From positions 1 to 64,000 of the forward strand of contig CANJNZ010000004.1 in assembly GCA_947476045.1 (NCBI GenBank): a stretch of DNA of 64,000 bases. Direction: 5' to 3'. Shown here piece by piece: positions 1 through 64,000 of this stretch. The notes beneath the pieces were generated by a model. It searched no databases, had not been told where the DNA came from, and saw only the letters and a program-made list of their open reading frames with translations. This DNA comes from Chthoniobacteraceae bacterium. GTDB lineage: Bacteria > Verrucomicrobiota > Verrucomicrobiia > Chthoniobacterales > Chthoniobacteraceae. Every line of letters begins with the position of its first letter. Position 1 is the first letter of the stretch. The position numbers and the translations under genes are program-made.

Positions 1-3000
1 CGGTGGTGGCGGTGGCGGCGTCGGCGACGTCGTTCCAGTTGCTGATGATCTGGGTGCCGTTGACGAAAAGGCGCACGCCGTCGTTGGCAACGGTGCTGAA
101 GGTGTGGCTGCCTGTTGCGGTGGCGCGGATCTGGCCGCTCCAGCGGACGCTGAAGTTGGTGGTGGTGAGATTTGGGAAGCCATAGTTGGTGGGCCACGCC
201 GGGCTGCTGGAGATGCTGAAGTTGATGGCGTTGGTGGATGAGAAGGCGTCGGTGCGCGTGCCTGCGATGGGTGCGGTGAGGGTTTTGTTGCCGTAGTAGT
301 CTCCTTTCAGACCTTGGGTGATCGTTGGAGTGACGTAAACGGTGATGGGAGCGGAGACGGTGGTGCCGAGGCTGTTGTCGGTGGCTTTCGCGGTGATGGT
401 GTGGGTGCCGGGAGTGGAGGTCCACACGAAGGAGAAATCGGGTGCCACGGTGGATTCACCCAGCTTGTTGATGCCGGAGAAGTATTCCACTTTGATGATC
501 GAGCCGTCGGAATCGGAGACTGTAGAGGTGAAGGTGACGGTGGCTGGCGCGGTATATGGGGAGTTGGTGGCGGGGGATGCGATGGAGATGGAGGGGAGAA
601 TATCGGCGGCGTTTGGAAAACCGCCGGTGATGCCGTCGGCAAACCAATTGGCCGGGTCGTCACCGAAGGTGCTGGAGACCGTGCGCTGGAGAGAGGGACC
701 CGAACCGTCAGCTGCGAGCGGCCACGGGGCGATGTTGTTGTAGCGGACGGTGTCAATGACATCGTAGGGGATGACGGTCTGGCCCAAGCCGTTGAGGAAG
801 GGTGTGTCCGGCATTTCGAGGGAAATACGCTCGCCATTGTTCTGCAAAGATCCGGTGTAAGGACCGAAGATTTGGACGCTCATTGGCACATTGTATTTCG
901 TGCGGAAAGTGGACGGAGCGATTCCTACCACGAGCGCGTAGCCTCCGGCGGGGATGCTTTGGCCGGCGGCGAATGTGTAGGCGAGTCCACCGACTTTCCA
1001 CGTGTTGGCGGGGTTTGCCGGATCGTAAAGAGGCACGGTGGCGTTGCTGATGTTGCGTATTTCGACGAACTCATCGTAGCCGGTGTAGGGGTGATACATG
1101 ATCTCGTTGATCACGAGTGGCCCGACTTTCGGGCCGCTGTTTATCGCGCTAAAAGTATTGCTGATTTGTCGTGGAAAATACTCGTCGCCCGCACTGGTGA
1201 CGATGCGACCGAAGGAAACGTTTTGCTCGGCGCCCGCGAACGCGAAGCCGTGGCTGTAGCCCGTGAGATTTCCAGCGGAATCGCCGGAGAAAAGATACAC
1301 GTCATCGCCAGCTGAATTGAGCGCGAAATTGATGTTTCCTGGCAGTGGAGTGGTGACGTTGAACTGGTCTTCATTGAACACCGCATAGCCGCCAGCCGGG
1401 ATGTTCGTAGTGGCGGGGATGCGATATTTTTTAGGAACATTCGGATCATCGGTGAGCCACCAGTCGCTCACGTCCACGCTGGCGTTGGTGGGGTTGAAAA
1501 GTTCGATGGTGTCCTTGAGTGGCAACGCCGAATTGGTGAGGATTTCATTGATGACGACGCTGGTTGTCACCGCCGGATCATCCGTGCCCGGTGAGCCGAA
1601 AATATTGGCGCTGCCACGCCAGTTCACGCCGTCGTTTGAATTATAAACGGTCGCCTTTGGAACTGCGGTGAACCCGTTTCCATCTGCCGAGACCGGCCAT
1701 GGCAGCGCGTCGTCGTAGGTGAGTGAAAAAATATTTCCGCCCGTCGGAGCGGCGAGGGTGATGGTCTCACCGTTGTTATCGAGTCTGCCGGTGTAGATGC
1801 CGCTCACGGTCACGCCGGGGTAGCGCGTATGGAAGCTGGCTTGATTGACCGTCGCATCCCGAGCGAGCACGTAAAAGCCACCCGGCGCGAGGAAGGTGCC
1901 ATTTGGAAATGTGTAGGTGATGCCATTGGTGAATGTGCAGCCGCCGAGGTCTATGTTTGCCGATCCGATATTTTTGAGTTCGAGAAATTCAAGTTCATCG
2001 CCGGAGATGGCACCGAGGTCTGTCGGGTTGTAGTTGATTTCGCTGACGACGATTTTGGTGAAATCCTGAGGGGTATAAAAGGTGGCTTCGTCAATCGCGC
2101 TCCAATTGGTGGCGTTCCTCACGCGAGTGCGGATGGTGCGCGAATTGGGGATGGTGATCGGGCCGGAGTAGACGAGGGCGGTGGCGGAGACCCCTTCCGC
2201 ACCAGTGGTGCTATTGTAGGAACGCGGATCGGTGCCGTCTATAGTGTAGTAAATGGTGCCCGACTGTCCGGCGGGGAAGGAGAGCGTGATGGTGGCTCCA
2301 GAGTTAATCGTGCCACCGCGCTGGCTCCAAAGCGGTGGGTCAAAAGTTGGATACCAGCCCTGCGCGCGAAATTGTGCGAGGACGTTGGAGGTGCGGGTCG
2401 GGAGGAAATTGTTGCGCACGACATCCGTCGCGGGAACCCAGTCCGTGTTGCGGGTGCGCGATGGGTTGCTCTGGGCATTTCCCCAGCGTGCGGACTCTCC
2501 GACGATTGCGCGGTCAATTTCCGTTGTCAGCAGATTGAAGCGGGCCAGTGCCGCAGTCGGCGTGAGTGCACCGCCATTCGCGAAGTGTTTATAAACACGA
2601 TCCGCGAAGAGCATCTTGAACTGCTGCGCTTTGATGAGTTGCTGGAAGATGTATTGGGGGCTGGATCTCGGGTATGCGTTAGCTCCCTGCGAGGCAGTGC
2701 TTCCGGCTGGCCACGGGCCGGTGCGGTTTTCGTTTACGTTTAAGAGCGTGTGCTCGGAATCGTGCAGGACGAAACGGAAGCCGCCGTGTGCTCCTGTGCG
2801 ATCTCGAAATCCAAACCAGTTGTTGGGATTGTTATTTCCAAGAAAGGCGGAGATCGCTGCATCCAGATTGCCGCTCCAGTAGATGCACAGGTTGTAGTCA
2901 ACGAGGCCGTCCGCCTCCACGAGAACGGGGTATGCGGGGTTGGGGGTTCCGTTGGGATTGTTGCCGATGATTTTCTGGTAGTTCGTGTTGTTGACGATTT

Positions 3001-5215
3001 CGGTGTTACTTGCAGAGAGACCGCTGTCGGCTTGTGTCCAGAGGCTGTTCCATGCGACTTCATCGCCATCGGTTGCAAAGTTTGTGTAGCCGAGATCGGG
3101 GGCTGATTTGATCGTGTCGTAGTCACTAGGATCACCGCCGAGATAGGTTGAGCCGAAATTAGCTTCGGGTCGCTCGTCCACATTGTAGAGACCCCAATAT
3201 TGTCCGTTCAAATAGAGGTGAAAATAGACAGTGTGGCTGCTGAGTTGCCCCATGTCCAATTGTGTCTGACGGCTGAAGGTATCGCGGATGTAAACCGCGA
3301 GGTTTGGAGACGAGAAAGACCATGCATAATTATTCGGGCAGCGTAGGTCGAAGCTGTCGAATTTTGTCGCGCCAGTCGGATCGCTGCCGAAGAGGGCGTA
3401 GTTTATTTTCGATGGTCCGTAGGTATCGCGGAAAAAGATGCGCAGGCCATGCTTTGGATTTCCTGTGCTGCGGCTGTAGCCACCGCGAATACGAAGGCCG
3501 CAGTTTGCCTGAAATTCGCTGGTGCCAGTTTTGCTGATGAGTTCGATGGAGGCTGGGCGCTCCCACGTGATAGTGTCGCCGCTGGGGTTGGCATAAATGC
3601 CTATGGAGTTGTCGAAGAGATTAGGAACATCGGTGACGATGGAGACGCTGGGGACTGCCTTCATGTCATTGAGAATGGTGCCGCTGTAGGTGGGCGAGGT
3701 GGTGACATTCGGGTCTATCCCGTAGTCGAGAACTTGACCGTTGACGCTGCCACTCGGCCAAATGGTGGTGGCGGGCGAAGCTCCGGGCGGATTCGTGATT
3801 ACGGGCGCTACGCCGCTGCCCGAAGTGGACGGGGATTGCGTGATGACGTCGCTGAGAAAGAGGTAGGTCTGCGTGACAGAATCGCTCGGGTCGGAACCAT
3901 TTTTGAAAGCGGCGTAGCGCAGTGTTTTCGTAGAACTGATGGTGAGAGGAGCCGAATAGACACCGCTGGTGGGCGATGGGACTGGATTGCCACTTCCATC
4001 GCGCACGATTGCACCTGCAGTGGTCAGTTGGAATGGCGATGAGCCATCGTAGGTGTAACGGATCGTCGCGCCCGGTGTGCTGCAACTCAGTGTGATGCTT
4101 TGCGCGGTGGTGTAGATACCGCGGCCAACGTTGATGAGGACTGGTGCGACTTTGTTATAGACCGCCGCAGTGTTGAAAGCCCCCGGCGTCGCCGATGCGT
4201 AATATCCCTCCGTGGTCCCGACGGTGACGGAGTATTGATCCAGTTCCACTTTGATCAGGAAGTCCGTGCTCGCGGCGGTTTCATTGAGCCCGTGGATGGC
4301 GAGGACGTTGGTGCCCGCGATTAGCTGGTTGACATAGGGTGTGAGGTCAATGCTCTCATAAATCTTCGCCTGAACAGCGACATGATTTGCCGTGGCGGCG
4401 GTGGTGTTTGTAGGCACGCCAGCCGGGGCGTTGCGTCGTGCGACTTCGACGCCGTTGAGGTAGGCGACAAAGCCGTCGTCGTATTTGATCGGCATCGTCA
4501 GCGAAGTGACCGTTGCCGGATTCGCGACATTGAAAGCAAAGCGCGCGTAGGCTGACGGGGTGTTGTTCATCATCGCCGTCTGGCAGTTACCGCTTGCCCC
4601 GATGAGCGCCGCATAGCCGCTTGCGCTCGTGGAGTCGAAGCCGATGCCCGCTGTAGCGCTCGTCCAGCTTGCGTCGTTGAAAGTGCGCGCTGTCCATGTC
4701 GCGTCATTGGGTGTCGAGCTGGTGGGGATGAGAAATTTCACCGAACTGGATGACGATAGAAGCTGGGTGGTCGTCACCGTTTGCGCAAAGCCGTAGGGCT
4801 TGTCGTCGTATTGAGCGGGGTAGGGGTTGAAGACGGTTGAAAACGTGGTGTCCGGCCGCACCAGCGCGAGATAGCCGCCATCAGAGTTGAGTTTGAAATT
4901 CGTGTGCAACGGCGCAGTTGCGACGGCGCGGTCTTTATTCGACGCAAAAACGATCAGAAAACCCTTCGGCTCGATGGTGACGGCTGGGAATGTCCATTTG
5001 AAAAGATCCGCACTGTCGTCTGTGAACCGCCAGCCCGAGAGATTCACGGGTGCTGCACCGTCGTTATAAAGTTCGATCCAATCCGAAGTCGCGCCGTCCT
5101 CATCAAGCAGACCGTTCTGATTGGAAGCGAGGAACTCGGTAATCACCACATCCGCCCAAACAGGAGTCGCCAGAAGGAGCGCCAGACTGAGTATTATGTT
5201 GCGGATGAAACGCAT
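1..5215 (-). CDS. Giant secreted LTD/CotH/PA14 multidomain protein (3' end outside window)
   Basis: The frame is open from the ATG at 5215 to the window edge, more than 1738 codons, so the C-terminus is missing. An N-terminal signal peptide (MRFIRNIILSLALLLATPVWA) precedes a lamin-tail-type domain at about 22-130 (DWIELYNDG...NLSGW). Next come a beta-rich region with a second jelly-roll-like stretch, a CotH kinase-like region at about 550-900 (RIRGGYSR, then NVDERPE and HDSEH-like motifs), chitobiase-type Ig segments (YYTIDGTDPR), at least three further lamin-tail repeats, a Big_7-like Ig domain and a PA14-like domain (LKGDYYGN...NDGVRLFVNGT). This architecture is typical of large exported proteins of Verrucomicrobiota and Planctomycetota. 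The role is probably surface adhesion or carbohydrate binding, with possible protein phosphorylation by CotH; this is inferred from the domains. Domain boundaries are by eye. Confidence 0.88.
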   Translation of the reverse strand, partial: MRFIRNIILSLALLLATPVWADVVITEFLASNQNGLLDEDGATSDWIELYNDGAAPVNLSGWRFTDDSADLFKWTFPAVTIEPKGFLIVFASNKDRAVATAPLHTNFKLNSDGGYLALVRPDTTFSTVFNPYPAQYDDKPYGFAQTVTTTQLLSSSSSVKFLIPTSSTPNDATWTARTFNDASWTSATAGIGFDSTSASGYAALIGASGNCQTAMMNNTPSAYARFAFNVANPATVTSLTMPIKYDDGFVAYLNGVEVARRNAPAGVPTNTTAATANHVAVQAKIYESIDLTPYVNQLIAGTNVLAIHGLNETAASTDFLIKVELDQYSVTVGTTEGYYASATPGAFNTAAVYNKVAPVLINVGRGIYTTAQSITLSCSTPGATIRYTYDGSSPFQLTTAGAIVRDGSGNPVPSPTSGVYSAPLTISSTKTLRYAAFKNGSDPSDSVTQTYLFLSDVITQSPSTSGSGVAPVITNPPGASPATTIWPSGSVNGQVLDYGIDPNVTTSPTYSGTILNDMKAVPSVSIVTDVPNLFDNSIGIYANPSGDTITWERPASIELISKTGTSEFQANCGLRIRGGYSRSTGNPKHGLRIFFRDTYGPSKINYALFGSDPTGATKFDSFDLRCPNNYAWSFSSPNLAVYIRDTFSRQTQLDMGQLSSHTVYFHLYLNGQYWGLYNVDERPEANFGSTYLGGDPSDYDTIKSAPDLGYTNFATDGDEVAWNSLWTQADSGLSASNTEIVNNTNYQKIIGNNPNGTPNPAYPVLVEADGLVDYNLCIYWSGNLDAAISAFLGNNNPNNWFGFRDRTGAHGGFRFVLHDSEHTLLNVNENRTGPWPAGSTASQGANAYPRSSPQYIFQQLIKAQQFKMLFADRVYKHFANGGALTPTAALARFNLLTTEIDRAIVGESARWGNAQSNPSRTRNTDWVPATDVVRNNFLPTRTSNVLAQFRAQGWYPTFDPPLWSQRGGTINSGATITLSFPAGQSGTIYYTIDGTDPRSYNSTTGAEGVSATALVYSGPITIPNSRTIRTRVRNATNWSAIDEATFYTPQDFTKIVVSEINYNPTDLGAISGDELEFLELKNIGSANIDLGGCTFTNGITYTFPNGTFLAPGGFYVLARDATVNQASFHTRYPGVTVSGIYTGRLDNNGETITLAAPTGGNIFSLTYDDALPWPVSADGNGFTAVPKATVYNSNDGVNWRGSANIFGSPGTDDPAVTTSVVINEILTNSALPLKDTIELFNPTNASVDVSDWWLTDDPNVPKKYRIPATTNIPAGGYAVFNEDQFNVTTPLPGNINFALNSAGDDVYLFSGDSAGNLTGYSHGFAFAGAEQNVSFGRIVTSAGDEYFPRQISNTFSAINSGPKVGPLVINEIMYHPYTGYDEFVEIRNISNATVPLYDPANPANTWKVGGLAYTFAAGQSIPAGGYALVVGIAPSTFRTKYNVPMSVQIFGPYTGSLQNNGERISLEMPDTPFLNGLGQTVIPYDVIDTVRYNNIAPWPLAADGSGPSLQRTVSSTFGDDPANWFADGITGGFPNAADILPSISIASPATNSPYTAPATVTFTSTVSDSDGSIIKVEYFSGINKLGESTVAPDFSFVWTSTPGTHTITAKATDNSLGTTVSAPITVYVTPTITQGLKGDYYGNKTLTAPIAGTRTDAFSSTNAINFSISSSPAWPTNYGFPNLTTTNFSVRWSGQIRATATGSHTFSTVANDGVRLFVNGTQIISNWNDVADAATATT

Positions 5216-5366
5216 GGTTTTCTTTGGTTTGGGGTATGGGTGAGAAGTGTTTTTTCTATGGATAAAGGTTTATCAGCAAGCTCCATACTGCAATCGAAGT
5301 TTGCACCGATGAACAGACTGTCTCAATCAGACAAATTCTCTGTCCAGAGCGTCTAAACAGGTGAAT

Positions 5367-6341
5367 TTAAGCCACCAAATCCCCGGCAGCGACGCGACCT
5401 CTGAAGAACTCGATGGTTTTCACAATCCCCTCCTCGAAAGGCACCTGCGGCTCCCATCCGAGCAGCGTTTTCGCTCTCGTGATGTCCGGGCGGCGCACCT
5501 TGGGATCGTCCTGCGGTAGCGGTCGGAAGTCCAGTTTCGAGGACGAACCTGTGAACTTGATGATGTGCTCGCCGAACTCCCGGATCGTCATCTCGCGCGG
5601 GTTGCCGATGTTCACCGGCTCGTGAAAATCCGACTTCGACAGGCGGAAAATCCCATCAATCAAATCGGAGCAGTAGCAGAATGAGCGCGTCTGTGAACCG
5701 TCGCCAAAAATCGTGAGCGGTTTCCCGGTGAGCGCCTGACCGATGAAAGCGGGCACCACGCGTCCATCGCGCAGCCGCATCCGTGGGCCGTAGGTGTTGA
5801 AGATGCGGACGATCTTTGTATCCACGCCATGTGCGCGGTGGTAGGCCATCGTCATCGCCTCGGCGAAACGCTTCGCCTCATCGTAGCAGCCGCGCGGGCC
5901 GACGGGATTCACATTGCCCCAATAACTCTCCTTTTGCGGATGTTCCAGAGGGTCGCCGTAACATTCGCTCGTGCTCGCGATGAGGTAGCGCGCCTTTTTG
6001 TCCTTCGCGAGGCCGAGTGTGTTGTGAGTTCCGAGCGAGCCGACTTTGAGCGTCTGGATCGGGTATTCGAGGTAATCAATCGGCGACGCGGGCGATGCAA
6101 AATGAAACACGCAGTCCACATCGTCGGGCAGGAAGATGAAATTCGACACGTCGTGCTTGATGAAGCGGAAGCGCTCATTGCCCGCGAGGTGTTCGATGTT
6201 CGCGACGTTGCCGGTGATGAAATTGTCGATCCCGATGACGCGGTGGCCTTCTGCAAGTAGTCGGTCGGTGAGATGCGAACCGAGAAAACCGGCGGCGCCG
6301 GTGACGACTGAAATCGGGCTTGAGGAAGAGCGTTTGAACAT
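5367..6341 (-). CDS. UDP-glucuronate decarboxylase (UDP-xylose synthase), SDR family
   Basis: A 324-residue extended short-chain dehydrogenase that should convert UDP-glucuronate to UDP-xylose with bound NAD+. The Rossmann motif TGAAGFLG sits at 14-21. The S-x-E site is STSECYG (E126) and the catalytic pair is Y153-x3-K157 (YDEAKRFAE). The stretches [17 protein letters not shown] and RRPDITRAK are characteristic of UXS rather than plain UDP-glucose epimerases. I chose ATG 6341 over the upstream possibility at 6410 because homology begins just after it and GAAGAG lies upstream. It is divergent from the esterase gene and lies near a sugar-nucleotide operon. It ends 152 bp before the start of the giant surface protein, and that spacer contains several short GTCT/AGAC inverted repeats of unknown meaning. 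Confidence 0.9.
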
Positions 6342-6449
6342 GGGCCACTCTTCGCAGGAAGCGCGCCGGAAGCAAGCCGTGCTACCCAGCACAAAGTGCT
6401 GCTTCGACATTCGCGGAAACTTCGCTCAGTCTGGCAAGTTGAAGTCACC

Positions 6450-7370
6450 ATGATCCAGCGAACGCTCGCCATATTCTTCCTCGCGACATCGCTCACCTGC
6501 GCCGCAACTCGCCCGCCGCAGCAGCCAAAGTCAGGTCCCGGCGGTGCGGAATACGCACACGCTTCTGTGCGTGAAACCGAGCATGGCGAAAAGAGCACGC
6601 AGTATTGGCTGTTCGAGCCGCAGCAGCCGCAGCCGAAAAACGCACCGCTCATTATTTTTCTCCACGGCTACAGCGCGATGTCGCCGGAGCCATATCGTGC
6701 TTGGATCGAGCATCTCGTTCGGCGCGGAAACATCGTCGTCTATCCTCGCTATCAGGAAAATCTCGTGACGCCACCGGCGGAGTATCACGACAACATCGTG
6801 CAGTCCCTTCGCGATGCATTGGAAGTGCTCGCGCAAAAAGGTCACATCGCTCCCGATCTCAAACGGCTCGCCATTGTCGGACATTCTGCTGGTGGTGTGG
6901 GCGCGGCGAATTTTACCGCGCGTGCGGTAGAGGAGAAACTACCCCAGCCAGCCGCCGTGATGGTCGTGCATCCGGGCCAGGGACCGAAGGATGGAATCCA
7001 GATCGTGCCGCTCGACGATGCCTCGACTATCCCCGCCACGACTCACTTGCTCGTGGTGGTCGGCGACTCGGATGCATTTGTCGGAGAAACATCCGCGCGC
7101 CGCATCTGGGCACGGACAGGTAAAGTGAAAGACCGCACTTTTGTCACCGTTCAGAGCGACGATCACGGCTTCCCTACTCTGCGGGCGAATCACCTCGCGC
7201 CACTCGCAGAGGGTCACATGTCCACGAATGCGCTCGATTGGTTCGGCTATTGGCGGCTGTTCGACGAACAATGCGCCGCTGCATTTACCGGTAAGGACTA
7301 CACGCCTTCTACCAGCATGGGTGCATGGTCGGATGGCACTCCGGTGAAGCCGCTAAAAATCGAGCGGTGA
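6450..7370 (+). CDS. Secreted alpha/beta-hydrolase (esterase/chlorophyllase-like)
   Basis: A 306-residue predicted exported hydrolase. The start [18 protein letters not shown] is a clear signal peptide, so ATG 6450 is preferred over the upstream in-frame codon at 6396. The oxyanion HG is in FLHGYS (72-73), the nucleophile elbow is GHSAGG (S146), the probable acid is in GDSDAF (D206 or D208) and the histidine is H239 in SDDHGF. Overall it resembles the PET-hydrolase/chlorophyllase-like esterase fold; the substrate cannot be told. Its stop is one base from the stop of the convergent kinase gene. The 108-bp spacer to the divergent decarboxylase gene must hold both promoters; it contains a 5-3-5 palindrome (AGCAC-AAA-GTGCT) that could be an operator. 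Confidence 0.8.
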
Positions 7371-7371
7371 A

Positions 7372-10300
7372 CTACGCGAAAGCGCAGAGTTTTTCGACGT
7401 AGCTTGCGGAGCCGTCGCGGAGCCAGCCATCGAGTTGTGCTTGTTCCTTGAGCTGCTGCCCGCGTGCGCGAGGGACGACAAGGAAGCGGCTTTCGATTTC
7501 CGGCAGCGCGGTGAGGTCGCTCCAAAGTTTCTCAAATTGTGCGACTGGGAAAATATCCTCCTGCCCGTGCCCCCAGCGCTTCTTCACATCTTTGAGCGTG
7601 ATGTAGGTCGGCACTTTCGCGGCAAGCGCGCGGATGGCAGTGGTGATTTTTTCCTGCGCGTCAGCGAGAATGTCGTCTCGCGTGAGCTGCATCGAGGCGA
7701 GCCAGCGGTTAATGTCCACCCACGTGGTCATCGTGTTGTAGTAGCTCAGATCAAATTCGATTTCCTCGCGTGGCATCGCGAGTCCTTCGACGAGACGCGG
7801 GCGTCCGTCTACTCGGGCGAGGCCGCCGCCACGGTCGTCGAGACGGCGAGTGATGACCTCGAAGCTGAGCGCGGCTCCGCTTTCCAAATGCTGCCCGAGC
7901 AATGCCGGGTCGAGGTTCGCGCCGGTGGTGTCAATGTTGTGCAGCAGCAGCGTCTTGAGTTGCGGACGCTCTCGCAGAAGCGCGGCAAGCGTGCCGTTGC
8001 GAAGGAGGTTTGGCAGTTCGTAAAAGTGCCCGATGGGGTGAAGGCATTGAAGCGGCAGGTTGTCGCGATAGTCGTTTGCCTCGCCCGCGTTTTCCGCCCA
8101 GCCGATGAGCGCCGCGCGCAGTGAGTCGCGCACTTTTTGCTGCTGCTCGTCGAGCGTCTGCTGCGGCATTTCCTCCCACGCAAAACGCAGATCACGAGCA
8201 GTGGGAATCAGGCGCAGGCCGATGCTCGCGCCTTTGCTGAGCAGCACCGTGCCGGGGTAGCTATAGTTTTTCTTCGCGGCGAGGAAAGTGGTGAGCGGCT
8301 CGTGCGTGAGATAACTCGTCGTAAAAATATGAGGCACCGCCGCGCCCGCGAGTTGCGAGGTCGCGCGCGATTTCGCCAGATGCACTTCGAGGAACGTGCG
8401 GTGGCTCCCGGCGATTTTGCAAAAGGGATGCAGCGATTTCACCACACCTGCGCCTTGCGTCCACCGACTCGCCGCGCCCGCTGCCAGCGTTACGACGGCT
8501 GCCTCGCCATTTTTCAACGATGCCAGACCGTGTGCGGCTAACTGTGTGTTTTTCGCATCTACGATCCAAACGTCTCCCGCTTGCACGTCTTCGATGACGG
8601 TATTTGCGGGCAGGCGGTTTTGTGCGAGGCCGATGCGGGCGGCTCGCAGATCAGCGCGAATTTGCTCATGCGCTTCGCGATCAAAACCGTTGGCAGAAAG
8701 TAGATCGTCGAGTGTTTGCGAGCTGGCCTTTTCAGAGCGACCACGAGGAAGGAGCGAATCGAAAAGTTCCTGCACAACGCTCCGCAACTCGGGTTGAGTG
8801 CGGCAAGCGGTTGCGAAACGATCCAGCTCGGCACGGCTGGCTGGAGGCAGGGTTTTTGGATCAATGCGAAGGAGTTGTGGCGCGAGGAGGAGGTAGTAGC
8901 CCTTCGGCATCAGCGCTGCAGCCGGCGCGATGAGGTCAGCGAAAGTCCCGTTTTCGTTGATGCGGAAATCATAGACGACCGGCTCCATCGCGAACGGGAG
9001 CGAGGCGGAAAGTTCGCGCTTTGTAGAAGACATGATCTCGCCGAGCCGTCGTTGCGCCTCCGCTTTTCGCGCAGGTGCGAAGATGAAACCCATGCCGCCG
9101 CCGCTCATACCGCCGAGCATCCAGAAGCCCCAGAAGTCCGCACCAAACTCTGCTTCCACTTGTGCGATGAGTCGCTCGGTATAGGCCGTCGAAGCCCATT
9201 GGATAATGGTTTGGATGGGGCCGCGAAAATTCTCCGTGGTGAGTTGGCCGACGCGTTTGATGTCGCCCGCTTTTAGTGCGGCGATGATGTTATCTAGTAA
9301 TGCGAGCGCTTTCTGGCGGTCTTTCCATTCGGCGGCACAGCGGAGGAGATATTTCTCCGTCACCATTTCTAAAATTGGCCCGACGTTTTGCGCCATGCCG
9401 CCGTGGACGACGACGAGGGAATCTTGCAACGCTTGGCGCGCACTGTCGGGGATTTCCTCGCGCGAATAGACGTGGTGTTGCGGCATGAGTCGCCCGCGTG
9501 AAATGCCCCACTCTGCGTCACCCTCTAATGCTGCCACACCTTCGATGAGCTTGATGCCGGGCCACACGCCGCCGCTGTCCTGCCAGCCGCCGCCGCTGCC
9601 GCCGAGCCATTCGCCAAGCAGCGCACGTGCGAGCACGAGACGGCGTTCATTTTCGCCCAACGCACCGGTGAGCGATTCTGCCTGCCCGGTCGCGCGCATG
9701 AGCGCGGCGATGAGTGCGGCGAGCAAATTGGTGCTCACGGCGAGGCGCGAGCCTTTTGGGATGTCGTTCACCGAGGAGACAAGTTCGAGGCCGCGCCCGG
9801 GCCCGAGCATTTGCGCAAGTAGGTCGGTGAGCGATTGACCGCTGCCCTCGATGCCCGGCGGGACGATACCGCTCGCGATCACGGCGGCTTTCAACAGGCC
9901 GAGGTAGTCTTTTGCAAAATCGAACACTTCGGCGAGAGACGAGATTTCCGCCGATGTGCCGAGATCCACGCTCACGAGACGCAGCACGGGTCGGTCAATC
10001 ACGCGCAACCATGCACTCACCGGCGGCTGAGGCTCGGCGTCGCGTCCATGAACGCCGAGATCCACGGAGATGTTTAGCACTTTCGCGCCAGCGGGGAAAT
10101 CCATGCCGAGGAAAAAAATGTCACTCCACGCGCTGTGTGTGAGGTCCATGCGAACGGGCGTGCGTTCGCGTAGGATTGGAAATGAACCGTCCTCCGCGCG
10201 GCGCAACAGCTCTGGTCGGAAGCGCAGTGGCTGGTCTTTCGGGTGTCCCATGCGGAACATCCATTGATTTCCGCGCACTGTGCGGACGCTGCGGCGGACT

Positions 10301-10695
10301 TGATCCGCCAGCGTCTGAAAAGCGAGGCGATGGTATGCCGCCGCGAGTGCCGAGCAGAGCGAATCACTCGCCCCATTCTCGCGCTGTGAGCTTGTGAAAA
10401 CCTCGATGGCTTCCTCAAAACGTCGCGCAAGCAGGTGTTCGAAACCATGAAACGGAATGAGCGAATGCCGTGCATCACCCATACGTTCGGGCAGGTGAAA
10501 GCGATGGAGCGCGTAGAGAAAAAACAGCGCACGAACACGCTCGTAGAGATTCTCCGAGGTGCGACGAAACGCATCAAGCTCCTCACATTCGGCGAGCAAT
10601 TCATCTAGCGTTGCTTTTGTAACCAGATCGTCGAGCGAGCGGTCGCGGGTTTTCGCGTCCGGCGAAGTGATGAGCGAGAGAAGGCCGAGGGACAT
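7372..10695 (-). CDS. Fused GHMP-family sugar kinase / UDPGP-type nucleotidyltransferase
   Basis: 1107 residues. The first ~150 residues are helical and unrecognised. Residues ~180-600 look like a fucokinase/heptokinase-type GHMP kinase: VDLGVHGRD at 211-219, the phosphate loop PKGSRLAVST at 313-322, GGGWQDSGGVWPG at 368-380 and a C-terminal LGGMSGGGMGF at 527-537. Residues ~660-1107 look like a UDPGP-family pyrophosphorylase with LAAGAASRWTQGAGVVK at 737-753 and a conserved LLHNIDTTGANLDP segment. A sugar could thus be phosphorylated and then joined to a nucleotide by one protein, as in FKP/FKGP enzymes, but with the domain order reversed. It starts 2 bp after the upstream nucleotidyltransferase gene, so the two are probably co-translated. 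The sugar and nucleotide are unknown. Confidence 0.8.
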   Translation of the reverse strand: MSLGLLSLITSPDAKTRDRSLDDLVTKATLDELLAECEELDAFRRTSENLYERVRALFFLYALHRFHLPERMGDARHSLIPFHGFEHLLARRFEEAIEVFTSSQRENGASDSLCSALAAAYHRLAFQTLADQVRRSVRTVRGNQWMFRMGHPKDQPLRFRPELLRRAEDGSFPILRERTPVRMDLTHSAWSDIFFLGMDFPAGAKVLNISVDLGVHGRDAEPQPPVSAWLRVIDRPVLRLVSVDLGTSAEISSLAEVFDFAKDYLGLLKAAVIASGIVPPGIEGSGQSLTDLLAQMLGPGRGLELVSSVNDIPKGSRLAVSTNLLAALIAALMRATGQAESLTGALGENERRLVLARALLGEWLGGSGGGWQDSGGVWPGIKLIEGVAALEGDAEWGISRGRLMPQHHVYSREEIPDSARQALQDSLVVVHGGMAQNVGPILEMVTEKYLLRCAAEWKDRQKALALLDNIIAALKAGDIKRVGQLTTENFRGPIQTIIQWASTAYTERLIAQVEAEFGADFWGFWMLGGMSGGGMGFIFAPARKAEAQRRLGEIMSSTKRELSASLPFAMEPVVYDFRINENGTFADLIAPAAALMPKGYYLLLAPQLLRIDPKTLPPASRAELDRFATACRTQPELRSVVQELFDSLLPRGRSEKASSQTLDDLLSANGFDREAHEQIRADLRAARIGLAQNRLPANTVIEDVQAGDVWIVDAKNTQLAAHGLASLKNGEAAVVTLAAGAASRWTQGAGVVKSLHPFCKIAGSHRTFLEVHLAKSRATSQLAGAAVPHIFTTSYLTHEPLTTFLAAKKNYSYPGTVLLSKGASIGLRLIPTARDLRFAWEEMPQQTLDEQQQKVRDSLRAALIGWAENAGEANDYRDNLPLQCLHPIGHFYELPNLLRNGTLAALLRERPQLKTLLLHNIDTTGANLDPALLGQHLESGAALSFEVITRRLDDRGGGLARVDGRPRLVEGLAMPREEIEFDLSYYNTMTTWVDINRWLASMQLTRDDILADAQEKITTAIRALAAKVPTYITLKDVKKRWGHGQEDIFPVAQFEKLWSDLTALPEIESRFLVVPRARGQQLKEQAQLDGWLRDGSASYVEKLCAFA

Positions 10696-10697
10696 GG

Positions 10698-11555
10698 CTA
10701 CTTCGCGGTCGGTTGATTGGTTGCGAGGATTTCGATGAGTCCTCGCAGAACTTCATCCCGGTCTTTGCCATCGAGGGCCAGCGCGAGCTGTGCGGTGAGA
10801 AGCCCGTATTTCACACCGAAGTCGTAGCGCCTCCCGTCGAGTTCAGCAGCGAGGTAGCGCTCGCTTTGTGCGAGTTGCGCAAGCGCGGCGCGGAGGTGGA
10901 CGGTGTTCTCGCGGCCCTTCGCTTTTTCAAACTTCGCGGCGAGGATGCGATGGACTGAAGGTGTGAGGACGTGCATCCCGAAAAAGCAGAGATAGTAGCC
11001 AGCGCGAAGGCCGGGCACGTCTATCTTTTGCTCCGCCTCGGTGGGCGTGGGTTTTTCTAAAACGGTATCCACCGCGTAGAGTCTGCGTGCCGCATCCACA
11101 AGTTTGCCTCCGACAGCACCGTAGTAGGCAAGCTGGCTTTCGTGGGTGCTTTGAACGGCGGAGACAGCGCATTTTTCCGCACGAGCGAGCGCGACGAGTT
11201 GTGCGGCGCAACCCTGCTGAGTGGCGCTGAGGTAAAGATGATCGCCAACGAGCAGCAGAAACGGATCGCTTCCTGTGAACGCCGCTGCGCTGTGAATCGC
11301 GTGCGCGTAGCCGAGTGGCTGCGCCTGTTCGATGAACGTGAGTCTTTCCGCGTGCACGCCAGCGGCTGTGCGAAATGCGGGCGCGTCCCCCGGCGCGATG
11401 ATGACGCCAATGCTTTCGATGCCGGCGCGGAGAACTTCCTCAATGAGGATGGTGAGTGCGGTTTTCGTTATGCCGTCACGATCCACGAGGGATTGCAACG
11501 GGAGCGTGCGCTGAGTTTTTCCTGCGGCGGTGATGAGGGCTTTGCGGATATCCAT
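10698..11555 (-). CDS. GalU-like sugar-1-phosphate nucleotidyltransferase
   Basis: 285 residues with the Rossmann-like nucleotidyltransferase start [17 protein letters not shown] (the position of the GalU/RmlA G-x-G-x-R loop), a following KTAL...[10 protein letters not shown] segment, [16 protein letters not shown] as in GalU, and VGDHLYLS as the metal-binding acidic turn. It is about 10-15 residues shorter than typical GalU. It is the first gene of a two-gene operon with the kinase/UDPGP fusion, which starts two bases after its stop. It most likely makes or regulates a nucleotide sugar in the same pathway. Why a pathway would need two different pyrophosphorylase folds side by side is unclear. 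I leave the symbol blank because the substrate is not certain. Confidence 0.78.
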
Positions 11556-11748
11556 CGGCGCTGAGACTGTGCGAGAGAAGGCTGCGGGTCAAACCTGTGC
11601 GAGCGTATTCAGCAAAATGGAGCTATTTTTGCGGGTGCGTCAGAGTCACCACGCATCTCTCGGGGAGAAAATAAACCCAGCCCTCGATGCCCGTGCCTGA
11701 AAGAGGTCGGGAGAGGAGCGGGGTTATGTTTGCGGACGCGCGCGCTGA

Positions 11749-11901
11749 TTAAAGACCAGCGTATGCGAGCACCTCGGGGCGGGTGAGCAGCGTCACGAGG
11801 ACCGTTACGAGCGCAGCCAGCGTTGCGAGGAGTCCGAGACGGACATACCACCATGGACGTTCGCCATCGGTGGTCATTGCGATGTGTATGTTGTTGTTCA
11901 T
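11749..11901 (-). CDS. Small single-pass membrane protein (50 aa)
   Basis: A short gene with a strong ribosome site: GAGGGAAG lies about 4 bases before ATG 11901. The product starts MNNNIHIAMTTDGERPWWYV and continues into a ~20-residue hydrophobic helix (LGLLATLAALVTVLVTLL), then a short polar tail ending YAGL. It lies 81 bp downstream of the last transglutaminase gene on the same strand, so it may be the final gene of the ATP-grasp/alpha-E/transglutaminase block, or have its own promoter in that spacer. No family recognised. Downstream, 11556-11748 (193 bp) shows no gene, clear hairpin or repeat. Confidence 0.55.
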   Translation of the reverse strand: MNNNIHIAMTTDGERPWWYVRLGLLATLAALVTVLVTLLTRPEVLAYAGL

Positions 11902-11982
11902 AACTTCCCTCTTTTACCTCAAGTCCTTCGTGATGACACGTCACGTCTCTGTGAACTATGTGACGATTATGTATCGAAAATT

Positions 11983-12831
11983 TCAGCTATCCAGACGTTC
12001 GACGAGCACGTCGACATCCATCGTTCGCTGGGTGGTTCCCTTGTAATGCCCTCGGACGGGTGGGACATCTGCGTAGTCGCGACCGACTGCGAGTTTGATG
12101 TAGCGCTCATCGGCTGGCTGGTTGTTTGTCGGGTCGAGACCGCGCCAGCCGAGGCCGGGCAGGAAAACTTCACACCAGGCGTGGCTGGCTTGCGCGCCGA
12201 GGAGTTGATCACGCGGGCCGTTGTAAAGATAGCCGCTCACATAGAGCGCTGGGATTTGTAGTGCGCGGCACAGACCGCACATGACGTGGGCGAAGTCCTG
12301 ACAAACACCTTTGTGGTCGCGCAATACGTCGCGCATGTGCGTGTGAACACCCGTCGCGCTCGGCGTGTAGGCAAATTCTTTGTGGATGTGCCTCATGATC
12401 GCCTGTGCGGCCTGCCACACGTCGGCATAATCGTGTGTGAGGTCGAGTGCGAGGCGCCATGCTTCGGGGCTGCGTTCGATGAACGTGCTTTCTTGTAAAA
12501 AATCAAAGCAGCGATCCATGCGCACGCAGTCGGGAAGCTCGGACATCGGCGACGGCGTGGCGTCTAGCGATGGAGCGAGGGATGCGGTCGAGATCACAGC
12601 TTTGCTTTCCACGAGCAGGGACTGATGCGACTCGGGTAGTTCAAAAAAGTGGACGGTGTTTTTATGGAAGTCGCTGTATTGCGAGATGCGAGCGACGGGC
12701 TGCACGTCGAGGTGAAAACTCTCGCAAGTCTGGTGTTCGTTCGTCACTGGACGCAGGCGGACTTCATTGAAGCTTTCGCGGACGGGGCCTGCGTATTCGT
12801 AGCGCGTGCGGTGCGAGACTTGGAGTTTCAT
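11983..12831 (-). CDS. Transglutaminase-like cysteine peptidase family protein
   Basis: 282 residues. The N-terminal beta domain (SHRTRYEYAGPVRESFNEVRL) is the bacterial transglutaminase-like N-terminal region, followed by a core with an intact triad: C177 in KGVCQDFAH, H217 in SHAWCEVF and D233 in GLDPTNN. Such proteins are predicted to cut or form amide/isopeptide bonds. In genomes carrying alpha-E and circularly permuted ATP-grasp genes they are a constant companion, described by Iyer and Aravind as part of predicted peptide-ligation systems. It follows the paralogue at 12878-13753 by 46 bp on the same strand and shares its layout, though the two are clearly divergent in sequence. No signal peptide, so it should act in the cytoplasm. 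Confidence 0.9.
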   Translation of the reverse strand: MKLQVSHRTRYEYAGPVRESFNEVRLRPVTNEHQTCESFHLDVQPVARISQYSDFHKNTVHFFELPESHQSLLVESKAVISTASLAPSLDATPSPMSELPDCVRMDRCFDFLQESTFIERSPEAWRLALDLTHDYADVWQAAQAIMRHIHKEFAYTPSATGVHTHMRDVLRDHKGVCQDFAHVMCGLCRALQIPALYVSGYLYNGPRDQLLGAQASHAWCEVFLPGLGWRGLDPTNNQPADERYIKLAVGRDYADVPPVRGHYKGTTQRTMDVDVLVERLDS

Positions 12832-12877
12832 TAACGAAGTCGTGGACGCTATTGAGCAACTGCCATGTGTCGAGTGC

Positions 12878-13753
12878 TCAACTCAGCGGCTCTACATCCA
12901 CTGCGACGTCAACAGTGTGTTCGCCTCCACCGGTGAGCACTCCGCTGAGCGGGCTCACGTCGCTAAAATCCCGTCCGAGTGCGACAGTGATGTGTTCGTT
13001 GGCGGGCAGTATGTTGTTTGTGGGATCGAAATCCACCCAGCCAGTCTGTGGACAAAATACCGAGAACCAGGCGTGTGAAGCATCCGAGCCGATGAGGCGT
13101 TCATGGCCCTGTGGTGGAAGCGTGCGAAGATAACCGCTGACATAACGCGCGGGCAGGCCGAGCGAGCGTAGGCAGGCGATGCCAAGGTGGGCGAAATCCT
13201 GACAGACGCCGCGCCTTTTCTCCCACACTTCGGTGAGAGGTGTGGCCACAGTCGTGGCGCGCGGATCGTAGATGAAATCGTTATGAAGTCGTTTCATCAG
13301 ATCACGCGCTCCTGCTAGCAACTGCGTCCCGCGAGTGAAGCTAGCGCGCGCGTAGTCGGCGAATTCCGGAGCGGCATACAGGAGAGGGGAGTTCAGGCAA
13401 AATTCGTAGGCGGCGACATCGTTTGGAGAAACGGGATCGCGAAAACGTTCGACGACGCCCTCCCACTCGGGTGTGAGCGCGAGCGATTGCGGGCGCTCAT
13501 TCGCCACCGCGACGATGCTGGTGGCGGTGACTTCAAAACGACGATGGTTTTCCTGAATGCTGAATGAGCAGACTTGGTTGCCGAGGTAGTCCACGCGTTG
13601 TCGGCGCAGCGCAGGCACGGGTGCGATATTTAGCGCGAAGTTGCGCGGTTGCTGCGTGTCTGTTGTGCGTGGCTGGAGGCGCGCTGCGTGATGCGAAACA
13701 GTGACCGGTTCGCTGTAATCGTAGGTCGTGCGATGGGTGATGCGGTATTCCAC
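12878..13753 (-). CDS. Transglutaminase-like cysteine peptidase family protein (second copy)
   Basis: 291 residues with the same architecture as the next gene: an N-terminal beta region starting THRTTYDYSEPVTVSHH, then the core with C184 (RRGVCQDFAH), H227 (DASHAWFSVF) and D243 (VDFDPTNN). The triad is intact, so it should be catalytically active. Its start follows the stop of the ATP-grasp/alpha-E fusion by 2 bp, which indicates translational coupling and a shared function with that ligase. No export signal. The substrate is unknown; by analogy with similar clusters it may release or trim peptides made by the ATP-grasp partner. Confidence 0.9.
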   Translation of the reverse strand: MEYRITHRTTYDYSEPVTVSHHAARLQPRTTDTQQPRNFALNIAPVPALRRQRVDYLGNQVCSFSIQENHRRFEVTATSIVAVANERPQSLALTPEWEGVVERFRDPVSPNDVAAYEFCLNSPLLYAAPEFADYARASFTRGTQLLAGARDLMKRLHNDFIYDPRATTVATPLTEVWEKRRGVCQDFAHLGIACLRSLGLPARYVSGYLRTLPPQGHERLIGSDASHAWFSVFCPQTGWVDFDPTNNILPANEHITVALGRDFSDVSPLSGVLTGGGEHTVDVAVDVEPLS

Positions 13754-13755
13754 GA

Positions 13756-16254
13756 TTAGTCGGCGCGTGAGATGGAGGAGTGGGTGAAGTAGCTCGCTGC
13801 AATCGCGTCCGAGAGCAGCGGCAAATCACGAAGGAGATCGCGGAGCACAGCGCCAGTCTGCCCTGCGTGCCAGCCACCGATGAGGCCGGTGAGTTCGCGA
13901 GGATCGAGCAGTCGCACTCGTGTTACACATTCGATCAGCAGGCGATGGCCGGGACTCGGCAATGCGCTTTGTTTCTCGCGTGGCAGACGCTCGAAATGTT
14001 TCACGAGCTGGAGAAGTTGGAAGAGCAAGGAGCGGGGGTTCGTGTCGTCGAGCAGGATGAGATCGAAGACGGCGGTGATGTCCGGCAAAAGATTGTAGCG
14101 CGAGCGGTAGGTGAGCGTGCAGTCGGTGAATTCGAGCACCGCTTCGAGCAGGCTGGGATTATCCGCCCCGGGTGAGCGCAGGGCGCAATCGAGGAAATTG
14201 CAGAGATACAGCGAGCGTTCGATGCGCAGGCCCATGTCGAGGAAGCGCCATCCTTGTGCACGCGTCATGTTTTCACGCGAAAAACCGGAGAGCGATGCGG
14301 TGAGCATCAGCAGCCGGTTCAGCACAGCGATGGCCTCACCAGCGAGCAGCATTCGCCCTTCGCCGGGAAGCGTGAGACATTCATCAAGCTGGCTGAGCAC
14401 GCGCCACACGTCGTTCGATGTGCGGTCGCGCACGAGCATCGCGAGATGTTCCAGCCGGTCGGCGAGATTGCGCAAACTGCACGCGCGCGTGGGATCAAAA
14501 ATTGCCCCCATCAAATCTGCTTCGAGCGCCTCTGCGTTGTGTGTCAGCCATTCAGGTAAAAGCTGACCCTGCAATTCCATCGCGCGCAGCAGCGGAGTGA
14601 GCAATGGCATCGCGCTACCGGCGCTTTCGGGATTAAAGCGCAGCAGCGTGCTCCGCAGCAGTCGCGCCGTTGCGTCTGCGCGTTCTGCATAACGGCCCAG
14701 CCAGAAAAAGTTGTCTGCCAATCGGCTCGGCAGATTGTTTCCCACGCGGCGTAGTTCGATGGCGCGGCTCGGTGATTGGAGCAGCGTCACCTCCTCCACC
14801 GGTGCATCGCTCAAGACCCATGTGTCTTTGCTCGCGCCGCCGTGTTGCATCGAGATCAGCCGCACGTCGCCATCCGGCGCGACGCGTGTGAGACCGCCGG
14901 GCATCACACGGTAGCCGTTTGGCGTGGCGACGACATACACGCGCAAAACGATAGGCTGCGGGACGAGAGCGGAGCCGTTCCACGAAGGCGCAGTCGAGAG
15001 GGCGACTCGCTCCTGTGCCGTCCAGAGGTGCGGTTGAAAACGGATGCGCGCCCGCATTTCATCTGGTGAAAGCGCAGGCTCGGGACGAGTGCGAAACGCG
15101 GGGCGCACGTTCAGCTCGGCGAGGTTTTCGAGCGCGTATTTTTCCGCCGACTTTTGCCCGCACCACCATGTCGCCACGCTTGGCATTCGCAGTTCCTCGC
15201 CGAGCAAGTGCTGGCAGAGCCCCGGCAGGAACGCCATGAACGCCGGGCTTTGCAGCAGGCCGGTGCCGAGCGCATTTGCGAGTGCGACGTTGCCCGCGCG
15301 GACAGCACCGACGAGACCAGGCACGCCGAGCATCGAGTCGTTGCGGAGTTCGAGCGGGTCGCAAAAATCATCATCCACGCGGCGCAGGATCACATCCACG
15401 GGTTCGAGGCCGCTGAGTGTTTTCAAAAAGACGCGGTCATCGCGCACGGTGAGGTCTTCGCCCTGAACCATCGTGTAGCCGAGGTAGCGCGCGAGCCACG
15501 ATTGCTCGAAGTAGGTTTCATTGAATGGCCCCGGTGTGAGCAGCACGACACGTGGATCGCCGACTGGATGAGGAGCCAGCGCGGATAGTGAATTTTGTAG
15601 CTCGCGGAAAAATCCAGCCTGGCGTTGCACACGGCATCCACGGAAAGGCTCGGGCAATACGCGCGAGGTGATAAGGCGGTTTGCGAGCGCATAGCCTGCT
15701 CCCGTGGGGATTGCCGTGCGGTCGCCGAGCACCCACCATTGACAGTCCGGCGAGCGCGCGAGATCGGCGGCGTAGAAGTTCAAATGCCGCCCGCCTGCTG
15801 GCCGGATTCCGTGCGCGGGCTGCAGGAAGTCCGATTGCGCAAATACAAGCGCGGGTGGCAGCCATGCGGAGCGAATGAGATCCTGCGGGCCGTAGCAATC
15901 CGCGAGGATGTGATCCAATAATTCAGCACGTTGTGTGATGGCGGTTTCGAGCGAAGCCCATTCAGCAGGCGCGATGAGAAAAGGAATCGGATCGAGTTGC
16001 CATGGGCGCTCCATGCCACGCGGGTCGCCATACACATTGTAGGTGATGCCCTGCTCATCCACGATTCTGCGCGCGGTTTCGGCGCGCCTTTTCAACTCCC
16101 CCGGAGGCAGGTCGTGCAAGTCCCGCGCAAGACCTGCAAAGTGCCTGCGCACGTTTCCGCTCGCGTCGAGATACTCATCCCATGGAACACCTGATTTTGG
16201 TGTATAGACATCGGAGTGCGACGCGGTGGATGCGATGGTTTTGGTGATGGGCAC
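13756..16254 (-). CDS. Circularly permuted ATP-grasp protein fused to an alpha-E domain
   Basis: About 832 residues from a GTG start at 16254 that lies 2 bases beyond the upstream gene's TAA. No ATG is available before the conserved region, and a longer in-frame reading to 16467 would lie inside the upstream gene. Residues ~10-480 match the circularly permuted ATP-grasp family (DUF404/407 type): QGITYNVYGDPRGMERPW, VLGDRTAIPTGAGYAL, VVLLTPGPFNETYFEQ, LAR YLGYTMVQGEDL and DVILRRVDDDFCDP. Residues ~500-830 are the helical alpha-E domain (LADNFFWLGRYAERADATARLL). Elsewhere the two halves are separate genes, as at 23474-24910 and 22358-23374. Predicted role: ATP-dependent carboxylate-amine ligation making a peptide-like product. 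Confidence 0.88.
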   Translation of the reverse strand: MPITKTIASTASHSDVYTPKSGVPWDEYLDASGNVRRHFAGLARDLHDLPPGELKRRAETARRIVDEQGITYNVYGDPRGMERPWQLDPIPFLIAPAEWASLETAITQRAELLDHILADCYGPQDLIRSAWLPPALVFAQSDFLQPAHGIRPAGGRHLNFYAADLARSPDCQWWVLGDRTAIPTGAGYALANRLITSRVLPEPFRGCRVQRQAGFFRELQNSLSALAPHPVGDPRVVLLTPGPFNETYFEQSWLARYLGYTMVQGEDLTVRDDRVFLKTLSGLEPVDVILRRVDDDFCDPLELRNDSMLGVPGLVGAVRAGNVALANALGTGLLQSPAFMAFLPGLCQHLLGEELRMPSVATWWCGQKSAEKYALENLAELNVRPAFRTRPEPALSPDEMRARIRFQPHLWTAQERVALSTAPSWNGSALVPQPIVLRVYVVATPNGYRVMPGGLTRVAPDGDVRLISMQHGGASKDTWVLSDAPVEEVTLLQSPSRAIELRRVGNNLPSRLADNFFWLGRYAERADATARLLRSTLLRFNPESAGSAMPLLTPLLRAMELQGQLLPEWLTHNAEALEADLMGAIFDPTRACSLRNLADRLEHLAMLVRDRTSNDVWRVLSQLDECLTLPGEGRMLLAGEAIAVLNRLLMLTASLSGFSRENMTRAQGWRFLDMGLRIERSLYLCNFLDCALRSPGADNPSLLEAVLEFTDCTLTYRSRYNLLPDITAVFDLILLDDTNPRSLLFQLLQLVKHFERLPREKQSALPSPGHRLLIECVTRVRLLDPRELTGLIGGWHAGQTGAVLRDLLRDLPLLSDAIAASYFTHSSISRAD

Positions 16255-16256
16255 GT

Positions 16257-19200
16257 TTAAGTGTATCGCAAATCGAGAGTGAACGGGAAGTCGCTGTTCG
16301 TTGTTTCGCGCGGCCTCGATGTGACGCCCTGAGTATGGCCGTGCGCGATGAAGCGGGACAGCCGGCGCGACTCGGCTTCGTAGCTGTTCACGGGGAAAGT
16401 ATCGTAGCTGCGCCCGCCGGGATGAGTGACGTGGTAAGTGCAGCCACCGAGTGAGCGGCTGTTCCACGTATCGTATAAATCAAACACGAGCGGCGCGTGG
16501 ACGCCGACGGTGGGCTGGAGGCAACTCGCTGGTTGCCACGCCCGATAGCGCACGCCGGCGACACCTTCGCCATTCGTTCCAGTCGGGTGAAGCGGGACGC
16601 AGTGACCGTTGCAACTGATGATGAAACGTTCACCGACGAGACCGCGTGCTTTGACCTGCAAACGTTCGAGCGAACTGTCCACAAAACGCACGGTGCCACC
16701 CGCGCCGCCTTCTTCACCGAGGACATGCCAAGGCTCCAGTGCGGTGCGCAGCTCGACGTGGACATCGCGTTGCGCGAAGTCACCGATGCGCGGAAAACGA
16801 AACTCAAAGTGCGGTGCGAACCAATCAAACTCGAACGGATAGCCTGCGTCGCGGAGGTCGTGGATCACATCGCGAAAATCCGTCTCGCAGAAATGCGGCA
16901 GCATCCAGCGGTCATGAATATCGGTTCCCCAGCGAACTAGATCACCCGTGTAAGGATGTTGCCAGAATTTCGCCACAAGTCCGCGCAGCAGGAGGTGCTG
17001 GGCGAGACTCATCTGTGCGTGCGGCGGCATTTCAAAAGCACGCATTTCGAGCAGGCCGAGTCGTCCGCTGCTGCTGTCGGGCGAGAAGAGTTTGTCTATG
17101 CTGAACTCGGCGCGATGTGTGTTGCCGCTGGCATCAATGAGCAGGTTTCGGAAAATGCGATCCACCAGCCACGGCGGCGGCGCTGCGTCCGTTTTTTCGA
17201 GCTGCCGATCCATTTCGTGAAAAGCGAGTTCAAGCTCGCACAGTGAATCGTTGCGCGCTTCGTCCACGCGCGGGCTCTGGCTGGTCGGGCCGATGGATAG
17301 GCTGCTGAAAAGGAACGAGAGCGAGGGATGATTTTGCCAGTATGCGAGCAGCGAGCGAAGCAGGTCGGGACGCCTCAGAACGGGCGAATCCGCAGGCGTT
17401 TCACCACCGAGGATGATGTGGTTGCCACCGCCGGTGCCGGTGTGGCGTCCATCAATCATGAATTTCTCCGTGCCGAGTCGCGACTGTCGCGCTTCTTCGT
17501 AGAGGAATGTCGTGTTCTCCACGAGCTGGTCCCACGTTTTGCTCGGATGCAAGTTCACCTCGATCACGCCGGGGTCTGGCGTGACTTTGAGCACGCTGAG
17601 ACGCGGGTCGAAAGGCGGTGTGTAGCCCTCGATGACGACGGGCATTTTGAGCTGTTCCGCTGTGTCTTCGACGGCGGTGATGAGTTCGAGGTATTCCTCC
17701 AGCAACGCCACCGGCGGCATGAAAACGTGGAGCTTTCCTCCGCGTGCTTCGACGCAAAGTGCGGTGCGGACGATCCACGCTGCGGACTCGCCGGGCAGCG
17801 GGACGCGTGTCGGGTCGGCCATCAGCGCGACTTTGCGGGCGTCCTTTTCACTCAATCCCTTCGGCGCTGTGGCGGCTTTGCGTGTGGCGGGCGCACTCGG
17901 CGTGGCACTGCGCACGATGCGCTGGCGAAACTCTTCGCGCTTCGGCAGTGGTGCGCGCTCGGCGGCGGGATCGAGTTCAACGATGTAAGGATAATCCTCC
18001 GCGCTCACCCACGGCAGAGAGTCGAGCGGCAGTCGTAGTCCCATAGGCGAATCGCCGGGAAACAACAGCAGTCGTTCGGATGGCAGGAACCAAGGCCCGC
18101 TGATCCAGCCGGGAAATTGTTTGTCCGTATTTCGCTGAATCGGCAGTGTGTGGCCGACTACGGTCGTCTCATCCGTTGCGGACTTTTCCGGCGCCTTGTT
18201 CATCGGCAGCCGCCGCGTTTTCCACGAATCGTGAAACGAATCCTCATAGGCAGCCATGATCCAGCGCGTGTCCACGCCGACATGCGCAGCGAGCGCAGCG
18301 ATGAATTTCGCGGAGTGCTCCGACGTGTGGCCATACTCGGTTGTATCGTCTGCGATGAGCGCGTGATTTTGCCAGACGGGCTGTCCGTCCTTTCGCCAGT
18401 AGCAGCCGAATGCCCAGCGCGGCAGCGGCTCGCCGGGGTATTGTTTTCCCTGGCCGTAGTGGAGGAGTGCGCCGGGCGCAAACTTCGGCTGGATGCGGCG
18501 GAGCAGGGTGTCCGAAAGGGCGCGTTTTTTCGGACCGAGCGCGGCGGTGCTCCACTCTGCTCCCTCAAAATCATCAATCGAAACAAACGTAGGCTCGCCG
18601 CCCATCGTGAGACGGATGTCGTGCTTCTCGATGTCCTTGTCCACGCGATGACCGAGCGCTTCTATGCTCGCCCATTGTTCATCGGTGTATGGCTTCGTGA
18701 CGCGTGGTGATTCGTAAATGCGCGCCACTTTCATCTCGTGGACGAGCTTGCTTTCGCACTTATCGGTCGCGCCGGTAATCGGAGCAGCATTCGCTGGCTC
18801 TGGCGTGCAACTCAGCGGTATGTGGCCTTCGCCTGCGAGCAGACCGCTTGTGGGATCAAAGCCGATCCATCCCGCGCCGGGGAGATACACTTCGCACCAA
18901 GCGTGCAGGTCGGTGAAATCCACCTCCGTTCCGCTCGGGCCGTCGAGCGCTTTGACGTCCGGTCTGAGCTGGATGAGGTAGCCGCTGACGAAACGCGCCG
19001 CGAATCCCATTGAGCGCAGCATCTGCACGAGCAACCAGCCGGTATCACGGCAGGAGCCGGAGGATTTTTCGAGCGTCTCGTCCGGCGTCTGCACACCGGG
19101 TTCGAGGCGGATGTTGTAAGCGATCTGGCGTTGGAGGCGGCTGTTCACCTCGACGAGAAAGTCAATCGTGCGAACGCCCTTCCTGAGATATTCGGCGAGC

Positions 19201-19601
19201 AATTCATCCACGAGCGCGAGCAGTCGTGGCGTCGGAGCCGGCAGTTCCATGAAAGGAGCGAGTTCCTTTTTCAGCGCGACATCGTAGGCGAACGGGTAAA
19301 CCTGCGCGGATTCATCGAGGAAGAAATCGAACGGATTGTGAACGGCCATTTCCGCGACCAGCTCCACCTCGACGCCGAACTCCTGCATTTTCTCCGGAAA
19401 CACGAGGCGTGCGTTCCAGTTTGAAAAAGGGTCCTGCTGCCAGTTGAGGAAATGTTCACCGCCGACGATGCGCTGCGAATAGCTGAGGATGCGTGTGCGG
19501 CAATGTGGTGCCGGACGCAGGCGGACCACATGCGGCGCATGGGCAACCGGCCGGTCGTAAGTGTAGTGCGTGCGGTGCGTGAGTGCGACGTGGATGGCCA
19601 T
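16257..19601 (-). CDS. Transglutaminase-like domain fused to DUF2126
   Basis: 1114 residues, the usual size for this two-part family. Residues 1-270 are a transglutaminase-like module with C184 (SGSCRDTGW), H233 (DLHAWCEVY) and D249 (GFDPTSG). Residues ~300-1110 are the large DUF2126 region, with DIRLTMGGEPTFVSIDD, HYGQGKQYPGEPLPRWAFG, EVNLHPSKTWDQL and GTGGGNHIILGG. The DUF2126 half has a glutamine-synthetase/COOH-NH2-ligase look (GGEPTF, GGGNHI), which agrees with published suggestions of amidoligase activity. It starts 12 bp after the stop of PEP carboxylase and ends 2 bp before the ATP-grasp/alpha-E fusion. It combines a possible bond-forming and a bond-cutting activity in one chain. No signal peptide. 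Confidence 0.9.
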   Translation of the reverse strand: MAIHVALTHRTHYTYDRPVAHAPHVVRLRPAPHCRTRILSYSQRIVGGEHFLNWQQDPFSNWNARLVFPEKMQEFGVEVELVAEMAVHNPFDFFLDESAQVYPFAYDVALKKELAPFMELPAPTPRLLALVDELLAEYLRKGVRTIDFLVEVNSRLQRQIAYNIRLEPGVQTPDETLEKSSGSCRDTGWLLVQMLRSMGFAARFVSGYLIQLRPDVKALDGPSGTEVDFTDLHAWCEVYLPGAGWIGFDPTSGLLAGEGHIPLSCTPEPANAAPITGATDKCESKLVHEMKVARIYESPRVTKPYTDEQWASIEALGHRVDKDIEKHDIRLTMGGEPTFVSIDDFEGAEWSTAALGPKKRALSDTLLRRIQPKFAPGALLHYGQGKQYPGEPLPRWAFGCYWRKDGQPVWQNHALIADDTTEYGHTSEHSAKFIAALAAHVGVDTRWIMAAYEDSFHDSWKTRRLPMNKAPEKSATDETTVVGHTLPIQRNTDKQFPGWISGPWFLPSERLLLFPGDSPMGLRLPLDSLPWVSAEDYPYIVELDPAAERAPLPKREEFRQRIVRSATPSAPATRKAATAPKGLSEKDARKVALMADPTRVPLPGESAAWIVRTALCVEARGGKLHVFMPPVALLEEYLELITAVEDTAEQLKMPVVIEGYTPPFDPRLSVLKVTPDPGVIEVNLHPSKTWDQLVENTTFLYEEARQSRLGTEKFMIDGRHTGTGGGNHIILGGETPADSPVLRRPDLLRSLLAYWQNHPSLSFLFSSLSIGPTSQSPRVDEARNDSLCELELAFHEMDRQLEKTDAAPPPWLVDRIFRNLLIDASGNTHRAEFSIDKLFSPDSSSGRLGLLEMRAFEMPPHAQMSLAQHLLLRGLVAKFWQHPYTGDLVRWGTDIHDRWMLPHFCETDFRDVIHDLRDAGYPFEFDWFAPHFEFRFPRIGDFAQRDVHVELRTALEPWHVLGEEGGAGGTVRFVDSSLERLQVKARGLVGERFIISCNGHCVPLHPTGTNGEGVAGVRYRAWQPASCLQPTVGVHAPLVFDLYDTWNSRSLGGCTYHVTHPGGRSYDTFPVNSYEAESRRLSRFIAHGHTQGVTSRPRETTNSDFPFTLDLRYT

Positions 19602-19613
19602 GAAATTGTTTGG

Positions 19614-22361
19614 TTAGCCGGTGGTGCGGAGTCCGCTGGCGATGGCGTTGATGCTTAAGAGCATTTCGGGCAGCAGCGTGTTGGCGGAAGCTTCGTCTTC
19701 GCCAGCGCGGAGTGTGCGCCAGCGGCGGAGAAGCGCGATTTGTTGCCGGTGCAAAATACGGAGTGCCTCGGCGCGGAGTTCGAGCGTCTTCCACATGCGC
19801 GGACGGCGTGATGCCATCGGGCCGCCGCGTAGTTTTTCCAGCATGGTGCGCGTGAGTTCCCATTCACGGATGATGATGGAGAAAATGCGATCGCGCACTG
19901 CGGCGTCATCCACGAGCGAGGCGTAGGCGGTCATCAGATCGCGGTCGGTGCTTGCTAGCGAAGATTCCACATTCGTGATCACGTAATGGAGGAATGACCA
20001 GTTTCGCAATTCGGCGGAGAGTTTCGCCATTTCACCATCGCTCAGCGAAGCAAGCGCGCTGCCGACTCCGAACCAACCGGGGACGTAAAAGCGCGCCTGA
20101 TTCCATGAGAAGACCCAAGGGATTGCCCGTAAATCAGCGAGGCTCGGCTTGCCCGTGCGTCGCGATGGGCGCGAGCCGATGCGGCTGTGTTCCAGCGCAT
20201 CAATCGGAGTCGCTGCGCGGTAAAATGCGAGGAAGCCGTCGGCTTCGAGTAGCGAGCGATAGGCGTCGCGACTTGTGGCGGCGAGTTTTTCAACGAGTGG
20301 CGCGAGCGCGTGCTCTGGCTCGCTGCCGTGCGAGTGGCGTGCTGTGGTTCCGGCGACTCCGGCGAGCAGCAGTTCGAGATTATATGCAGCGGTGGAGGCG
20401 TTCGCGAATTTCTGTGCAATGGTTTCGCCCTGCTCGGTGAGGCGGATGTCGCCGCAGAGCGAGCCGTGTGGCAGCGCGTCGAGGAAGCGGTGTGTCGGCC
20501 CGGCACCACGGCTGACGGTGCCGCCGCGTCCATGGAAAAAGCGCAAGTCCACGCCGCTTTCCGCGCCAGCTTCAGCGAGGCGCGATTGTGCACGGTGCAG
20601 CGCCCATTGGCTCGCGAGGATCCCAGCGTCCTTGTTGCTGTCGCTGTAGCCGACCATCACTTGTTGTGTGAGTTGTGTGGTGCCTTCGCGTTTCGCCTGA
20701 AACTCCAGACTCCGCCGCGTCACGGGCTGCGCGAGAAATTGCCTGACCATGTCGGGGCCGCCTTCGAGATCGTCGGCAGTTTCAAAGAGCGGAACGACGG
20801 GCAGCAGGCACACGATACCTTCGGGAAAAGCACGAAGCAGCCCGGCTTCGCGTGCGAGCACATGGACGACGAGGAGATCGGAAAGCCGTCGCGTCATGCT
20901 CACGATGAGTGAACCAATTCCATCCGCGCCAAATGCTGCGAGATGTTGCGCGAGCACCCGGTAGCAACCGAGGACGGCGTCGGCCTCCGGCCCCGCGCTC
21001 GCGCTCGGATGCAGGAACGGTCGCGGCGAGCGGAGTTCGCGTTCGAGAAAACGCAGTCGCTCATTTTCGCTCCACTCTTCCCACTGGCTGCCGTCGAGTC
21101 CTGCTGCGCCCATGAGTTGCATGAGCGCCTTCGCGTGAAATGCGGAGTTTTGCCGGATGTCGAGATGCGCGAGGTGAAAGCCGAAGACTTCGAGTGCGCG
21201 TTGCACGGGCTCGACATCGCTGACCGCGAGCCGCTGTGCGCCGCTCTCGACGAGCGCGGCGTGGAGTGTGGCGAGATCGGCGGCGAGTTCTGTGGAGTGC
21301 TGGTAAAAAGCGGCACCTTCGCGGAGTTGTGCGCGCTGGCCGGGTGCGAGTTCGACTGGCAGGCGTGCGAGCATGAGGCCGACGAATTGCCGCCACGGTT
21401 CCTCGACGTGCGCTGTGAGCGTGGGTGCTGCGAGTTCGCCGAGCGCGTCGGCGAGACGTCCGATGCCTTCGCGCAGCGCACGCGGCGGTGATTGCATCCA
21501 CGTCGTGAGCGTGAGTTTTCCTGCGAGCTTAGTGAGGTTGCGGTGGTGGACTAGCAGCGCATTGGCGCGAAGGCTTTCGAGCGTTTCGCGAGTGATTTCG
21601 GCAGTGACGCCGGGGTGACCGTCACGGTCGCCGCCGACCCACGTGCCGAAGCGCAGTCGAGGAAGCGCGCGAAGCGCATCGGGCGCGAAGCCTGCATCCG
21701 CCCACGCAAGGTGCAGGCGCTCATCGAGAGTGGGGAGCACGCGCGGGAAGACTTCGCGCAGGTAGTGCATCACGTTGCGGCGCTCGTCCGTGAGTGTCGG
21801 CTTTTCCAAAAGGATCTCGCCCGTTCGCCACAGGCGTTCGAGGGCAGCTTTGATTTCAACGCGCTGGCGCTTTTTACTCGTTGGTGTTTGGGACGAGTTG
21901 CGTGCGTGTTCGAGCAACGCATGAAGCGCGCGATGGTGGTCGAGGACGGAAAGACGCTTCGCCTCCGTGGGGTGTGCTGTGAGCACTGGTTCGACGCGGA
22001 CGCGTGGTAGCATCGCGGCGATTTCTTTCGCGCTGATTCCGTCCGCTTTTAACCGGGCGAGCTGCGCGCCCCACAGGCCCTGCTCGGCTGTCAGACCTTC
22101 GCTGGATTCGCGCAGTTCGCGCATAGCGGCTGCGGCGTTTTCCTCGACCATGTTCAGCAATTGAAATGCAACCGAGTAGGCGAGCCCGAGGCGTGGCGGC
22201 AGTTCGGCGGACGTCTCGATTGGCTTACCGCGCCAGGGCAGGTGAGCGGCGAGTTCGCCGTGGCCGAGTTCATGCAGGACTTCGGCGAATGCTTCGAGCA
22301 GGCTGTGCAGATCGCCATCCATCTGCTCGAAGCCGATGCTGAGATAGTCGGGCTTGCTCAC
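19614..22361 (-). CDS. ppc: Phosphoenolpyruvate carboxylase
   Basis: 915 residues, close to the 880-930 of bacterial enzymes. It makes oxaloacetate from PEP and bicarbonate. The catalytic histidine loop VLTAHPTEAKR (H130), the phosphate-binding GYSDSNKDAGILAS, and the active-site FHGRGGTVSRGAGP are all intact. The C-terminus ends in LRTTG, matching the conserved C-terminal glycine. The start overlaps the end of the alpha-E gene by four bases (ATGA, 22358-22361), and the next gene begins 12 bp after its stop, so it is built into the ATP-grasp/alpha-E/transglutaminase operon. That is an odd place for an anaplerotic enzyme. Possibly it supplies oxaloacetate, and so aspartate, for the ligases; this is inference. 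Confidence 0.96.
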   Translation of the reverse strand: MSKPDYLSIGFEQMDGDLHSLLEAFAEVLHELGHGELAAHLPWRGKPIETSAELPPRLGLAYSVAFQLLNMVEENAAAAMRELRESSEGLTAEQGLWGAQLARLKADGISAKEIAAMLPRVRVEPVLTAHPTEAKRLSVLDHHRALHALLEHARNSSQTPTSKKRQRVEIKAALERLWRTGEILLEKPTLTDERRNVMHYLREVFPRVLPTLDERLHLAWADAGFAPDALRALPRLRFGTWVGGDRDGHPGVTAEITRETLESLRANALLVHHRNLTKLAGKLTLTTWMQSPPRALREGIGRLADALGELAAPTLTAHVEEPWRQFVGLMLARLPVELAPGQRAQLREGAAFYQHSTELAADLATLHAALVESGAQRLAVSDVEPVQRALEVFGFHLAHLDIRQNSAFHAKALMQLMGAAGLDGSQWEEWSENERLRFLERELRSPRPFLHPSASAGPEADAVLGCYRVLAQHLAAFGADGIGSLIVSMTRRLSDLLVVHVLAREAGLLRAFPEGIVCLLPVVPLFETADDLEGGPDMVRQFLAQPVTRRSLEFQAKREGTTQLTQQVMVGYSDSNKDAGILASQWALHRAQSRLAEAGAESGVDLRFFHGRGGTVSRGAGPTHRFLDALPHGSLCGDIRLTEQGETIAQKFANASTAAYNLELLLAGVAGTTARHSHGSEPEHALAPLVEKLAATSRDAYRSLLEADGFLAFYRAATPIDALEHSRIGSRPSRRTGKPSLADLRAIPWVFSWNQARFYVPGWFGVGSALASLSDGEMAKLSAELRNWSFLHYVITNVESSLASTDRDLMTAYASLVDDAAVRDRIFSIIIREWELTRTMLEKLRGGPMASRRPRMWKTLELRAEALRILHRQQIALLRRWRTLRAGEDEASANTLLPEMLLSINAIASGLRTTG

Positions 22362-23374
22362 TGTTGTTGCTGCATCTCCTGTTGGACGAGGATTTCGTCC
22401 TCCAGATTGAGAAATGGCTGGAAGATGTAGGCGTTGAAAAGTGCTTCGCCGACTTCGTTGAACTTGAATTGGAGCAAGTCGAGATAGCTGTGAAGGCCGT
22501 GCGCGAGGACTTCGTCGAGCGACCCGTATTCGAGTTCAGCGAGCAGGCGTCCGCAGAGTTTTTCGGCGTCGTTGCTGTAGCGGCGAGCGGGCACGCCGGA
22601 GATGGCGTGGAGTGCGTCGTTCAGTTTCTCGATGCAAAAGCGGACGCTGCGCGGAAACTCCTCATTGAATAGCAGAAGTTCGACCGCCCACTCGGGCCGG
22701 ACTTCCGCGCCATAGGCGGCTTTGTAGGCGTCCCAAGCGGAGCAGGAGCGAAGGATGGCGCTCCATTCCAGCGCGTCGCTTTGCGTGATGGTTTCGGGCG
22801 CGCCTTTTTCCGGGAAGGTCTTATGGCGCACGTCCAGGATGCGGGTGATTTTATCCGCGCGTTCGAGAAATTTCCCCGCCTGCATGAACTGCCAGCCTTC
22901 GTTGTGGACGAACGTCGCATAGATGAGGCCGAGCAGGAGCAGGCTCGTGTTTTTGATCTGCGTAAAAAAATCCGTCGGACTTTGCTGCCACATATAGCGC
23001 GCATCCTGACCGCGCATCCACAGGTAAAGGCGGTTCAGCTCCTCCCAAAGTTCGGAGGTGATTTGGTCGCGCACCATGCGTGCATTTTCGCGCGCCTGCG
23101 CGATGGAACTCACGATGCTGTTGGGATTATCCGCGTCGAAAACGAGGAAGTCCGTGACAGCCTGTCCGGTGGCACGCGGATACTTCTCGAGGAACTCCGC
23201 ATCGTCGCCGGTGGACTGGACAATTGGCATCCAGTGCTCCGCGAGAGTGGAGTCATCGAGATTTCGGATATCGAGTAATAGTTGGAGATTCGTATCAACG
23301 ATACGCGCGGTGTTTTCCGCGCGTTCGATGCAACGACTCATCCAGTAGAGACAGTTTGCGACGCGACTGAGCAT
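22358..23374 (-). CDS. Stand-alone alpha-E domain protein (DUF403)
   Basis: 338 residues, almost entirely helical, beginning MLSRVANCLYWMSRCIERAENTAR, the signature of the alpha-E family. The NVDTNLQLLLD-like and VHNEGWQFMQAGKFLERADKITRILDVR segments repeat the motif internally. Function is unknown biochemically; members nearly always sit beside circularly permuted ATP-grasp and transglutaminase genes and are thought to act with them. The gene lies 99 bp downstream of such an ATP-grasp gene and overlaps ppc by four bases. The 99-bp spacer contains a degenerate repeat (23429-23460). It corresponds to the C-terminal half of the fusion at 13756-16254. Confidence 0.9.
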   Translation of the reverse strand: MLSRVANCLYWMSRCIERAENTARIVDTNLQLLLDIRNLDDSTLAEHWMPIVQSTGDDAEFLEKYPRATGQAVTDFLVFDADNPNSIVSSIAQARENARMVRDQITSELWEELNRLYLWMRGQDARYMWQQSPTDFFTQIKNTSLLLLGLIYATFVHNEGWQFMQAGKFLERADKITRILDVRHKTFPEKGAPETITQSDALEWSAILRSCSAWDAYKAAYGAEVRPEWAVELLLFNEEFPRSVRFCIEKLNDALHAISGVPARRYSNDAEKLCGRLLAELEYGSLDEVLAHGLHSYLDLLQFKFNEVGEALFNAYIFQPFLNLEDEILVQQEMQQQQ

Positions 23375-23428
23375 GGCGATGGTATGTATGGGTTTGGGTT
23401 GCGGCCATGCAGGTGGGAAAGGGAAGGC

Positions 23429-23460
23429 GATGTCGAATGACGGATGCCGGATGACGAAAT
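23429..23460. repeat. Degenerate short tandem filler repeat (ATGxCGGATG type)
   Basis: A run of near-identical 7-8 base words (GTCGAATGA, CGGATGCCGGATGAC, GAAAT) in the 99-bp spacer between the ATP-grasp and alpha-E genes. It resembles the runs at 28489-28512, 29603-29657 and 63604-63638 in style. No coding sense here. Confidence 0.5.
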
Positions 23461-23473
23461 GGGAAGGCTGGAG

Positions 23474-24910
23474 TTATTCATCGCCGTAGAGAACCCATGT
23501 GTCTTTTGAGCCGCCGCCTTGCGAGCTGTTCACGACGAGCGAGCCTTTGCGCAGGGCGACGCGGGTGAGGCCGCCGGGGACGATGGTGATTTTTTCGCCG
23601 TAGAGGGCGAATGGGCGGAGGTCTATGTGGCGACCCTCGAAAGTGCCGTCGTCTTGCCGCGTGGGGTGCGTGCTGAGCGAAATCATCGGCTGCGCGATGT
23701 AGTTGCGCGGGTCGGCGAGGATCGCAGTTTTGAAATCATCGCGTTCTTTTTGCGAAGCGCGTGGCCCCATGAGCATTCCGTAGCCGCCACTTTCGTTCGC
23801 GGCTTTCACGACGAGTTTGTCGAGGTTTTCGACGATATACTTTTTGTCGGCGTCTTCGCTGGCGAGGTAGGTCGGGACGTTGGGCAGGATGGGCTCTTGA
23901 TCGAGGTAGTATTTGATCATCTTGGGGACGAAGTAATACATCACTTTGTCGTCGGCGATGCCGGTGCCGATGGAGTTGGCAAGCGAGACGTTTCCGCTGC
24001 GGTAGGCGTTGATGAGGCCGGGCACGCCGAGCTGTGAGTCGCGACGGAAGACGGTGGGGTCGAGAAAGTCGTCGTCGAGCCTGCGGTAGATCACGTGGAC
24101 GGGGCGCTGGCCTTTCGTCGTGCGCATGAAGACGCGCGAGTCGCGGACGACAAGGTCGCGGCCTTCGACGATCTCGATGCCCATCTGCCGCGCGAGATAG
24201 GTGTGCTCGAAATACGCGGAGTTGTATGCGCCGGGTGTGAGCAGCACGACGGTCGGCTCGGCGACTCCGGCGGGCGCGATGTATTGGAGCATCTTCAGCA
24301 ATTCCTGCGGGTAGTGCTCCACCGGGCGGACGCCGATGCTTTCAAACATCCCTGGGTATGTGCGCTTCATCGCGCGTCGATTTTCCAGGACGTAGCTCAC
24401 GCCCGACGGGCAGCGGCCATTGTCTTCGAGGACGAGATAATTTCCATCGGCATCGCGGATCAGGTCGGTGCCGCAGATGTGGATATAAATGTCCTTCGGC
24501 ACATTGAAGCCCGCGAACTCGCGCCGGAAATGTTTTCCCGAAAGAATGTAGTAAGGAGGGATGATGCCGTCCTTCACGATGCGCTGCTCGTGGTAGATGT
24601 CGTGGAGAAAAAGATTGAGCGCCGTGATGCGTTGTTTGAGGCCGGCCTCGATGTGTTCCCATTCTTTCGCGGGGATGATGCGCGGCAGCATGTCGAAGGG
24701 GAAAATCCGCTCCGTGCCCTGCGCATCGCCATACACGTTGAAAGTGATCCCTTGTCGCATGAACGCGAGATCCACGGCCTGACTGCGCACGGAAAATTCC
24801 GGCACTGTGAGCGACTCGAACGCCTCCCGCATCTTGCGATAATGCGGTCGTGTGGCGGCTCCCGCCATTTCATCGAACAACCCCGATCCTGTTTGATATC
24901 CTTGCAGCAC
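23474..24910 (-). CDS. Circularly permuted ATP-grasp (type 2) protein
   Basis: 478 residues, the normal length for the DUF404/DUF407 family. Key stretches are [89 protein letters not shown] and [14 protein letters not shown], and the C-terminal [31 protein letters not shown]. These hold the ATP and metal ligands, so it should be an active carboxylate-amine ligase. It is the first gene of the co-directional block that continues through alpha-E, ppc and the transglutaminases down to 11983. The 63 bp upstream (24911-24973) should contain the operon promoter unless transcription enters from the gene at 24974. Confidence 0.92.
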
Positions 24911-24973
24911 GGCTTTGCTGCTAAATGGAAGTCACGCGTTCTGGCAAGCGCGATGTGTAGTTGATGTCCGGGA

Positions 24974-25885
24974 TTATGAGCGGTGGAAAATAAATGCGAA
25001 GAGGCTCTCGATAAGGCTGGGCTTCCGTGTTTCGAAGCTAGTGGGGGCGTCGATAAGTCCCGGTCGCGCGCGGAGTTTTGGTTTTGCAGGTGCAGCAGCA
25101 GGTGCCTCGGGCGCGACGGCAGGCTGGGGTGTTTCCTCAATCTTGTTGATGAGCGGGGTTTTCTTTTCGATCACAGTTGCCGGAGCAGGTGCAACTTTGA
25201 CCTCGCTGGCTGGTGTCGCGTTCATGCGCAATTCCGGGGTGATTGTTGTAAGCGGATCGAGTTGAGATTTCGCAGGCTTTGAAATTTGCGTTGTGGGGGC
25301 CTGGCGTTTCTCTGTTTGCGCACTCTTCACGGGCTTAGCGCTCTTCGTAGGTTGAGTGCTCTTTGCAGGCTGCGCGCTTTTTACGGGCTGTGTTTGCTTG
25401 ACGGGTTGGATGCGGCTGATGGCGGTTTTACGGCGTGCCGATTTTTCCAAGGGTTTTACAGCTTTATCATCGCTGGCGGGAAAATCCGTGACGGAGACAA
25501 CGGTTGTGGGGCGGCGGACATAAAAGCTGATCTGGCGTTCAACGGATTCATTCGGGAGCCAAACCGGGCAGGTAAGGTGGTCATCCATGATCCAGTATGG
25601 ATTTTTTGGTTCAGCGGTGTCTTTGTAGATGATGGCTGTCCTCTCGACGCTGCCCTTGAGGGTGAATTTCGAGGAGTATTGGAACTGGAATACAACTACT
25701 TTGTGGGCGATGCCGGCACGGAGGAGGGTGCTGTGAAGTCCGGCGGCGTAGGCGCGGGATTTGTCCTTGGCATCTCCAGTTGCGTGAGGGGTGGAGATGA
25801 CTTTCTGCCACGTGTCTGTCTTTGCGGAATAGCAGGCTGCGGCCAGCAGTGCGGAGCCGATTATCAGAGCGAGTATGGTTTTCAT
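24974..25885 (-). CDS. Exported Lys/Pro-rich repeat protein of unknown function
   Basis: About 303 residues from ATG 25885 (MKTILALIIGSALLAAACYS), chosen because a signal peptide begins there; an in-frame upstream codon at 25930 adds 15 unlikely residues. The LAAAC sequence could be a weak lipobox. Residues ~20-120 form a folded-looking domain (WQKVISTPHATGDAKDKSRAYA, GIAHKVVVFQFQY, YWIMDDHLTCPVWLP). The middle, ~150-200, is a low-complexity stretch of imperfect six-residue repeats (QPVKSA, QPAKST, QPTKSA, KPVKSA) suggesting an extended basic linker, perhaps crossing the cell wall. The tail is Pro/Ala-rich and ends in a hydrophobic patch (ESLFAFIFHRS). I do not recognise a family. It lies between an FHA-receiver gene and the ATP-grasp operon on the same strand. 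Confidence 0.7.
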   Translation of the reverse strand: MKTILALIIGSALLAAACYSAKTDTWQKVISTPHATGDAKDKSRAYAAGLHSTLLRAGIAHKVVVFQFQYSSKFTLKGSVERTAIIYKDTAEPKNPYWIMDDHLTCPVWLPNESVERQISFYVRRPTTVVSVTDFPASDDKAVKPLEKSARRKTAISRIQPVKQTQPVKSAQPAKSTQPTKSAKPVKSAQTEKRQAPTTQISKPAKSQLDPLTTITPELRMNATPASEVKVAPAPATVIEKKTPLINKIEETPQPAVAPEAPAAAPAKPKLRARPGLIDAPTSFETRKPSLIESLFAFIFHRS

Positions 25886-25939
25886 GGGTGTTCCGCAAGC
25901 GTTGCTAGAGCAAAATCTGCGAATATACAAACCAAATGC

Positions 25940-27322
25940 TTAGACAAGGTCGAGTTGGTTTTTAAAGACCCACGTGTTCGCTTTGACGGTAAGCTCATAC
26001 ATATAGAAAGGCTTGCCGATGAAATCGGTGCCGCCACTGAGGGAACTTTGGACGCGGCTTTCGAGCGTATCGTTGCCGGTGAGAAAGACGATGGGCGTTT
26101 TTGCGTGCCCGGGAAGTTTGCGGATCGAGGAGCAAATATCGTGGCCATTGACATCCGGAAGGCCGATATCGAGGAGCAGCAGGTCGAAGCGGCCTTCGAG
26201 CATCAAATTGAGCGCTTCTTTTGCATCCGCACAGGTGGTCGTGGAAAGTTGGGCGAATTCCAGCGAGGCGGCGATGGCGGGGAGCAGGTCTTTATCATCG
26301 TCCAGGGCGAGGATTGATGGCTGGGGGAGATCGTTGCTTCGCGCGAGCACTTCGGGTCTCAGGAGCGTGGCGAGAAAATCAACTGCATGCGTGATTGTGC
26401 GCATAAGCCCGGGCTCGATGGCCCCGGGACGGTGTGCCATGTCGCGCAGCAGCGATTCCAGACTCACTACAAGACGAGTGACGGGATGATGACTGAGAGA
26501 GGTTGTGCGCTCTGCCATGTGGCTGCAAAGGACAAGCATTTCATTGCGTGCCTCCATGTCCTCGGGCTGGCGGTTGAGCAGCGAGACGAGCGGGCGGAGT
26601 TTGGCGTTCAGTTCCGCGATGTGTTTGAAAATAGGAGTGTTTGCATCTTCGTCGGCTACATCGCCCTCATTATTGACCACAGTGACGTGGGCCTGCGGGA
26701 CAGACGGAGCCGGCGGGAGGGTGATGGGGACAGTGTCCTTCATCGAGAATTTGTCGCCTGTGAGGGCAGCGATACCACGAAGCCGCCTTACTTCCAGTTG
26801 GAGGGTTTTGTTTTCGCGGGAAAGTGCGTCGCGTTCTTTCGTGAGCTTTATTGCTTGTGCTCGGAGAGAGACCAGATCCGCGCCTGTGGCCGGGGTTAGA
26901 AGCCGGGCGCTGCACAGGATGTCTATCTGCTTTTGTTGTTCCGAGAGTTTGGAAATGAGGACTTCGTTTTGCTCGCGAAGCATGCCGATTGTTTTGCGGA
27001 GGGCATCGGCCTCCATTTTTTCTTCGAGGTCAAACTCGTCCGGGACGAACTCGCATTCCACGGTGCCGATGGTGAGTTTGCACGGGTTTTTAAGCGGGGC
27101 TTCCAGAATTTGGCCTCCATTCAAAAAACAGTGGTTCGTGGAATTCAGGTCGCGGAGGATATAGTGTCCGTTCACGGCCACGAATTCTGCGTGGTGTGCG
27201 GAGACAGTGCCGTAATTAATCTGGATCGCATTGTCCGCCCGACGACCGACAGTGATGCGTTCGCCGATTATAGCGAAGGTCACTTCACCTTGTTGCGGAT
27301 GTTTTACGAGAAGTTTGGGCAT
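25940..27322 (-). CDS. FHA domain-coiled coil-response regulator receiver protein
   Basis: 460 residues from ATG 27322. An upstream in-frame reading to 27907 lies inside the aroF gene and is rejected. Residues 1-95 are a forkhead-associated domain that binds phosphothreonine peptides: VGRRADNAI, SAHHAEF and LRDLNSTNHCFLNG hold the usual Arg, Ser-His and Asn. Residues ~100-190 are a coiled coil (LREQNEVLISKLSEQQKQID). A helical stretch at ~225-330 follows. Residues ~340-460 form a receiver domain with the phosphorylated Asp at D385 (LLLLDIGLPDVNG), the DDDKD acidic cluster and Lys in IGKPF. There is no DNA-binding output domain, so it probably works through protein contacts, joining Ser/Thr-kinase and two-component signals. 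Confidence 0.85.
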   Translation of the reverse strand: MPKLLVKHPQQGEVTFAIIGERITVGRRADNAIQINYGTVSAHHAEFVAVNGHYILRDLNSTNHCFLNGGQILEAPLKNPCKLTIGTVECEFVPDEFDLEEKMEADALRKTIGMLREQNEVLISKLSEQQKQIDILCSARLLTPATGADLVSLRAQAIKLTKERDALSRENKTLQLEVRRLRGIAALTGDKFSMKDTVPITLPPAPSVPQAHVTVVNNEGDVADEDANTPIFKHIAELNAKLRPLVSLLNRQPEDMEARNEMLVLCSHMAERTTSLSHHPVTRLVVSLESLLRDMAHRPGAIEPGLMRTITHAVDFLATLLRPEVLARSNDLPQPSILALDDDKDLLPAIAASLEFAQLSTTTCADAKEALNLMLEGRFDLLLLDIGLPDVNGHDICSSIRKLPGHAKTPIVFLTGNDTLESRVQSSLSGGTDFIGKPFYMYELTVKANTWVFKNQLDLV

Positions 27323-27408
27323 GGGCTGTCTGTCTTTAAATGGATAAATCGCACTGCAACTAGCAGAACAGATGCCGTGGAGGGAAATCTGACGCAGGCT
27401 GACTACAT

Positions 27409-28449
27409 TTATCCGGCGTTTCCGCTCCGGATTTTCCAAACCGCACGCGCCTGTTGGATAATTGTCTTCAAAACGTCCGGGGTCACGGCCTGTTTCGGAT
27501 CGTCGCCGATGCCCTTGCTCGGGCTTATGTTGCATTCGAGGCACAAACCGTCCGCCCCATAAGCCATCGCCGCCAGCGAAGCCGCCGGGACGTAAGCCGC
27601 CTTGCCGACCGAGTGGCACGGATCCACGACGACGGGAGCCCATGTGCGCTCCTTTAAAAGTGGCACGATGCTTTCGTCCGGGTGATTGCGATAGCCGTCG
27701 AGCGAGGGCTGCGTGCCGCGCGGGCAGAGGATGACGTTCGGGTTGCCGAGCTGGACGATGTATTCCGCCGCCGAGATGAATTCCTGCACCGCTCCCATGT
27801 GGATGCTTCGTTTGAGCAGAACAGAAGTCGTGCTGCCCGCTATGGCGCGCCCCACCTGTCTGAGCAGCGAGTAATTCAGCGCGTTGCGTGCCCCGATTTG
27901 CAGGCAATCCACGCCCGCATCAATTGCGAGGCGTAAATGCTCTTCGTCCATTACCTCGGTATCCACTGGCAGCCCCGTCGCACGGCTTGCTTCCATTAAA
28001 ACCAGCAGCGCCTTCGCGTCGCCCTGGTAGCTGTAAGGGTTAGTGCGAGGCTTCCACACGCCGCCACGCAATGCGTGCGCCCCGGCCTCCTTGACCGCGT
28101 GTGCGGTCTCGATGGTGAGTTGCGGATTTTTCGGATCAATCGTGCACGGCCCAGCGCAGAAAAACGGTTCCGTTCCAAGCGTTACCCCGCCGATTTTCAC
28201 CTTGTGCGTCGCGAGACTTGAACGTGCATCCATCAGCTTGTGCGGACTTTGGATGCGGTCCACGCGGTTGATGTAGGTGAGCCCTTCGAGCTTCGTCACC
28301 ATGTCATCATTCCGCTCATCGCCGATGATGGCGTAAATGCACCGCTCCTGCCCCGTAATCACCTGCACCCGGCAGCCAAAACTGCCGACGATGTCCGTGA
28401 CTTCCTTGAGTTGTTCGTCTGAGAGTTTGTTGACGTTTGGGATGATCAT
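27409..28449 (-). CDS. aroF: 3-deoxy-7-phosphoheptulonate synthase (DAHP synthase, type I-beta)
   Basis: 346 residues. First enzyme of the shikimate pathway, joining PEP and erythrose-4-phosphate. Residues 1-75 are a ferredoxin-like regulatory domain (QLKEVTDIVGSFGCRVQVITG) as in Thermotoga/Bacillus type enzymes, usually the site of feedback control by aromatic amino acids. The barrel begins near 90 with AGPCTID (metal ligand C102), ALRGGVWKPRTNPYSYQG, LQIGARN, LLKRS, LCPRGTQ and VVDPCHSVGK. ATG 28449 is the first start that gives the family N-terminus. The 110-bp region upstream (28450-28559) contains a short degenerate repeat and presumably the promoter. Confidence 0.93.
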   Translation of the reverse strand: MIIPNVNKLSDEQLKEVTDIVGSFGCRVQVITGQERCIYAIIGDERNDDMVTKLEGLTYINRVDRIQSPHKLMDARSSLATHKVKIGGVTLGTEPFFCAGPCTIDPKNPQLTIETAHAVKEAGAHALRGGVWKPRTNPYSYQGDAKALLVLMEASRATGLPVDTEVMDEEHLRLAIDAGVDCLQIGARNALNYSLLRQVGRAIAGSTTSVLLKRSIHMGAVQEFISAAEYIVQLGNPNVILCPRGTQPSLDGYRNHPDESIVPLLKERTWAPVVVDPCHSVGKAAYVPAASLAAMAYGADGLCLECNISPSKGIGDDPKQAVTPDVLKTIIQQARAVWKIRSGNAG

Positions 28450-28488
28450 AGCGCGAAAAAAGAGCGGAAAAATAAACCCGGCCCGCAC

Positions 28489-28512
28489 AATGTCGAATGT
28501 CGAATGTCGGGC
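28489..28512. repeat. Degenerate tandem filler repeat (TGTCGAA words)
   Basis: Three back-to-back copies of a 7-base word (AATGTCG) in the spacer upstream of aroF, same style as the run at 23429-23460. Confidence 0.5.
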
Positions 28513-28559
28513 ACTGAAAGTTACTGGAGAAAGCGGGATTGCTCCATTTGCAGTGTATT

Positions 28560-29723
28560 TTACCGGCGGTAGAGGATGGGCTCGGCCCAGATGCCGGTGC
28601 CGCTGGGGCTTTCGGCGCGGAGGGTGAGTTTGCTGATGGCGGTGAGCTGGCAGCGGAGGATGGCGGGGGCATCGCCGACGGCGACGGGGGTGCTGCGGGC
28701 AACGGGGCGGCCGTCGGCGTAGATGGCGAAGGTGATTTTTTGCCCGGCGGGTGTGGTGGGGCCGGCGGCGACGCGGGTGATGAAGGTGGCGGAGGCGATA
28801 GGGAGGTCCCATGTGATGGCGGCTCCGGCTGCGGTCTCGAAGCCGTGCACGGTTTTTTCGCCGAGTTTGAGCGGGGTGCCGTCGAGCATTTTTCCTGCGG
28901 CGAAGGCAGGCTGTGTGGTGCCGTCGGTGCGGGTGGGTTTGATGGAATCGAGGGCGGTGTAGCGGGAACTTCCGGCGCGGATTTCGACGATGTCCTTGGT
29001 TTCGATTTTCATGCCGTCGTAGAGGGCGTGGCGGATTGTGATGCCGGTGGCGTCGCGGGCGAGGATGTCGAGCGCGGGAAAGATGCTACCGTCGGCGGTG
29101 ACGACTTCAAAGCCTGCGGGCTGTGTTTTGATTTCACGGAGGATGAGGGCGTGGAGTTCCTTGCGCTTTGCGTCGAAGGTGCGTGGGCCGAAGATGGGGT
29201 TGACGACTTTGGCGGTGTTCGAGTCGGCGGACTTGGCGGTGCCTTCAAAAAAATCGCCGCCGGGGAGTAGCGCGCCGATTTTTCCGCGAGGGATTTGCGC
29301 AGCGATGTCGGTGCCGAAGGGTTGGTAGATGGCCCACGCGATTTCGCCGCCGGGGATGGTGAGGTTGCGGTTCCCGGCTTTGACGGTGGTATCGGCGAGC
29401 GAGGTGAATGGCCCGGCGATGCGTGCACCGCTGACGAGGACGAGGCCGGGCTGGTATTCCTCGGCTTTGGCGTCGGCGAATTTCGCGCGGAGGATATCGG
29501 TGAAGCCGAGCTTCACAGTGGTCGAGCCGCGGACGACGATGCCGTTGTCGAAGCTGAGCGTGCCATCGAGGACGGTGCCGTCGAAAAGCTGAACGGTGGC
29601 GGCGAAGCCCGAAGCGCGAAATCCGAAACTCGAAACGAGCACGAGGCACGAAATCCAAAAGGCCAGTCGGCGAATTGCGAACCTGCCATGGATGGATGTT
29701 TGAAAACGCTTTTGAAATTTCAC
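28560..29723 (-). CDS. Secreted protein with NPCBM-like C-terminal domain
   Basis: 387 residues. The N-terminus is basic then hydrophobic (RLAFWISCLVLVSSFGFR...GFAA), usable as a signal peptide, although its DNA is a degenerate repeat (29603-29657). Residues ~45-110 contain an SH3-like barrel pattern (VQLFDGTVLDGTLSFDNGIVVR) repeated more weakly around 205-260 (ADGSIFPALDILARDATGITI). Residues ~280-385 resemble the NPCBM galactose-binding-like fold seen in verrucomicrobial and planctomycete exported proteins: KTVHGFETAAGAAITWDL, FAIYADGRPVARS, KLTLRAESPSGTG. It is 27 bp downstream of a squalene-cyclase-like gene and probably in an operon with it. No catalytic site is evident; a sugar-binding role is plausible. 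Confidence 0.75.
   Translation of the reverse strand: MKFQKRFQTSIHGRFAIRRLAFWISCLVLVSSFGFRASGFAATVQLFDGTVLDGTLSFDNGIVVRGSTTVKLGFTDILRAKFADAKAEEYQPGLVLVSGARIAGPFTSLADTTVKAGNRNLTIPGGEIAWAIYQPFGTDIAAQIPRGKIGALLPGGDFFEGTAKSADSNTAKVVNPIFGPRTFDAKRKELHALILREIKTQPAGFEVVTADGSIFPALDILARDATGITIRHALYDGMKIETKDIVEIRAGSSRYTALDSIKPTRTDGTTQPAFAAGKMLDGTPLKLGEKTVHGFETAAGAAITWDLPIASATFITRVAAGPTTPAGQKITFAIYADGRPVARSTPVAVGDAPAILRCQLTAISKLTLRAESPSGTGIWAEPILYRR
29603..29657. repeat. Degenerate tandem filler repeat inside a signal-peptide coding region
   Basis: A run of GAAGCCCGAAGCGCGAAA / ATCCGAAACTCGAAACGAG / CACGAGGCACGAAATCC words. On the minus strand it codes for residues about 22-41 of the secreted protein at 28560-29723, including part of the hydrophobic signal sequence. 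Confidence 0.6.
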
Positions 29724-29750
29724 CTTCGAACTTGTTTCGGATTTTCCGCC

Positions 29751-30803
29751 CTACCGCTGGTAGAGAGGGATGTAGTGCCACGGCATCGCGAGGATGGTTG
29801 TGAAGCACGCGGTGGCGTAGATTTGGCCGACTTCGTGGTCGTCCCAATAGCATTGTTCGCCGACGCGCTTCACGGAGGGGACGAGGACTTGTTTCATGTA
29901 ATCATACCAGCGCTTCCACGTGTCGCCGCCGATCATATATTGTGCGGGGCCGGCGTAGTTGGAGCCGTAGGCCCAGAACTGTTTGTCGAATTTGTGATCG
30001 AAAAGATATTTGCTCGCGGGGGCGACGAGCGGGTCGTCGTAGTGGCCGCAGACTTGCAGCGAGTAAATCGCGGCGGCGGTGCGCGCGTAGCCGGGGCCGC
30101 CTTGTCCGGCTTGATAGGCGAAGCCGCCGCTGTTGCCGACGGAGCATCGCCTCACGTATTCGACGGCGTCGTCAATGGTCTGCTGCGGCACGTCAATCCC
30201 ACCATTTTTCGCTGCGCGAAGGGCGACGACTTGCATCACGGTAACGCTGATGTCCGCATCGCCGGGCCGTGGCTGATAGCGCCAGCCGCCTTTGTTTTGG
30301 CCCTTCTCGGTCTGCGTGGTGATGATGAGTTTGATGGCGCGCTGGAGTTTTTCGCGGATGGCCGGGCTGCGCGTTTCTCCGTAAAGCTCGCCGAGTGCGA
30401 TGGTGGCGATGCCGTGGTTATACATGTATTTGCCACCGTCCACGCCGCGGAATTGTCCGTCCACACCGAGCTGATCGAGCAGGAACTCCATGCCGCTTTT
30501 CACCTGCTTGGCGTATTCGCCCTGCTCGGGGAGATTGCCCGCAGCCATGTAGGCCATGAGCACGTAGCCGGTCATCGCGACGGGATGTTCGCCCTTTCGC
30601 CCGGCGCTGACGCTCCACGAGCCGTTCGCATTTTGCTGCGAAGCGAGCCACCGCAACGCGCCGGTGATGATTTGTTCGCTCGGTGTATCCACGATCACGG
30701 CGTCCTTCACGTCGGCATCCACGGCGGCTTGTGGAAATGCAAACGCTGTCAGCGCGAGGAAGACGATGAGCGTGAGGCGGAGCATGGCGCGCAAAGGATA
30801 CAT
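29751..30803 (-). CDS. Secreted prenyltransferase/squalene-cyclase-like alpha-toroid protein
   Basis: 350 residues. Signal peptide MLRLTLIVFLALTAFAFPQAA; either ATG 30803 or ATG 30785 could be the start and neither has a good ribosome site. The mature part is made of QW/terpenoid-cyclase-like helical repeats: ALRWLASQQNANGSWSV, GMEFLLDQLGVDGQFRG, AIKLIITTQTEKGQNKGGWRYQP, AVEYVRRCSVGNSGGFAYQ and ASKYLFDHKFDKQFWAYGSNYA. There is no DxDD acid cluster of a true squalene-hopene cyclase, so it is more likely an exported binding or scaffold protein of the kind common in Verrucomicrobiota and Planctomycetota. It precedes the NPCBM-like gene by 27 bp. Function unknown. Confidence 0.8.
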   Translation of the reverse strand: MYPLRAMLRLTLIVFLALTAFAFPQAAVDADVKDAVIVDTPSEQIITGALRWLASQQNANGSWSVSAGRKGEHPVAMTGYVLMAYMAAGNLPEQGEYAKQVKSGMEFLLDQLGVDGQFRGVDGGKYMYNHGIATIALGELYGETRSPAIREKLQRAIKLIITTQTEKGQNKGGWRYQPRPGDADISVTVMQVVALRAAKNGGIDVPQQTIDDAVEYVRRCSVGNSGGFAYQAGQGGPGYARTAAAIYSLQVCGHYDDPLVAPASKYLFDHKFDKQFWAYGSNYAGPAQYMIGGDTWKRWYDYMKQVLVPSVKRVGEQCYWDDHEVGQIYATACFTTILAMPWHYIPLYQR

Positions 30804-30850
30804 GGCGCGCGGAGTTTGGGAACCGCTGAAAATTCCAAGGAGTTTTTTTG

Positions 30851-30954
30851 AACCGCTAATCTACGCTCATCTTCGCTAATTCCGAAGGAGAATGCCGTTT
30901 TGAAATGCAGTCTGAAACACCATCATTAGCGTAGATGAGCGCAGATTAGCGGTT
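30851..30954. repeat. 104-bp element with 30-bp inverted repeats
   Basis: Two 30-base arms (30851-30880 and 30925-30954) are reverse complements with only two mismatches; each begins or ends with AACCGCTAATCT / AGATTAGCGGTT. The 44-base centre could form the loop of a large hairpin. It fills most of the 169-bp space between the ABC ATPase stop and the next gene. It is unlike a normal terminator (long arms, no clean U tract on the minus transcript, T5 only on the plus side) and looks like a MITE or palindromic intergenic repeat. Confidence 0.8.
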
Positions 30955-30972
30955 CCTTTTTGCATCTGCGAT

Positions 30973-31776
30973 TCATTGATGAGCGAGCGCGTAGCGTCCG
31001 GCGCGACGGCGGATGTGGAGCGGGGAGCCGAAGGTGCGGGAGAGATTCGCGCTGGTGAGGACGCGCGTGATTTCGCCGCTGGCGAAAAGGCGTCCGCTGC
31101 GCAGGAGCAGCGCGTGCGTGAATGCGGGGACGATTTCCTCCACGTGATGCGTGACGAAGAGCAGCGTGGGCGCGTTCTTTCGCGCGGCGAGGCGCTGGAG
31201 GAAGGCGAGGAAATGTTCGCGCGCGACGGGATCGAGTCCGGCGCACGGCTCGTCGAGGATGAGCACGCGCGGCTGCGCGATGAGCGCGCGAGCGATGAGG
31301 ACGCGCTGGCGTTCGCCTTGCGAAAGAACGCGCCAGTCGCGCTGTGCGATGCGTCCGCACTCGGCGGCGCGCATGGCGCGTGCGGCTTCGATGCGGTCGG
31401 CGGCTTTCACTTTTCCCCAGTAATCGAGCATCGCGTATTTGCCGCCGATGACGACCAGCTCGGCGCTGTCCCAATCGGGAACTTTCTGCCGCACGGCGCT
31501 GCTGACGATGCCGACGCGCTTGCGCAGTTCGCGCCAGTCGGAATTGCCGTAGGTCTCGCCGAGCAATTCCATTTCGCCCGCGCTCGGCGTGAGGTAGCCG
31601 GTGAGCGCGCTGAGGAGCGAAGTCTTGCCGGAGCCGTTCGCGCCGAGGATGACCCAGTGCTCGCCGCGCTGCACGCGCCAGTCGAGCCGGTCGAGGATGA
31701 GCGTCTCATCGCGATGGACGACGAGGCCGCGGATGTCGAGGACGGGGCGGCGCTGGCGTGAAAGTTTAGGAGACAT
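30973..31776 (-). CDS. ABC transporter ATP-binding protein
   Basis: 267 residues from ATG 31776; an in-frame upstream start at 31833 would overlap the preceding gene by 68 bases. Walker A is GANGSGKTS (45-53), the signature is LSQGERQR, Walker B is VLILDEPCAGLD, and the H-loop is FVTHHVEE. Similar to ModF/YlmA-type stand-alone ATPases: no permease gene is nearby, and the sequence has the VGIVSSAVRQKV insert typical of that group. The substrate, or whether it is a transporter part at all, is unknown. It overlaps the upstream small gene by 11 bases, suggesting coupling. Confidence 0.88.
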   Translation of the reverse strand: MSPKLSRQRRPVLDIRGLVVHRDETLILDRLDWRVQRGEHWVILGANGSGKTSLLSALTGYLTPSAGEMELLGETYGNSDWRELRKRVGIVSSAVRQKVPDWDSAELVVIGGKYAMLDYWGKVKAADRIEAARAMRAAECGRIAQRDWRVLSQGERQRVLIARALIAQPRVLILDEPCAGLDPVAREHFLAFLQRLAARKNAPTLLFVTHHVEEIVPAFTHALLLRSGRLFASGEITRVLTSANLSRTFGSPLHIRRRAGRYALAHQ

Positions 31777-32065
31777 TTGTTGTATCGAAACTGTTCCACT
31801 CCTGTTCAAATTGCTCGGCGGAGACGTGCTCATACTCGACTGGGTTGAAAGTCACGGGACTGTCCACTATAAAACCATAGTTACCGAGCCACGGGGCGAT
31901 GAGGACGACGCGATTGGCACTATCGAGGCCAACCTCGCGGAGTGGCTTGCCGGTGGACGCTTCGGTCTCAACGTGCCACGTAGTAACTCTGTCGTAGAGA
32001 TACTCAGGATCGGAAATCACGATGTAAGCGTTCACGGGAGATGCGCGGGGTCGTCTAATTGACAT
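31766..32065 (-). CDS. Small protein of unknown function
   Basis: About 99 residues from ATG 32065 (MSIRRPRASPVNAYIVISDP); a longer reading to ATG 32104 is possible but would include the duplicated trmD tail. It is cytosolic by sequence, mixed alpha/beta, with a run of hydrophobic strands (NRVVLIAPWLGNYGFIVDS) and an acidic C-terminus (AEQFEQEWNSF). No family recognised. It sits in a small insert between trmD and the ABC ATPase gene, downstream of another orphan gene and a 26-bp repeat of the trmD 3' end, and overlaps the ABC gene start by 11 bp. Its base composition is visibly less GC-rich than the genes around it. Confidence 0.55.
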   Translation of the reverse strand: MSIRRPRASPVNAYIVISDPEYLYDRVTTWHVETEASTGKPLREVGLDSANRVVLIAPWLGNYGFIVDSPVTFNPVEYEHVSAEQFEQEWNSFDTTNVS

Positions 32066-32070
32066 CTGTG

Positions 32071-32096
32071 GGCAGCAAATCCGGCCTGCGCTGCCG
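32071..32096. repeat. Direct repeat of the trmD 3' end (distal copy)
   Basis: 26 bases matching 32428-32453 with two mismatches. On the minus strand both copies read QRRPDLLP; here the reading frame ends a few codons later (TDVN, stop at 32055-32057). The two copies bracket the small gene at 32120-32398. Confidence 0.7.
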
Positions 32097-32119
32097 AGCT
32101 TCATTAGATGCGGTTTTCA

Positions 32120-32398
32120 TTACGAGTTCTTGAGCCACCATTTTTGTGCGTCTGTCATTTCGATCTCGGGTGGCACGTCTGGCGGACCGTGAAGGCGCCA
32201 CTGGACAGCCTCCTCGAAGGTAAGCTTCCGAACGCCGCACTGGGGCACTCCGCAATTCCGCGGATAAGAGCCGTCAACGAGAGAGATACCGTCGACCGTT
32301 CCCATTCCGGTGGCGGTGCAAAGGCATGGGTGATACGCGCAATCCTCGTAGAAATCACCCGGACGTAGCTCCTCAGCATCTTTGTGTGGTGTTGGCAT
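32120..32398 (-). CDS. Small cysteine-containing protein of unknown function
   Basis: 92 residues, MPTPHKDAEELRPGD..., starting 13 bp after the trmD stop. The core is FYEDCAYHPCLCTATG, then GISLVDGSYPRNCGVPQCGVRKLTFEEA and a WRLHGPPDVPPE tail. The cysteines (positions about 20, 25, 27, 50 and 55) and histidine may bind metal. I recall similar short orphan proteins in other bacteria but no named family. It lies between two direct copies of the trmD C-terminal coding sequence, which suggests insertion or duplication. Its stop TAA overlaps an ATG (TAATG) that opens a 21-codon frame holding the second trmD tail copy. Confidence 0.65.
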   Translation of the reverse strand: MPTPHKDAEELRPGDFYEDCAYHPCLCTATGMGTVDGISLVDGSYPRNCGVPQCGVRKLTFEEAVQWRLHGPPDVPPEIEMTDAQKWWLKNS

Positions 32399-32411
32399 GG
32401 TATCGAGCGAC

Positions 32412-33104
32412 TTAACTTTTCTCCGGCGGCAGCAAATCCGGCCGGCGCTGGCGGGTGCGTTCGAGGGCCTGCTCGCGGCGCCAGCGTTCGATGTGGGCGT
32501 GGTTGCCGCTGAGCAGGATGTCGGGGATTTTCCAGCCGCGATACTCGGGCGGGCGCGTGTAGTGGGGGAATTCGAGGAGGCCGGTGGCGAAGCTGTCGTC
32601 GGTCGCGCTGTCGTCGTCGCCGAGCACGCCGGGGATGAGGCGCACGATGGCGTCCACGAAGACGACGGCGGCGATGACGCCATTGGTGAGCACGTAGTCG
32701 CCGACGGAGATTTCGTCGTCCACGAGATGGTCGAGGACGCGCTGGTCCACGCCTTCGTAGTGGCCGCAGAGGATGATGAGGTGGCCGCCCTTCTGGCCAA
32801 GGGTGCTGTATTCCTGCGCGATGCGCTGGTCGAAGCGCCGCCCACACGGGCCCATGAAGACGACGCGCGTCTCGGGCGTGCGCAGCGATTCCACGGCTTC
32901 GAAGATGGGCTCGCATTTCATCACCATGCCCTGCCCGCCGCCGTAGGGGGCGTCGTCGGCGCGGCGGTAGCGGTCGTGCGTCCAGTCGCGGAGGTCGTGG
33001 GACTTGAAAGTGACGATCCCTTTTTCCTGAGCGCGCTTCATCATGCTCTCGCCGAGCGTGGCGGTGGCGATGGAGGGGAAGAGGCTGAGGATGTCTATCT
33101 GCAT
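32412..33104 (-). CDS. trmD: tRNA (guanine-N1)-methyltransferase
   Basis: 230 residues from ATG 33104 ([11 protein letters not shown]), the standard TrmD start. It methylates G37 of tRNAs with SAM. Knot motifs are present: [55 protein letters not shown] and the C-terminal [16 protein letters not shown]. The C-terminus ([13 protein letters not shown]) is repeated 350 bp downstream. It starts 22 bp after a small membrane-protein gene. No rpsP, rimM or rplS is next to it, so the usual ribosomal operon is broken up here. Confidence 0.96.
32428..32453. repeat. Direct repeat within the trmD 3' end (proximal copy)
   Basis: Part of trmD coding for QRRPDLLP; 24 of 26 bases match 32071-32096 in the same orientation. 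Looks like an attachment-type or duplication boundary. Confidence 0.7.
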
Positions 33105-33126
33105 GGAAGTCGCGGTCCGCGCAGAC

Positions 33127-33516
33127 TCACTCCTGCTCGCTTGGAGGACGGAGGAATTCGAGCGTGTCGCCGTCCTTCTTTTTCTCCCACACGTCACGCT
33201 CGACGATCACATCGTAGGTGCGGTTTTTTTCTTTCACGAAGACCTTGAGGGTATAGCCGGTGTCGGCAGTTTTTGATTTTACACCCTTGGTGCTGACATC
33301 GAGAAGGGTCTCACGATCGCCGGTTGAGGAACGTCCCGTGACGACGCCGCTGATGAGATTGCCAGATTTTCCACTGCCCATGTGGACAATCGCGAACGCA
33401 AGAAATCCGATGACTGCAACTGCGATGATGACAGCGATGATGATTTCGCGCTTCGACATGCCCGACGCGACGACGACGGGTTTTTTCGGGGCCGGCGATG
33501 GTGATGACGTGCTCAT
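33127..33516 (-). CDS. Small single-pass membrane protein
   Basis: 129 residues from ATG 33516, overlapping the stop of the AI-2E-family gene by four bases (ATGA). A Pro/Ser-rich cytoplasmic start ([17 protein letters not shown]) is followed by one helix ([20 protein letters not shown]) and a soluble C-terminal half with an OB/SH3-like beta pattern ([21 protein letters not shown]...[26 protein letters not shown]). No family recognised. Co-translated with the exporter upstream and followed closely by trmD. It might be a small accessory of the exporter, but that rests only on position. Confidence 0.75.
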
Positions 33517-34919
33517 TTTTCTGAAATCGGGACGGGGCTCGTTATGGCCTCGGCCATGATGGTGCGCTCCCAGATGTAGCGTTTCAGGATAACTTTTGCC
33601 GTCGCGGTGAGCGGCACGGCGAGGATGGCGCCTAGCAATCCACCCAGTAAAAGCGACCACAGGAAGACGGAGAAGATGACGGTCACTGGATGTAGACCGA
33701 CGCGCTCGCCGACGATTTTCGGGGTCACAAAAAGACCGTCCACCTGCTGCACGACGGTAAATATTCCGGTGACGACGAGCGGAAAAACCCACCATGCAGC
33801 GCTCAGCGGAACCAACCAGCTTCCGCCCTGCACGGAGGCGATGATGACGGCGGGAATCCAGCAAAGCACGATGCCGATGTAGGGAATAATGCCGAGAAAG
33901 CAGAGGCCGAAGCCGATGAGGATTCCGAAGTCCAATCCCGCCGCTGCGAGCAATGCGCCTGTAACGGTGCCGTTGATGAGACTGACGATGAGTTGCCCGC
34001 GAAAGAAGGCGATGAGGTAGCCGTTGATCTCGGTGAGCGCGGCGACGACTTCATCCTTAAAATCACTCGCTCGGAGCGGGAGATATTTGCTCCAGCTCTT
34101 CGAGATGTGCGGCGACTCGGTGAGAAAATAAAACAGGTAGAGCGGGACGATGATCAGCGAGAGCAGGAAGCCGAAGAAACCGAGAAAGCCGCCGAGGCTG
34201 GAACTGAGGAACTCCCAGATTTTTGTGGCTGCATTCGGGAGCGCATCATTGATCCAGTCGCCGCTGCCGATTTTTTGCAGCAATTCCGCAGGCGTTTCCT
34301 GCGGCTTTGCCACTGGAGCCGGTATTGGCGTTGGCGCAGTGGTGGCAGTTGCTGCTGGTGTAGTTGTAGATGGGGCTTCAGTTGCAGGCTTCGGATCTGG
34401 CGCGACTGTCTTTGCGGGAACAGCTGCCTGCACTTCGGTTTGTTCAGTCGTCGGTTCTGTTTTGTGTTTTGGTTTTGGGACGACAAGAAATTCGTCAGGC
34501 ACGATGCGGAGGCCGAATTTATCGCGGATGTCCTTTCCGAATTTTGCAACGCCCACGCGCACCTGATATGTCATGTCCGGCACCTTCTGCGCGAGTCTTG
34601 CGGTCTGCGTGGAAAGGACGGGGATGATCCAAAACATCACACCGATCAGCGCGAGCGTGGTGACGGCGAAAACGCCGATGACCGCACGCTGCCGGGTGGT
34701 GCCCACTTTCACCAGCCACGAGACGACGGGCTCCAGCAAATACGCGAGCACGCCGGCAATTGCGAACGGCACGAGGATAGGCTGGAGGAAGGACATCACC
34801 TTTGAAAAGGCGTAGATGAAACCGACCGAGACAACGGCAATCGTGGCGATAGAAAGAGCCGAGATGGCTCGCCACATCGTTTTTCGCTGCCAGGGCGTCG
34901 GTTGTTCCGGCGAATTCAT
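33513..34919 (-). CDS. AI-2E family (TqsA/PerM-like) membrane transporter
   Basis: 468 residues with the family topology: N-terminal helices at ~20-80 (SVGFIYAFSKVMSFLQPILVPFAIAGVLAYLLEP), a long periplasmic part, and a C-terminal block of five to six helices (GFFGFLLSLIIVPLYLFYF; LIVSLINGTVTGALLAAAGLDFGILIGFGLCFLGIIPYIG; FVTPKIVGERVGLHPVTVIFSV). The loop at ~150-225 is a Pro/Thr/Ala-rich low-complexity insertion (PKPKHKTEPTTEQ...TTTPAATATTAPTP) not usual in the family. Members export autoinducer-2 or act as Na+/H+ antiporters; the substrate here is unknown. First gene of the run leading into trmD. Confidence 0.9.
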   Translation of the reverse strand: MNSPEQPTPWQRKTMWRAISALSIATIAVVSVGFIYAFSKVMSFLQPILVPFAIAGVLAYLLEPVVSWLVKVGTTRQRAVIGVFAVTTLALIGVMFWIIPVLSTQTARLAQKVPDMTYQVRVGVAKFGKDIRDKFGLRIVPDEFLVVPKPKHKTEPTTEQTEVQAAVPAKTVAPDPKPATEAPSTTTPAATATTAPTPIPAPVAKPQETPAELLQKIGSGDWINDALPNAATKIWEFLSSSLGGFLGFFGFLLSLIIVPLYLFYFLTESPHISKSWSKYLPLRASDFKDEVVAALTEINGYLIAFFRGQLIVSLINGTVTGALLAAAGLDFGILIGFGLCFLGIIPYIGIVLCWIPAVIIASVQGGSWLVPLSAAWWVFPLVVTGIFTVVQQVDGLFVTPKIVGERVGLHPVTVIFSVFLWSLLLGGLLGAILAVPLTATAKVILKRYIWERTIMAEAITSPVPISEK

Positions 34920-35035
34920 TCCTCAAGGAACGTCCTCATTTCCAGCCCTCTCCGCAACACAGAAATATCCCGCGCTCATTATCCTCGATGAAAGGACGAC
35001 GCTGGTGAGTTTTTTTCACCTGCCCTGTGCGCACT

Positions 35036-36013
35036 TCACTCCAGCGGCTCTTTTCCCAGTTGTTTTGTTTCACCAGTGTCTGTCCAAAGCGAAAGTTCTC
35101 CGCGTTCTCCCCGGTAGAAAACTTTGGAGTGGCCTCCTGTTTCGCACGCACAGAATGCGGTGATGCGGTCTGTGTATGACACAAGCACCTCGGTCTTTTG
35201 CAGTGCGGCGTGCATAGCATTGAGGTGCTCCTTTGGTTTCGGCAGATCGCCGGAGCTGTCGCTATAGAGCGGCTTTTTTAAAATGGGCACGCGCATGATT
35301 GCCCCCATGTGCCGTCCGGACAAACCGGCGTAGATCCACTGGCCGGCTACACTCACATGCGACACGCTGAGGCTACCCGCGTTGGCGATGTCGGTGTTTT
35401 GCAAAGCAATTGGCGCGATGCGCGCGCCAACCAGCGTGGCCATGCGCATATTTGGATCGTCCTCGGCGACGAATCCTCCCTCCCACACATCAAGATTGTC
35501 CGTGAAAAAGAAACGCCCGTCATCACCAAAACATCCACTGCTCACGTCCCTCACGCGGCGGCAGAATACTTCGCCAAATACCTTCTGCTTTGGTTTGCGC
35601 GCGAAAAGCATGCCGCCATCCTTTGACGAGCCTTTGATAAACATCCAGTCGCTGATCGGCGTCCCGCGTTTCACTGCCACAAATAAATCGCTCGTTTCCT
35701 TCACGCTCCCCGTGTCGCAGACTTTTTTCACCGCACCCTCGGTGGTCATCACCCACACCGAGTTGCTGGCGAGAAACAACGCCTCGCCATCTGCGCCACG
35801 CGCCAGACCCGTGACTAGAGATTCCTTGAGTGCAGGTGGCAGCGGCAGTTCTTTCAGTTTCCCGGACGCAACATCCATCCGCCACAAGATGCCCGCTCGT
35901 GTCAGCGGGATGAAAGTCACCGTCTTTCCATCGGCGGAGAAAAATGAATCTCCAGCGCTAGCGGCGCAGATGAGCGCTGCAATCGCGACGAGCGGGGCGA
36001 TGAAATATTTCAT
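35036..36013 (-). CDS. Secreted protein, beta-propeller-like, unknown function
   Basis: 325 residues from ATG 36013 (MKYFIAPLVAIAALICAASA), a good signal peptide; the longer reading to 36064 is disfavoured. The mature part shows repeated beta-strand blades such as FFSADGKTVTFIPLTRAGILWRMDVASGKLKELPLP, GADGEALFLASNSVWVMTTEG, SSGCFGDDGRFFFTDNLDVWEGG and VAGQWIYAGLSG, which suggest a WD40/TolB-like propeller. Lies alone between icd and the AI-2E-family gene on the same strand, with 116 bp before the latter. No family identified. Confidence 0.72.
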   Translation of the reverse strand: MKYFIAPLVAIAALICAASAGDSFFSADGKTVTFIPLTRAGILWRMDVASGKLKELPLPPALKESLVTGLARGADGEALFLASNSVWVMTTEGAVKKVCDTGSVKETSDLFVAVKRGTPISDWMFIKGSSKDGGMLFARKPKQKVFGEVFCRRVRDVSSGCFGDDGRFFFTDNLDVWEGGFVAEDDPNMRMATLVGARIAPIALQNTDIANAGSLSVSHVSVAGQWIYAGLSGRHMGAIMRVPILKKPLYSDSSGDLPKPKEHLNAMHAALQKTEVLVSYTDRITAFCACETGGHSKVFYRGERGELSLWTDTGETKQLGKEPLE

Positions 36014-36100
36014 CCACCAAGTCGAGCGCGCGTAGCCAGTGCTGTCACTTTCAAAAAGTCGCAATGCACAAGAGCGCGACTTCGGGCCCTCTGCCCGTGA

Positions 36101-37465
36101 TTACATATGCGCGATGATGTTAGTGCCGAACTCAGAGCATTTGATCTCGGTGGCGCCTTCCATCTGGCGGGCGAAATCGTAGGTGACGCGCTTGCTGCCG
36201 ATGGCTCCGTTGAGGCCTTTGATGATCAAATCGGCGGCCTCGGTCCAGCCGAGGTAGCGGAACATCATTTCGCCGCTCAGGACGACGCTGCCGGGGTTGA
36301 CGAGGTCTTTGCCGGCATACTTCGGCGCGGTGCCGTGGGTGGCTTCGAAAATGGCGTGGCCGGTGACGTAGTTGATGTTGCCGCCGGGGGCGATGCCGAT
36401 GCCGCCGACTTGCGCAGCGAGGGCGTCGGAGAGGTAGTCGCCGTTGAGGTTGAGCGTGGCGATGACGTCGAAGTCGCCGGGGCGCGTGAGGATTTGCTGG
36501 AGCGTGATGTCGGCGATGGCGTCTTTGATGAGCACGCGGCCCGATGCGAGCGCGGCTTTTTGTTCGTCGTTCGCGGCGGCTTCGCCTTTTTCTTTCTTGG
36601 TCTTTTCCCATTGCATCCACGTATAAACTTTGTCGCCAAAAATGCGCTCGGCGGCGGCATAGCCCCAGTCGCGGAATGCGCCTTCGGTGAACTTCATGAT
36701 GTTCCCTTTATGAACGATGGTGACGCTCTTCTTTTTCTCCGCGATCGCGTATTGGATGGCGGCTTTGATGAGCCGGATGGTGCCGACTTGCGACACGGGC
36801 TTGATGCCGATGCCGACGGTGGGCGGGTAATTTTCCATCGTGTGCTCGGGCGCTGCGAGCTTCATGTAATCAACGACGGCCTGTGAACTGCCGAAGCGGA
36901 TTTTTTTGAAATCCTTCGGAAATTCCTTCGCGATAAAATCGAGCACTTTCTGCGCTTCCGGCGTGCCGCCAGCGTATTCGATTCCGGCGTAGATGTCCTC
37001 GGTGTTCTCGCGGAAAATGACCATGTCCACAGCCTCGGGGCGTTTCACGGGCGATGGAACGCCGGTGAAATATTGCACGGGGCGAAGGCACACATAGAGG
37101 TCGAGCATCTGGCGCAGCGCGACGTTGAGCGAGCGGATGCCTCCGCCGACAGGCGTGGTCAGCGGGCCTTTGATTCCGACCAAGAATTCCTTGAAGGCTT
37201 CGACCGTGTCGTCGGGCAGCCAGTTGTCGAATTTGTTCTTCGACGTCTCGCCGGCGAACACTTCCATCCACGCGATTTTCTTCGCGCCACCGTAGGCTTT
37301 TTCCACCGCCGCATCGAGCACGCGGACGCTCGAAGCCCAGATGTCCGGCCCGGTGCCGTCGCCGCGGATGAACGGGATGATCGGGTTGTTCGGAACGCTG
37401 AGCTTCCCTCCGCTGATGGTGATTTTTTTGCCGTCGGGCACTGTGCAGGTTGTGTATGTGGACAT
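36101..37465 (-). CDS. icd: Isocitrate dehydrogenase, NADP-dependent
   Basis: 454 residues. TCA-cycle enzyme converting isocitrate to 2-oxoglutarate. The substrate loop [13 protein letters not shown] carries the serine (S112) that is phosphorylated in the E. coli enzyme. [27 protein letters not shown] and [13 protein letters not shown] are conserved; the Lys-Tyr pair in PKYAG indicates NADP rather than NAD. It is divergent from folP; the 113 bp between the two starts must hold both promoters. No aceK regulator is visible nearby. Confidence 0.95.
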
Positions 37466-37578
37466 CGTGGTTTTTTAGAAAATGGGGCGCGTCTGTAGCA
37501 CGACACCGGCGCGAGGTCTAGCAGCCTCTGAGCACGTCGCGCTTGCATCGGCGCGGCTCCGTGCGTCACACGGATTGG

Positions 37579-38415
37579 ATGCTCTGGCAAACACGCACAC
37601 AATCATTCGACCTCGCGCGGCACGGCGTGGTGATGGGCGTGCTGAATGTGACACCCGATTCGTTCAGCGACGGCGGGCGCTGGCTCGATGTGGATGCGGC
37701 GGTTGCGCACGGCGCGGAGATGTTTTCGCAGGGCGCGCAAATCGTGGACGTTGGAGGCGAGAGCACGCGACCGGGCGCGGAGCCGGTAGCGGAAAGCGAG
37801 GAGTTGCGGCGGGTTTTGCCGGTGATCGAGCGACTGGCGGCGCTCGGCTTGGTCGTTTCGATAGACACCATGAAAGCGAACGTCGCCCGTGAGGCGTGCG
37901 CAGCGGGAGCTTCGGTAATCAACGACGTGAGCGGGCTACGTGACGAGGCGATGTTATTAGCAGTCAAAGAGACCGGGGCTGGCGCGGTCATCATGCACAT
38001 GAAAGGAGAACCGCTCACGATGCAGACCGCGCCGCGCTACGAAAATGTAACGCGCGAAGTGCAGGATTCCTTTTGCACCGCGATGGAGCGTTGCCTACGT
38101 TGCGGCGTGCCCGCGCAAAACCTCATCTTTGATCCCGGCATCGGGTTTGGAAAGACGGTGGACCACAACCTCGAGTTGCTCCGCCGCCTGCCGGAATTGC
38201 GCGTCGGCGAACGGCCGCTGCTCATCGGCGTGTCGCGCAAAAGTTTCATCGCAAAAGTTCTCGGCTCCAATGCAACCGCGCCCGAAGACCGCTTGTGGCC
38301 AACGGTCGCGCTCACGAGCTACTGCCGCGAGCGCGGGGCGCGAGTCTTTCGTGTGCATGATGTGAAACCCAACGTGGAGGCGCTTCGGATGACCGAGGCG
38401 ATTATCGCCGGATGA
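37579..38415 (+). CDS. folP: Dihydropteroate synthase
   Basis: 278 residues from ATG 37579; an in-frame TTG at 37543 would add 12 residues without conserved features. Folate pathway enzyme joining pABA and the pterin diphosphate. Motifs: GVLNVTPDSFSDGG, GGESTRPGAEPV, DTMKANVA, INDVSGL, FDPGIGFGKT, LLIGVSRKSFIAKVLG and a C-terminal RVHDV. Its TGA overlaps the ATG of cdaA (ATGATG at 38412), so it leads the operon folP-cdaA-mini-cdaR-glmM, an order also familiar from several Gram-negative groups. Confidence 0.95.
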   Translation: MLWQTRTQSFDLARHGVVMGVLNVTPDSFSDGGRWLDVDAAVAHGAEMFSQGAQIVDVGGESTRPGAEPVAESEELRRVLPVIERLAALGLVVSIDTMKANVAREACAAGASVINDVSGLRDEAMLLAVKETGAGAVIMHMKGEPLTMQTAPRYENVTREVQDSFCTAMERCLRCGVPAQNLIFDPGIGFGKTVDHNLELLRRLPELRVGERPLLIGVSRKSFIAKVLGSNATAPEDRLWPTVALTSYCRERGARVFRVHDVKPNVEALRMTEAIIAG

Positions 38416-39296
38416 TGCTCGCCACGTTCCAGCAATTTGCCGCCGACAATTGGAAGGGTGCCCTCGAAATCCTCATTCTCTCCATTTGTATCTACTACGG
38501 ATACCTCGGCCTTCGCGGGACGCGCGGATTGCGCGTGCTCACCGGCCTTACACTACTCGTGCTTGGTCTGGCGTTTCTCTCGCAACTATTCGGGCTGGAT
38601 GTCATCTCGTGGTTGCTTCGCTCCCTCTCGGCCATCGTGCTGCTCGCACTTGTCGTGATTTTCCAGCCGGAGTTGCGCCGCCTGCTCGCACAAATCGGCA
38701 GCCACCGCCTATTCGGCACGCAGATTCAGCAGCGCGAAACCGTCGAGTTGCTCGCTGAAACCATCTTCGATCTTTCGAACCGCCGGCTCGGCGCGCTCAT
38801 CGCGATTGAGCGCGGCACGGACATCCAGTCGCACATCGAGAGCGGTGTGGAGGTGGATTGCAAATTTTCGCCAGAACTGGTCGTCACCATCTTTCATCCC
38901 AAAACCCCATTGCACGACGGCGGCCTCATCGTGCGTGGCGATCGCATCGCCAGTGCGGCGTGCATTTTTCCAGTCAGCCAGCGGCAGGATTTGGATCGCA
39001 ACCTCGGCCTTCGCCATCGCGCAGCCATTGGATTGAGCGAGGAAAGCGACACCATCGTCCTCATCGTCAGTGAGGAAACCGGAGTCGTCTCGCTCGCACA
39101 TCGAGGACGTCTGGAGCGCGATTTCACGCCGGAGAGCTTGCGCAAGCGACTCGGCGAGCTACTTCTCAGCACCGACGATGAAGAAACTATTCACCAACAA
39201 CCCGGCGGCGAAAATCGTCTCACTCCTGCTGGCGACACTGCTGTGGGCAGTGATTCGAAAAAGCCAGCTCAACGAACCGACGACATCGCAGCCTAA
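38412..39296 (+). CDS. cdaA: Diadenylate cyclase (c-di-AMP synthase, CdaA/DisA_N type)
   Basis: 294 residues. Three N-terminal helices (ALEILILSICIYYGYLG; VLTGLTLLVLGLAFLSQLFGL; LSAIVLLALVVIF) anchor it in the membrane. The cyclase domain spans ~100-240, with the usual DGA motif read here as DGG (D169-G171 in PLHDGGLIVRGDRI) and the RHR motif intact at 201-203 (GLRHRAAIGLSEESD). It makes c-di-AMP from two ATP. The last ~45 residues after RKRLGELLL are a polar tail not seen in normal CdaA; they exist because the reading frame runs through the overlapping mini-cdaR gene. Confidence 0.93.
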   Translation: MMLATFQQFAADNWKGALEILILSICIYYGYLGLRGTRGLRVLTGLTLLVLGLAFLSQLFGLDVISWLLRSLSAIVLLALVVIFQPELRRLLAQIGSHRLFGTQIQQRETVELLAETIFDLSNRRLGALIAIERGTDIQSHIESGVEVDCKFSPELVVTIFHPKTPLHDGGLIVRGDRIASAACIFPVSQRQDLDRNLGLRHRAAIGLSEESDTIVLIVSEETGVVSLAHRGRLERDFTPESLRKRLGELLLSTDDEETIHQQPGGENRLTPAGDTAVGSDSKKPAQRTDDIAA

Positions 39297-39345
39297 GCCC
39301 GGGCCCGCTAGTGTAGAATTCGGTGCTTCCGTGCATGGAAAGTAA
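39178..39345 (+). CDS. Truncated CdaR/YbbR-like membrane anchor, overlapping cdaA
   Basis: A 55-codon frame, MKKLFTNNPAAKIVSLLLATLL then WAVIRKSQLNEPTT..., lying in a different frame from cdaA and overlapping its last 119 bases; it overlaps glmM by 11. The start MKKLFTNNxxxKIVSLLLATLLW is just what the N-terminus of CdaR (YbbR) looks like, and CdaR sits exactly here, between cdaA and glmM, in other bacteria. All YbbR domains are missing: after the helix there are only ~25 residues. It may be a degraded gene or a minimal partner of CdaA. I rate its translation as likely because of position and sequence. Confidence 0.6.
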   Translation: MKKLFTNNPAAKIVSLLLATLLWAVIRKSQLNEPTTSQPKPGPASVEFGASVHGK

Positions 39346-40711
39346 CCGCAAAATCTTCGGCACCGACGGCGTCCGCGGAGTTGCTAATCTCGAGCCTGTC
39401 ACCGCCGAGACCGCCCTCAAACTTGGCCGTGCCGCCGCACACGTCTTTACACAATTTGGCACCCGCCGCTCGGATCGCCGCCCGATCATCGTCATTGGTA
39501 AAGACACCCGCCTCTCCGGCTACATGCTCGAAAACGCACTCGCAGCCGGCGTCATGTCCCTCGGCGTGGACGTCTTTCTTCTCGGTCCGCTGCCCACCCC
39601 CGGCGTCGCGTATCTCACGCGCACATTGCGCGCCGATGCGGGCATCGTCCTCAGCGCCTCGCACAATCCGTATGAGGACAACGGCATCAAATTCTTCCGC
39701 CACGACGGCTACAAACTCGACGACGAAATCGAACGGCGCATCGAGGGCCTCGTCTTCAGCGGCGAAATCGAAAACATCCGCCCCACCGCCGGCAAAATCG
39801 GCAAAGCAAAAAGGATAGACGACGCCCTCGGTCGCTACGTCGAACACGCAAAATCCAGCTTTCCCAAAGGACTCACGCTCGAAGGAATCAACATCGCCCT
39901 CGATACCGCCAACGGCGCCGCCTACAAAAGCAGCCCCTGGATACTCCACGAACTCGGCGCCAACGTCACCACCTTCCACAACCAGCCCGACGGGCGAAAC
40001 ATCAACGCCGGCTGCGGCAGCACGCACCCCGAAGAAATCTCCCGCCTCACCCGCGAAACCGGCGCACACATCGGCATCAGCCACGACGGCGACGCCGACA
40101 GACTCCAACTCTGCGACGAAAAAGGCGACATCGTGGACGGTGACGAAATCCTCGCCATCACCGCCTGCGACCACATCCGCCGCGGCACCCTGGCGAAAAA
40201 CACCCTCGTCGCCACCGTCATGAGCAACTTCGGTCTCGACGACACCCTGCGCGAACACCATGGCCGCGTCCTCCGCACCAAAGTCGGCGACCGCTACGTC
40301 ATCGAAGCCATGCTCGCCCAGGACTTGAACATCGGCGGCGAACAAAGCGGCCACCTCATCTACCGCGACCACAGCACCACCGGCGACGGCATCGTCGCCG
40401 CCCTCCAAATCCTCCGCATCATCGCCGAAACCGGCAAACCCTTGAGCGAACTCAAGCGCGTCTTGAAAAAATACCCCCAAGCCCAGCGCAACCTCCGCGT
40501 CCGCGAAAAGCGCCCCATCGAGACCATGCCCGACATCCTCGCCCTCATCCAGCAGACCGAGGAAAGCCTGAAAGGCGCAGGCCGCGTCCTCCTCCGCTAC
40601 AGCGGCACCGAGCCAAAAATCCGCCTCCTCATCGAAGGCCGCGACTCCGCCGCGATAGAAAAAGCCGCTGACACCATCGCCGGGACCCTCGCCGCGCAGA
40701 TCGGCGAGTGA
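39335..40711 (+). CDS. glmM: Phosphoglucosamine mutase
   Basis: 458 residues from ATG 39335; an in-frame GTG at 39323 would add four residues. It converts glucosamine-6-phosphate to glucosamine-1-phosphate for peptidoglycan and LPS. Phosphoserine loop LSASHNPYEDNG (S109), metal-binding SHDGDADRLQ, sugar-binding GGEQSGHLI and phosphate-binding RYSGTEPKIRLLIEG are all present. Codon use differs from its neighbours: C-ending codons and long runs of ACC/GCC/CGC are striking, so the third base is very C-rich. Last gene of the folP-cdaA-cdaR-glmM operon; a repeat element begins at its stop codon. Confidence 0.96.
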   Translation: MESNRKIFGTDGVRGVANLEPVTAETALKLGRAAAHVFTQFGTRRSDRRPIIVIGKDTRLSGYMLENALAAGVMSLGVDVFLLGPLPTPGVAYLTRTLRADAGIVLSASHNPYEDNGIKFFRHDGYKLDDEIERRIEGLVFSGEIENIRPTAGKIGKAKRIDDALGRYVEHAKSSFPKGLTLEGINIALDTANGAAYKSSPWILHELGANVTTFHNQPDGRNINAGCGSTHPEEISRLTRETGAHIGISHDGDADRLQLCDEKGDIVDGDEILAITACDHIRRGTLAKNTLVATVMSNFGLDDTLREHHGRVLRTKVGDRYVIEAMLAQDLNIGGEQSGHLIYRDHSTTGDGIVAALQILRIIAETGKPLSELKRVLKKYPQAQRNLRVREKRPIETMPDILALIQQTEESLKGAGRVLLRYSGTEPKIRLLIEGRDSAAIEKAADTIAGTLAAQIGE

Positions 40712-40826
40712 GTGGCGAGAGTCGAAAGACGGGCGGCGTGTCGTCCCCACGGGCGGGAGCAAGTATGTAAGCGCGGCTTTCAAAATGATGAAGGTGGTAA
40801 ACACATTCACCATCCGAGCCACGGGA
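40708..40826 (+). repeat. Intergenic repeat element, copy 1
   Basis: About 119 bp starting at the glmM stop. Its ~75-bp core (40750-40824) matches the reverse complement of 41217-41375 at roughly 85% by eye, including GGCTTTCAAAATGATGAAGG and CACCATCCGAGCCACGGG. The outer part has GTGGCGAGAGTCGA words that also appear, inverted, at both ends of the other copy. See finding on the inverted pair. 40827-40956 shows no gene. Confidence 0.8.
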
Positions 40827-40956
40827 CGATTCTTCTCCTGCCGCTAGCCACTTTCTCCAGCGCAGAACATGAATGTAATATCATTTGCCAAGCGGCAAAA
40901 TGTTCCCCAAACCTACGTGACCTTCACCCGCTTTCCCAAGCACTCACCTTCCATAT

Positions 40957-41202
40957 ATGTCATTCAAAGACGCAGTCCTCACCTGCCCTGTGTGCGATCG
41001 GCGCTTCCCGTCGGAGAAAGTCCGCTGGAGTTTCCTCCGCTATATCGGCTACCGCTACGCCAAATGCCCATGTTGCCCGTCGCGGTTCCGTGCCACGTCG
41101 GACGTGTTGGTGGAGGCGCCACCGCCATTCCTGTTGTTCATCTGGGCGATCATTATCGTGATAATCATAGGTGCTATCGCGCTGCTTTTTTGGGTGCGGT
41201 AG
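40957..41202 (+). CDS. Small zinc-ribbon membrane protein
   Basis: 81 residues. The N-terminal part has two Cys pairs, CPVCDRRF (C10, C13) and CPCCPSRF (C38, C40, C41), that can form a zinc ribbon. The C-terminal part is one strong helix ([23 protein letters not shown]) ending in a single Arg. No known name. It is enclosed by two inverted copies of a ~120-160 bp repeat (40708-40826 and 41217-41375), which raises the possibility that the gene moves or was captured with them. Direction is the same as hppA downstream. Confidence 0.7.
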
Positions 41203-41216
41203 ACGCGGAGAGCAAA

Positions 41217-41375
41217 GTGGCGGGTGTCGAGAGGCGAGTGGCGTGTCTGCCCGTGGCTCGGATGGTGAGTATGTTTGCCACCTTCATGATTTTGAAAGCC
41301 ACGCTAACAGACTTGCTCCCACCCGTCGGGACGACACGACACCCGCCTCTCGCCACTCGACACTCTGCTCCCGCC
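41217..41375 (-). repeat. Intergenic repeat element, copy 2 (inverted)
   Basis: Inverted relative to copy 1. It has its own terminal inverted repeats: the left end has GGCGGGTGTCGAGAGGCGAG and the right end has CCGCCTCTCGCCACTCGACA, so the ends can pair. The central ~75 bp is the conserved core. 41376-41456 leads into hppA and shows no other feature. Confidence 0.8.
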
Positions 41376-41456
41376 ATTTCCCGCAACTGCGCGCTTGCCA
41401 GATGGAATGGGATAACTACCTTCGCGCGCCCTTCAACCTACAACTTACATTTTGAC

Positions 41457-43577
41457 ATGGCTTTGACGCTCGCATCCCTCATTGAAAATGGCATCCCGCT
41501 TTCCCTCGCCTGTGGCGCGGTGGGTCTGGTATTTGCACTCTGGCTGATTAAATCGCTGCTCTCGATTTCTTCCGGAACGGAGAAGATGCAATTCATCGCG
41601 AATGCCATCGAGCAAGGCGCGAAGGCGTATCTTGGCAGGCAGCTCGTCTCCATTTCCGGCATCGGCGTGCTTATCGCGGCGGTGTTGTTTTGGAAGAAGG
41701 ACGCGCCGACGGCCATCGGCTTTGTTGTCGGGGCTGTGTGCTCGCTGGCGGCGGGTTTCATCGGCATGCGCATCGCTGTGAAGGCGAATGTGCGGACTGC
41801 GGAAGGCGCGCGGACGAGTGCGAAGAAGGCGTTGCAGGCTGCGTTCAGCGGCGGCGCGGTGACGGGGCTGCTGGTGGTGGCGCTTGCGTTGCTCTCGACG
41901 GGTGGTTTTTACCTCGCGGTGGCTCAGTGCCAGCCAGACAAGGCTGTGGGCAGTCTCATCGGGCTTGCGCTGGGTGCTTCGCTGATTTCAGTTTTTGCGC
42001 GACTGGGTGGCGGCATTTATACAAAGGCTGCCGATGTGGGCGCGGATCTCGTGGGCAAGGTGGAGCAGGGTCTCGATGAAGATGATCCACGCAACCCGGC
42101 GACGATTGCGGATAACGTGGGCGACAATGTGGGCGATTGCGCAGGCATGGCGGCGGATGTTTTCGAGACGTATGCTGTTTCGCTCATCGGTGCAGTCCTC
42201 GTGGGCGCGCTGACGGCTGCGACGGGCGCGACGACGGCTGCGGTGGCGTATCCGTTTGTCCTCGGCGGCGCGGCGATCATCGCCAGCATCATCGGCGTGA
42301 TTTTTGTGAACATGACGAAGCTCAAGCCGGCGGCGGCGCTGATGGGCGGCGTGCTGGTGAGCAGTATTTTATCGGCGGCGGCGTTTTACCCGATCACGAC
42401 TACGATGTTCCCCGCAGGTCTCGCGATGAAGGAAGGCGCAGCGCTGACTACCAACGGGATTTTTCTGGCCAGCATCGTGGGGCTTTTGATGACGGGCGTG
42501 GCGGTGATGATTACCAATTACTACACATCCACCGAATACGGCCCGGTGCGGAAAATCGCGAAGGCGTCGGAAACTGGTCACGCGACGAACATCATCGCTG
42601 GCCTCGCAATCGGGCAGCAGGCGACGGCTCCGATGGTGCTGTGCATCGGCGCGGCGATTTGGGGCAGCTTTGAATTTGCCGGGCTTTACGGAATCGCAGT
42701 CGCCGTGATGGCGATGCTCTCGATGGCGGGAATCATCATCAGCCTCGATGCGTTCGGCCCAATCACCGACAACGCTGGCGGCATCGCCGTGATGAGCGGT
42801 CTGCCACCCGAAGTGCGCAAGACGACGGACGAGCTGGATGCGGTCGGCAACACGATGAAAGCGGTGACGAAAGGCTACGCGATTGCGAGCGCCGGTCTCG
42901 CAGCGGTGGTTCTTTTCGGCAGCTACTTCGTGGATTTGCGCCACCATCTGGAAACCGGCCTCGCATCGGTGGCTCCCGCTGGTCTCGCAGCAGCCAAGGC
43001 GAAAATTGCGGATACTCTCGGCTTTTCGCTGAATGATCCGAAAGTGATGATCGGGCTCTTCATCGGCGGTCTGCTGCCCTATTTGTTCAGCGCATTCAGC
43101 ATGAGCGCAGTCGGTCGCGCAGCCGGTGCCGTCGTGACGGAAGTGCGGCGTCAACTGGGTCTCAAGCCCGGCATTTTGACAGGCACCGACACGCCGGACT
43201 ACAGCACATGCGTGGACATCGTGACCAAGGCCGCACTCAAGGAGATGATCATCCCGGCGCTGCTCCCGCTCGCCACCGTGATCGCCGTCGCCGCATTGCC
43301 GGACGGCGCGAAAATTCTCGGCGGCGTGCTCGTCGGCAGCATCGTGACGGGCCTTTTCATGGGCATCGCGATGACTTCAAGCGGCGGCGCTTGGGACAAC
43401 GCGAAGAAATACATCGAAGACGGTCACCACGGCGGCAAACACAGCGAGGCCCACAAAGCCGCTGTCACCGGCGACACTGTCGGCGATCCCTATAAGGACA
43501 CCAGCGGCCCGGCGATTAACCCGATGATCAAAGTGGTGAATATCGTGGCGATCCTGATCATCCCGATCTTTTTCTAG
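41457..43577 (+). CDS. hppA: Proton-translocating membrane pyrophosphatase
   Basis: 706 residues from ATG 41457. A longer in-frame reading to 40869 runs through the repeat and zinc-ribbon gene and is not credible. About 16 membrane helices. It hydrolyses pyrophosphate and pumps protons. The family signature [11 protein letters not shown] is followed by the acidic [29 protein letters not shown], and [22 protein letters not shown] is intact. The segment [13 protein letters not shown] has Lys at the position that separates K+-independent from K+-dependent enzymes, so this is probably the K+-independent H+ pump; knowledge-based inference. Confidence 0.96.
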
Positions 43578-43582
43578 GCAGA

Positions 43583-44617
43583 ATGCTCAGGAATACTGTT
43601 TCTCCCACGGCGCTCGCCGCCCTGCTTCTGGCTGCGTGCGGTGCTTCCTGCATAGTTGCAGGCCCGCTGGAAATCGGGCAGCAAAAACGCTCATGGCTGC
43701 CGGATGATCCGTCGGGTGACATTACTCTCGGTGTGCGGATGAGCGACAGCCTGAGCGGCATTATTTTTGACAGCATGACGGGGATTTGGGCCTCGCAGGA
43801 TCGTGACTCCTTTCTCTTCCTCGACGGGCGTTACCACTACGAGGACAATGGTCAGTTCATCAACAGCACCGGCCTTGGTTTTCGCCAGCTCGTGCCCGGG
43901 CGCGACGTCATTCTCGGCGCCAATATTTACCGCGATTCGATCCAGAGCGAATACAACAACGACTTTGTTCAATGTGGCTTCGGCGTCGAGATGCTCACCC
44001 GCTGGGTGGACGCACGTTTCAACTACTACCTGCCAGAAAGCGACCGCTACGAAATCGGCCGCAGCAGCGCGCATAGTTCGCGCACGGAGTCCGGCGGCGA
44101 TGCTGTAGTGCGCAGCGAGCGGCGTGTGGATTTTAAAAATTTCGAGACGAGCCTCGAAGGCTATAACGCGGAGTTGGGAGTGCTCATTCCGGGACTCGAT
44201 AAATTCGCTGAAGTCCACGCCTATGCCGGCTACTACCATTACAACAATCCCTTTGGTCGCGATTTCGACGGCTTCAAGGCCCGCATCGAAGCCCGTGTGC
44301 TGCGCGGTGTGACCACTGGTGTGGAATACTGGGACAACGCGGCGCTCATGGGCGGCCATTGGACGGCGAGCATTTCGGTGAGCGTGCCGTTCTCGACTTA
44401 CAATTTGCTCACGGGGAAGAATCCATTCGAGGGTGCCGGTGAATACATGAAGCCTCTACCTCGCCCGTTCTCCTCGCGCATGAGCGATATGGTGGAGCGC
44501 TCGCATCGGATCCAGACGGTCACTTCCGGTAACGTTGTGAGCTGCGGCTCCACTTCGCGAAAAACCGGCCCACTCGCAACTTCGAGTAAAAAAGGCGCGA
44601 ATATTTCCGCCGAGTAG
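43583..44617 (+). CDS. Outer-membrane inverse-autotransporter beta-domain protein
   Basis: 344 residues with signal peptide MLRNTVSPTALAALLLAACG. Residues ~45-300 show the alternating beta pattern and aromatic girdle of the intimin/invasin-type 12-stranded barrel: ITLGVRMSDSLSGIIFDSM, FLFLDGRYHYEDNGQFINSTGLGFRQL, ILGANIYRDS, DARFNYYLPESDRYEI, EGYNAELGVLIPG and AYAGYYHYNNPFGRDF. Unlike intimin there is no Ig passenger; after the barrel only ~45 Ser/Arg-rich residues remain. It begins 5 bp after the hppA stop, so they may share a transcript. Function unknown; such lone barrels occur in Chlamydiae and Verrucomicrobiota. Confidence 0.78.
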   Translation: MLRNTVSPTALAALLLAACGASCIVAGPLEIGQQKRSWLPDDPSGDITLGVRMSDSLSGIIFDSMTGIWASQDRDSFLFLDGRYHYEDNGQFINSTGLGFRQLVPGRDVILGANIYRDSIQSEYNNDFVQCGFGVEMLTRWVDARFNYYLPESDRYEIGRSSAHSSRTESGGDAVVRSERRVDFKNFETSLEGYNAELGVLIPGLDKFAEVHAYAGYYHYNNPFGRDFDGFKARIEARVLRGVTTGVEYWDNAALMGGHWTASISVSVPFSTYNLLTGKNPFEGAGEYMKPLPRPFSSRMSDMVERSHRIQTVTSGNVVSCGSTSRKTGPLATSSKKGANISAE

Positions 44618-44674
44618 CTCGGGTGCGAAATTTCAGACTGGAAGTTTTCCACGGGTCAGGGATGCACTAGCGGC

Positions 44675-45742
44675 ATGTCCACCTTTCGAATCGCCGGCAT
44701 CAACTTCGATCACTTCCACATGGGCGACTTGCTCCGCTACACACACGAGCATCCAGGCGCTGAAATCGTGGCCATTTGCGACGAGCAGCCTGCGCGCATG
44801 GCCGAGGCGGTGCGTAATTTCAGCATCCCGCCCGAGCGCGTTTTCACCGATGTGGATGCATGCATGGAAAAAGCGAAGCCCGATGTGGTGCTGCTCTGCC
44901 CCGCCGCTGCGCGACATGGCGAGTATGTGCGGCGCGTTGCTCCGTATGGCGCGCACATCCTCGTGGAAAAACCTTTCGCCGCATCGCTCGCGGAGGCGGA
45001 TGCGATGGTGGCCGCGATGCAGCCGGGACGGATGCTGGCGATCAACTGGCCCATGCGCTGGATGGAATCCATGGTCACAGCGATGCGACTCATCGAGCAG
45101 GGCACCATCGGCGAAGTGCGGGAGTTTCACCACTACGGAGGAAACCGCGGCCCGCTCTACCACGGCGCGGACAAAATCGAGAAGGAGCCAACTGCGGAGG
45201 AAAAAGCAGCGAGCTGGTTTTACAAAAAAGACGCGGGCGGCGGGTCGCTGCTCGATTATCTCGGATACGGGACGACGCTCGGCACGTGGTTCATGGGCGG
45301 ACGCGCTCCGAACGAAGTGATGGCGATGGTGGATGATCCCGCCGGCCTCGAAGTGGACGAGCACAGTGTTGTTGTCGCACGCTACGAAACGGGCCTTTCA
45401 AAAATGGAAACGCGATGGGGCACATTCACCGACCCGTGGACGCTCCAGCCGCAGCCGAAGTGCGGATTCGTCATCTGCGGCAGCGAAGGCACCATATCTG
45501 CGTGGGACTACGAGGACACCGTCCGCGTGCAGACACGCGCAATACCCGAGGGCTACATTTTGAAATGCGAGCCACTGCGTGCGCCCGAACGCAATCCCAT
45601 CGAATATTTTCTCCACTGCATAGAAACCGGCACCGCTCTCACCGGCCCGCTTTCCCCCTCAATCTCCCGCATCGGCCAGCAAATCGTGGACACCGCCGCC
45701 CTCAGCGCACGCGAAAAACGCGCAGTAAAATTGCTCGGTTAA
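44675..45742 (+). CDS. Gfo/Idh/MocA family oxidoreductase
   Basis: 355 residues. The N-terminal Rossmann fold (STFRIAGINFDHFHMGDLLR, VAICDEQPARMAEAV, PDVVLLCPAAARHGEYVRRVA) is followed by the EKPFA motif (HILVEKPFAAS) and a C-terminal alpha/beta domain with GGGSLLDYLGYG, matching the usual GGGxxxDxGxH site except that Tyr-Gly replaces the last Gly-His (see also STRAND MDDPAGLEVDEHSV). Substrate is unknown; members oxidise sugars or inositols with NAD(P). The G-Y-L-G-Y-G variant suggests altered chemistry. It ends with zero spacing to the convergent gene at 45743. Confidence 0.85.
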   Translation: MSTFRIAGINFDHFHMGDLLRYTHEHPGAEIVAICDEQPARMAEAVRNFSIPPERVFTDVDACMEKAKPDVVLLCPAAARHGEYVRRVAPYGAHILVEKPFAASLAEADAMVAAMQPGRMLAINWPMRWMESMVTAMRLIEQGTIGEVREFHHYGGNRGPLYHGADKIEKEPTAEEKAASWFYKKDAGGGSLLDYLGYGTTLGTWFMGGRAPNEVMAMVDDPAGLEVDEHSVVVARYETGLSKMETRWGTFTDPWTLQPQPKCGFVICGSEGTISAWDYEDTVRVQTRAIPEGYILKCEPLRAPERNPIEYFLHCIETGTALTGPLSPSISRIGQQIVDTAALSAREKRAVKLLG

Positions 45743-47107
45743 CTAGCGGCTGGCTGCCCCGTTCGGCGTGGGTCCGGGGAGGGCGTTGGGGAGCAGGGGA
45801 GCGAAGTCGTGTTCGAGGGTGTCGAGGTAATCTACGATGCGCGGGTCGGCTGGAGTCGGCGTGAGTTTGGGTGGATCGGCGCGGCGTAAATATTCGTCGA
45901 AGGTGCGGGAGCGACCCGGAGCCTGGGTGGCCTCATACCAATTGAGGTAGTCAGTGATTTGTCCGAGGCGCTGAACAACGGTGGATCGGTATTGCTCGAT
46001 TGCGTTGATGCTCTCGGCAACTCCCTTGGTTTTGCCGGCGGCGAGTTGGGAACTGAGATGTTCGTATTCGGTGAGAATGGGGCGGTAGTTGGGATTCGCC
46101 CTTGTGCCGAGGGTGGCGAGTTTCACCTGCAATGTGTGGAGGGTGAGTTTGGTCGCGGGGAGTTTGATGTATTTGTCGAAGTCGGCGAATTCAAATTTCT
46201 GGCTGCGTCCGTTTTTATCGAGGACGATGTCGAGGGTGAGGAGCTTGCTGAGTTCGGTGTCGGATTCCGTGACGGTGAGTCCCTGCCAGCGGTCGTTGCC
46301 GGCGAAGCGCGTGAGTTGGAGCGCCCACCATTTGGCGAGGCTTTGAGGGGCGTCGTTGAGGGTTGGAAATTGCGAGGCGATGGAACTGAGGACGTCACCA
46401 CCAGCGTCGGGATATGTGCGGATGAAACGCCCGAGATTTTCGTGGCCTTCCGGAAGTCCGAGGAGTGCTTCGACGAGGCACATCGCACATGCACTGTCCA
46501 CTGTTCCGGCGACGGTGCCCAGATGTGTGGGTTTTTGTGTGAGAAATTTTTCGAACGGCGGGAGTTTGTCTGTGTTGACGATGCTTTTGAAAACATCGCT
46601 ATCTGCTCCGGCGTCACGGCGGCGGAGAATTTGGATGAGACCCTCGACGAGCCACCATGGAGACTCGGTGTAGGGCTGGCTGGGCTTGATGGCCGGTCGA
46701 TCGCGGTAGGCCATGTCCAGCAGAAGGGCGCGGATGATGTGGCGCTGGAGGAAGATTTTTGCGGGGTCATCGCCGACGCGAACGATGATGTCTATTTTTG
46801 GGCCTGCGATGGTGTTGATGAGTTGGACGATGACGGGAGGGAGTGGTTTGTCTGGGTCGGCGGGTTCGAGGGTGATGACGATGGGAAATTTTCCGTGGTC
46901 CGTTTCGTGAAGAACCCGCAGCACGTCGGCTTTGATTTCCTCTGCGCCGCTGACGATGCGGGAGCGGACTTCGCGGTCGTCGCAATAGACGATGAACTGC
47001 CCGCTGCTGCTGGTGCTGCGATTTCGCAAATCCACTGCTCGTCCCGGCACTGCCAACAGCAGCGCGAGGAGAAAAATGATGCAACCTCTGGCGAGGCGCG
47101 GGTTCAC
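45743..47107 (-). CDS. Secreted protein resembling an inactive peptidase MA-like domain
   Basis: 454 residues with signal peptide MNPRLARGCIIFLLALLLAVPGRA. The first ~150 residues have FIVYCDDREVRSRIVSGAEEIKADVLRVL, then KIFLQRHIIRALLLDMAYRD and SPWWLVEGLIQIL. In gluzincin (MA-like) peptidases this order is HExxH-...-WxxEG; here the first motif lacks the second His and the Glu (RHIIRA), so it is probably not a protease. The C-terminal half is helical and Pro-rich at the end. It overlaps the upstream zinc-ribbon membrane gene by four bases (47104-47107), so the two are co-translated and probably partners. Family assignment is tentative. Confidence 0.68.
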   Translation of the reverse strand: MNPRLARGCIIFLLALLLAVPGRAVDLRNRSTSSSGQFIVYCDDREVRSRIVSGAEEIKADVLRVLHETDHGKFPIVITLEPADPDKPLPPVIVQLINTIAGPKIDIIVRVGDDPAKIFLQRHIIRALLLDMAYRDRPAIKPSQPYTESPWWLVEGLIQILRRRDAGADSDVFKSIVNTDKLPPFEKFLTQKPTHLGTVAGTVDSACAMCLVEALLGLPEGHENLGRFIRTYPDAGGDVLSSIASQFPTLNDAPQSLAKWWALQLTRFAGNDRWQGLTVTESDTELSKLLTLDIVLDKNGRSQKFEFADFDKYIKLPATKLTLHTLQVKLATLGTRANPNYRPILTEYEHLSSQLAAGKTKGVAESINAIEQYRSTVVQRLGQITDYLNWYEATQAPGRSRTFDEYLRRADPPKLTPTPADPRIVDYLDTLEHDFAPLLPNALPGPTPNGAASR

Positions 47108-47886
47108 GGCTGCGGCTTTGTAGCGAAGGTAATGGTTCCTTCGCCGACCACCACATCAGCGAGGCGGCTGAGGTGCTTGCCTTCTTTTTCAAAGGCTTTG
47201 AATACGCAATCGAGGGCGAGTTGGCCGATGATTTTCGCCATCGGATGGATGCCAAGGCGTCCAAAGCGGACACCAATGACCTCCGGGGAAAAAGTGCCGT
47301 CTTTTACGACCGGGTGGTATGAGACGCTGCTATAAAACGGCATATCCACGACGCTGCGTTGGCAGGTGATGGTGATGATTCCCGGCTGGCAACGGACGAA
47401 GGCACGGTCGAATTTGATTCCGGGCACGGCGGACTCTGTGGATTTTAGCACACGGCCTAGGTGGTGGTTGATCTCGAATTCGGTGAGCATGATGGACACT
47501 GCGGATTTGGCATCCATTGCCCGCGTCCACAGTTCGCCGGCATCGCGGTCGGGCAGTGTGTCAGACTTGGCGGGCGGGACATTATCCGGCTCGAGCCAAA
47601 ATAAGACGAATGCAGCCAGCACGGCAGCGAATGCGATGATTTGGAACAATATCTTTACGTCGCGCTTGGACTGCCCCCGGTGCGGGTTCATCATTTGATT
47701 AACACGCCGTTTCGCTTCTTCAGGATCCTCGAAGTTCTTGGTTTCTTCGGGCTTCGGGAGTTTGGAGCGGTCGAGTTTTACGCCGCAGTTATGGCAATAC
47801 ACGCGCTCGGGCTCGTTTTTGTGAGCGCACTCCGTGCAGAGGAGAAAAATCTCGTTTTCTGGTTGTTTGTCCGTGTCTTTTGGCAT
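47104..47886 (-). CDS. Zinc-ribbon membrane protein of unknown function
   Basis: 260 residues. An N-terminal zinc ribbon (CTECAHKNEPERVYCHNCG, Cys at 17, 20, 31, 34) lies in the cytoplasm, followed by a charged stretch, one helix near 80-100 (ILFQIIAFAAVLAAFVLFW) and an extracytoplasmic domain (LTEFEINHHLGRVLKSTES, GIITITCQRSVVDMPFYSSVSY) with a beta-sandwich look similar to proteins that bind lipids, though no family is certain. Its stop overlaps the start of the next secreted protein. 27 bp separates it from the FmdB-type gene upstream. Confidence 0.75.
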   Translation of the reverse strand: MPKDTDKQPENEIFLLCTECAHKNEPERVYCHNCGVKLDRSKLPKPEETKNFEDPEEAKRRVNQMMNPHRGQSKRDVKILFQIIAFAAVLAAFVLFWLEPDNVPPAKSDTLPDRDAGELWTRAMDAKSAVSIMLTEFEINHHLGRVLKSTESAVPGIKFDRAFVRCQPGIITITCQRSVVDMPFYSSVSYHPVVKDGTFSPEVIGVRFGRLGIHPMAKIIGQLALDCVFKAFEKEGKHLSRLADVVVGEGTITFATKPQP

Positions 47887-47913
47887 GGGAAAAGTGTCCG
47901 CAGTGAGCGGCGT

Positions 47914-48228
47914 TTAGTTTGTTTTACTCGTGGTCTTTTTTGCCGTTTCAGCAGGTTTTGACTCGGTCTTTTTGGTGGTGGAGGTTTCGCCGGCATCCTT
48001 TTTCGCCGCGCTCTTGTAGCCCTCGCTGCGGTAGTCGGTGATGTAAAAACCGCTTCCTTTGAAAATAAGTCCCGCCCCTCCGCCAAGCAGGCGGGTGACT
48101 TTGCCCTTGCCCCACTTTTTCATGCGGCAGTGTTCCTTTGGGCAAACTGCGAAAGCATTGTCCTTCATGGATTGTGTGCACTCGAAGTTTTTCCGGCACT
48201 TCGCGCATTCATACTCGTAGGTAGGCAT
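47914..48228 (-). CDS. FmdB-type zinc-ribbon regulatory protein
   Basis: 104 residues from ATG 48228 (MPTYEYECAKCRKNFE), the invariant FmdB start. One Cys pair is CAKC (8, 11) and the second site is CPKEHC, slightly wider than usual. GGGAGLIFKGSGFYITDYRS is also family-standard. The C-terminus is a Lys/Thr/Ala-rich tail (TTKKTESKPAETAKKTTSK). Family role is uncertain; first described as a formamidase regulator. Likely a stand-alone or first gene of the run 48228-45743. Confidence 0.92.
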   Translation of the reverse strand: MPTYEYECAKCRKNFECTQSMKDNAFAVCPKEHCRMKKWGKGKVTRLLGGGAGLIFKGSGFYITDYRSEGYKSAAKKDAGETSTTKKTESKPAETAKKTTSKTN

Positions 48229-48306
48229 GGTGTTATTAGTGAAAGGCGGTGTTTTTATAGCAGACGACACGCCGCGTGCAACCGCTGTGGCTGCCAAGGG
48301 CAAAAG

Positions 48307-48714
48307 CTAACAGCTTTTATCGGGATTGATGAGCACATCGTGCAGAATGGTGGCGGCCTTTGCGTTGTCGTTAGCGACGAGGGTGGCGATGCTGACGTTG
48401 CCAGTGCGGCGGACGATGTGCATGGAGCGCAGATCGAGCCCGGCATCCTTCAGCCGGAGGGCGATGGCGGCCAGTGCGCCGGGTTTGTCTTCGAGGCGGA
48501 TGAGCAAAGTATCTTGTGTGACGGCCCTGTAGCCCGCATCGCGGAGAGCGCGAAGCGCATCGTCGTATTTATCCACGGTGAGTGAAATGAGGCCGTCAGC
48601 TCCGTGGCTTTCCACGTCGAAATCCTCGATGTTCACGCTGAGTTTGGCCAGCGCCTCGGTGATGAGGGCGAGTTGGCCGGGTTGATTGGGGACGAGCACG
48701 GTGAGCTGTTTCAT
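48307..48714 (-). CDS. Tandem ACT-domain protein
   Basis: 135 residues from ATG 48714, overlapping the stop of the decarboxylase gene (ATGA, 48711-48714). Two ACT domains are visible: 1-65 (MKQLTVLVPNQPGQLALITEAL, then VNIEDFDVES) and ~67-130 (DTLLIRLEDKPGALAAIALRLKDAGLDLRSMHIV). ACT domains bind amino acids to regulate enzymes or transport. Co-translation with a histidine-type decarboxylase suggests a sensor of the substrate. A longer reading to 49008 would lie inside the decarboxylase and is rejected. Confidence 0.88.
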   Translation of the reverse strand: MKQLTVLVPNQPGQLALITEALAKLSVNIEDFDVESHGADGLISLTVDKYDDALRALRDAGYRAVTQDTLLIRLEDKPGALAAIALRLKDAGLDLRSMHIVRRTGNVSIATLVANDNAKAATILHDVLINPDKSC

Positions 48715-49856
48715 AGGGTTTTCTCTTTGCCAATGGCTGCTGCGAAGTCTGCGGCAAATTCCTCGATGATATCCTCGGTCACGTGCGGCAGCGTGATGAT
48801 GTGGGCGATGCCTTTGCGCGGTGCGATGATCCATTTCCGCATCAGCTCCGCAGGTGGGCGGGGAAAAACCACGGTGATCGAATGGGGATGCCGCCATGCC
48901 TCGATGCCGTGTTTCGCCAACGCGGCAATTGCGTAGTCTGCGAGTGCAAGGGTGCGCTGGACGAGCGCGCGGCAACCTTCGCGCCCGAGGGTGCGGAGCC
49001 GATACCAAAGGCAGAGCGGTGCAATGGCGCTGCGGGAGCCTGCGATGGTTGTATCGAGCGCGCCGATGTATTCGATGCTACGTGCAATGCGCTCGACGTG
49101 TGCCTTTCGCGCCAGCACGACACCGCAGGGCAGGGGCGAACCGAGGAACTTGTGCCCCGAAATGGAAATGCTGTCCGCACCGTCCGCAAAATCCCACGGC
49201 GGAGCACCGGTGACGAAAGGCAGAATCATTCCGCTAAGCGCTGCGTCGGCATGGATGTATGCGTTGGTGATGGCCAATTCGTCGAGGATGCTGCGGATGG
49301 TCGCAAGGTTGTCGCACGCACCCTTCATCGTTGTGCCGATGTTGGCGAAAATGATGGGTGGCACGTCGCGGTGGATGCGCAGCGTTTCGCGCAAATCGTC
49401 GTAGTCCATTTCACCACTCGGCTGCGATTTTAGCATGATGCTGCGCGTGTGCTGGAGTCGCAGCACCTTCGCCACCGAGTAGTGCGTATCTTCGCTGAAA
49501 TAGCAGATGCCCTCCGGCAGCAATTCGCGCGCGACGTAGAGCCCATACATATTTCCCTCCGTCCCACCGGCGGTGACGTAACCCCACCACGCATCGCGCG
49601 GCGCACGTGTGAACTGCGCAAAGTCCGCGAGCACCTCGCGTTCAAACTCATGCGTGTTCAGCGGGATGTTCGAGCCGCCGAATGGATCGCCGACGTTGTT
49701 TAGCGCAAATGCAAGAAAGGGCGTAAGGACGGAGTAGTCGAAATCCTGATTACACGGATACCCCACAAAATAGCGCCGCAGTCCGGCCAGCCGTTCGAGC
49801 AGCGTGTCGAGCTTGTGCTGATCTTCGGCAGAGAGCGTTGGGCGCACGGAGTTCAC
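48711..49856 (-). CDS. hdc: PLP-dependent histidine decarboxylase-like enzyme
   Basis: 381 residues, the length of the Gram-negative PLP-type histidine decarboxylase (~378). Motifs: LNNVGDPFGGSNIPLNTHEFEREVL, GYVTAGGTEGNMYGL, YFSEDTHYSVAKVLR (H125 stacks on PLP), ANIGTTMKGA, HADAALSGMILPF and SISGHKFLGSPLPCG with Lys 236 binding PLP. The product would be histamine and CO2; some close relatives act on other amino acids or serine, so the substrate is likely but not proven. It is cotranslated with the tandem ACT protein. 43 bp from the convergent-side NIPSNAP gene on the same strand. Confidence 0.85.
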   Translation of the reverse strand: MNSVRPTLSAEDQHKLDTLLERLAGLRRYFVGYPCNQDFDYSVLTPFLAFALNNVGDPFGGSNIPLNTHEFEREVLADFAQFTRAPRDAWWGYVTAGGTEGNMYGLYVARELLPEGICYFSEDTHYSVAKVLRLQHTRSIMLKSQPSGEMDYDDLRETLRIHRDVPPIIFANIGTTMKGACDNLATIRSILDELAITNAYIHADAALSGMILPFVTGAPPWDFADGADSISISGHKFLGSPLPCGVVLARKAHVERIARSIEYIGALDTTIAGSRSAIAPLCLWYRLRTLGREGCRALVQRTLALADYAIAALAKHGIEAWRHPHSITVVFPRPPAELMRKWIIAPRKGIAHIITLPHVTEDIIEEFAADFAAAIGKEKTL

Positions 49857-49899
49857 AAGCGGACATTACTCCCCTTCCTCTCCGCCAGCAACCGCGCCC

Positions 49900-50661
49900 T
49901 TACTTCGTCGGCGAGTAATCTGTCGCCTGCATGAAAACCGATTTCACACCGTCCGGCACGGTGAGCGAGCCACCTCCCGCCTTTTCGCTCGCAGCCTTTA
50001 CCTCGATCCACACCGGGTCGGCGCGGAACGCCTCAAACGACGCTTTGGCCGCTGCGGTGTCCTTGTGCGCGAGGAGATAGACGAGCGTGTTCTCCGCGTC
50101 CTTTTGATCCGGCATCATCGTCCAGTAGAAAAGATTCGTCATCCCATGCTTCGCAAAAAGCGCAGTCGTGTGCTCGCGGAAACGTGTCAGCAAGCGCGGC
50201 AGATTGCCCGGTGTGGTCGTGTAAGTGCGCAACTCGAAAATACGCGGCGCGGCGGTGCTCGGTTTGATATCCGGCGAGAAATCCGTCGCGCTCAGGAAAG
50301 TGCTTTCGACTTTCGCGACGAGCTTTCCGTCCAGCTCGCTGGCCTTGTATGCGCTCTGCCAGTCCGGGTCGGCCATGAATTCCTTCCACGACTTTTCACG
50401 CGCATCACGACCCGGATAGGCGAGCACATAGACGAGCTTCGACTCGGGATTTTCGAGCGGCGTCCAGTAGCCGATGTTCGTCATCCCGTGCTTTTCAAAA
50501 AGCGCGCAGGTGTGTTCGCGGAAGCGTTTGTGCAGCGCGTCGAGCTTGCCCGGCGCGGCGAAATACGTGCGCATCTCGAAGCAGCGTGTGTCTTTTTCGG
50601 CGGCGATAGCTGGAAGTGCGGTGGCGGCAATGATCATGGCGAGGAAAGTGCGGCGGTTCAT
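49900..50661 (-). CDS. Exported NIPSNAP-family protein with two domains
   Basis: 253 residues from ATG 50661 (MNRRTFLAMIIAATALPAIAA): twin-Arg and hydrophobic stretch suggest Tat or Sec export. Two NIPSNAP (ferredoxin-like) repeats follow: 26-110 (CFEMRTYFAAPGKLDALHKRFREHTCALFEKHGMTNIGYW) and 135-225 (IFELRTYTTTPGNLPRLLTRFREHTTALFAKHGMTNLFYW), each with the DPxW end. Cytoplasmic function of the family is not known. An upstream ATG at 50703 gives an unlikely start. It lies 51 bp downstream of recF on the same strand. Confidence 0.88.
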   Translation of the reverse strand: MNRRTFLAMIIAATALPAIAAEKDTRCFEMRTYFAAPGKLDALHKRFREHTCALFEKHGMTNIGYWTPLENPESKLVYVLAYPGRDAREKSWKEFMADPDWQSAYKASELDGKLVAKVESTFLSATDFSPDIKPSTAAPRIFELRTYTTTPGNLPRLLTRFREHTTALFAKHGMTNLFYWTMMPDQKDAENTLVYLLAHKDTAAAKASFEAFRADPVWIEVKAASEKAGGGSLTVPDGVKSVFMQATDYSPTK

Positions 50662-50712
50662 TTCAGACTCATCGTTTTTGCTGCGCACAAGTGCAACTCC
50701 CATTCACGCGCG

Positions 50713-51759
50713 CTATCCGAGCCGCAGCACTTGTGAATTGCTGACATCGGGCATCCAGTCGAGGTGCGTGGTTGTGATGATTTTCTGCGCGCCATCGGGC
50801 AGCGCTGCGAGCAATGCGTTGCGGCGCGCGGGATCGAGTTCGCCGAAAATGTCATCGAGCAGCAGCACCGGCGGCTCGCCGAAGTGGTGCTCCAGCAGTC
50901 TCGCCGCGCCGAGTTTCAGCGAGAGCACGAGCGTGCGTTGCTGCCCCTCGCTTGCGTCGTCGCTTGGGAGATTGTTGAGGAAAAACCGCACGTCATCGCG
51001 ATGCGGGCCCGTCGTCGTCTGGCGAAGTCGCGCGTCCTCCGTCTTTGCTACGGCTAGCGCGGCGGCGAAATCTCCAGCATCCCCGCGTGCATACTCCAGA
51101 CGAAGCGACTCGCGTTTTCCGCTGATGGCGTGATGCGCGCCATCGGCCTCGCCTTGCAACTCTTCGATCAACGCCGCACGCGCCGCACTCACCGTGTTGC
51201 CGTGTTCGATGAGTGGCGCATCAAAAGCCGCAATCTCCCTCCAGCGCTGCGACGGCTGCTTCAGCAGGTGATTGCGCGACCGCAGCGCGTGCTCGAACGC
51301 CCGCAGCGAAGCCCGATACGTCGCGTCCCGCTGCACTGCCACGAAGTCGAGGAAGCGCCGCCTTTTCTCCGCCGAACCGCGCACCAGCTCGATGTCGTCA
51401 TTGCCGAACCACATCACCCGCGCGATTTGCAGCCACTCGCGCGCCCCCGCCTGCTCCACGCCGTCGAGCGCCAGCTTCTTTTGTTGCGTGCCGTAGTAAA
51501 ATTGCAGATGCCGTGCGCCAAAGTAGCCATCGGTCACAAAGCCTCGCCGCCCGTGCTGCACCACGCGCGCGAGCTGCGATACACGCGGCGATTGCAGTCG
51601 CAGCAGGATGCACACAGCCTCCAGCAGCGAAGTCTTCCCGTGCGCATTCGGCCCGATGATGAAATTCACGCCCGGCGCAAACTCCGCCTCAAACTGCTCA
51701 AAGCAGCGGAAGTGGCGCAATTGCAGCCGCGAGATGGAATTGTTGGCGTTGGAACTCAT
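50713..51759 (-). CDS. recF: DNA replication and repair protein RecF
   Basis: 348 residues. Walker A GPNAHGKTS at 36-44 (usually GxNGxGKT), signature SDDASEGQQRTLVLSLKLG, Walker B PVLLLDDIFGELDPARRNALL. ABC-type ATPase that loads RecA at gaps with RecOR. LLEAVCILLRLQSPR and GPHRDD are also family-typical. No dnaA, dnaN or gyrB is beside it, so it is outside the classical origin cluster. The 194 bp upstream (51760-51953) separates it from the divergent lipoprotein gene and shows no clear promoter or hairpin. Confidence 0.95.
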   Translation of the reverse strand: MSSNANNSISRLQLRHFRCFEQFEAEFAPGVNFIIGPNAHGKTSLLEAVCILLRLQSPRVSQLARVVQHGRRGFVTDGYFGARHLQFYYGTQQKKLALDGVEQAGAREWLQIARVMWFGNDDIELVRGSAEKRRRFLDFVAVQRDATYRASLRAFEHALRSRNHLLKQPSQRWREIAAFDAPLIEHGNTVSAARAALIEELQGEADGAHHAISGKRESLRLEYARGDAGDFAAALAVAKTEDARLRQTTTGPHRDDVRFFLNNLPSDDASEGQQRTLVLSLKLGAARLLEHHFGEPPVLLLDDIFGELDPARRNALLAALPDGAQKIITTTHLDWMPDVSNSQVLRLG

Positions 51760-51953
51760 GCCTGTCTGCCGGTCGTCATTATAGAGCGCATCGGTTTATA
51801 GCTGCACATAGCTGGTCACAATTTCTCGCGCGAAGTGAAAAACGCACTTCCATCGCACATGGTATCAAAATGCTGAATGTGAATAATCAGTTCGTCGCTG
51901 TTTTGGGAGGCATGGTTTCTTGACGCAGTATCGGCATCCGGCAACGCTCGCGC

Positions 51954-52751
51954 ATGAACTTGTCTTCCCTGAGCAGCCCCGGTGTTGTTTTCTCCCGCGT
52001 CGTCATTTCAGCCGCAGCGCTGCTGATACCGCTTGCTGGCTGCAAGAAAGAGGAGGTGCCGCCGGTCGTAAAGCCGCAGCGTCCAATCAACATCCATCTC
52101 GAAGCGCAGGTTTTCAGGCTGCCGCGTTCCGTGGCCGTCACGCAGGTATTCGACCAGCCAAAGAATACGGACTACTCTGCTGTTCTCAAGCAAGTGCAGG
52201 CGCTCGTCGCCGATAAGAAGGCAGTTTTGGTAGCCACCCCTTCGGTTACCACAGCCAACGGTAACAGAACGGTTGTAGAATCCATTTTGGAACATCGTTA
52301 TCCAACAGAATTCCAAGCGCCGCAAATTCCACAGCAGATGGGGGCGGCTGAACCTTCTCCCAAAAAGACGACAACGACGACGAAAACGACGACCACCTCG
52401 GTGACCGTTGAGACAAAGTCAGCCTTTCCTGTGACTCCAACGACGCCAACAGCCTTCGAAACACGGAACGTGGGAATAACGCTCGAATGCGAACCCGTTT
52501 ATGCAAAGGAGTTCGACATGATTAGCTTCCAAGTGGCGATTCAGACCACCTCGTTTCAAGGGAGCATCAAATATCCGGGCGAAAATGGCTCCGAGGTCGA
52601 GCAGCCTATATTCTAAACTGAAAAGATTACCACCAATGTGACTGTCAAAAACGGCGGCGTCGCGTTTCTCGGCACTACCGAGCCGGACAAGGCGCAGAAC
52701 AAGAATGAGGATATGACCGACTTGGTCTTCTTCCGTGCCACGACTCGATGA
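51954..52751 (+). pseudogene. Secretin-like lipoprotein gene interrupted by an in-frame TAA
   Basis: The first 220 codons (51954-52613) encode a lipoprotein (MNLSSLSS..., lipobox IPLAGC) with an N-domain (INIHLEAQVFRLPR), a central segment (VATPSVTTANGNRTVVE, YPTEFQAPQIPQQ) and TPTTPTAFETRNVGITLECEP, which resemble the pilotin-free secretin-type N-domains of Verrucomicrobia. A TAA lies at 52614-52616, but the same frame continues TEKITTNVTVKNGGVAFLG...DLVFFRATTR to a TGA at 52749-52751. The continuation matches the expected ITTNVTVxxG strand, and the stop falls where relatives have an ordinary residue. So either a nonsense mutation, a sequencing error or readthrough. Even full length lacks the rest of a secretin pore, so it is a short relative. 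Confidence 0.65.
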
Positions 52752-52829
52752 ACTGAGCGCCCGGGCAAATCGCAGCCCGCAACTCTCCACTTGGCGCGGG
52801 GCTTGTGACTGCCGATAGTCCGCGCCTCG

Positions 52830-54098
52830 ATGCAAACATTGCCAGGATTCCGCGACTTTTTTCCCGACGACTGCGCACGCAGGAACTACATCCTCGATAC
52901 GTGGCGGGCGGTCGCGCGCCGTTATGGCTTCACGGAATACGACGGGCCGGTCGTCGAGTCGCTCGCGCTTTATGAAAAGAAGAGCGGCGGCGAATTGGTC
53001 GGCCAGCTTTTCACCGTGGGCGCGGTCGCCGATCCCGGCGCTGCAAAGGGCGCGCTGCGGCCCGAGATGACGCCGACGCTCGCTCGTATGGTCGCGGCGC
53101 GGGAGCGCGATTTCAAAAAGCCGATGAAGTGGTTTTCCGTGCCGAGTTGCTTCCGCCACGAACGCCAGCAACGCGGAAGGCTGCGCGAATTTTACCAGCT
53201 CAACGTGGACATCCTCGGCGAGGCATCGCCCGCTGCGGATGCGGAGTTGATCGCCGTGCTCGTGGATACGCTGCGTGCGTTCGCGCTCACGGAGCGGGAT
53301 TTTGTCGTGCGCCTCAGCAGCCGCACCGCGTGGCAGCAGTTTTTCATTCAAAATGCGAAGCGCGCCGACGGAGCCGCGCTCACTGCCGAGGACGAATATG
53401 AGTTTTTCCAAATCGTGGATAAAGCCGAGCGCTCCTCGCCGGAGAAGACCGATGCGGCGCTCGCGAAGTTTGGCCTCAACGCCGCGCAGGTGCTCGCGTT
53501 CATGCGCAGCAAGGAGCCGACTGCCGAGCTTGCGCCGATTCTCGCCGATCTCGCCGCGCGCGGACTCGGGGCGTTCGTGGAGGTGGACTACGCCATCGTG
53601 CGCGGCCTCGCCTACTACACTGGCGTGGTTTTCGAGGTCTTTGATCGTGCTAAGACCGAGCGCGCACTCGCCGGCGGTGGACGCTACGACGGGCTGCTCG
53701 CGCTGATGAGCGACGGAAAAGTGAATATGCCCGCACTGGGCTTCGGCATGGGCGACGTGGTGCTCGCCAATATGATCGCCGACACGCCCGCAGCGAAGGC
53801 GCAACTCGAAGCGTGGCTCGCCCGCGAGCGTTCGTGCGAGGTGTATGTCGTCATCGCGAAGGAAGAGCTGCGCCCGCAAGCACTCGCGCTCGTGCAGGAG
53901 CTGCGAGAGGCCGGTCATCGCGTGGATTTCCCGCTCACCTCCGCGAAGGTCGGCAAGCAGTTCCAGAACGCGGAGAATCTCGGTGCGCGCCGTGCCGTTG
54001 TGATCGGCGAAGAGTGGCCGCAGATGAAAGTGAAGACGCTCGCCACGCGCGAGGAAGTGCTGATCGCACGCGAAAATCTCGTGTCGCAACTCGGCTGA
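52830..54098 (+). CDS. hisS: Histidyl-tRNA synthetase
   Basis: 422 residues, class II synthetase. Motif 1 region (LPGFRDFFPDD), motif 2 as FRHERQQRGRLREFYQLNVDILG, histidine-A motif RGLAYYTGVVFEV and motif 3 GGGRYDGLL...ALGFGMGDVVL are intact; the C-terminal anticodon domain is present (VYVVIAKEELRPQALALVQELREAG). The HisA motif has Ala where many enzymes have Asp (RGLDYYT). 78 bp upstream includes an 8-base imperfect hairpin (AGCCCGC / GCGGGGCT), not followed by a T run. Stop is 6 bp from the convergent gene. Confidence 0.95.
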   Translation: MQTLPGFRDFFPDDCARRNYILDTWRAVARRYGFTEYDGPVVESLALYEKKSGGELVGQLFTVGAVADPGAAKGALRPEMTPTLARMVAARERDFKKPMKWFSVPSCFRHERQQRGRLREFYQLNVDILGEASPAADAELIAVLVDTLRAFALTERDFVVRLSSRTAWQQFFIQNAKRADGAALTAEDEYEFFQIVDKAERSSPEKTDAALAKFGLNAAQVLAFMRSKEPTAELAPILADLAARGLGAFVEVDYAIVRGLAYYTGVVFEVFDRAKTERALAGGGRYDGLLALMSDGKVNMPALGFGMGDVVLANMIADTPAAKAQLEAWLARERSCEVYVVIAKEELRPQALALVQELREAGHRVDFPLTSAKVGKQFQNAENLGARRAVVIGEEWPQMKVKTLATREEVLIARENLVSQLG

Positions 54099-54104
54099 GC
54101 GGGT

Positions 54105-54881
54105 TCAGCGCTGCGCCATTTCCGCAGCGAGCTTAGGGCTGATGCTTCGGGGGCCGAGCGGGCGGCCTTCGAGCGTGGAGATGGGCATCACGCCGAGCCA
54201 GGAGTTCGTGAGGAAAATCTCGTCTGCCTTCAGCACATCCTCGCGGCGCAGTCTGCGTTCGGTGACTTTGCGCCGGGCGATGACCCACTCGCGCACCACG
54301 CCCAGCCTGCACCCGGACGCGCGCGAAGGCGTGAGCACACGTTCGCCGTTAACGAGAAAAACATTCGCGCAGCAAGCTGAGATGAGTTCGGCGTGGTCGT
54401 TGAAAATGAGCGCTTCATCGAGATTACGGGCGCGGACCTGTGCGAGCGCGTCGCAATTAAACCAATAGTTTGCCGTCTTCAGTCCGCTGAAAAGCGGCCT
54501 GTGGTTGTCATCATGAAAACCGATGTCCCAGCTCGTCTCCTTCTCCGGCTCGCGCGGCTCGATGAATAGAAAAACGCGAGGAGCTTGTGGGGGTGCGGAC
54601 GGAGCGCCGTCGCCCGCCGTCACATAGATGCGCGCGAAGCCATCCATCCCCGCCGTTTCAAAAACCTCCTGCGCTGCTGCGATGGTATTTTCCTCCACGA
54701 CAAAATCTCGTTCCGCACACGCGGCTAGCAATCGTTGCTGATGCTGTGCCCAAAAATCCGCCCGTCCATCCCGCACACGCACGCTCTCGAAAAGCGACAT
54801 GCCGTAGCGAAAACCACGGTCGCTCAGTGGCAGGCTGGTCGCCGGTTCGAAGATGTTTCCATTCCAAAGCCAGCCCTTCAT
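54105..54881 (-). CDS. PLP-dependent class IV aminotransferase (PabC/IlvE-like)
   Basis: 258 residues. Fold type IV: MKGWLWNGNIFEPATSLPLSDRGFRYGMSLFESVRV, PLP lysine in SGLKTANYWFNCDALAQVRARN, EALIFNDHAELISACCANVFLV and NSWLGVMPI near the end. Length, GMSLFE and the short C-terminus favour 4-amino-4-deoxychorismate lyase (pabC) over branched-chain aminotransferase (~300+ residues), but the sequence cannot settle it, so no symbol. It starts 4 bp after the stop of the NtrC-type regulator gene on the same strand. Confidence 0.85.
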   Translation of the reverse strand: MKGWLWNGNIFEPATSLPLSDRGFRYGMSLFESVRVRDGRADFWAQHQQRLLAACAERDFVVEENTIAAAQEVFETAGMDGFARIYVTAGDGAPSAPPQAPRVFLFIEPREPEKETSWDIGFHDDNHRPLFSGLKTANYWFNCDALAQVRARNLDEALIFNDHAELISACCANVFLVNGERVLTPSRASGCRLGVVREWVIARRKVTERRLRREDVLKADEIFLTNSWLGVMPISTLEGRPLGPRSISPKLAAEMAQR

Positions 54882-54885
54882 GGCG

Positions 54886-56301
54886 TTACTGGATGTTGAG
54901 TTCGCGCGTGATGCCGAAACGTTCGAGGCGTTTGCGGAGCGTGGCGCGAGTCATGCCGAGGAGCTTGGCGGCCTGCACCTGATTGCCCTTCGTCTCGCGC
55001 ATGGCGTGGACGGTGAATTCGCGCTCCAGCCACGGGATGAGTTCGATGCTGGCGTCCGCCTGCGCTGCGCGCAGCAGCACTTCGATGGCGGCATCCTTGG
55101 TGAGTGCAGTGGCCGGGGTGTCGGCTGCATTCGCACCGAGCGGGATGTCCTTCGGCAGCAGGATGTCGCTTGTGGCGAGTAGGCACGCGCGCTGGATGGT
55201 GTTTTCCAATTCGCGCACATTACCGGGCCAGTTGTGCGCTTCGAGCACGCGGATGGCGTCTTCGCTAAGTTTGAATTTTGGCAGACGCTTCTCCGTGGCG
55301 ACTCGCTGCACGAAATATTCGGCGAGCAGCCGGATGTCCTCCACACGCGCGCGGAGCGGCGGGAGCTGGATGCGGACGACATTCAGCCGGTAGAATAAAT
55401 CTTCGCGGAAACGTTTCTCGGAGACTTCATTTTCAAGTTGTTTGTTCGTCGCGGCGATGATGCGCACGTCGGTCTTGATCGTGGTGTTTCCGCCGACGCG
55501 GGAGAATTCGCCGTTTTGCAGAACGCGCAGGATTTTTCCCTGCAAGGAAAGCGGCATGTCGCCGATTTCATCGAGGAACAGCGTGCCGCCGTCGCTCTGC
55601 TCGAAGCGCCCTTCGCGCTGTGTGGCCGCGCCGGTGAACGCGCCTTTTTCGTGTCCAAAAAGTTCGCTCTCCAAAAGCTGCTCGGGAATTGCCGCGCAGT
55701 TGATCGCGACGAAGGTGCTGTTGTTGCGCGGCGAGTAGTGGTGGATGGCGCGGGCGACGAGTTCTTTGCCAGTGCCGCTCTCGCCGGTGATCATCACGGG
55801 TGCGTCCGAACCAGCGACGCGGCCAACGAGTTTGAAGACCTGCTGCATCGGATCGCTCTGGCCGACGATGCTGTCGTTGTGCTGCTCGACGGTAAGCTGC
55901 GGGCGCGACGCCTTGGCCGCGCGCATTTGCGCCTGCTCCTTGAGCGCGGAGTCCACGACCATTTTGAAATTAAACGGCAGCTTGTCCTTCGTGACGAAAT
56001 CGAACGCACCGAGCTTCATCGCCTCTATGACGGTTTGCGTGGTGGAGAACTGGCTGATGAGCAGAATGGACGCAGAGGGATCGCGTTCGCGGACACGCGA
56101 AAGCAATTCCAGCCCGCTGAAAGGCTGCACGTGCGTGTCGGTGACGATGAGATCCGGGTGCTCGCGCTGTGCGATTTTTTGCGCCTCGTCCGCATGGGTT
56201 GTGGAAAGCACGCGCAGATCCGCAGCGGTGAGTTGCTTCACCGCCCACGCGAGGAAATCGGTGTCTGGATCTACGACGAGAACTGTTTGGCCTTTGGCCA
56301 T
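54886..56301 (-). CDS. NtrC-family sigma-54-dependent response regulator
   Basis: 471 residues. Receiver domain 1-120 with D11/D13 acidic pair (VVDPDTD), phosphorylated D55 (LIVTDTHVQ) and K105 (TKDK). AAA+ domain: Walker A GESGTGKE 173-180, GAFTGA loop 220-225 (contacts sigma-54), Walker B GGTLFLDEIGDMP, R-finger region NVRELENTIQRA. C-terminal Fis-type HTH (QVQAAKLLGMTRATLRKRLERFGI). So it should activate sigma-54 promoters after phosphorylation. No histidine kinase is adjacent. It lies between uppS and an aminotransferase gene, with 4-27 bp spacers, in an apparent operon purA-uppS-this-aminotransferase. Confidence 0.95.
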   Translation of the reverse strand: MAKGQTVLVVDPDTDFLAWAVKQLTAADLRVLSTTHADEAQKIAQREHPDLIVTDTHVQPFSGLELLSRVRERDPSASILLISQFSTTQTVIEAMKLGAFDFVTKDKLPFNFKMVVDSALKEQAQMRAAKASRPQLTVEQHNDSIVGQSDPMQQVFKLVGRVAGSDAPVMITGESGTGKELVARAIHHYSPRNNSTFVAINCAAIPEQLLESELFGHEKGAFTGAATQREGRFEQSDGGTLFLDEIGDMPLSLQGKILRVLQNGEFSRVGGNTTIKTDVRIIAATNKQLENEVSEKRFREDLFYRLNVVRIQLPPLRARVEDIRLLAEYFVQRVATEKRLPKFKLSEDAIRVLEAHNWPGNVRELENTIQRACLLATSDILLPKDIPLGANAADTPATALTKDAAIEVLLRAAQADASIELIPWLEREFTVHAMRETKGNQVQAAKLLGMTRATLRKRLERFGITRELNIQ

Positions 56302-56328
56302 GAAGGTATGTGTTTGGTTGCGCTGCGA

Positions 56329-57030
56329 CTATAGCCCGCCGAATCGGCGCTCCCGCTTTTGAAACTCTGCGACGGCTGCACGCAAGTCCTCTTTGCTGAA
56401 GTCGGGCCAAAATTTCGGCGTGATATAAAATTCGGAATAGCTGAGCTGCCAGAGCAGGAAGTTGGAAAGACGCATCTCGCCGCTGGTGCGAATGAGCAGG
56501 TCAGGGTCGGGATATTCTGCGGTGTAAAGATGGGCGCTGATGGTTTCTGGGGTGATGGTTTCTGGGGTGATGGTTTTTGGGTCGAGCGCGGCGGTGCAGA
56601 TCGAGCGGACGGCGTCTGTGATTTCGGTGCGCGAGCTGTAGTTGAGGGCGAGAATGAGCGTGGTGGCCTTGTTGTCCGCTGTGGCTGCGATGGTTTCGCG
56701 GAGTTTTTGCTGCGTGCTTTCCGGCAGCTCGTGAGTGCGCCCGATGGTGCGGAGGCGGATGCCGTTTTTCATCATCGTCGGCAATTCATACGCGAGGAAA
56801 TGCTCCAGAATCACCCAGAGCCCGTTCACTTCCAGTTCGGGGCGTTTCCAGTTCTCCGTGGAGAATGCGTAGAGCGTGAGATATTCGACGCCGAGCGCCA
56901 CGCATTCCTCGGTAACGGAGCGCACGGTTTCTACGCCGCGCTCGTGGCCTTTGAGACGCGGGAGCCCGCGATCCTTCGCCCAACGGCCATTGCCGTCCAT
57001 GATGATTGCGATGTGGCGCGGGATGCTCAT
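56329..57030 (-). CDS. uppS: Isoprenyl (undecaprenyl) diphosphate synthase
   Basis: 233 residues from ATG 57030; the upstream in-frame start at 57213 lies within purA. Cis-prenyltransferase for the lipid carrier of cell-wall synthesis. Catalytic D12 in MDGNGRWA, RGLPRLKGH, YAFSTENWKRP, LNYSSRTEI, DLLIRTSGEMRLSNFLLWQ and SEFYITPKFWPDF are intact. It begins 5 bp after purA. Residues ~165-180 carry a small tandem repeat TITPETITPET, coded by an almost perfect 15-bp repeat (56538-56581), in the loop before the RTSG motif. Confidence 0.94.
   Translation of the reverse strand: MSIPRHIAIIMDGNGRWAKDRGLPRLKGHERGVETVRSVTEECVALGVEYLTLYAFSTENWKRPELEVNGLWVILEHFLAYELPTMMKNGIRLRTIGRTHELPESTQQKLRETIAATADNKATTLILALNYSSRTEITDAVRSICTAALDPKTITPETITPETISAHLYTAEYPDPDLLIRTSGEMRLSNFLLWQLSYSEFYITPKFWPDFSKEDLRAAVAEFQKRERRFGGL
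56538..56581. repeat. 15-bp tandem repeat, about 2.9 copies, inside uppS
   Basis: Unit TGATGGTTTCTGGGG, first two copies identical (56538-56552, 56553-56567), third with one change and cut one base short. Minus-strand translation adds ITPET units. A slippage hotspot. Confidence 0.85.
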
Positions 57031-57035
57031 CTCGC

Positions 57036-59733
<2,698 letters not shown>

Positions 59734-59763
59734 GCCAAGCGTGGCTCCCTCGGAGCACAGGCG

Positions 59764-60750
59764 TTAGCAAACCGGGACGATTCCTCCTGCTTCGACGAGG
59801 AAGGTGTCGCCATTGACTATCTGCGTGACGGGCAGTTTTTCGCCGGATGTGCGCCGCACGGGTGCCGGGTCCGCTTGCGTCGCGAGGAGTTGTGCGCGAT
59901 TGCGCTCGACGGCCTTTTGCTGAAGCCAGCGTCCGGCCAACATGAGGAAGACAAACGTGGAGACGAAATCGAAATAAACGAAGCTGTGCGCACCTTTTCC
60001 CCACGCGTAAACGGAACCCAGCCACGCTGCGGCGAGCCCTATCGAAATCGGCAGATCAATATGCAGCACGCGCTGTCGCAGGCTGTGCCACGTCCGCGTG
60101 AAAAAGTAGCTGCCGCCGATGATGAACGAGAGCGTCCCGAGGATGAGCGTGAGTTTGTGAAAGAGTTTCGCAAACGCAAAATCGTCGCCCATTCCGCAAT
60201 AGCGCGGCAGCGTGAACAGCATCGTATTCATCGCGAGCGCGGCACAGATGCCGAGGCGAATCACGAGCGCGCGATTGGTCGGTGTGTCGTTGTTGCCGGG
60301 AGGGCCGACGAGGTAGCCGAACGATTGCAGTTCGCGCGCAAACGCGACGACATCAAACACGCCCGGATGCCAGCGAAGTGTGATCTGCCCCATCGTGGAA
60401 TCCACGCGGATGCTGAGTCCGCCCGCTTTGCGCGAGAAGAGCGTTTCGATGAGCCACACGCAGCCGATGCACGAGAGGCCTTGCAGTCCGAGTTGGAGCA
60501 CGACATCCGGGCTTTTCTCGACGGCGCTCACGAGTTCCTCCAGCCACGTGTAGTCTCGCTTTTGGAAAACCAGCGGCTTCACCGGTTGCACGCCGCTTTC
60601 CTGCAAATCGTAGAATTGTCCGAGACCGTTCTTCGCGATCAGGTCGTGGACAAACTGGCAGCCAGCACAGCAAAAATCCGGGCGGTGTTCCGTAGGGCGA
60701 AACGCCACGCCGCAATGAATGCAAGTGCGTTGGTCAATGGCAGCACGCAT
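59764..60750 (-). CDS. ccoI: Copper P-type ATPase CcoI/FixI, N-terminal half
   Basis: 328 residues from ATG 60750, which overlaps the upstream gene's stop by 17 bases. N-terminal Cys cluster (CIHCG, CCAGC; ATPase cation-binding domain), HMA domain GLSCIGCVWL with CxxC at 94-97, then four membrane helices (ALAMNTMLFTLP, LILGTLSFIIGGSYFF, SIGLAAAWLGSVYAW, FVSTFVFLMLAGRWL). It stops at TAA 59764 in the actuator domain at GGIVPVC, exactly where VP-DG-R would continue. Together with 58426-59733 it forms one normal-length ccoI; see finding. Confidence 0.88.
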   Translation of the reverse strand: MRAAIDQRTCIHCGVAFRPTEHRPDFCCAGCQFVHDLIAKNGLGQFYDLQESGVQPVKPLVFQKRDYTWLEELVSAVEKSPDVVLQLGLQGLSCIGCVWLIETLFSRKAGGLSIRVDSTMGQITLRWHPGVFDVVAFARELQSFGYLVGPPGNNDTPTNRALVIRLGICAALAMNTMLFTLPRYCGMGDDFAFAKLFHKLTLILGTLSFIIGGSYFFTRTWHSLRQRVLHIDLPISIGLAAAWLGSVYAWGKGAHSFVYFDFVSTFVFLMLAGRWLQQKAVERNRAQLLATQADPAPVRRTSGEKLPVTQIVNGDTFLVEAGGIVPVC

Positions 60751-61342
60751 GGAGCGGAAGTGTGGCGCGCCAGACGAGAACTCCGGCAGAGCCAAAGGCG
60801 AGCGCCTGCTGCATCCATCGCGCTGCTTTGGGAGACAGGCTGTGTTGTGCGTGCAGCGCGCGTGTCTGGATCAAAAACGGCAGAGGGATGGTGCCCGCCG
60901 CGAAGCATGCCATGTGCAGCGCGCCGCTCCACCATGTGCCGGTAAGCGCCGCCGCGCCGAACATGAGCCAGAGCGGGCCGCATGGCAGGAGTGGCGTGAG
61001 CCAGCCGAGCGAGCGATTCAGTTTCGCACGAAACAGCAGCGTCTTCACAAAGCGCGGTTGTGGGATTCGTTTTTCCAAACCAAGCCCGAGAACGATGAGC
61101 ACAGCGGCAAATGCCCACGGGACGATGCGCGCTGTGCTGCCTTGGAGAAAGCCTGCGACCATTTGTCCTGCCGCGCCACACAGCGCGCCAGCGATCATGT
61201 AGGAAGTAAAACGCGTTGCGTGATATTCGGCCGGACGCACACGCATTGCACACGCGAGCGGGCCGCACATTGCGGTGCAATGCACGCTCGTCGCGAGTCC
61301 GGCTACCAGAGCCGCCAGCGGGGTGGCGATGTTAGTGTCCAT
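60734..61342 (-). CDS. TauE/SafE-type membrane protein of the cbb3 assembly cluster
   Basis: 202 residues. About six helices, opening MDTNIATPLAALVAGLATSVHCTAMCGPLACAM, the pattern of the small sulfite-exporter-like (DsbD-TM-like) proteins always found beside ccoI/ccoS. GxxHCxxMCGP holds a Cys pair that could bind copper. LPCGPLWLMFGAAALTG repeats the pattern. Overlaps the 41-residue gene by 11 bp and ccoI by 17 bp. Probably transfers copper or redox equivalents during oxidase maturation. Confidence 0.88.
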   Translation of the reverse strand: MDTNIATPLAALVAGLATSVHCTAMCGPLACAMRVRPAEYHATRFTSYMIAGALCGAAGQMVAGFLQGSTARIVPWAFAAVLIVLGLGLEKRIPQPRFVKTLLFRAKLNRSLGWLTPLLPCGPLWLMFGAAALTGTWWSGALHMACFAAGTIPLPFLIQTRALHAQHSLSPKAARWMQQALAFGSAGVLVWRATLPLHACCH

Positions 61343-61457
61343 TCTTGACCGGAACTTCCCGTTCTTTGTTGCGCACGGCGATTACCACCATCGTGGTGAT
61401 GCCAGCGATGAACACGACGTTTGCGACGATGAGCCAAATCCAGGGTCTTTGTTTCAT
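61332..61457 (-). CDS. Tiny membrane protein in the cco operon (possible mini-CcoH)
   Basis: 41 residues, MKQRPWIWLIVANVVFIAGI then TTMVVIAVRNKEREVPVKNGH. Too short for standard gene calling, but ATG 61457 overlaps the ccoG stop by four bases (ATGA) and its own stop overlaps the next gene's start, so it is fully embedded in the operon. One helix and a basic tail. The position is that of ccoH/fixH; normal CcoH has ~150 residues with a large periplasmic domain, which is absent here. Confidence 0.65.
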   Translation of the reverse strand: MKQRPWIWLIVANVVFIAGITTMVVIAVRNKEREVPVKNGH

Positions 61458-62836
61458 GGGATTACGGGCCCGAGGAAGGTGCCCTGTTTTTCGATGATGG
61501 TGCCTTTGTCTGAAATGAGTCGGAAGCGCAGCGGGATCTCTGCTTTCAAATCTGCGCGCGGAATCGTGAGGACAATCGTGCGGATTTCTTCGCCCAGCGG
61601 ACTGACTGCGATACCGCCCTCAGCGCCGCTGTAATGCAGGCTCTGCGGTCCGTCGGCGATTTCGAATTGGAAAGTGACGGGCGTGTTTCGCTTGTTCAAC
61701 ACGCGCACAAAAAACTGATTTCGCACCACGCCGCCCTCAACGATGTAAGGGACACCCGTGACCCGCGTGAGCCCCATGGACGCGGATTTCAGTGTGGAAG
61801 TGGCAATCGTCAGCGCCGTGGCACCGAGGATGGCGAGGATGCTGTAGAGCAGGATGCGCGGGCGCAGCCACCGCGTGCGTTTACCATCGAAGCCGTGGCG
61901 CGAATCGTAACGAATCAGACCGCGCGGGCGTTCGAGTTTTTCCATCACCGTATCGCAGGCATCAATGCACGCCGCGCAACCGATGCACTCCATTTGCAAG
62001 CCCTGGCGGATGTCTATTCCCGTGGGGCAAACTTGCACGCAGCGGAGGCAGTCCACACATGCTCCAGCGCCGTCCGTGCCTTTGTGCCCGCGAGGTTCGC
62101 CTCGTTTTGTATCGTAGCCGACGACCATCGAATCGCTGTCAATGAGCGCGGACTGCAAGCGCCCATATGGGCACAGCACGATGCAGAATTGTTCGCGAAA
62201 CCAAGCGAGGTCGAACCACAGCGCGCCGGAAATCAGGAATACGAAAGCGAATGCGCCCCAGTGTTCGCCGGGAGCGTGCGTCATCATTTTGTAGAGCTCT
62301 GGGAGCGAGACAAAATACGAGAGCAGCACGTGACTGAGGAGCAGCGCGAAGAGCGCATAAAGTAGGTGCTTGGAGAAACGGCGGACGGTTTTGTTGAAAG
62401 TCCACGGAGAGGTGTCGAGTTTTCGGCGCGTGGGGGCATCGCCTTCGCACAGACGCTCGATGCGGCGCGCGATATCGAGGAAGACCGTCTGCGGACAAGC
62501 CCATCCGCACCACACGCGCCCTAGCAGAGCGGTGACGTAGAAGAGGCAAAAGCCGAGACCGCTCAGCACGAAGAACACGACCCACACATCCTGCCCGACA
62601 AACGTCAGGCCGAAGTAATGAAACTGTCTGTGCGCGACATCCAGATAGAGGGCCGGGTTGCCGTTGATCTGAATCCACGGCATGGCCACGTAGAGCGCGG
62701 TGAGTGCGATTGCGAAAATCGCCTTCCAGCGGGTGAAGCGCCCGCGCACCGCTGATGTGTGGATAAAGCGCCGTGAGCCGTCTTCGTTGATAGTCGTAAC
62801 GGACTCCAGCGACGGGCGTGGCGGCGTTTCAATCAT
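61454..62836 (-). CDS. ccoG: Cytochrome cbb3 oxidase accessory protein CcoG
   Basis: 460 residues from ATG 62836 (MIETPPRPSLESV), overlapping ccoP by four bases. About five helices; NGNPALYLDVAHRQFHYFGLTF, GRVWCGWACPQTVF and REQFCIVLCPYGR are typical. Two 4Fe-4S clusters: CVDCLRCVQVCP and CIGCAACIDACD. The C-terminal ~110 residues are an Ig-like periplasmic domain (FFVRVLNKRNTPVTFQFEI). CcoG reduces Cu(II) for CcoN copper insertion. Its stop overlaps the tiny membrane gene. Confidence 0.94.
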   Translation of the reverse strand: MIETPPRPSLESVTTINEDGSRRFIHTSAVRGRFTRWKAIFAIALTALYVAMPWIQINGNPALYLDVAHRQFHYFGLTFVGQDVWVVFFVLSGLGFCLFYVTALLGRVWCGWACPQTVFLDIARRIERLCEGDAPTRRKLDTSPWTFNKTVRRFSKHLLYALFALLLSHVLLSYFVSLPELYKMMTHAPGEHWGAFAFVFLISGALWFDLAWFREQFCIVLCPYGRLQSALIDSDSMVVGYDTKRGEPRGHKGTDGAGACVDCLRCVQVCPTGIDIRQGLQMECIGCAACIDACDTVMEKLERPRGLIRYDSRHGFDGKRTRWLRPRILLYSILAILGATALTIATSTLKSASMGLTRVTGVPYIVEGGVVRNQFFVRVLNKRNTPVTFQFEIADGPQSLHYSGAEGGIAVSPLGEEIRTIVLTIPRADLKAEIPLRFRLISDKGTIIEKQGTFLGPVIP

Positions 62837-63441
62837 TGCGCAGGTGGCGGCGGGACGACACCGGCGGGCGGCGTCCAACCGGGGACAATTATAATTTCCT
62901 CACCGGGATGGTGGTGAGCCATGATGTAGGCGACAACTTCAGCTATCTTCTGTTTTCCGAGCACCGGGCCCCACGGCGGCATTCCTTTTGCGAGAACTCC
63001 TTCGGTGATCGTCTTGAGCGAATCCATCGGCTTGCCGCCGTGAATCCATTGATTGTCCACGAGGTTCGGGCCGATGAGACCGGTCATGTCGGGCTTGTGG
63101 CAGACGGCGCAGGTCGTGTCGAAGGTGGCTTTGCCGGCTGAGAGCACTTGCTCATCGTGGCTCATTTTCCACAGAAGCTCATCGGTAATTTCACCTGCTT
63201 TTTTCGCTGCGATCGCGGCGCTTTCGGCCATCTCGGCTTCGAGTGCTTTGGCCGGCGGTGTGCCGATTTCGTAGGCGTGGTAGTAGCCCCAGTAGGCGAC
63301 GGCAAAAACCATCGCTCCGTAAAGTGTCAGCAGCCACCAGCGCGGGAGGCGTTTGTCGTATTCTTGAATGCCGTCGTAAATGTGCGGGCGCAGCGTGTCA
63401 TCGAGCGGCGTGTCGTTTGGTTGTTTAGCGGGTTCTGTCAT
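62833..63441 (-). CDS. ccoP: Cbb3 oxidase subunit CcoP, single-heme form
   Basis: 202 residues. N-terminal YDGIQEYDKRLPRWWLLTLYGAMVFAVAYW is the CcoP N-domain with its single helix. Only one c-type heme site is visible (CAVCH near residue 112, with axial Met in MPPWGP), whereas common CcoP has two (~300 residues). C-terminus ends in a Pro-rich tail. It accepts electrons for the oxidase. The gene overlaps ccoQ-like by 17 bp and ccoG by 4 bp. Confidence 0.9.
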   Translation of the reverse strand: MTEPAKQPNDTPLDDTLRPHIYDGIQEYDKRLPRWWLLTLYGAMVFAVAYWGYYHAYEIGTPPAKALEAEMAESAAIAAKKAGEITDELLWKMSHDEQVLSAGKATFDTTCAVCHKPDMTGLIGPNLVDNQWIHGGKPMDSLKTITEGVLAKGMPPWGPVLGKQKIAEVVAYIMAHHHPGEEIIIVPGWTPPAGVVPPPPAQ

Positions 63442-63601
63442 GGTCGTCGTTTTCGAGTGGCAGGTTTTCCAGATGGGAGACGGTCTCGCGCGGGATGCGG
63501 CGGACGCGGATGAGATTGATGATGAAGACGGTGAAGAAGAGCGTGATGCTCACGGCGCTGAGCAGTCGCTGCCATTCTTCGACGAGGATGCGGTGAAACA
63601 T
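63425..63601 (-). CDS. CcoQ-like small subunit
   Basis: 58 residues from ATG 63601 (MFHRILVEEWQRLLS), one helix (AVSITLFFTVFIINLI) and a polar C-terminus. Position between ccoO and ccoP and the size fit CcoQ. It starts one base after the ccoO stop region; a longer reading to 63730 is shadowed by ccoO. Confidence 0.72.
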   Translation of the reverse strand: MFHRILVEEWQRLLSAVSITLFFTVFIINLIRVRRIPRETVSHLENLPLENDDHDRTR

Positions 63602-63602
63602 A

Positions 63603-64000
63603 CTATTGCGGATTTGGGATTGCGGATTGCGGATTGGAGGCTGTTTGCTGTGACACTTTTTCGGCTTTTCCGAGTTTTTGGAGATAGGCGATGAGCGCGA
63701 CGATTTCGCGTTCTGGTGGGACTTCTGCACCTGCGGTCTTTAGCTCTGCAGCGATTCCGGCGGCCTGCGTGTCACACGCTTGCTGTATCTCGACATCGGT
63801 CATCGGGCCGTAGGGCACTCCGATTTTGCGCTGCACGGCGATTTTGTTTGGGAGCGCGGCGGTATCGGTCTTGTCCGTGAAGAGCCACGGATAGTCCGGC
63901 ATTGTCGAACCGGGGCTGATTTGCCGGGGATCGCGCATGTGAAAATAGTGCCAGGAGTGCGGGTATTTGCCGCCTTCACGGGCGAGATCCGGGCCGATAC
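63603..64000 (-). CDS. ccoO: Cbb3 oxidase subunit CcoO, C-terminal part (5' end outside window)
   Basis: 132 codons read in from the right edge. IGPDLAREGGKY, HYFHMRDPRQISPGSTMPDYPWLF are the heme-proximal Met loop of CcoO (usual GPDLAR.G.KY and S.MP.YPWL), followed by LIAYLQKLG. The last ~14 residues (SNPQSAIPNPQ) come from a filler repeat. The upstream ccoN could be separate or fused, which this window cannot show. Start lies beyond the edge. Confidence 0.93.
   Translation of the reverse strand, partial: IGPDLAREGGKYPHSWHYFHMRDPRQISPGSTMPDYPWLFTDKTDTAALPNKIAVQRKIGVPYGPMTDVEIQQACDTQAAGIAAELKTAGAEVPPEREIVALIAYLQKLGKAEKVSQQTASNPQSAIPNPQ
63604..63638. repeat. Degenerate filler repeat coding the CcoO tail
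   Basis: Repeats of ATTGCGGATT / TGGGATTGCGGATTGCGG words, same style as other runs. On the minus strand it encodes NPQSAIPNPQ and the stop codon, and ends at the ccoQ-like start. Confidence 0.6.

Follow-up and report, generated by a model that had tools for sequence, protein, structure and literature searches.

Four overlapping genes run along the forward strand of the window, the 64,000-nt stretch of a Chthoniobacteraceae contig that was analysed here: a folP-like ORF, cdaA, an ORF of 55 codons and glmM. The first (37543..38415), a dihydropteroate synthase gene as identified by eye, overlaps the start of cdaA by 4 nt, and the two, lying on the same strand, probably belong to one operon. cdaA (38412..39296) encodes a membrane diadenylate cyclase of 294 aa with matches to PF02457, PF19293 and TIGR00159 (the last at residues 13-247, E 3.5e-68), and glmM (39335..40711) a phosphoglucosamine mutase of 458 aa (TIGR01455, E 6e-177). 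In the slot between them lies the short ORF (39178..39345), which translates as MKKLFTNNPAAKIVSLLLATLLWAVIRKSQLNEPTTSQPKPGPASVEFGASVHGK; its coordinates and translation confirm a preliminary description of this locus, which had placed it there with a 119-nt overlap with cdaA (39178..39296), and its frame stops 11 bases into glmM. The same description had ascribed an unusual CdaA tail of about 45 residues to the overlap, and CdaA does continue for about 45 residues past its DAC domain, the last 38 or so of them being coded within the overlap.

The 55-aa protein has no match to any Pfam or NCBIfam model up to E 10, and the YbbR domain (PF07949) is absent both from it and from the whole 4.37-Mb genome (96.8% complete), which extends the original remark that all YbbR domains are missing. 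A PgpH-type phosphodiesterase and a c-di-AMP riboswitch scoring above its gathering score are present in the same genome, and c-di-AMP signalling is therefore probably live in this organism. Downstream of glmM the window also contains an inverted repeat (40710-40851 and 41224-41365), whose 142-nt arms are 80% complementary and flank small ORFs.

The slot between cdaA and glmM is that of CdaR, or YbbR, the regulator of CdaA (DacA). Two-hybrid work places YbbR/CdaR in contact with the transmembrane region of CdaA (PMC6368335, PMC8573169, PMC8316131), and in Chlamydia YbbR is required for full or optimal c-di-AMP output by DacA (PMC12422730); no regulatory effect of YbbR was observed in S. aureus (PMC6368335), and the way in which CdaR controls CdaA has been described as unclear (PMC8573169). 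Our literature search found no paper on a CdaR without YbbR domains or on c-di-AMP regulation in Verrucomicrobia. The Pfam and NCBIfam models tested are blind to such a protein, and its distribution has therefore probably been overlooked so far.

The description of the ORF as a CdaR-like anchor is borne out by sequence profiles. A profile was built from 72 short forms, all of them from the order to which the window belongs. At E<=0.01 it matches the N-termini of 37 of 52 longer CdaRs, and it hits nothing in a decoy set of about 7,290 sequences that contained ORFs from the reverse strand, shuffled CdaRs and membrane regions of CdaA. The same K/A/W pattern marks both sets: among 101 distinct short anchors K12 is present in 100%, W23 in 99% and A19 in 93%, and at the equivalent positions of the 52 longer, YbbR-bearing CdaRs the figures are K 92%, W 100% and A 94%. 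The N-terminal anchor of the short protein is on this evidence homologous to that of CdaR. The core of the window protein's anchor (codons 12-26, 39211..39255) contains all three of these near-invariant residues and falls within a helix (residues 9-32) in an AlphaFold model of the anchor alone, where blocks have pLDDT of 83-88 and the tail is disordered. Conservation along the helix is periodic, with a moment that is maximal at 100 degrees per residue (p=0.0003), and in the window protein K12, S15, L16, A19, W23 and I26 lie on one face. We infer from this the look of a helix with one side facing another protein, for which a simple hydrophobic tag would have no use. A search for covariation between the membrane helices of CdaA and the anchor gave no excess over a within-clade null, the signal seen against a coarse null vanishing under finer clade permutation, and an AlphaFold model of CdaA from seven close sequences was poor (pLDDT 42) and was not used.

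The short ORF is found in all ten searched genomes of the genus besides its own (E 1e-13 or better), adjoining cdaA in most of them. Within the order, nearly every relative that has cdaA carries an equivalent ORF beside cdaA, glmM or both, and such ORFs also occur in additional families of the class; where cdaA and glmM are adjacent, nearly all relatives have it between the two. A scan of named genomes gave eight loci, and the named near relatives are Spartobacteria/Chthoniobacteraceae MAGs, some of them labelled Prosthecobacter by their depositors. We count 100 distinct short forms of 44-111 aa (median 51), and a crude test found a Shine-Dalgarno-like motif at 22 of these 100 genes. This recurrence in the same place throughout the order, which the preliminary description had proposed as a check, is far beyond chance. 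That the gene should be dying, a functionless and decaying leftover of full-length CdaR, as the same description had alternatively suggested from the loss of the YbbR domains and as the few relatives without any separate anchor might indicate, is refuted in the main and deserves very little credence, given that relatives throughout the order and in several other families carry the ORF intact and in similar form, that two single-contig genomes of only 0.9 Mb (L128, L129) retain a 47-aa form, and that its amino-acid sequence is constrained, with K and W nearly invariant.

That constraint can be assigned to a frame. At 52 loci with a long overlap, substitutions between close pairs at codon positions 1/2/3 of the small ORF number 43/22/120. 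Read in the frame of the small ORF, the overlaps have an amino-acid identity of 0.92, compared with 0.81 in the cdaA phase, and the former is the more conserved at every level of divergence. The constrained frame of the overlap is thus that of the small ORF, and by these substitution patterns the overlapped tail of CdaA is the passenger. The reverse proposal, that the sequence is kept for the sake of the CdaA tail, or is read by a +1 frameshift as a CdaA-anchor fusion, could draw on the +1 phase of the small ORF relative to cdaA in 51 of the 52 long overlaps and on family f85, where the reading frame of CdaA itself finishes with an additional hydrophobic helix. It is nonetheless highly improbable, since both the third-position substitutions and the greater identity belong to the small-ORF frame, and since nine distinct forms have no cdaA overlap at all and 32 overlap by less than 45 nt. 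Two further arrangements refute it where they occur and exclude overlap or frameshift as the cause of conservation. In G009, of the same genus, cdaA lies elsewhere in the genome and is followed by an ORF that is transketolase-like by eye; its product, of 269 aa, lacks the tail that the overlap would encode. The anchor gene of G009, with a GTG start codon, sits directly upstream of glmM with no cdaA before it. In family f89 cdaA is on a different contig and the anchor still precedes glmM.

These displaced anchors raise another explanation, that the anchor is translated mainly for the benefit of GlmM, as its membrane tether or as a leader coupling glmM translation, and the 11-nt run of the window ORF into the start of glmM would suit it. 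The distribution among genomes tells against this. Among 286 genomes of the class, 185 have both cdaA and the anchor, 32 have cdaA only, 68 have neither, and only one has the anchor alone, by a match at E 0.0066; the Fisher p of this association, 1e-39, is inflated by relatedness. No anchor was found at E<=0.1 in 20 genomes without cdaA, and glmM was located in 13 of 15 such genomes that were checked, so that genomes with glmM but no cdaA do without it. Moreover, the anchor is homologous to CdaR, a reported binder of the CdaA membrane domain, and the distance from anchor to glmM, which ranges from overlaps to gaps of more than 100 nt, ill suits a leader. We therefore consider a role chiefly for GlmM unlikely.

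Relatives that keep cdaA and lack the short ORF, which had been named at the outset as the observation that would speak against a functional gene, do exist but are seldom met: in G307 and G324, both from the single genus f61/g129, cdaA and glmM are present and the anchor is lost, and their sister genomes G285 and G434 retain it. Examples from family f79 have glmM straight after cdaA with no separate anchor. Some of the 32 cdaA-only genomes (G277, G312) bear YbbR-containing forms that fall below the cut-off, and family f85 also belongs to this set. The losses in G307 and G324 and the absence in f79, despite the presence of cdaA, therefore suggest a protein that is important and not strictly required.

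The short forms can be placed within a series of CdaR sizes in the phylum with three to four, two, one and no YbbR domains. Our YbbR search covered 194 genomes of the phylum and 286 of the class, and found the domain in none of the listed genomes from the window's genus, family and order. Other classes have proteins with at least three YbbR repeats, whose length counted from the chosen start is 315-325 aa, and some families of the class have two YbbR domains (221-229 aa) or one (122-164 aa). The largest short forms, of 99-111 aa (f14/g198: L158, L166, L173), carry a charged, coiled-coil-like extension in place of YbbR. On a CdaA tree the 74 short-form rows of the main group make up one clade (SH-aLRT 96), and other short forms are found in f62/f67, in L154 and, inside the one-YbbR clade, in f93. 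Parsimony on this tree requires four changes for the YbbR-free state, two of them forced by well-supported branches; when the tree is thinned, f62/f67 falls, weakly supported, within the main group, and three changes are left. These counts make repeated loss of YbbR likely.

Several features are shared with CdaR/YbbR, namely the cdaA-cdaR-glmM order, a single N-terminal helix with the K...A...W pattern and dependence on cdaA, but the micro-CdaR has no YbbR domain, is 44-111 aa long as against 315-325 aa or more, and in many cases overlaps cdaA at length. The one- and two-YbbR CdaRs of the class (one in f66 and f78, one or two in f65) have the same slot and anchor, and differ in mostly retaining a Pfam YbbR domain. 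Small single-pass membrane proteins are known as a general class to tune larger membrane proteins, and the micro-CdaR resembles them in its size of about 50 aa, its one helix and its place as an operon partner of the target; it differs in deriving from a known multi-domain regulator by domain loss. It is CdaR-like by descent and, we infer, in function, but lacks the defining YbbR feature and is therefore a variant of CdaR and not an ordinary member.

Our preferred reading, which we think probable, is that the short ORF is a true gene whose product is a CdaR cut down to its N-terminal anchor. This YbbR-free micro-CdaR would be a partner of CdaA within the membrane, where it would assemble or tune the cyclase. 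Anchor homology, operon position, constraint in its own frame, a single conserved helix face and a presence tied to cdaA all point this way, and the topology, binding and effect of the micro-CdaR would follow by analogy with CdaR. The protein would insert in the inner membrane, N-in, and its conserved face (K12, S15, L16, A19, W23, I26) would pack against the three CdaA transmembrane helices, so promoting or holding an assembled, active state of the cyclase, with GlmM meanwhile binding the cytoplasmic domain. The extracytoplasmic YbbR sensor would be dispensed with, and the part kept by the lineage would be the part that contacts the CdaA membrane region. We incline to a role in activation or assembly, given the need for YbbR in Chlamydia, a member of a related phylum, and the reported increase in c-di-AMP when CdaR is co-expressed with B. 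subtilis CdaA in E. coli, though the analogy does not fix the direction of effect. The earlier suggestion of a minimal regulator of c-di-AMP synthesis gains support from the constrained frame, the wide retention, the persistence when cdaA moves and the absence without cdaA, and regulation itself is suggested by the homology to CdaR and the published binding of CdaR to the CdaA membrane domain.

A narrower form of this explanation is that the micro-CdaR is a structural subunit only, derived from CdaR, which stabilises or inserts CdaA and does not regulate it. With the extracytoplasmic sensor gone, it is not obvious how a signal would enter, and the tails past the helix are short and variable across the short forms; against this, a tail motif around VEFGA.A.G is conserved in the genus of the window. 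Sequence does not separate such a subunit from the preferred reading, and the confidence we place in the two overlaps; taken by itself, we hold the purely structural role to be possible but rather doubtful.

Under the preferred reading of a micro-CdaR that assembles or tunes CdaA, the anchor helix alone, without outside sensor domains, probably matters for control of the enzyme. We slightly favour a more general proposal, that the essential working part of CdaR is its membrane anchor, which acts by itself as a micro-subunit of the diadenylate cyclase in a large part of the class, the YbbR domains having been trimmed from three or four to two, one and none, apparently more than once. If this is so, regulation of CdaA must use intramembrane helix contact. 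Anchor-only lineages would then be a natural experiment on which part of CdaR selection keeps, and the micro-CdaR offers a synthesizable protein of 50 residues with three near-invariant residues for mutation.

Some loci of the class carry hydrophobic segments on CdaA itself. In family f85 (L254-L261, L264, L267, L268) CdaA has an extra C-terminal helix, with an LxxAxxxWG-like pattern in L254 and L260; where its position is established, glmM is directly next, and these loci yielded no separate anchor gene. Divergent cdaA-like frames of 435-546 aa (L271, L272, L273, L274, L277, L278) have a hydrophobic helix and a repeat-like region past the DAC domain and may be CdaA-CdaR fusions. A second cdaA match in one genome (L276, G277:C18) is a candidate natural fusion, in which the DAC domain is followed in frame by a CdaR-like anchor (FLRENAREKLGALGLAVLLWTVVVHRS) and by a stretch resembling YbbR that escapes the Pfam model.
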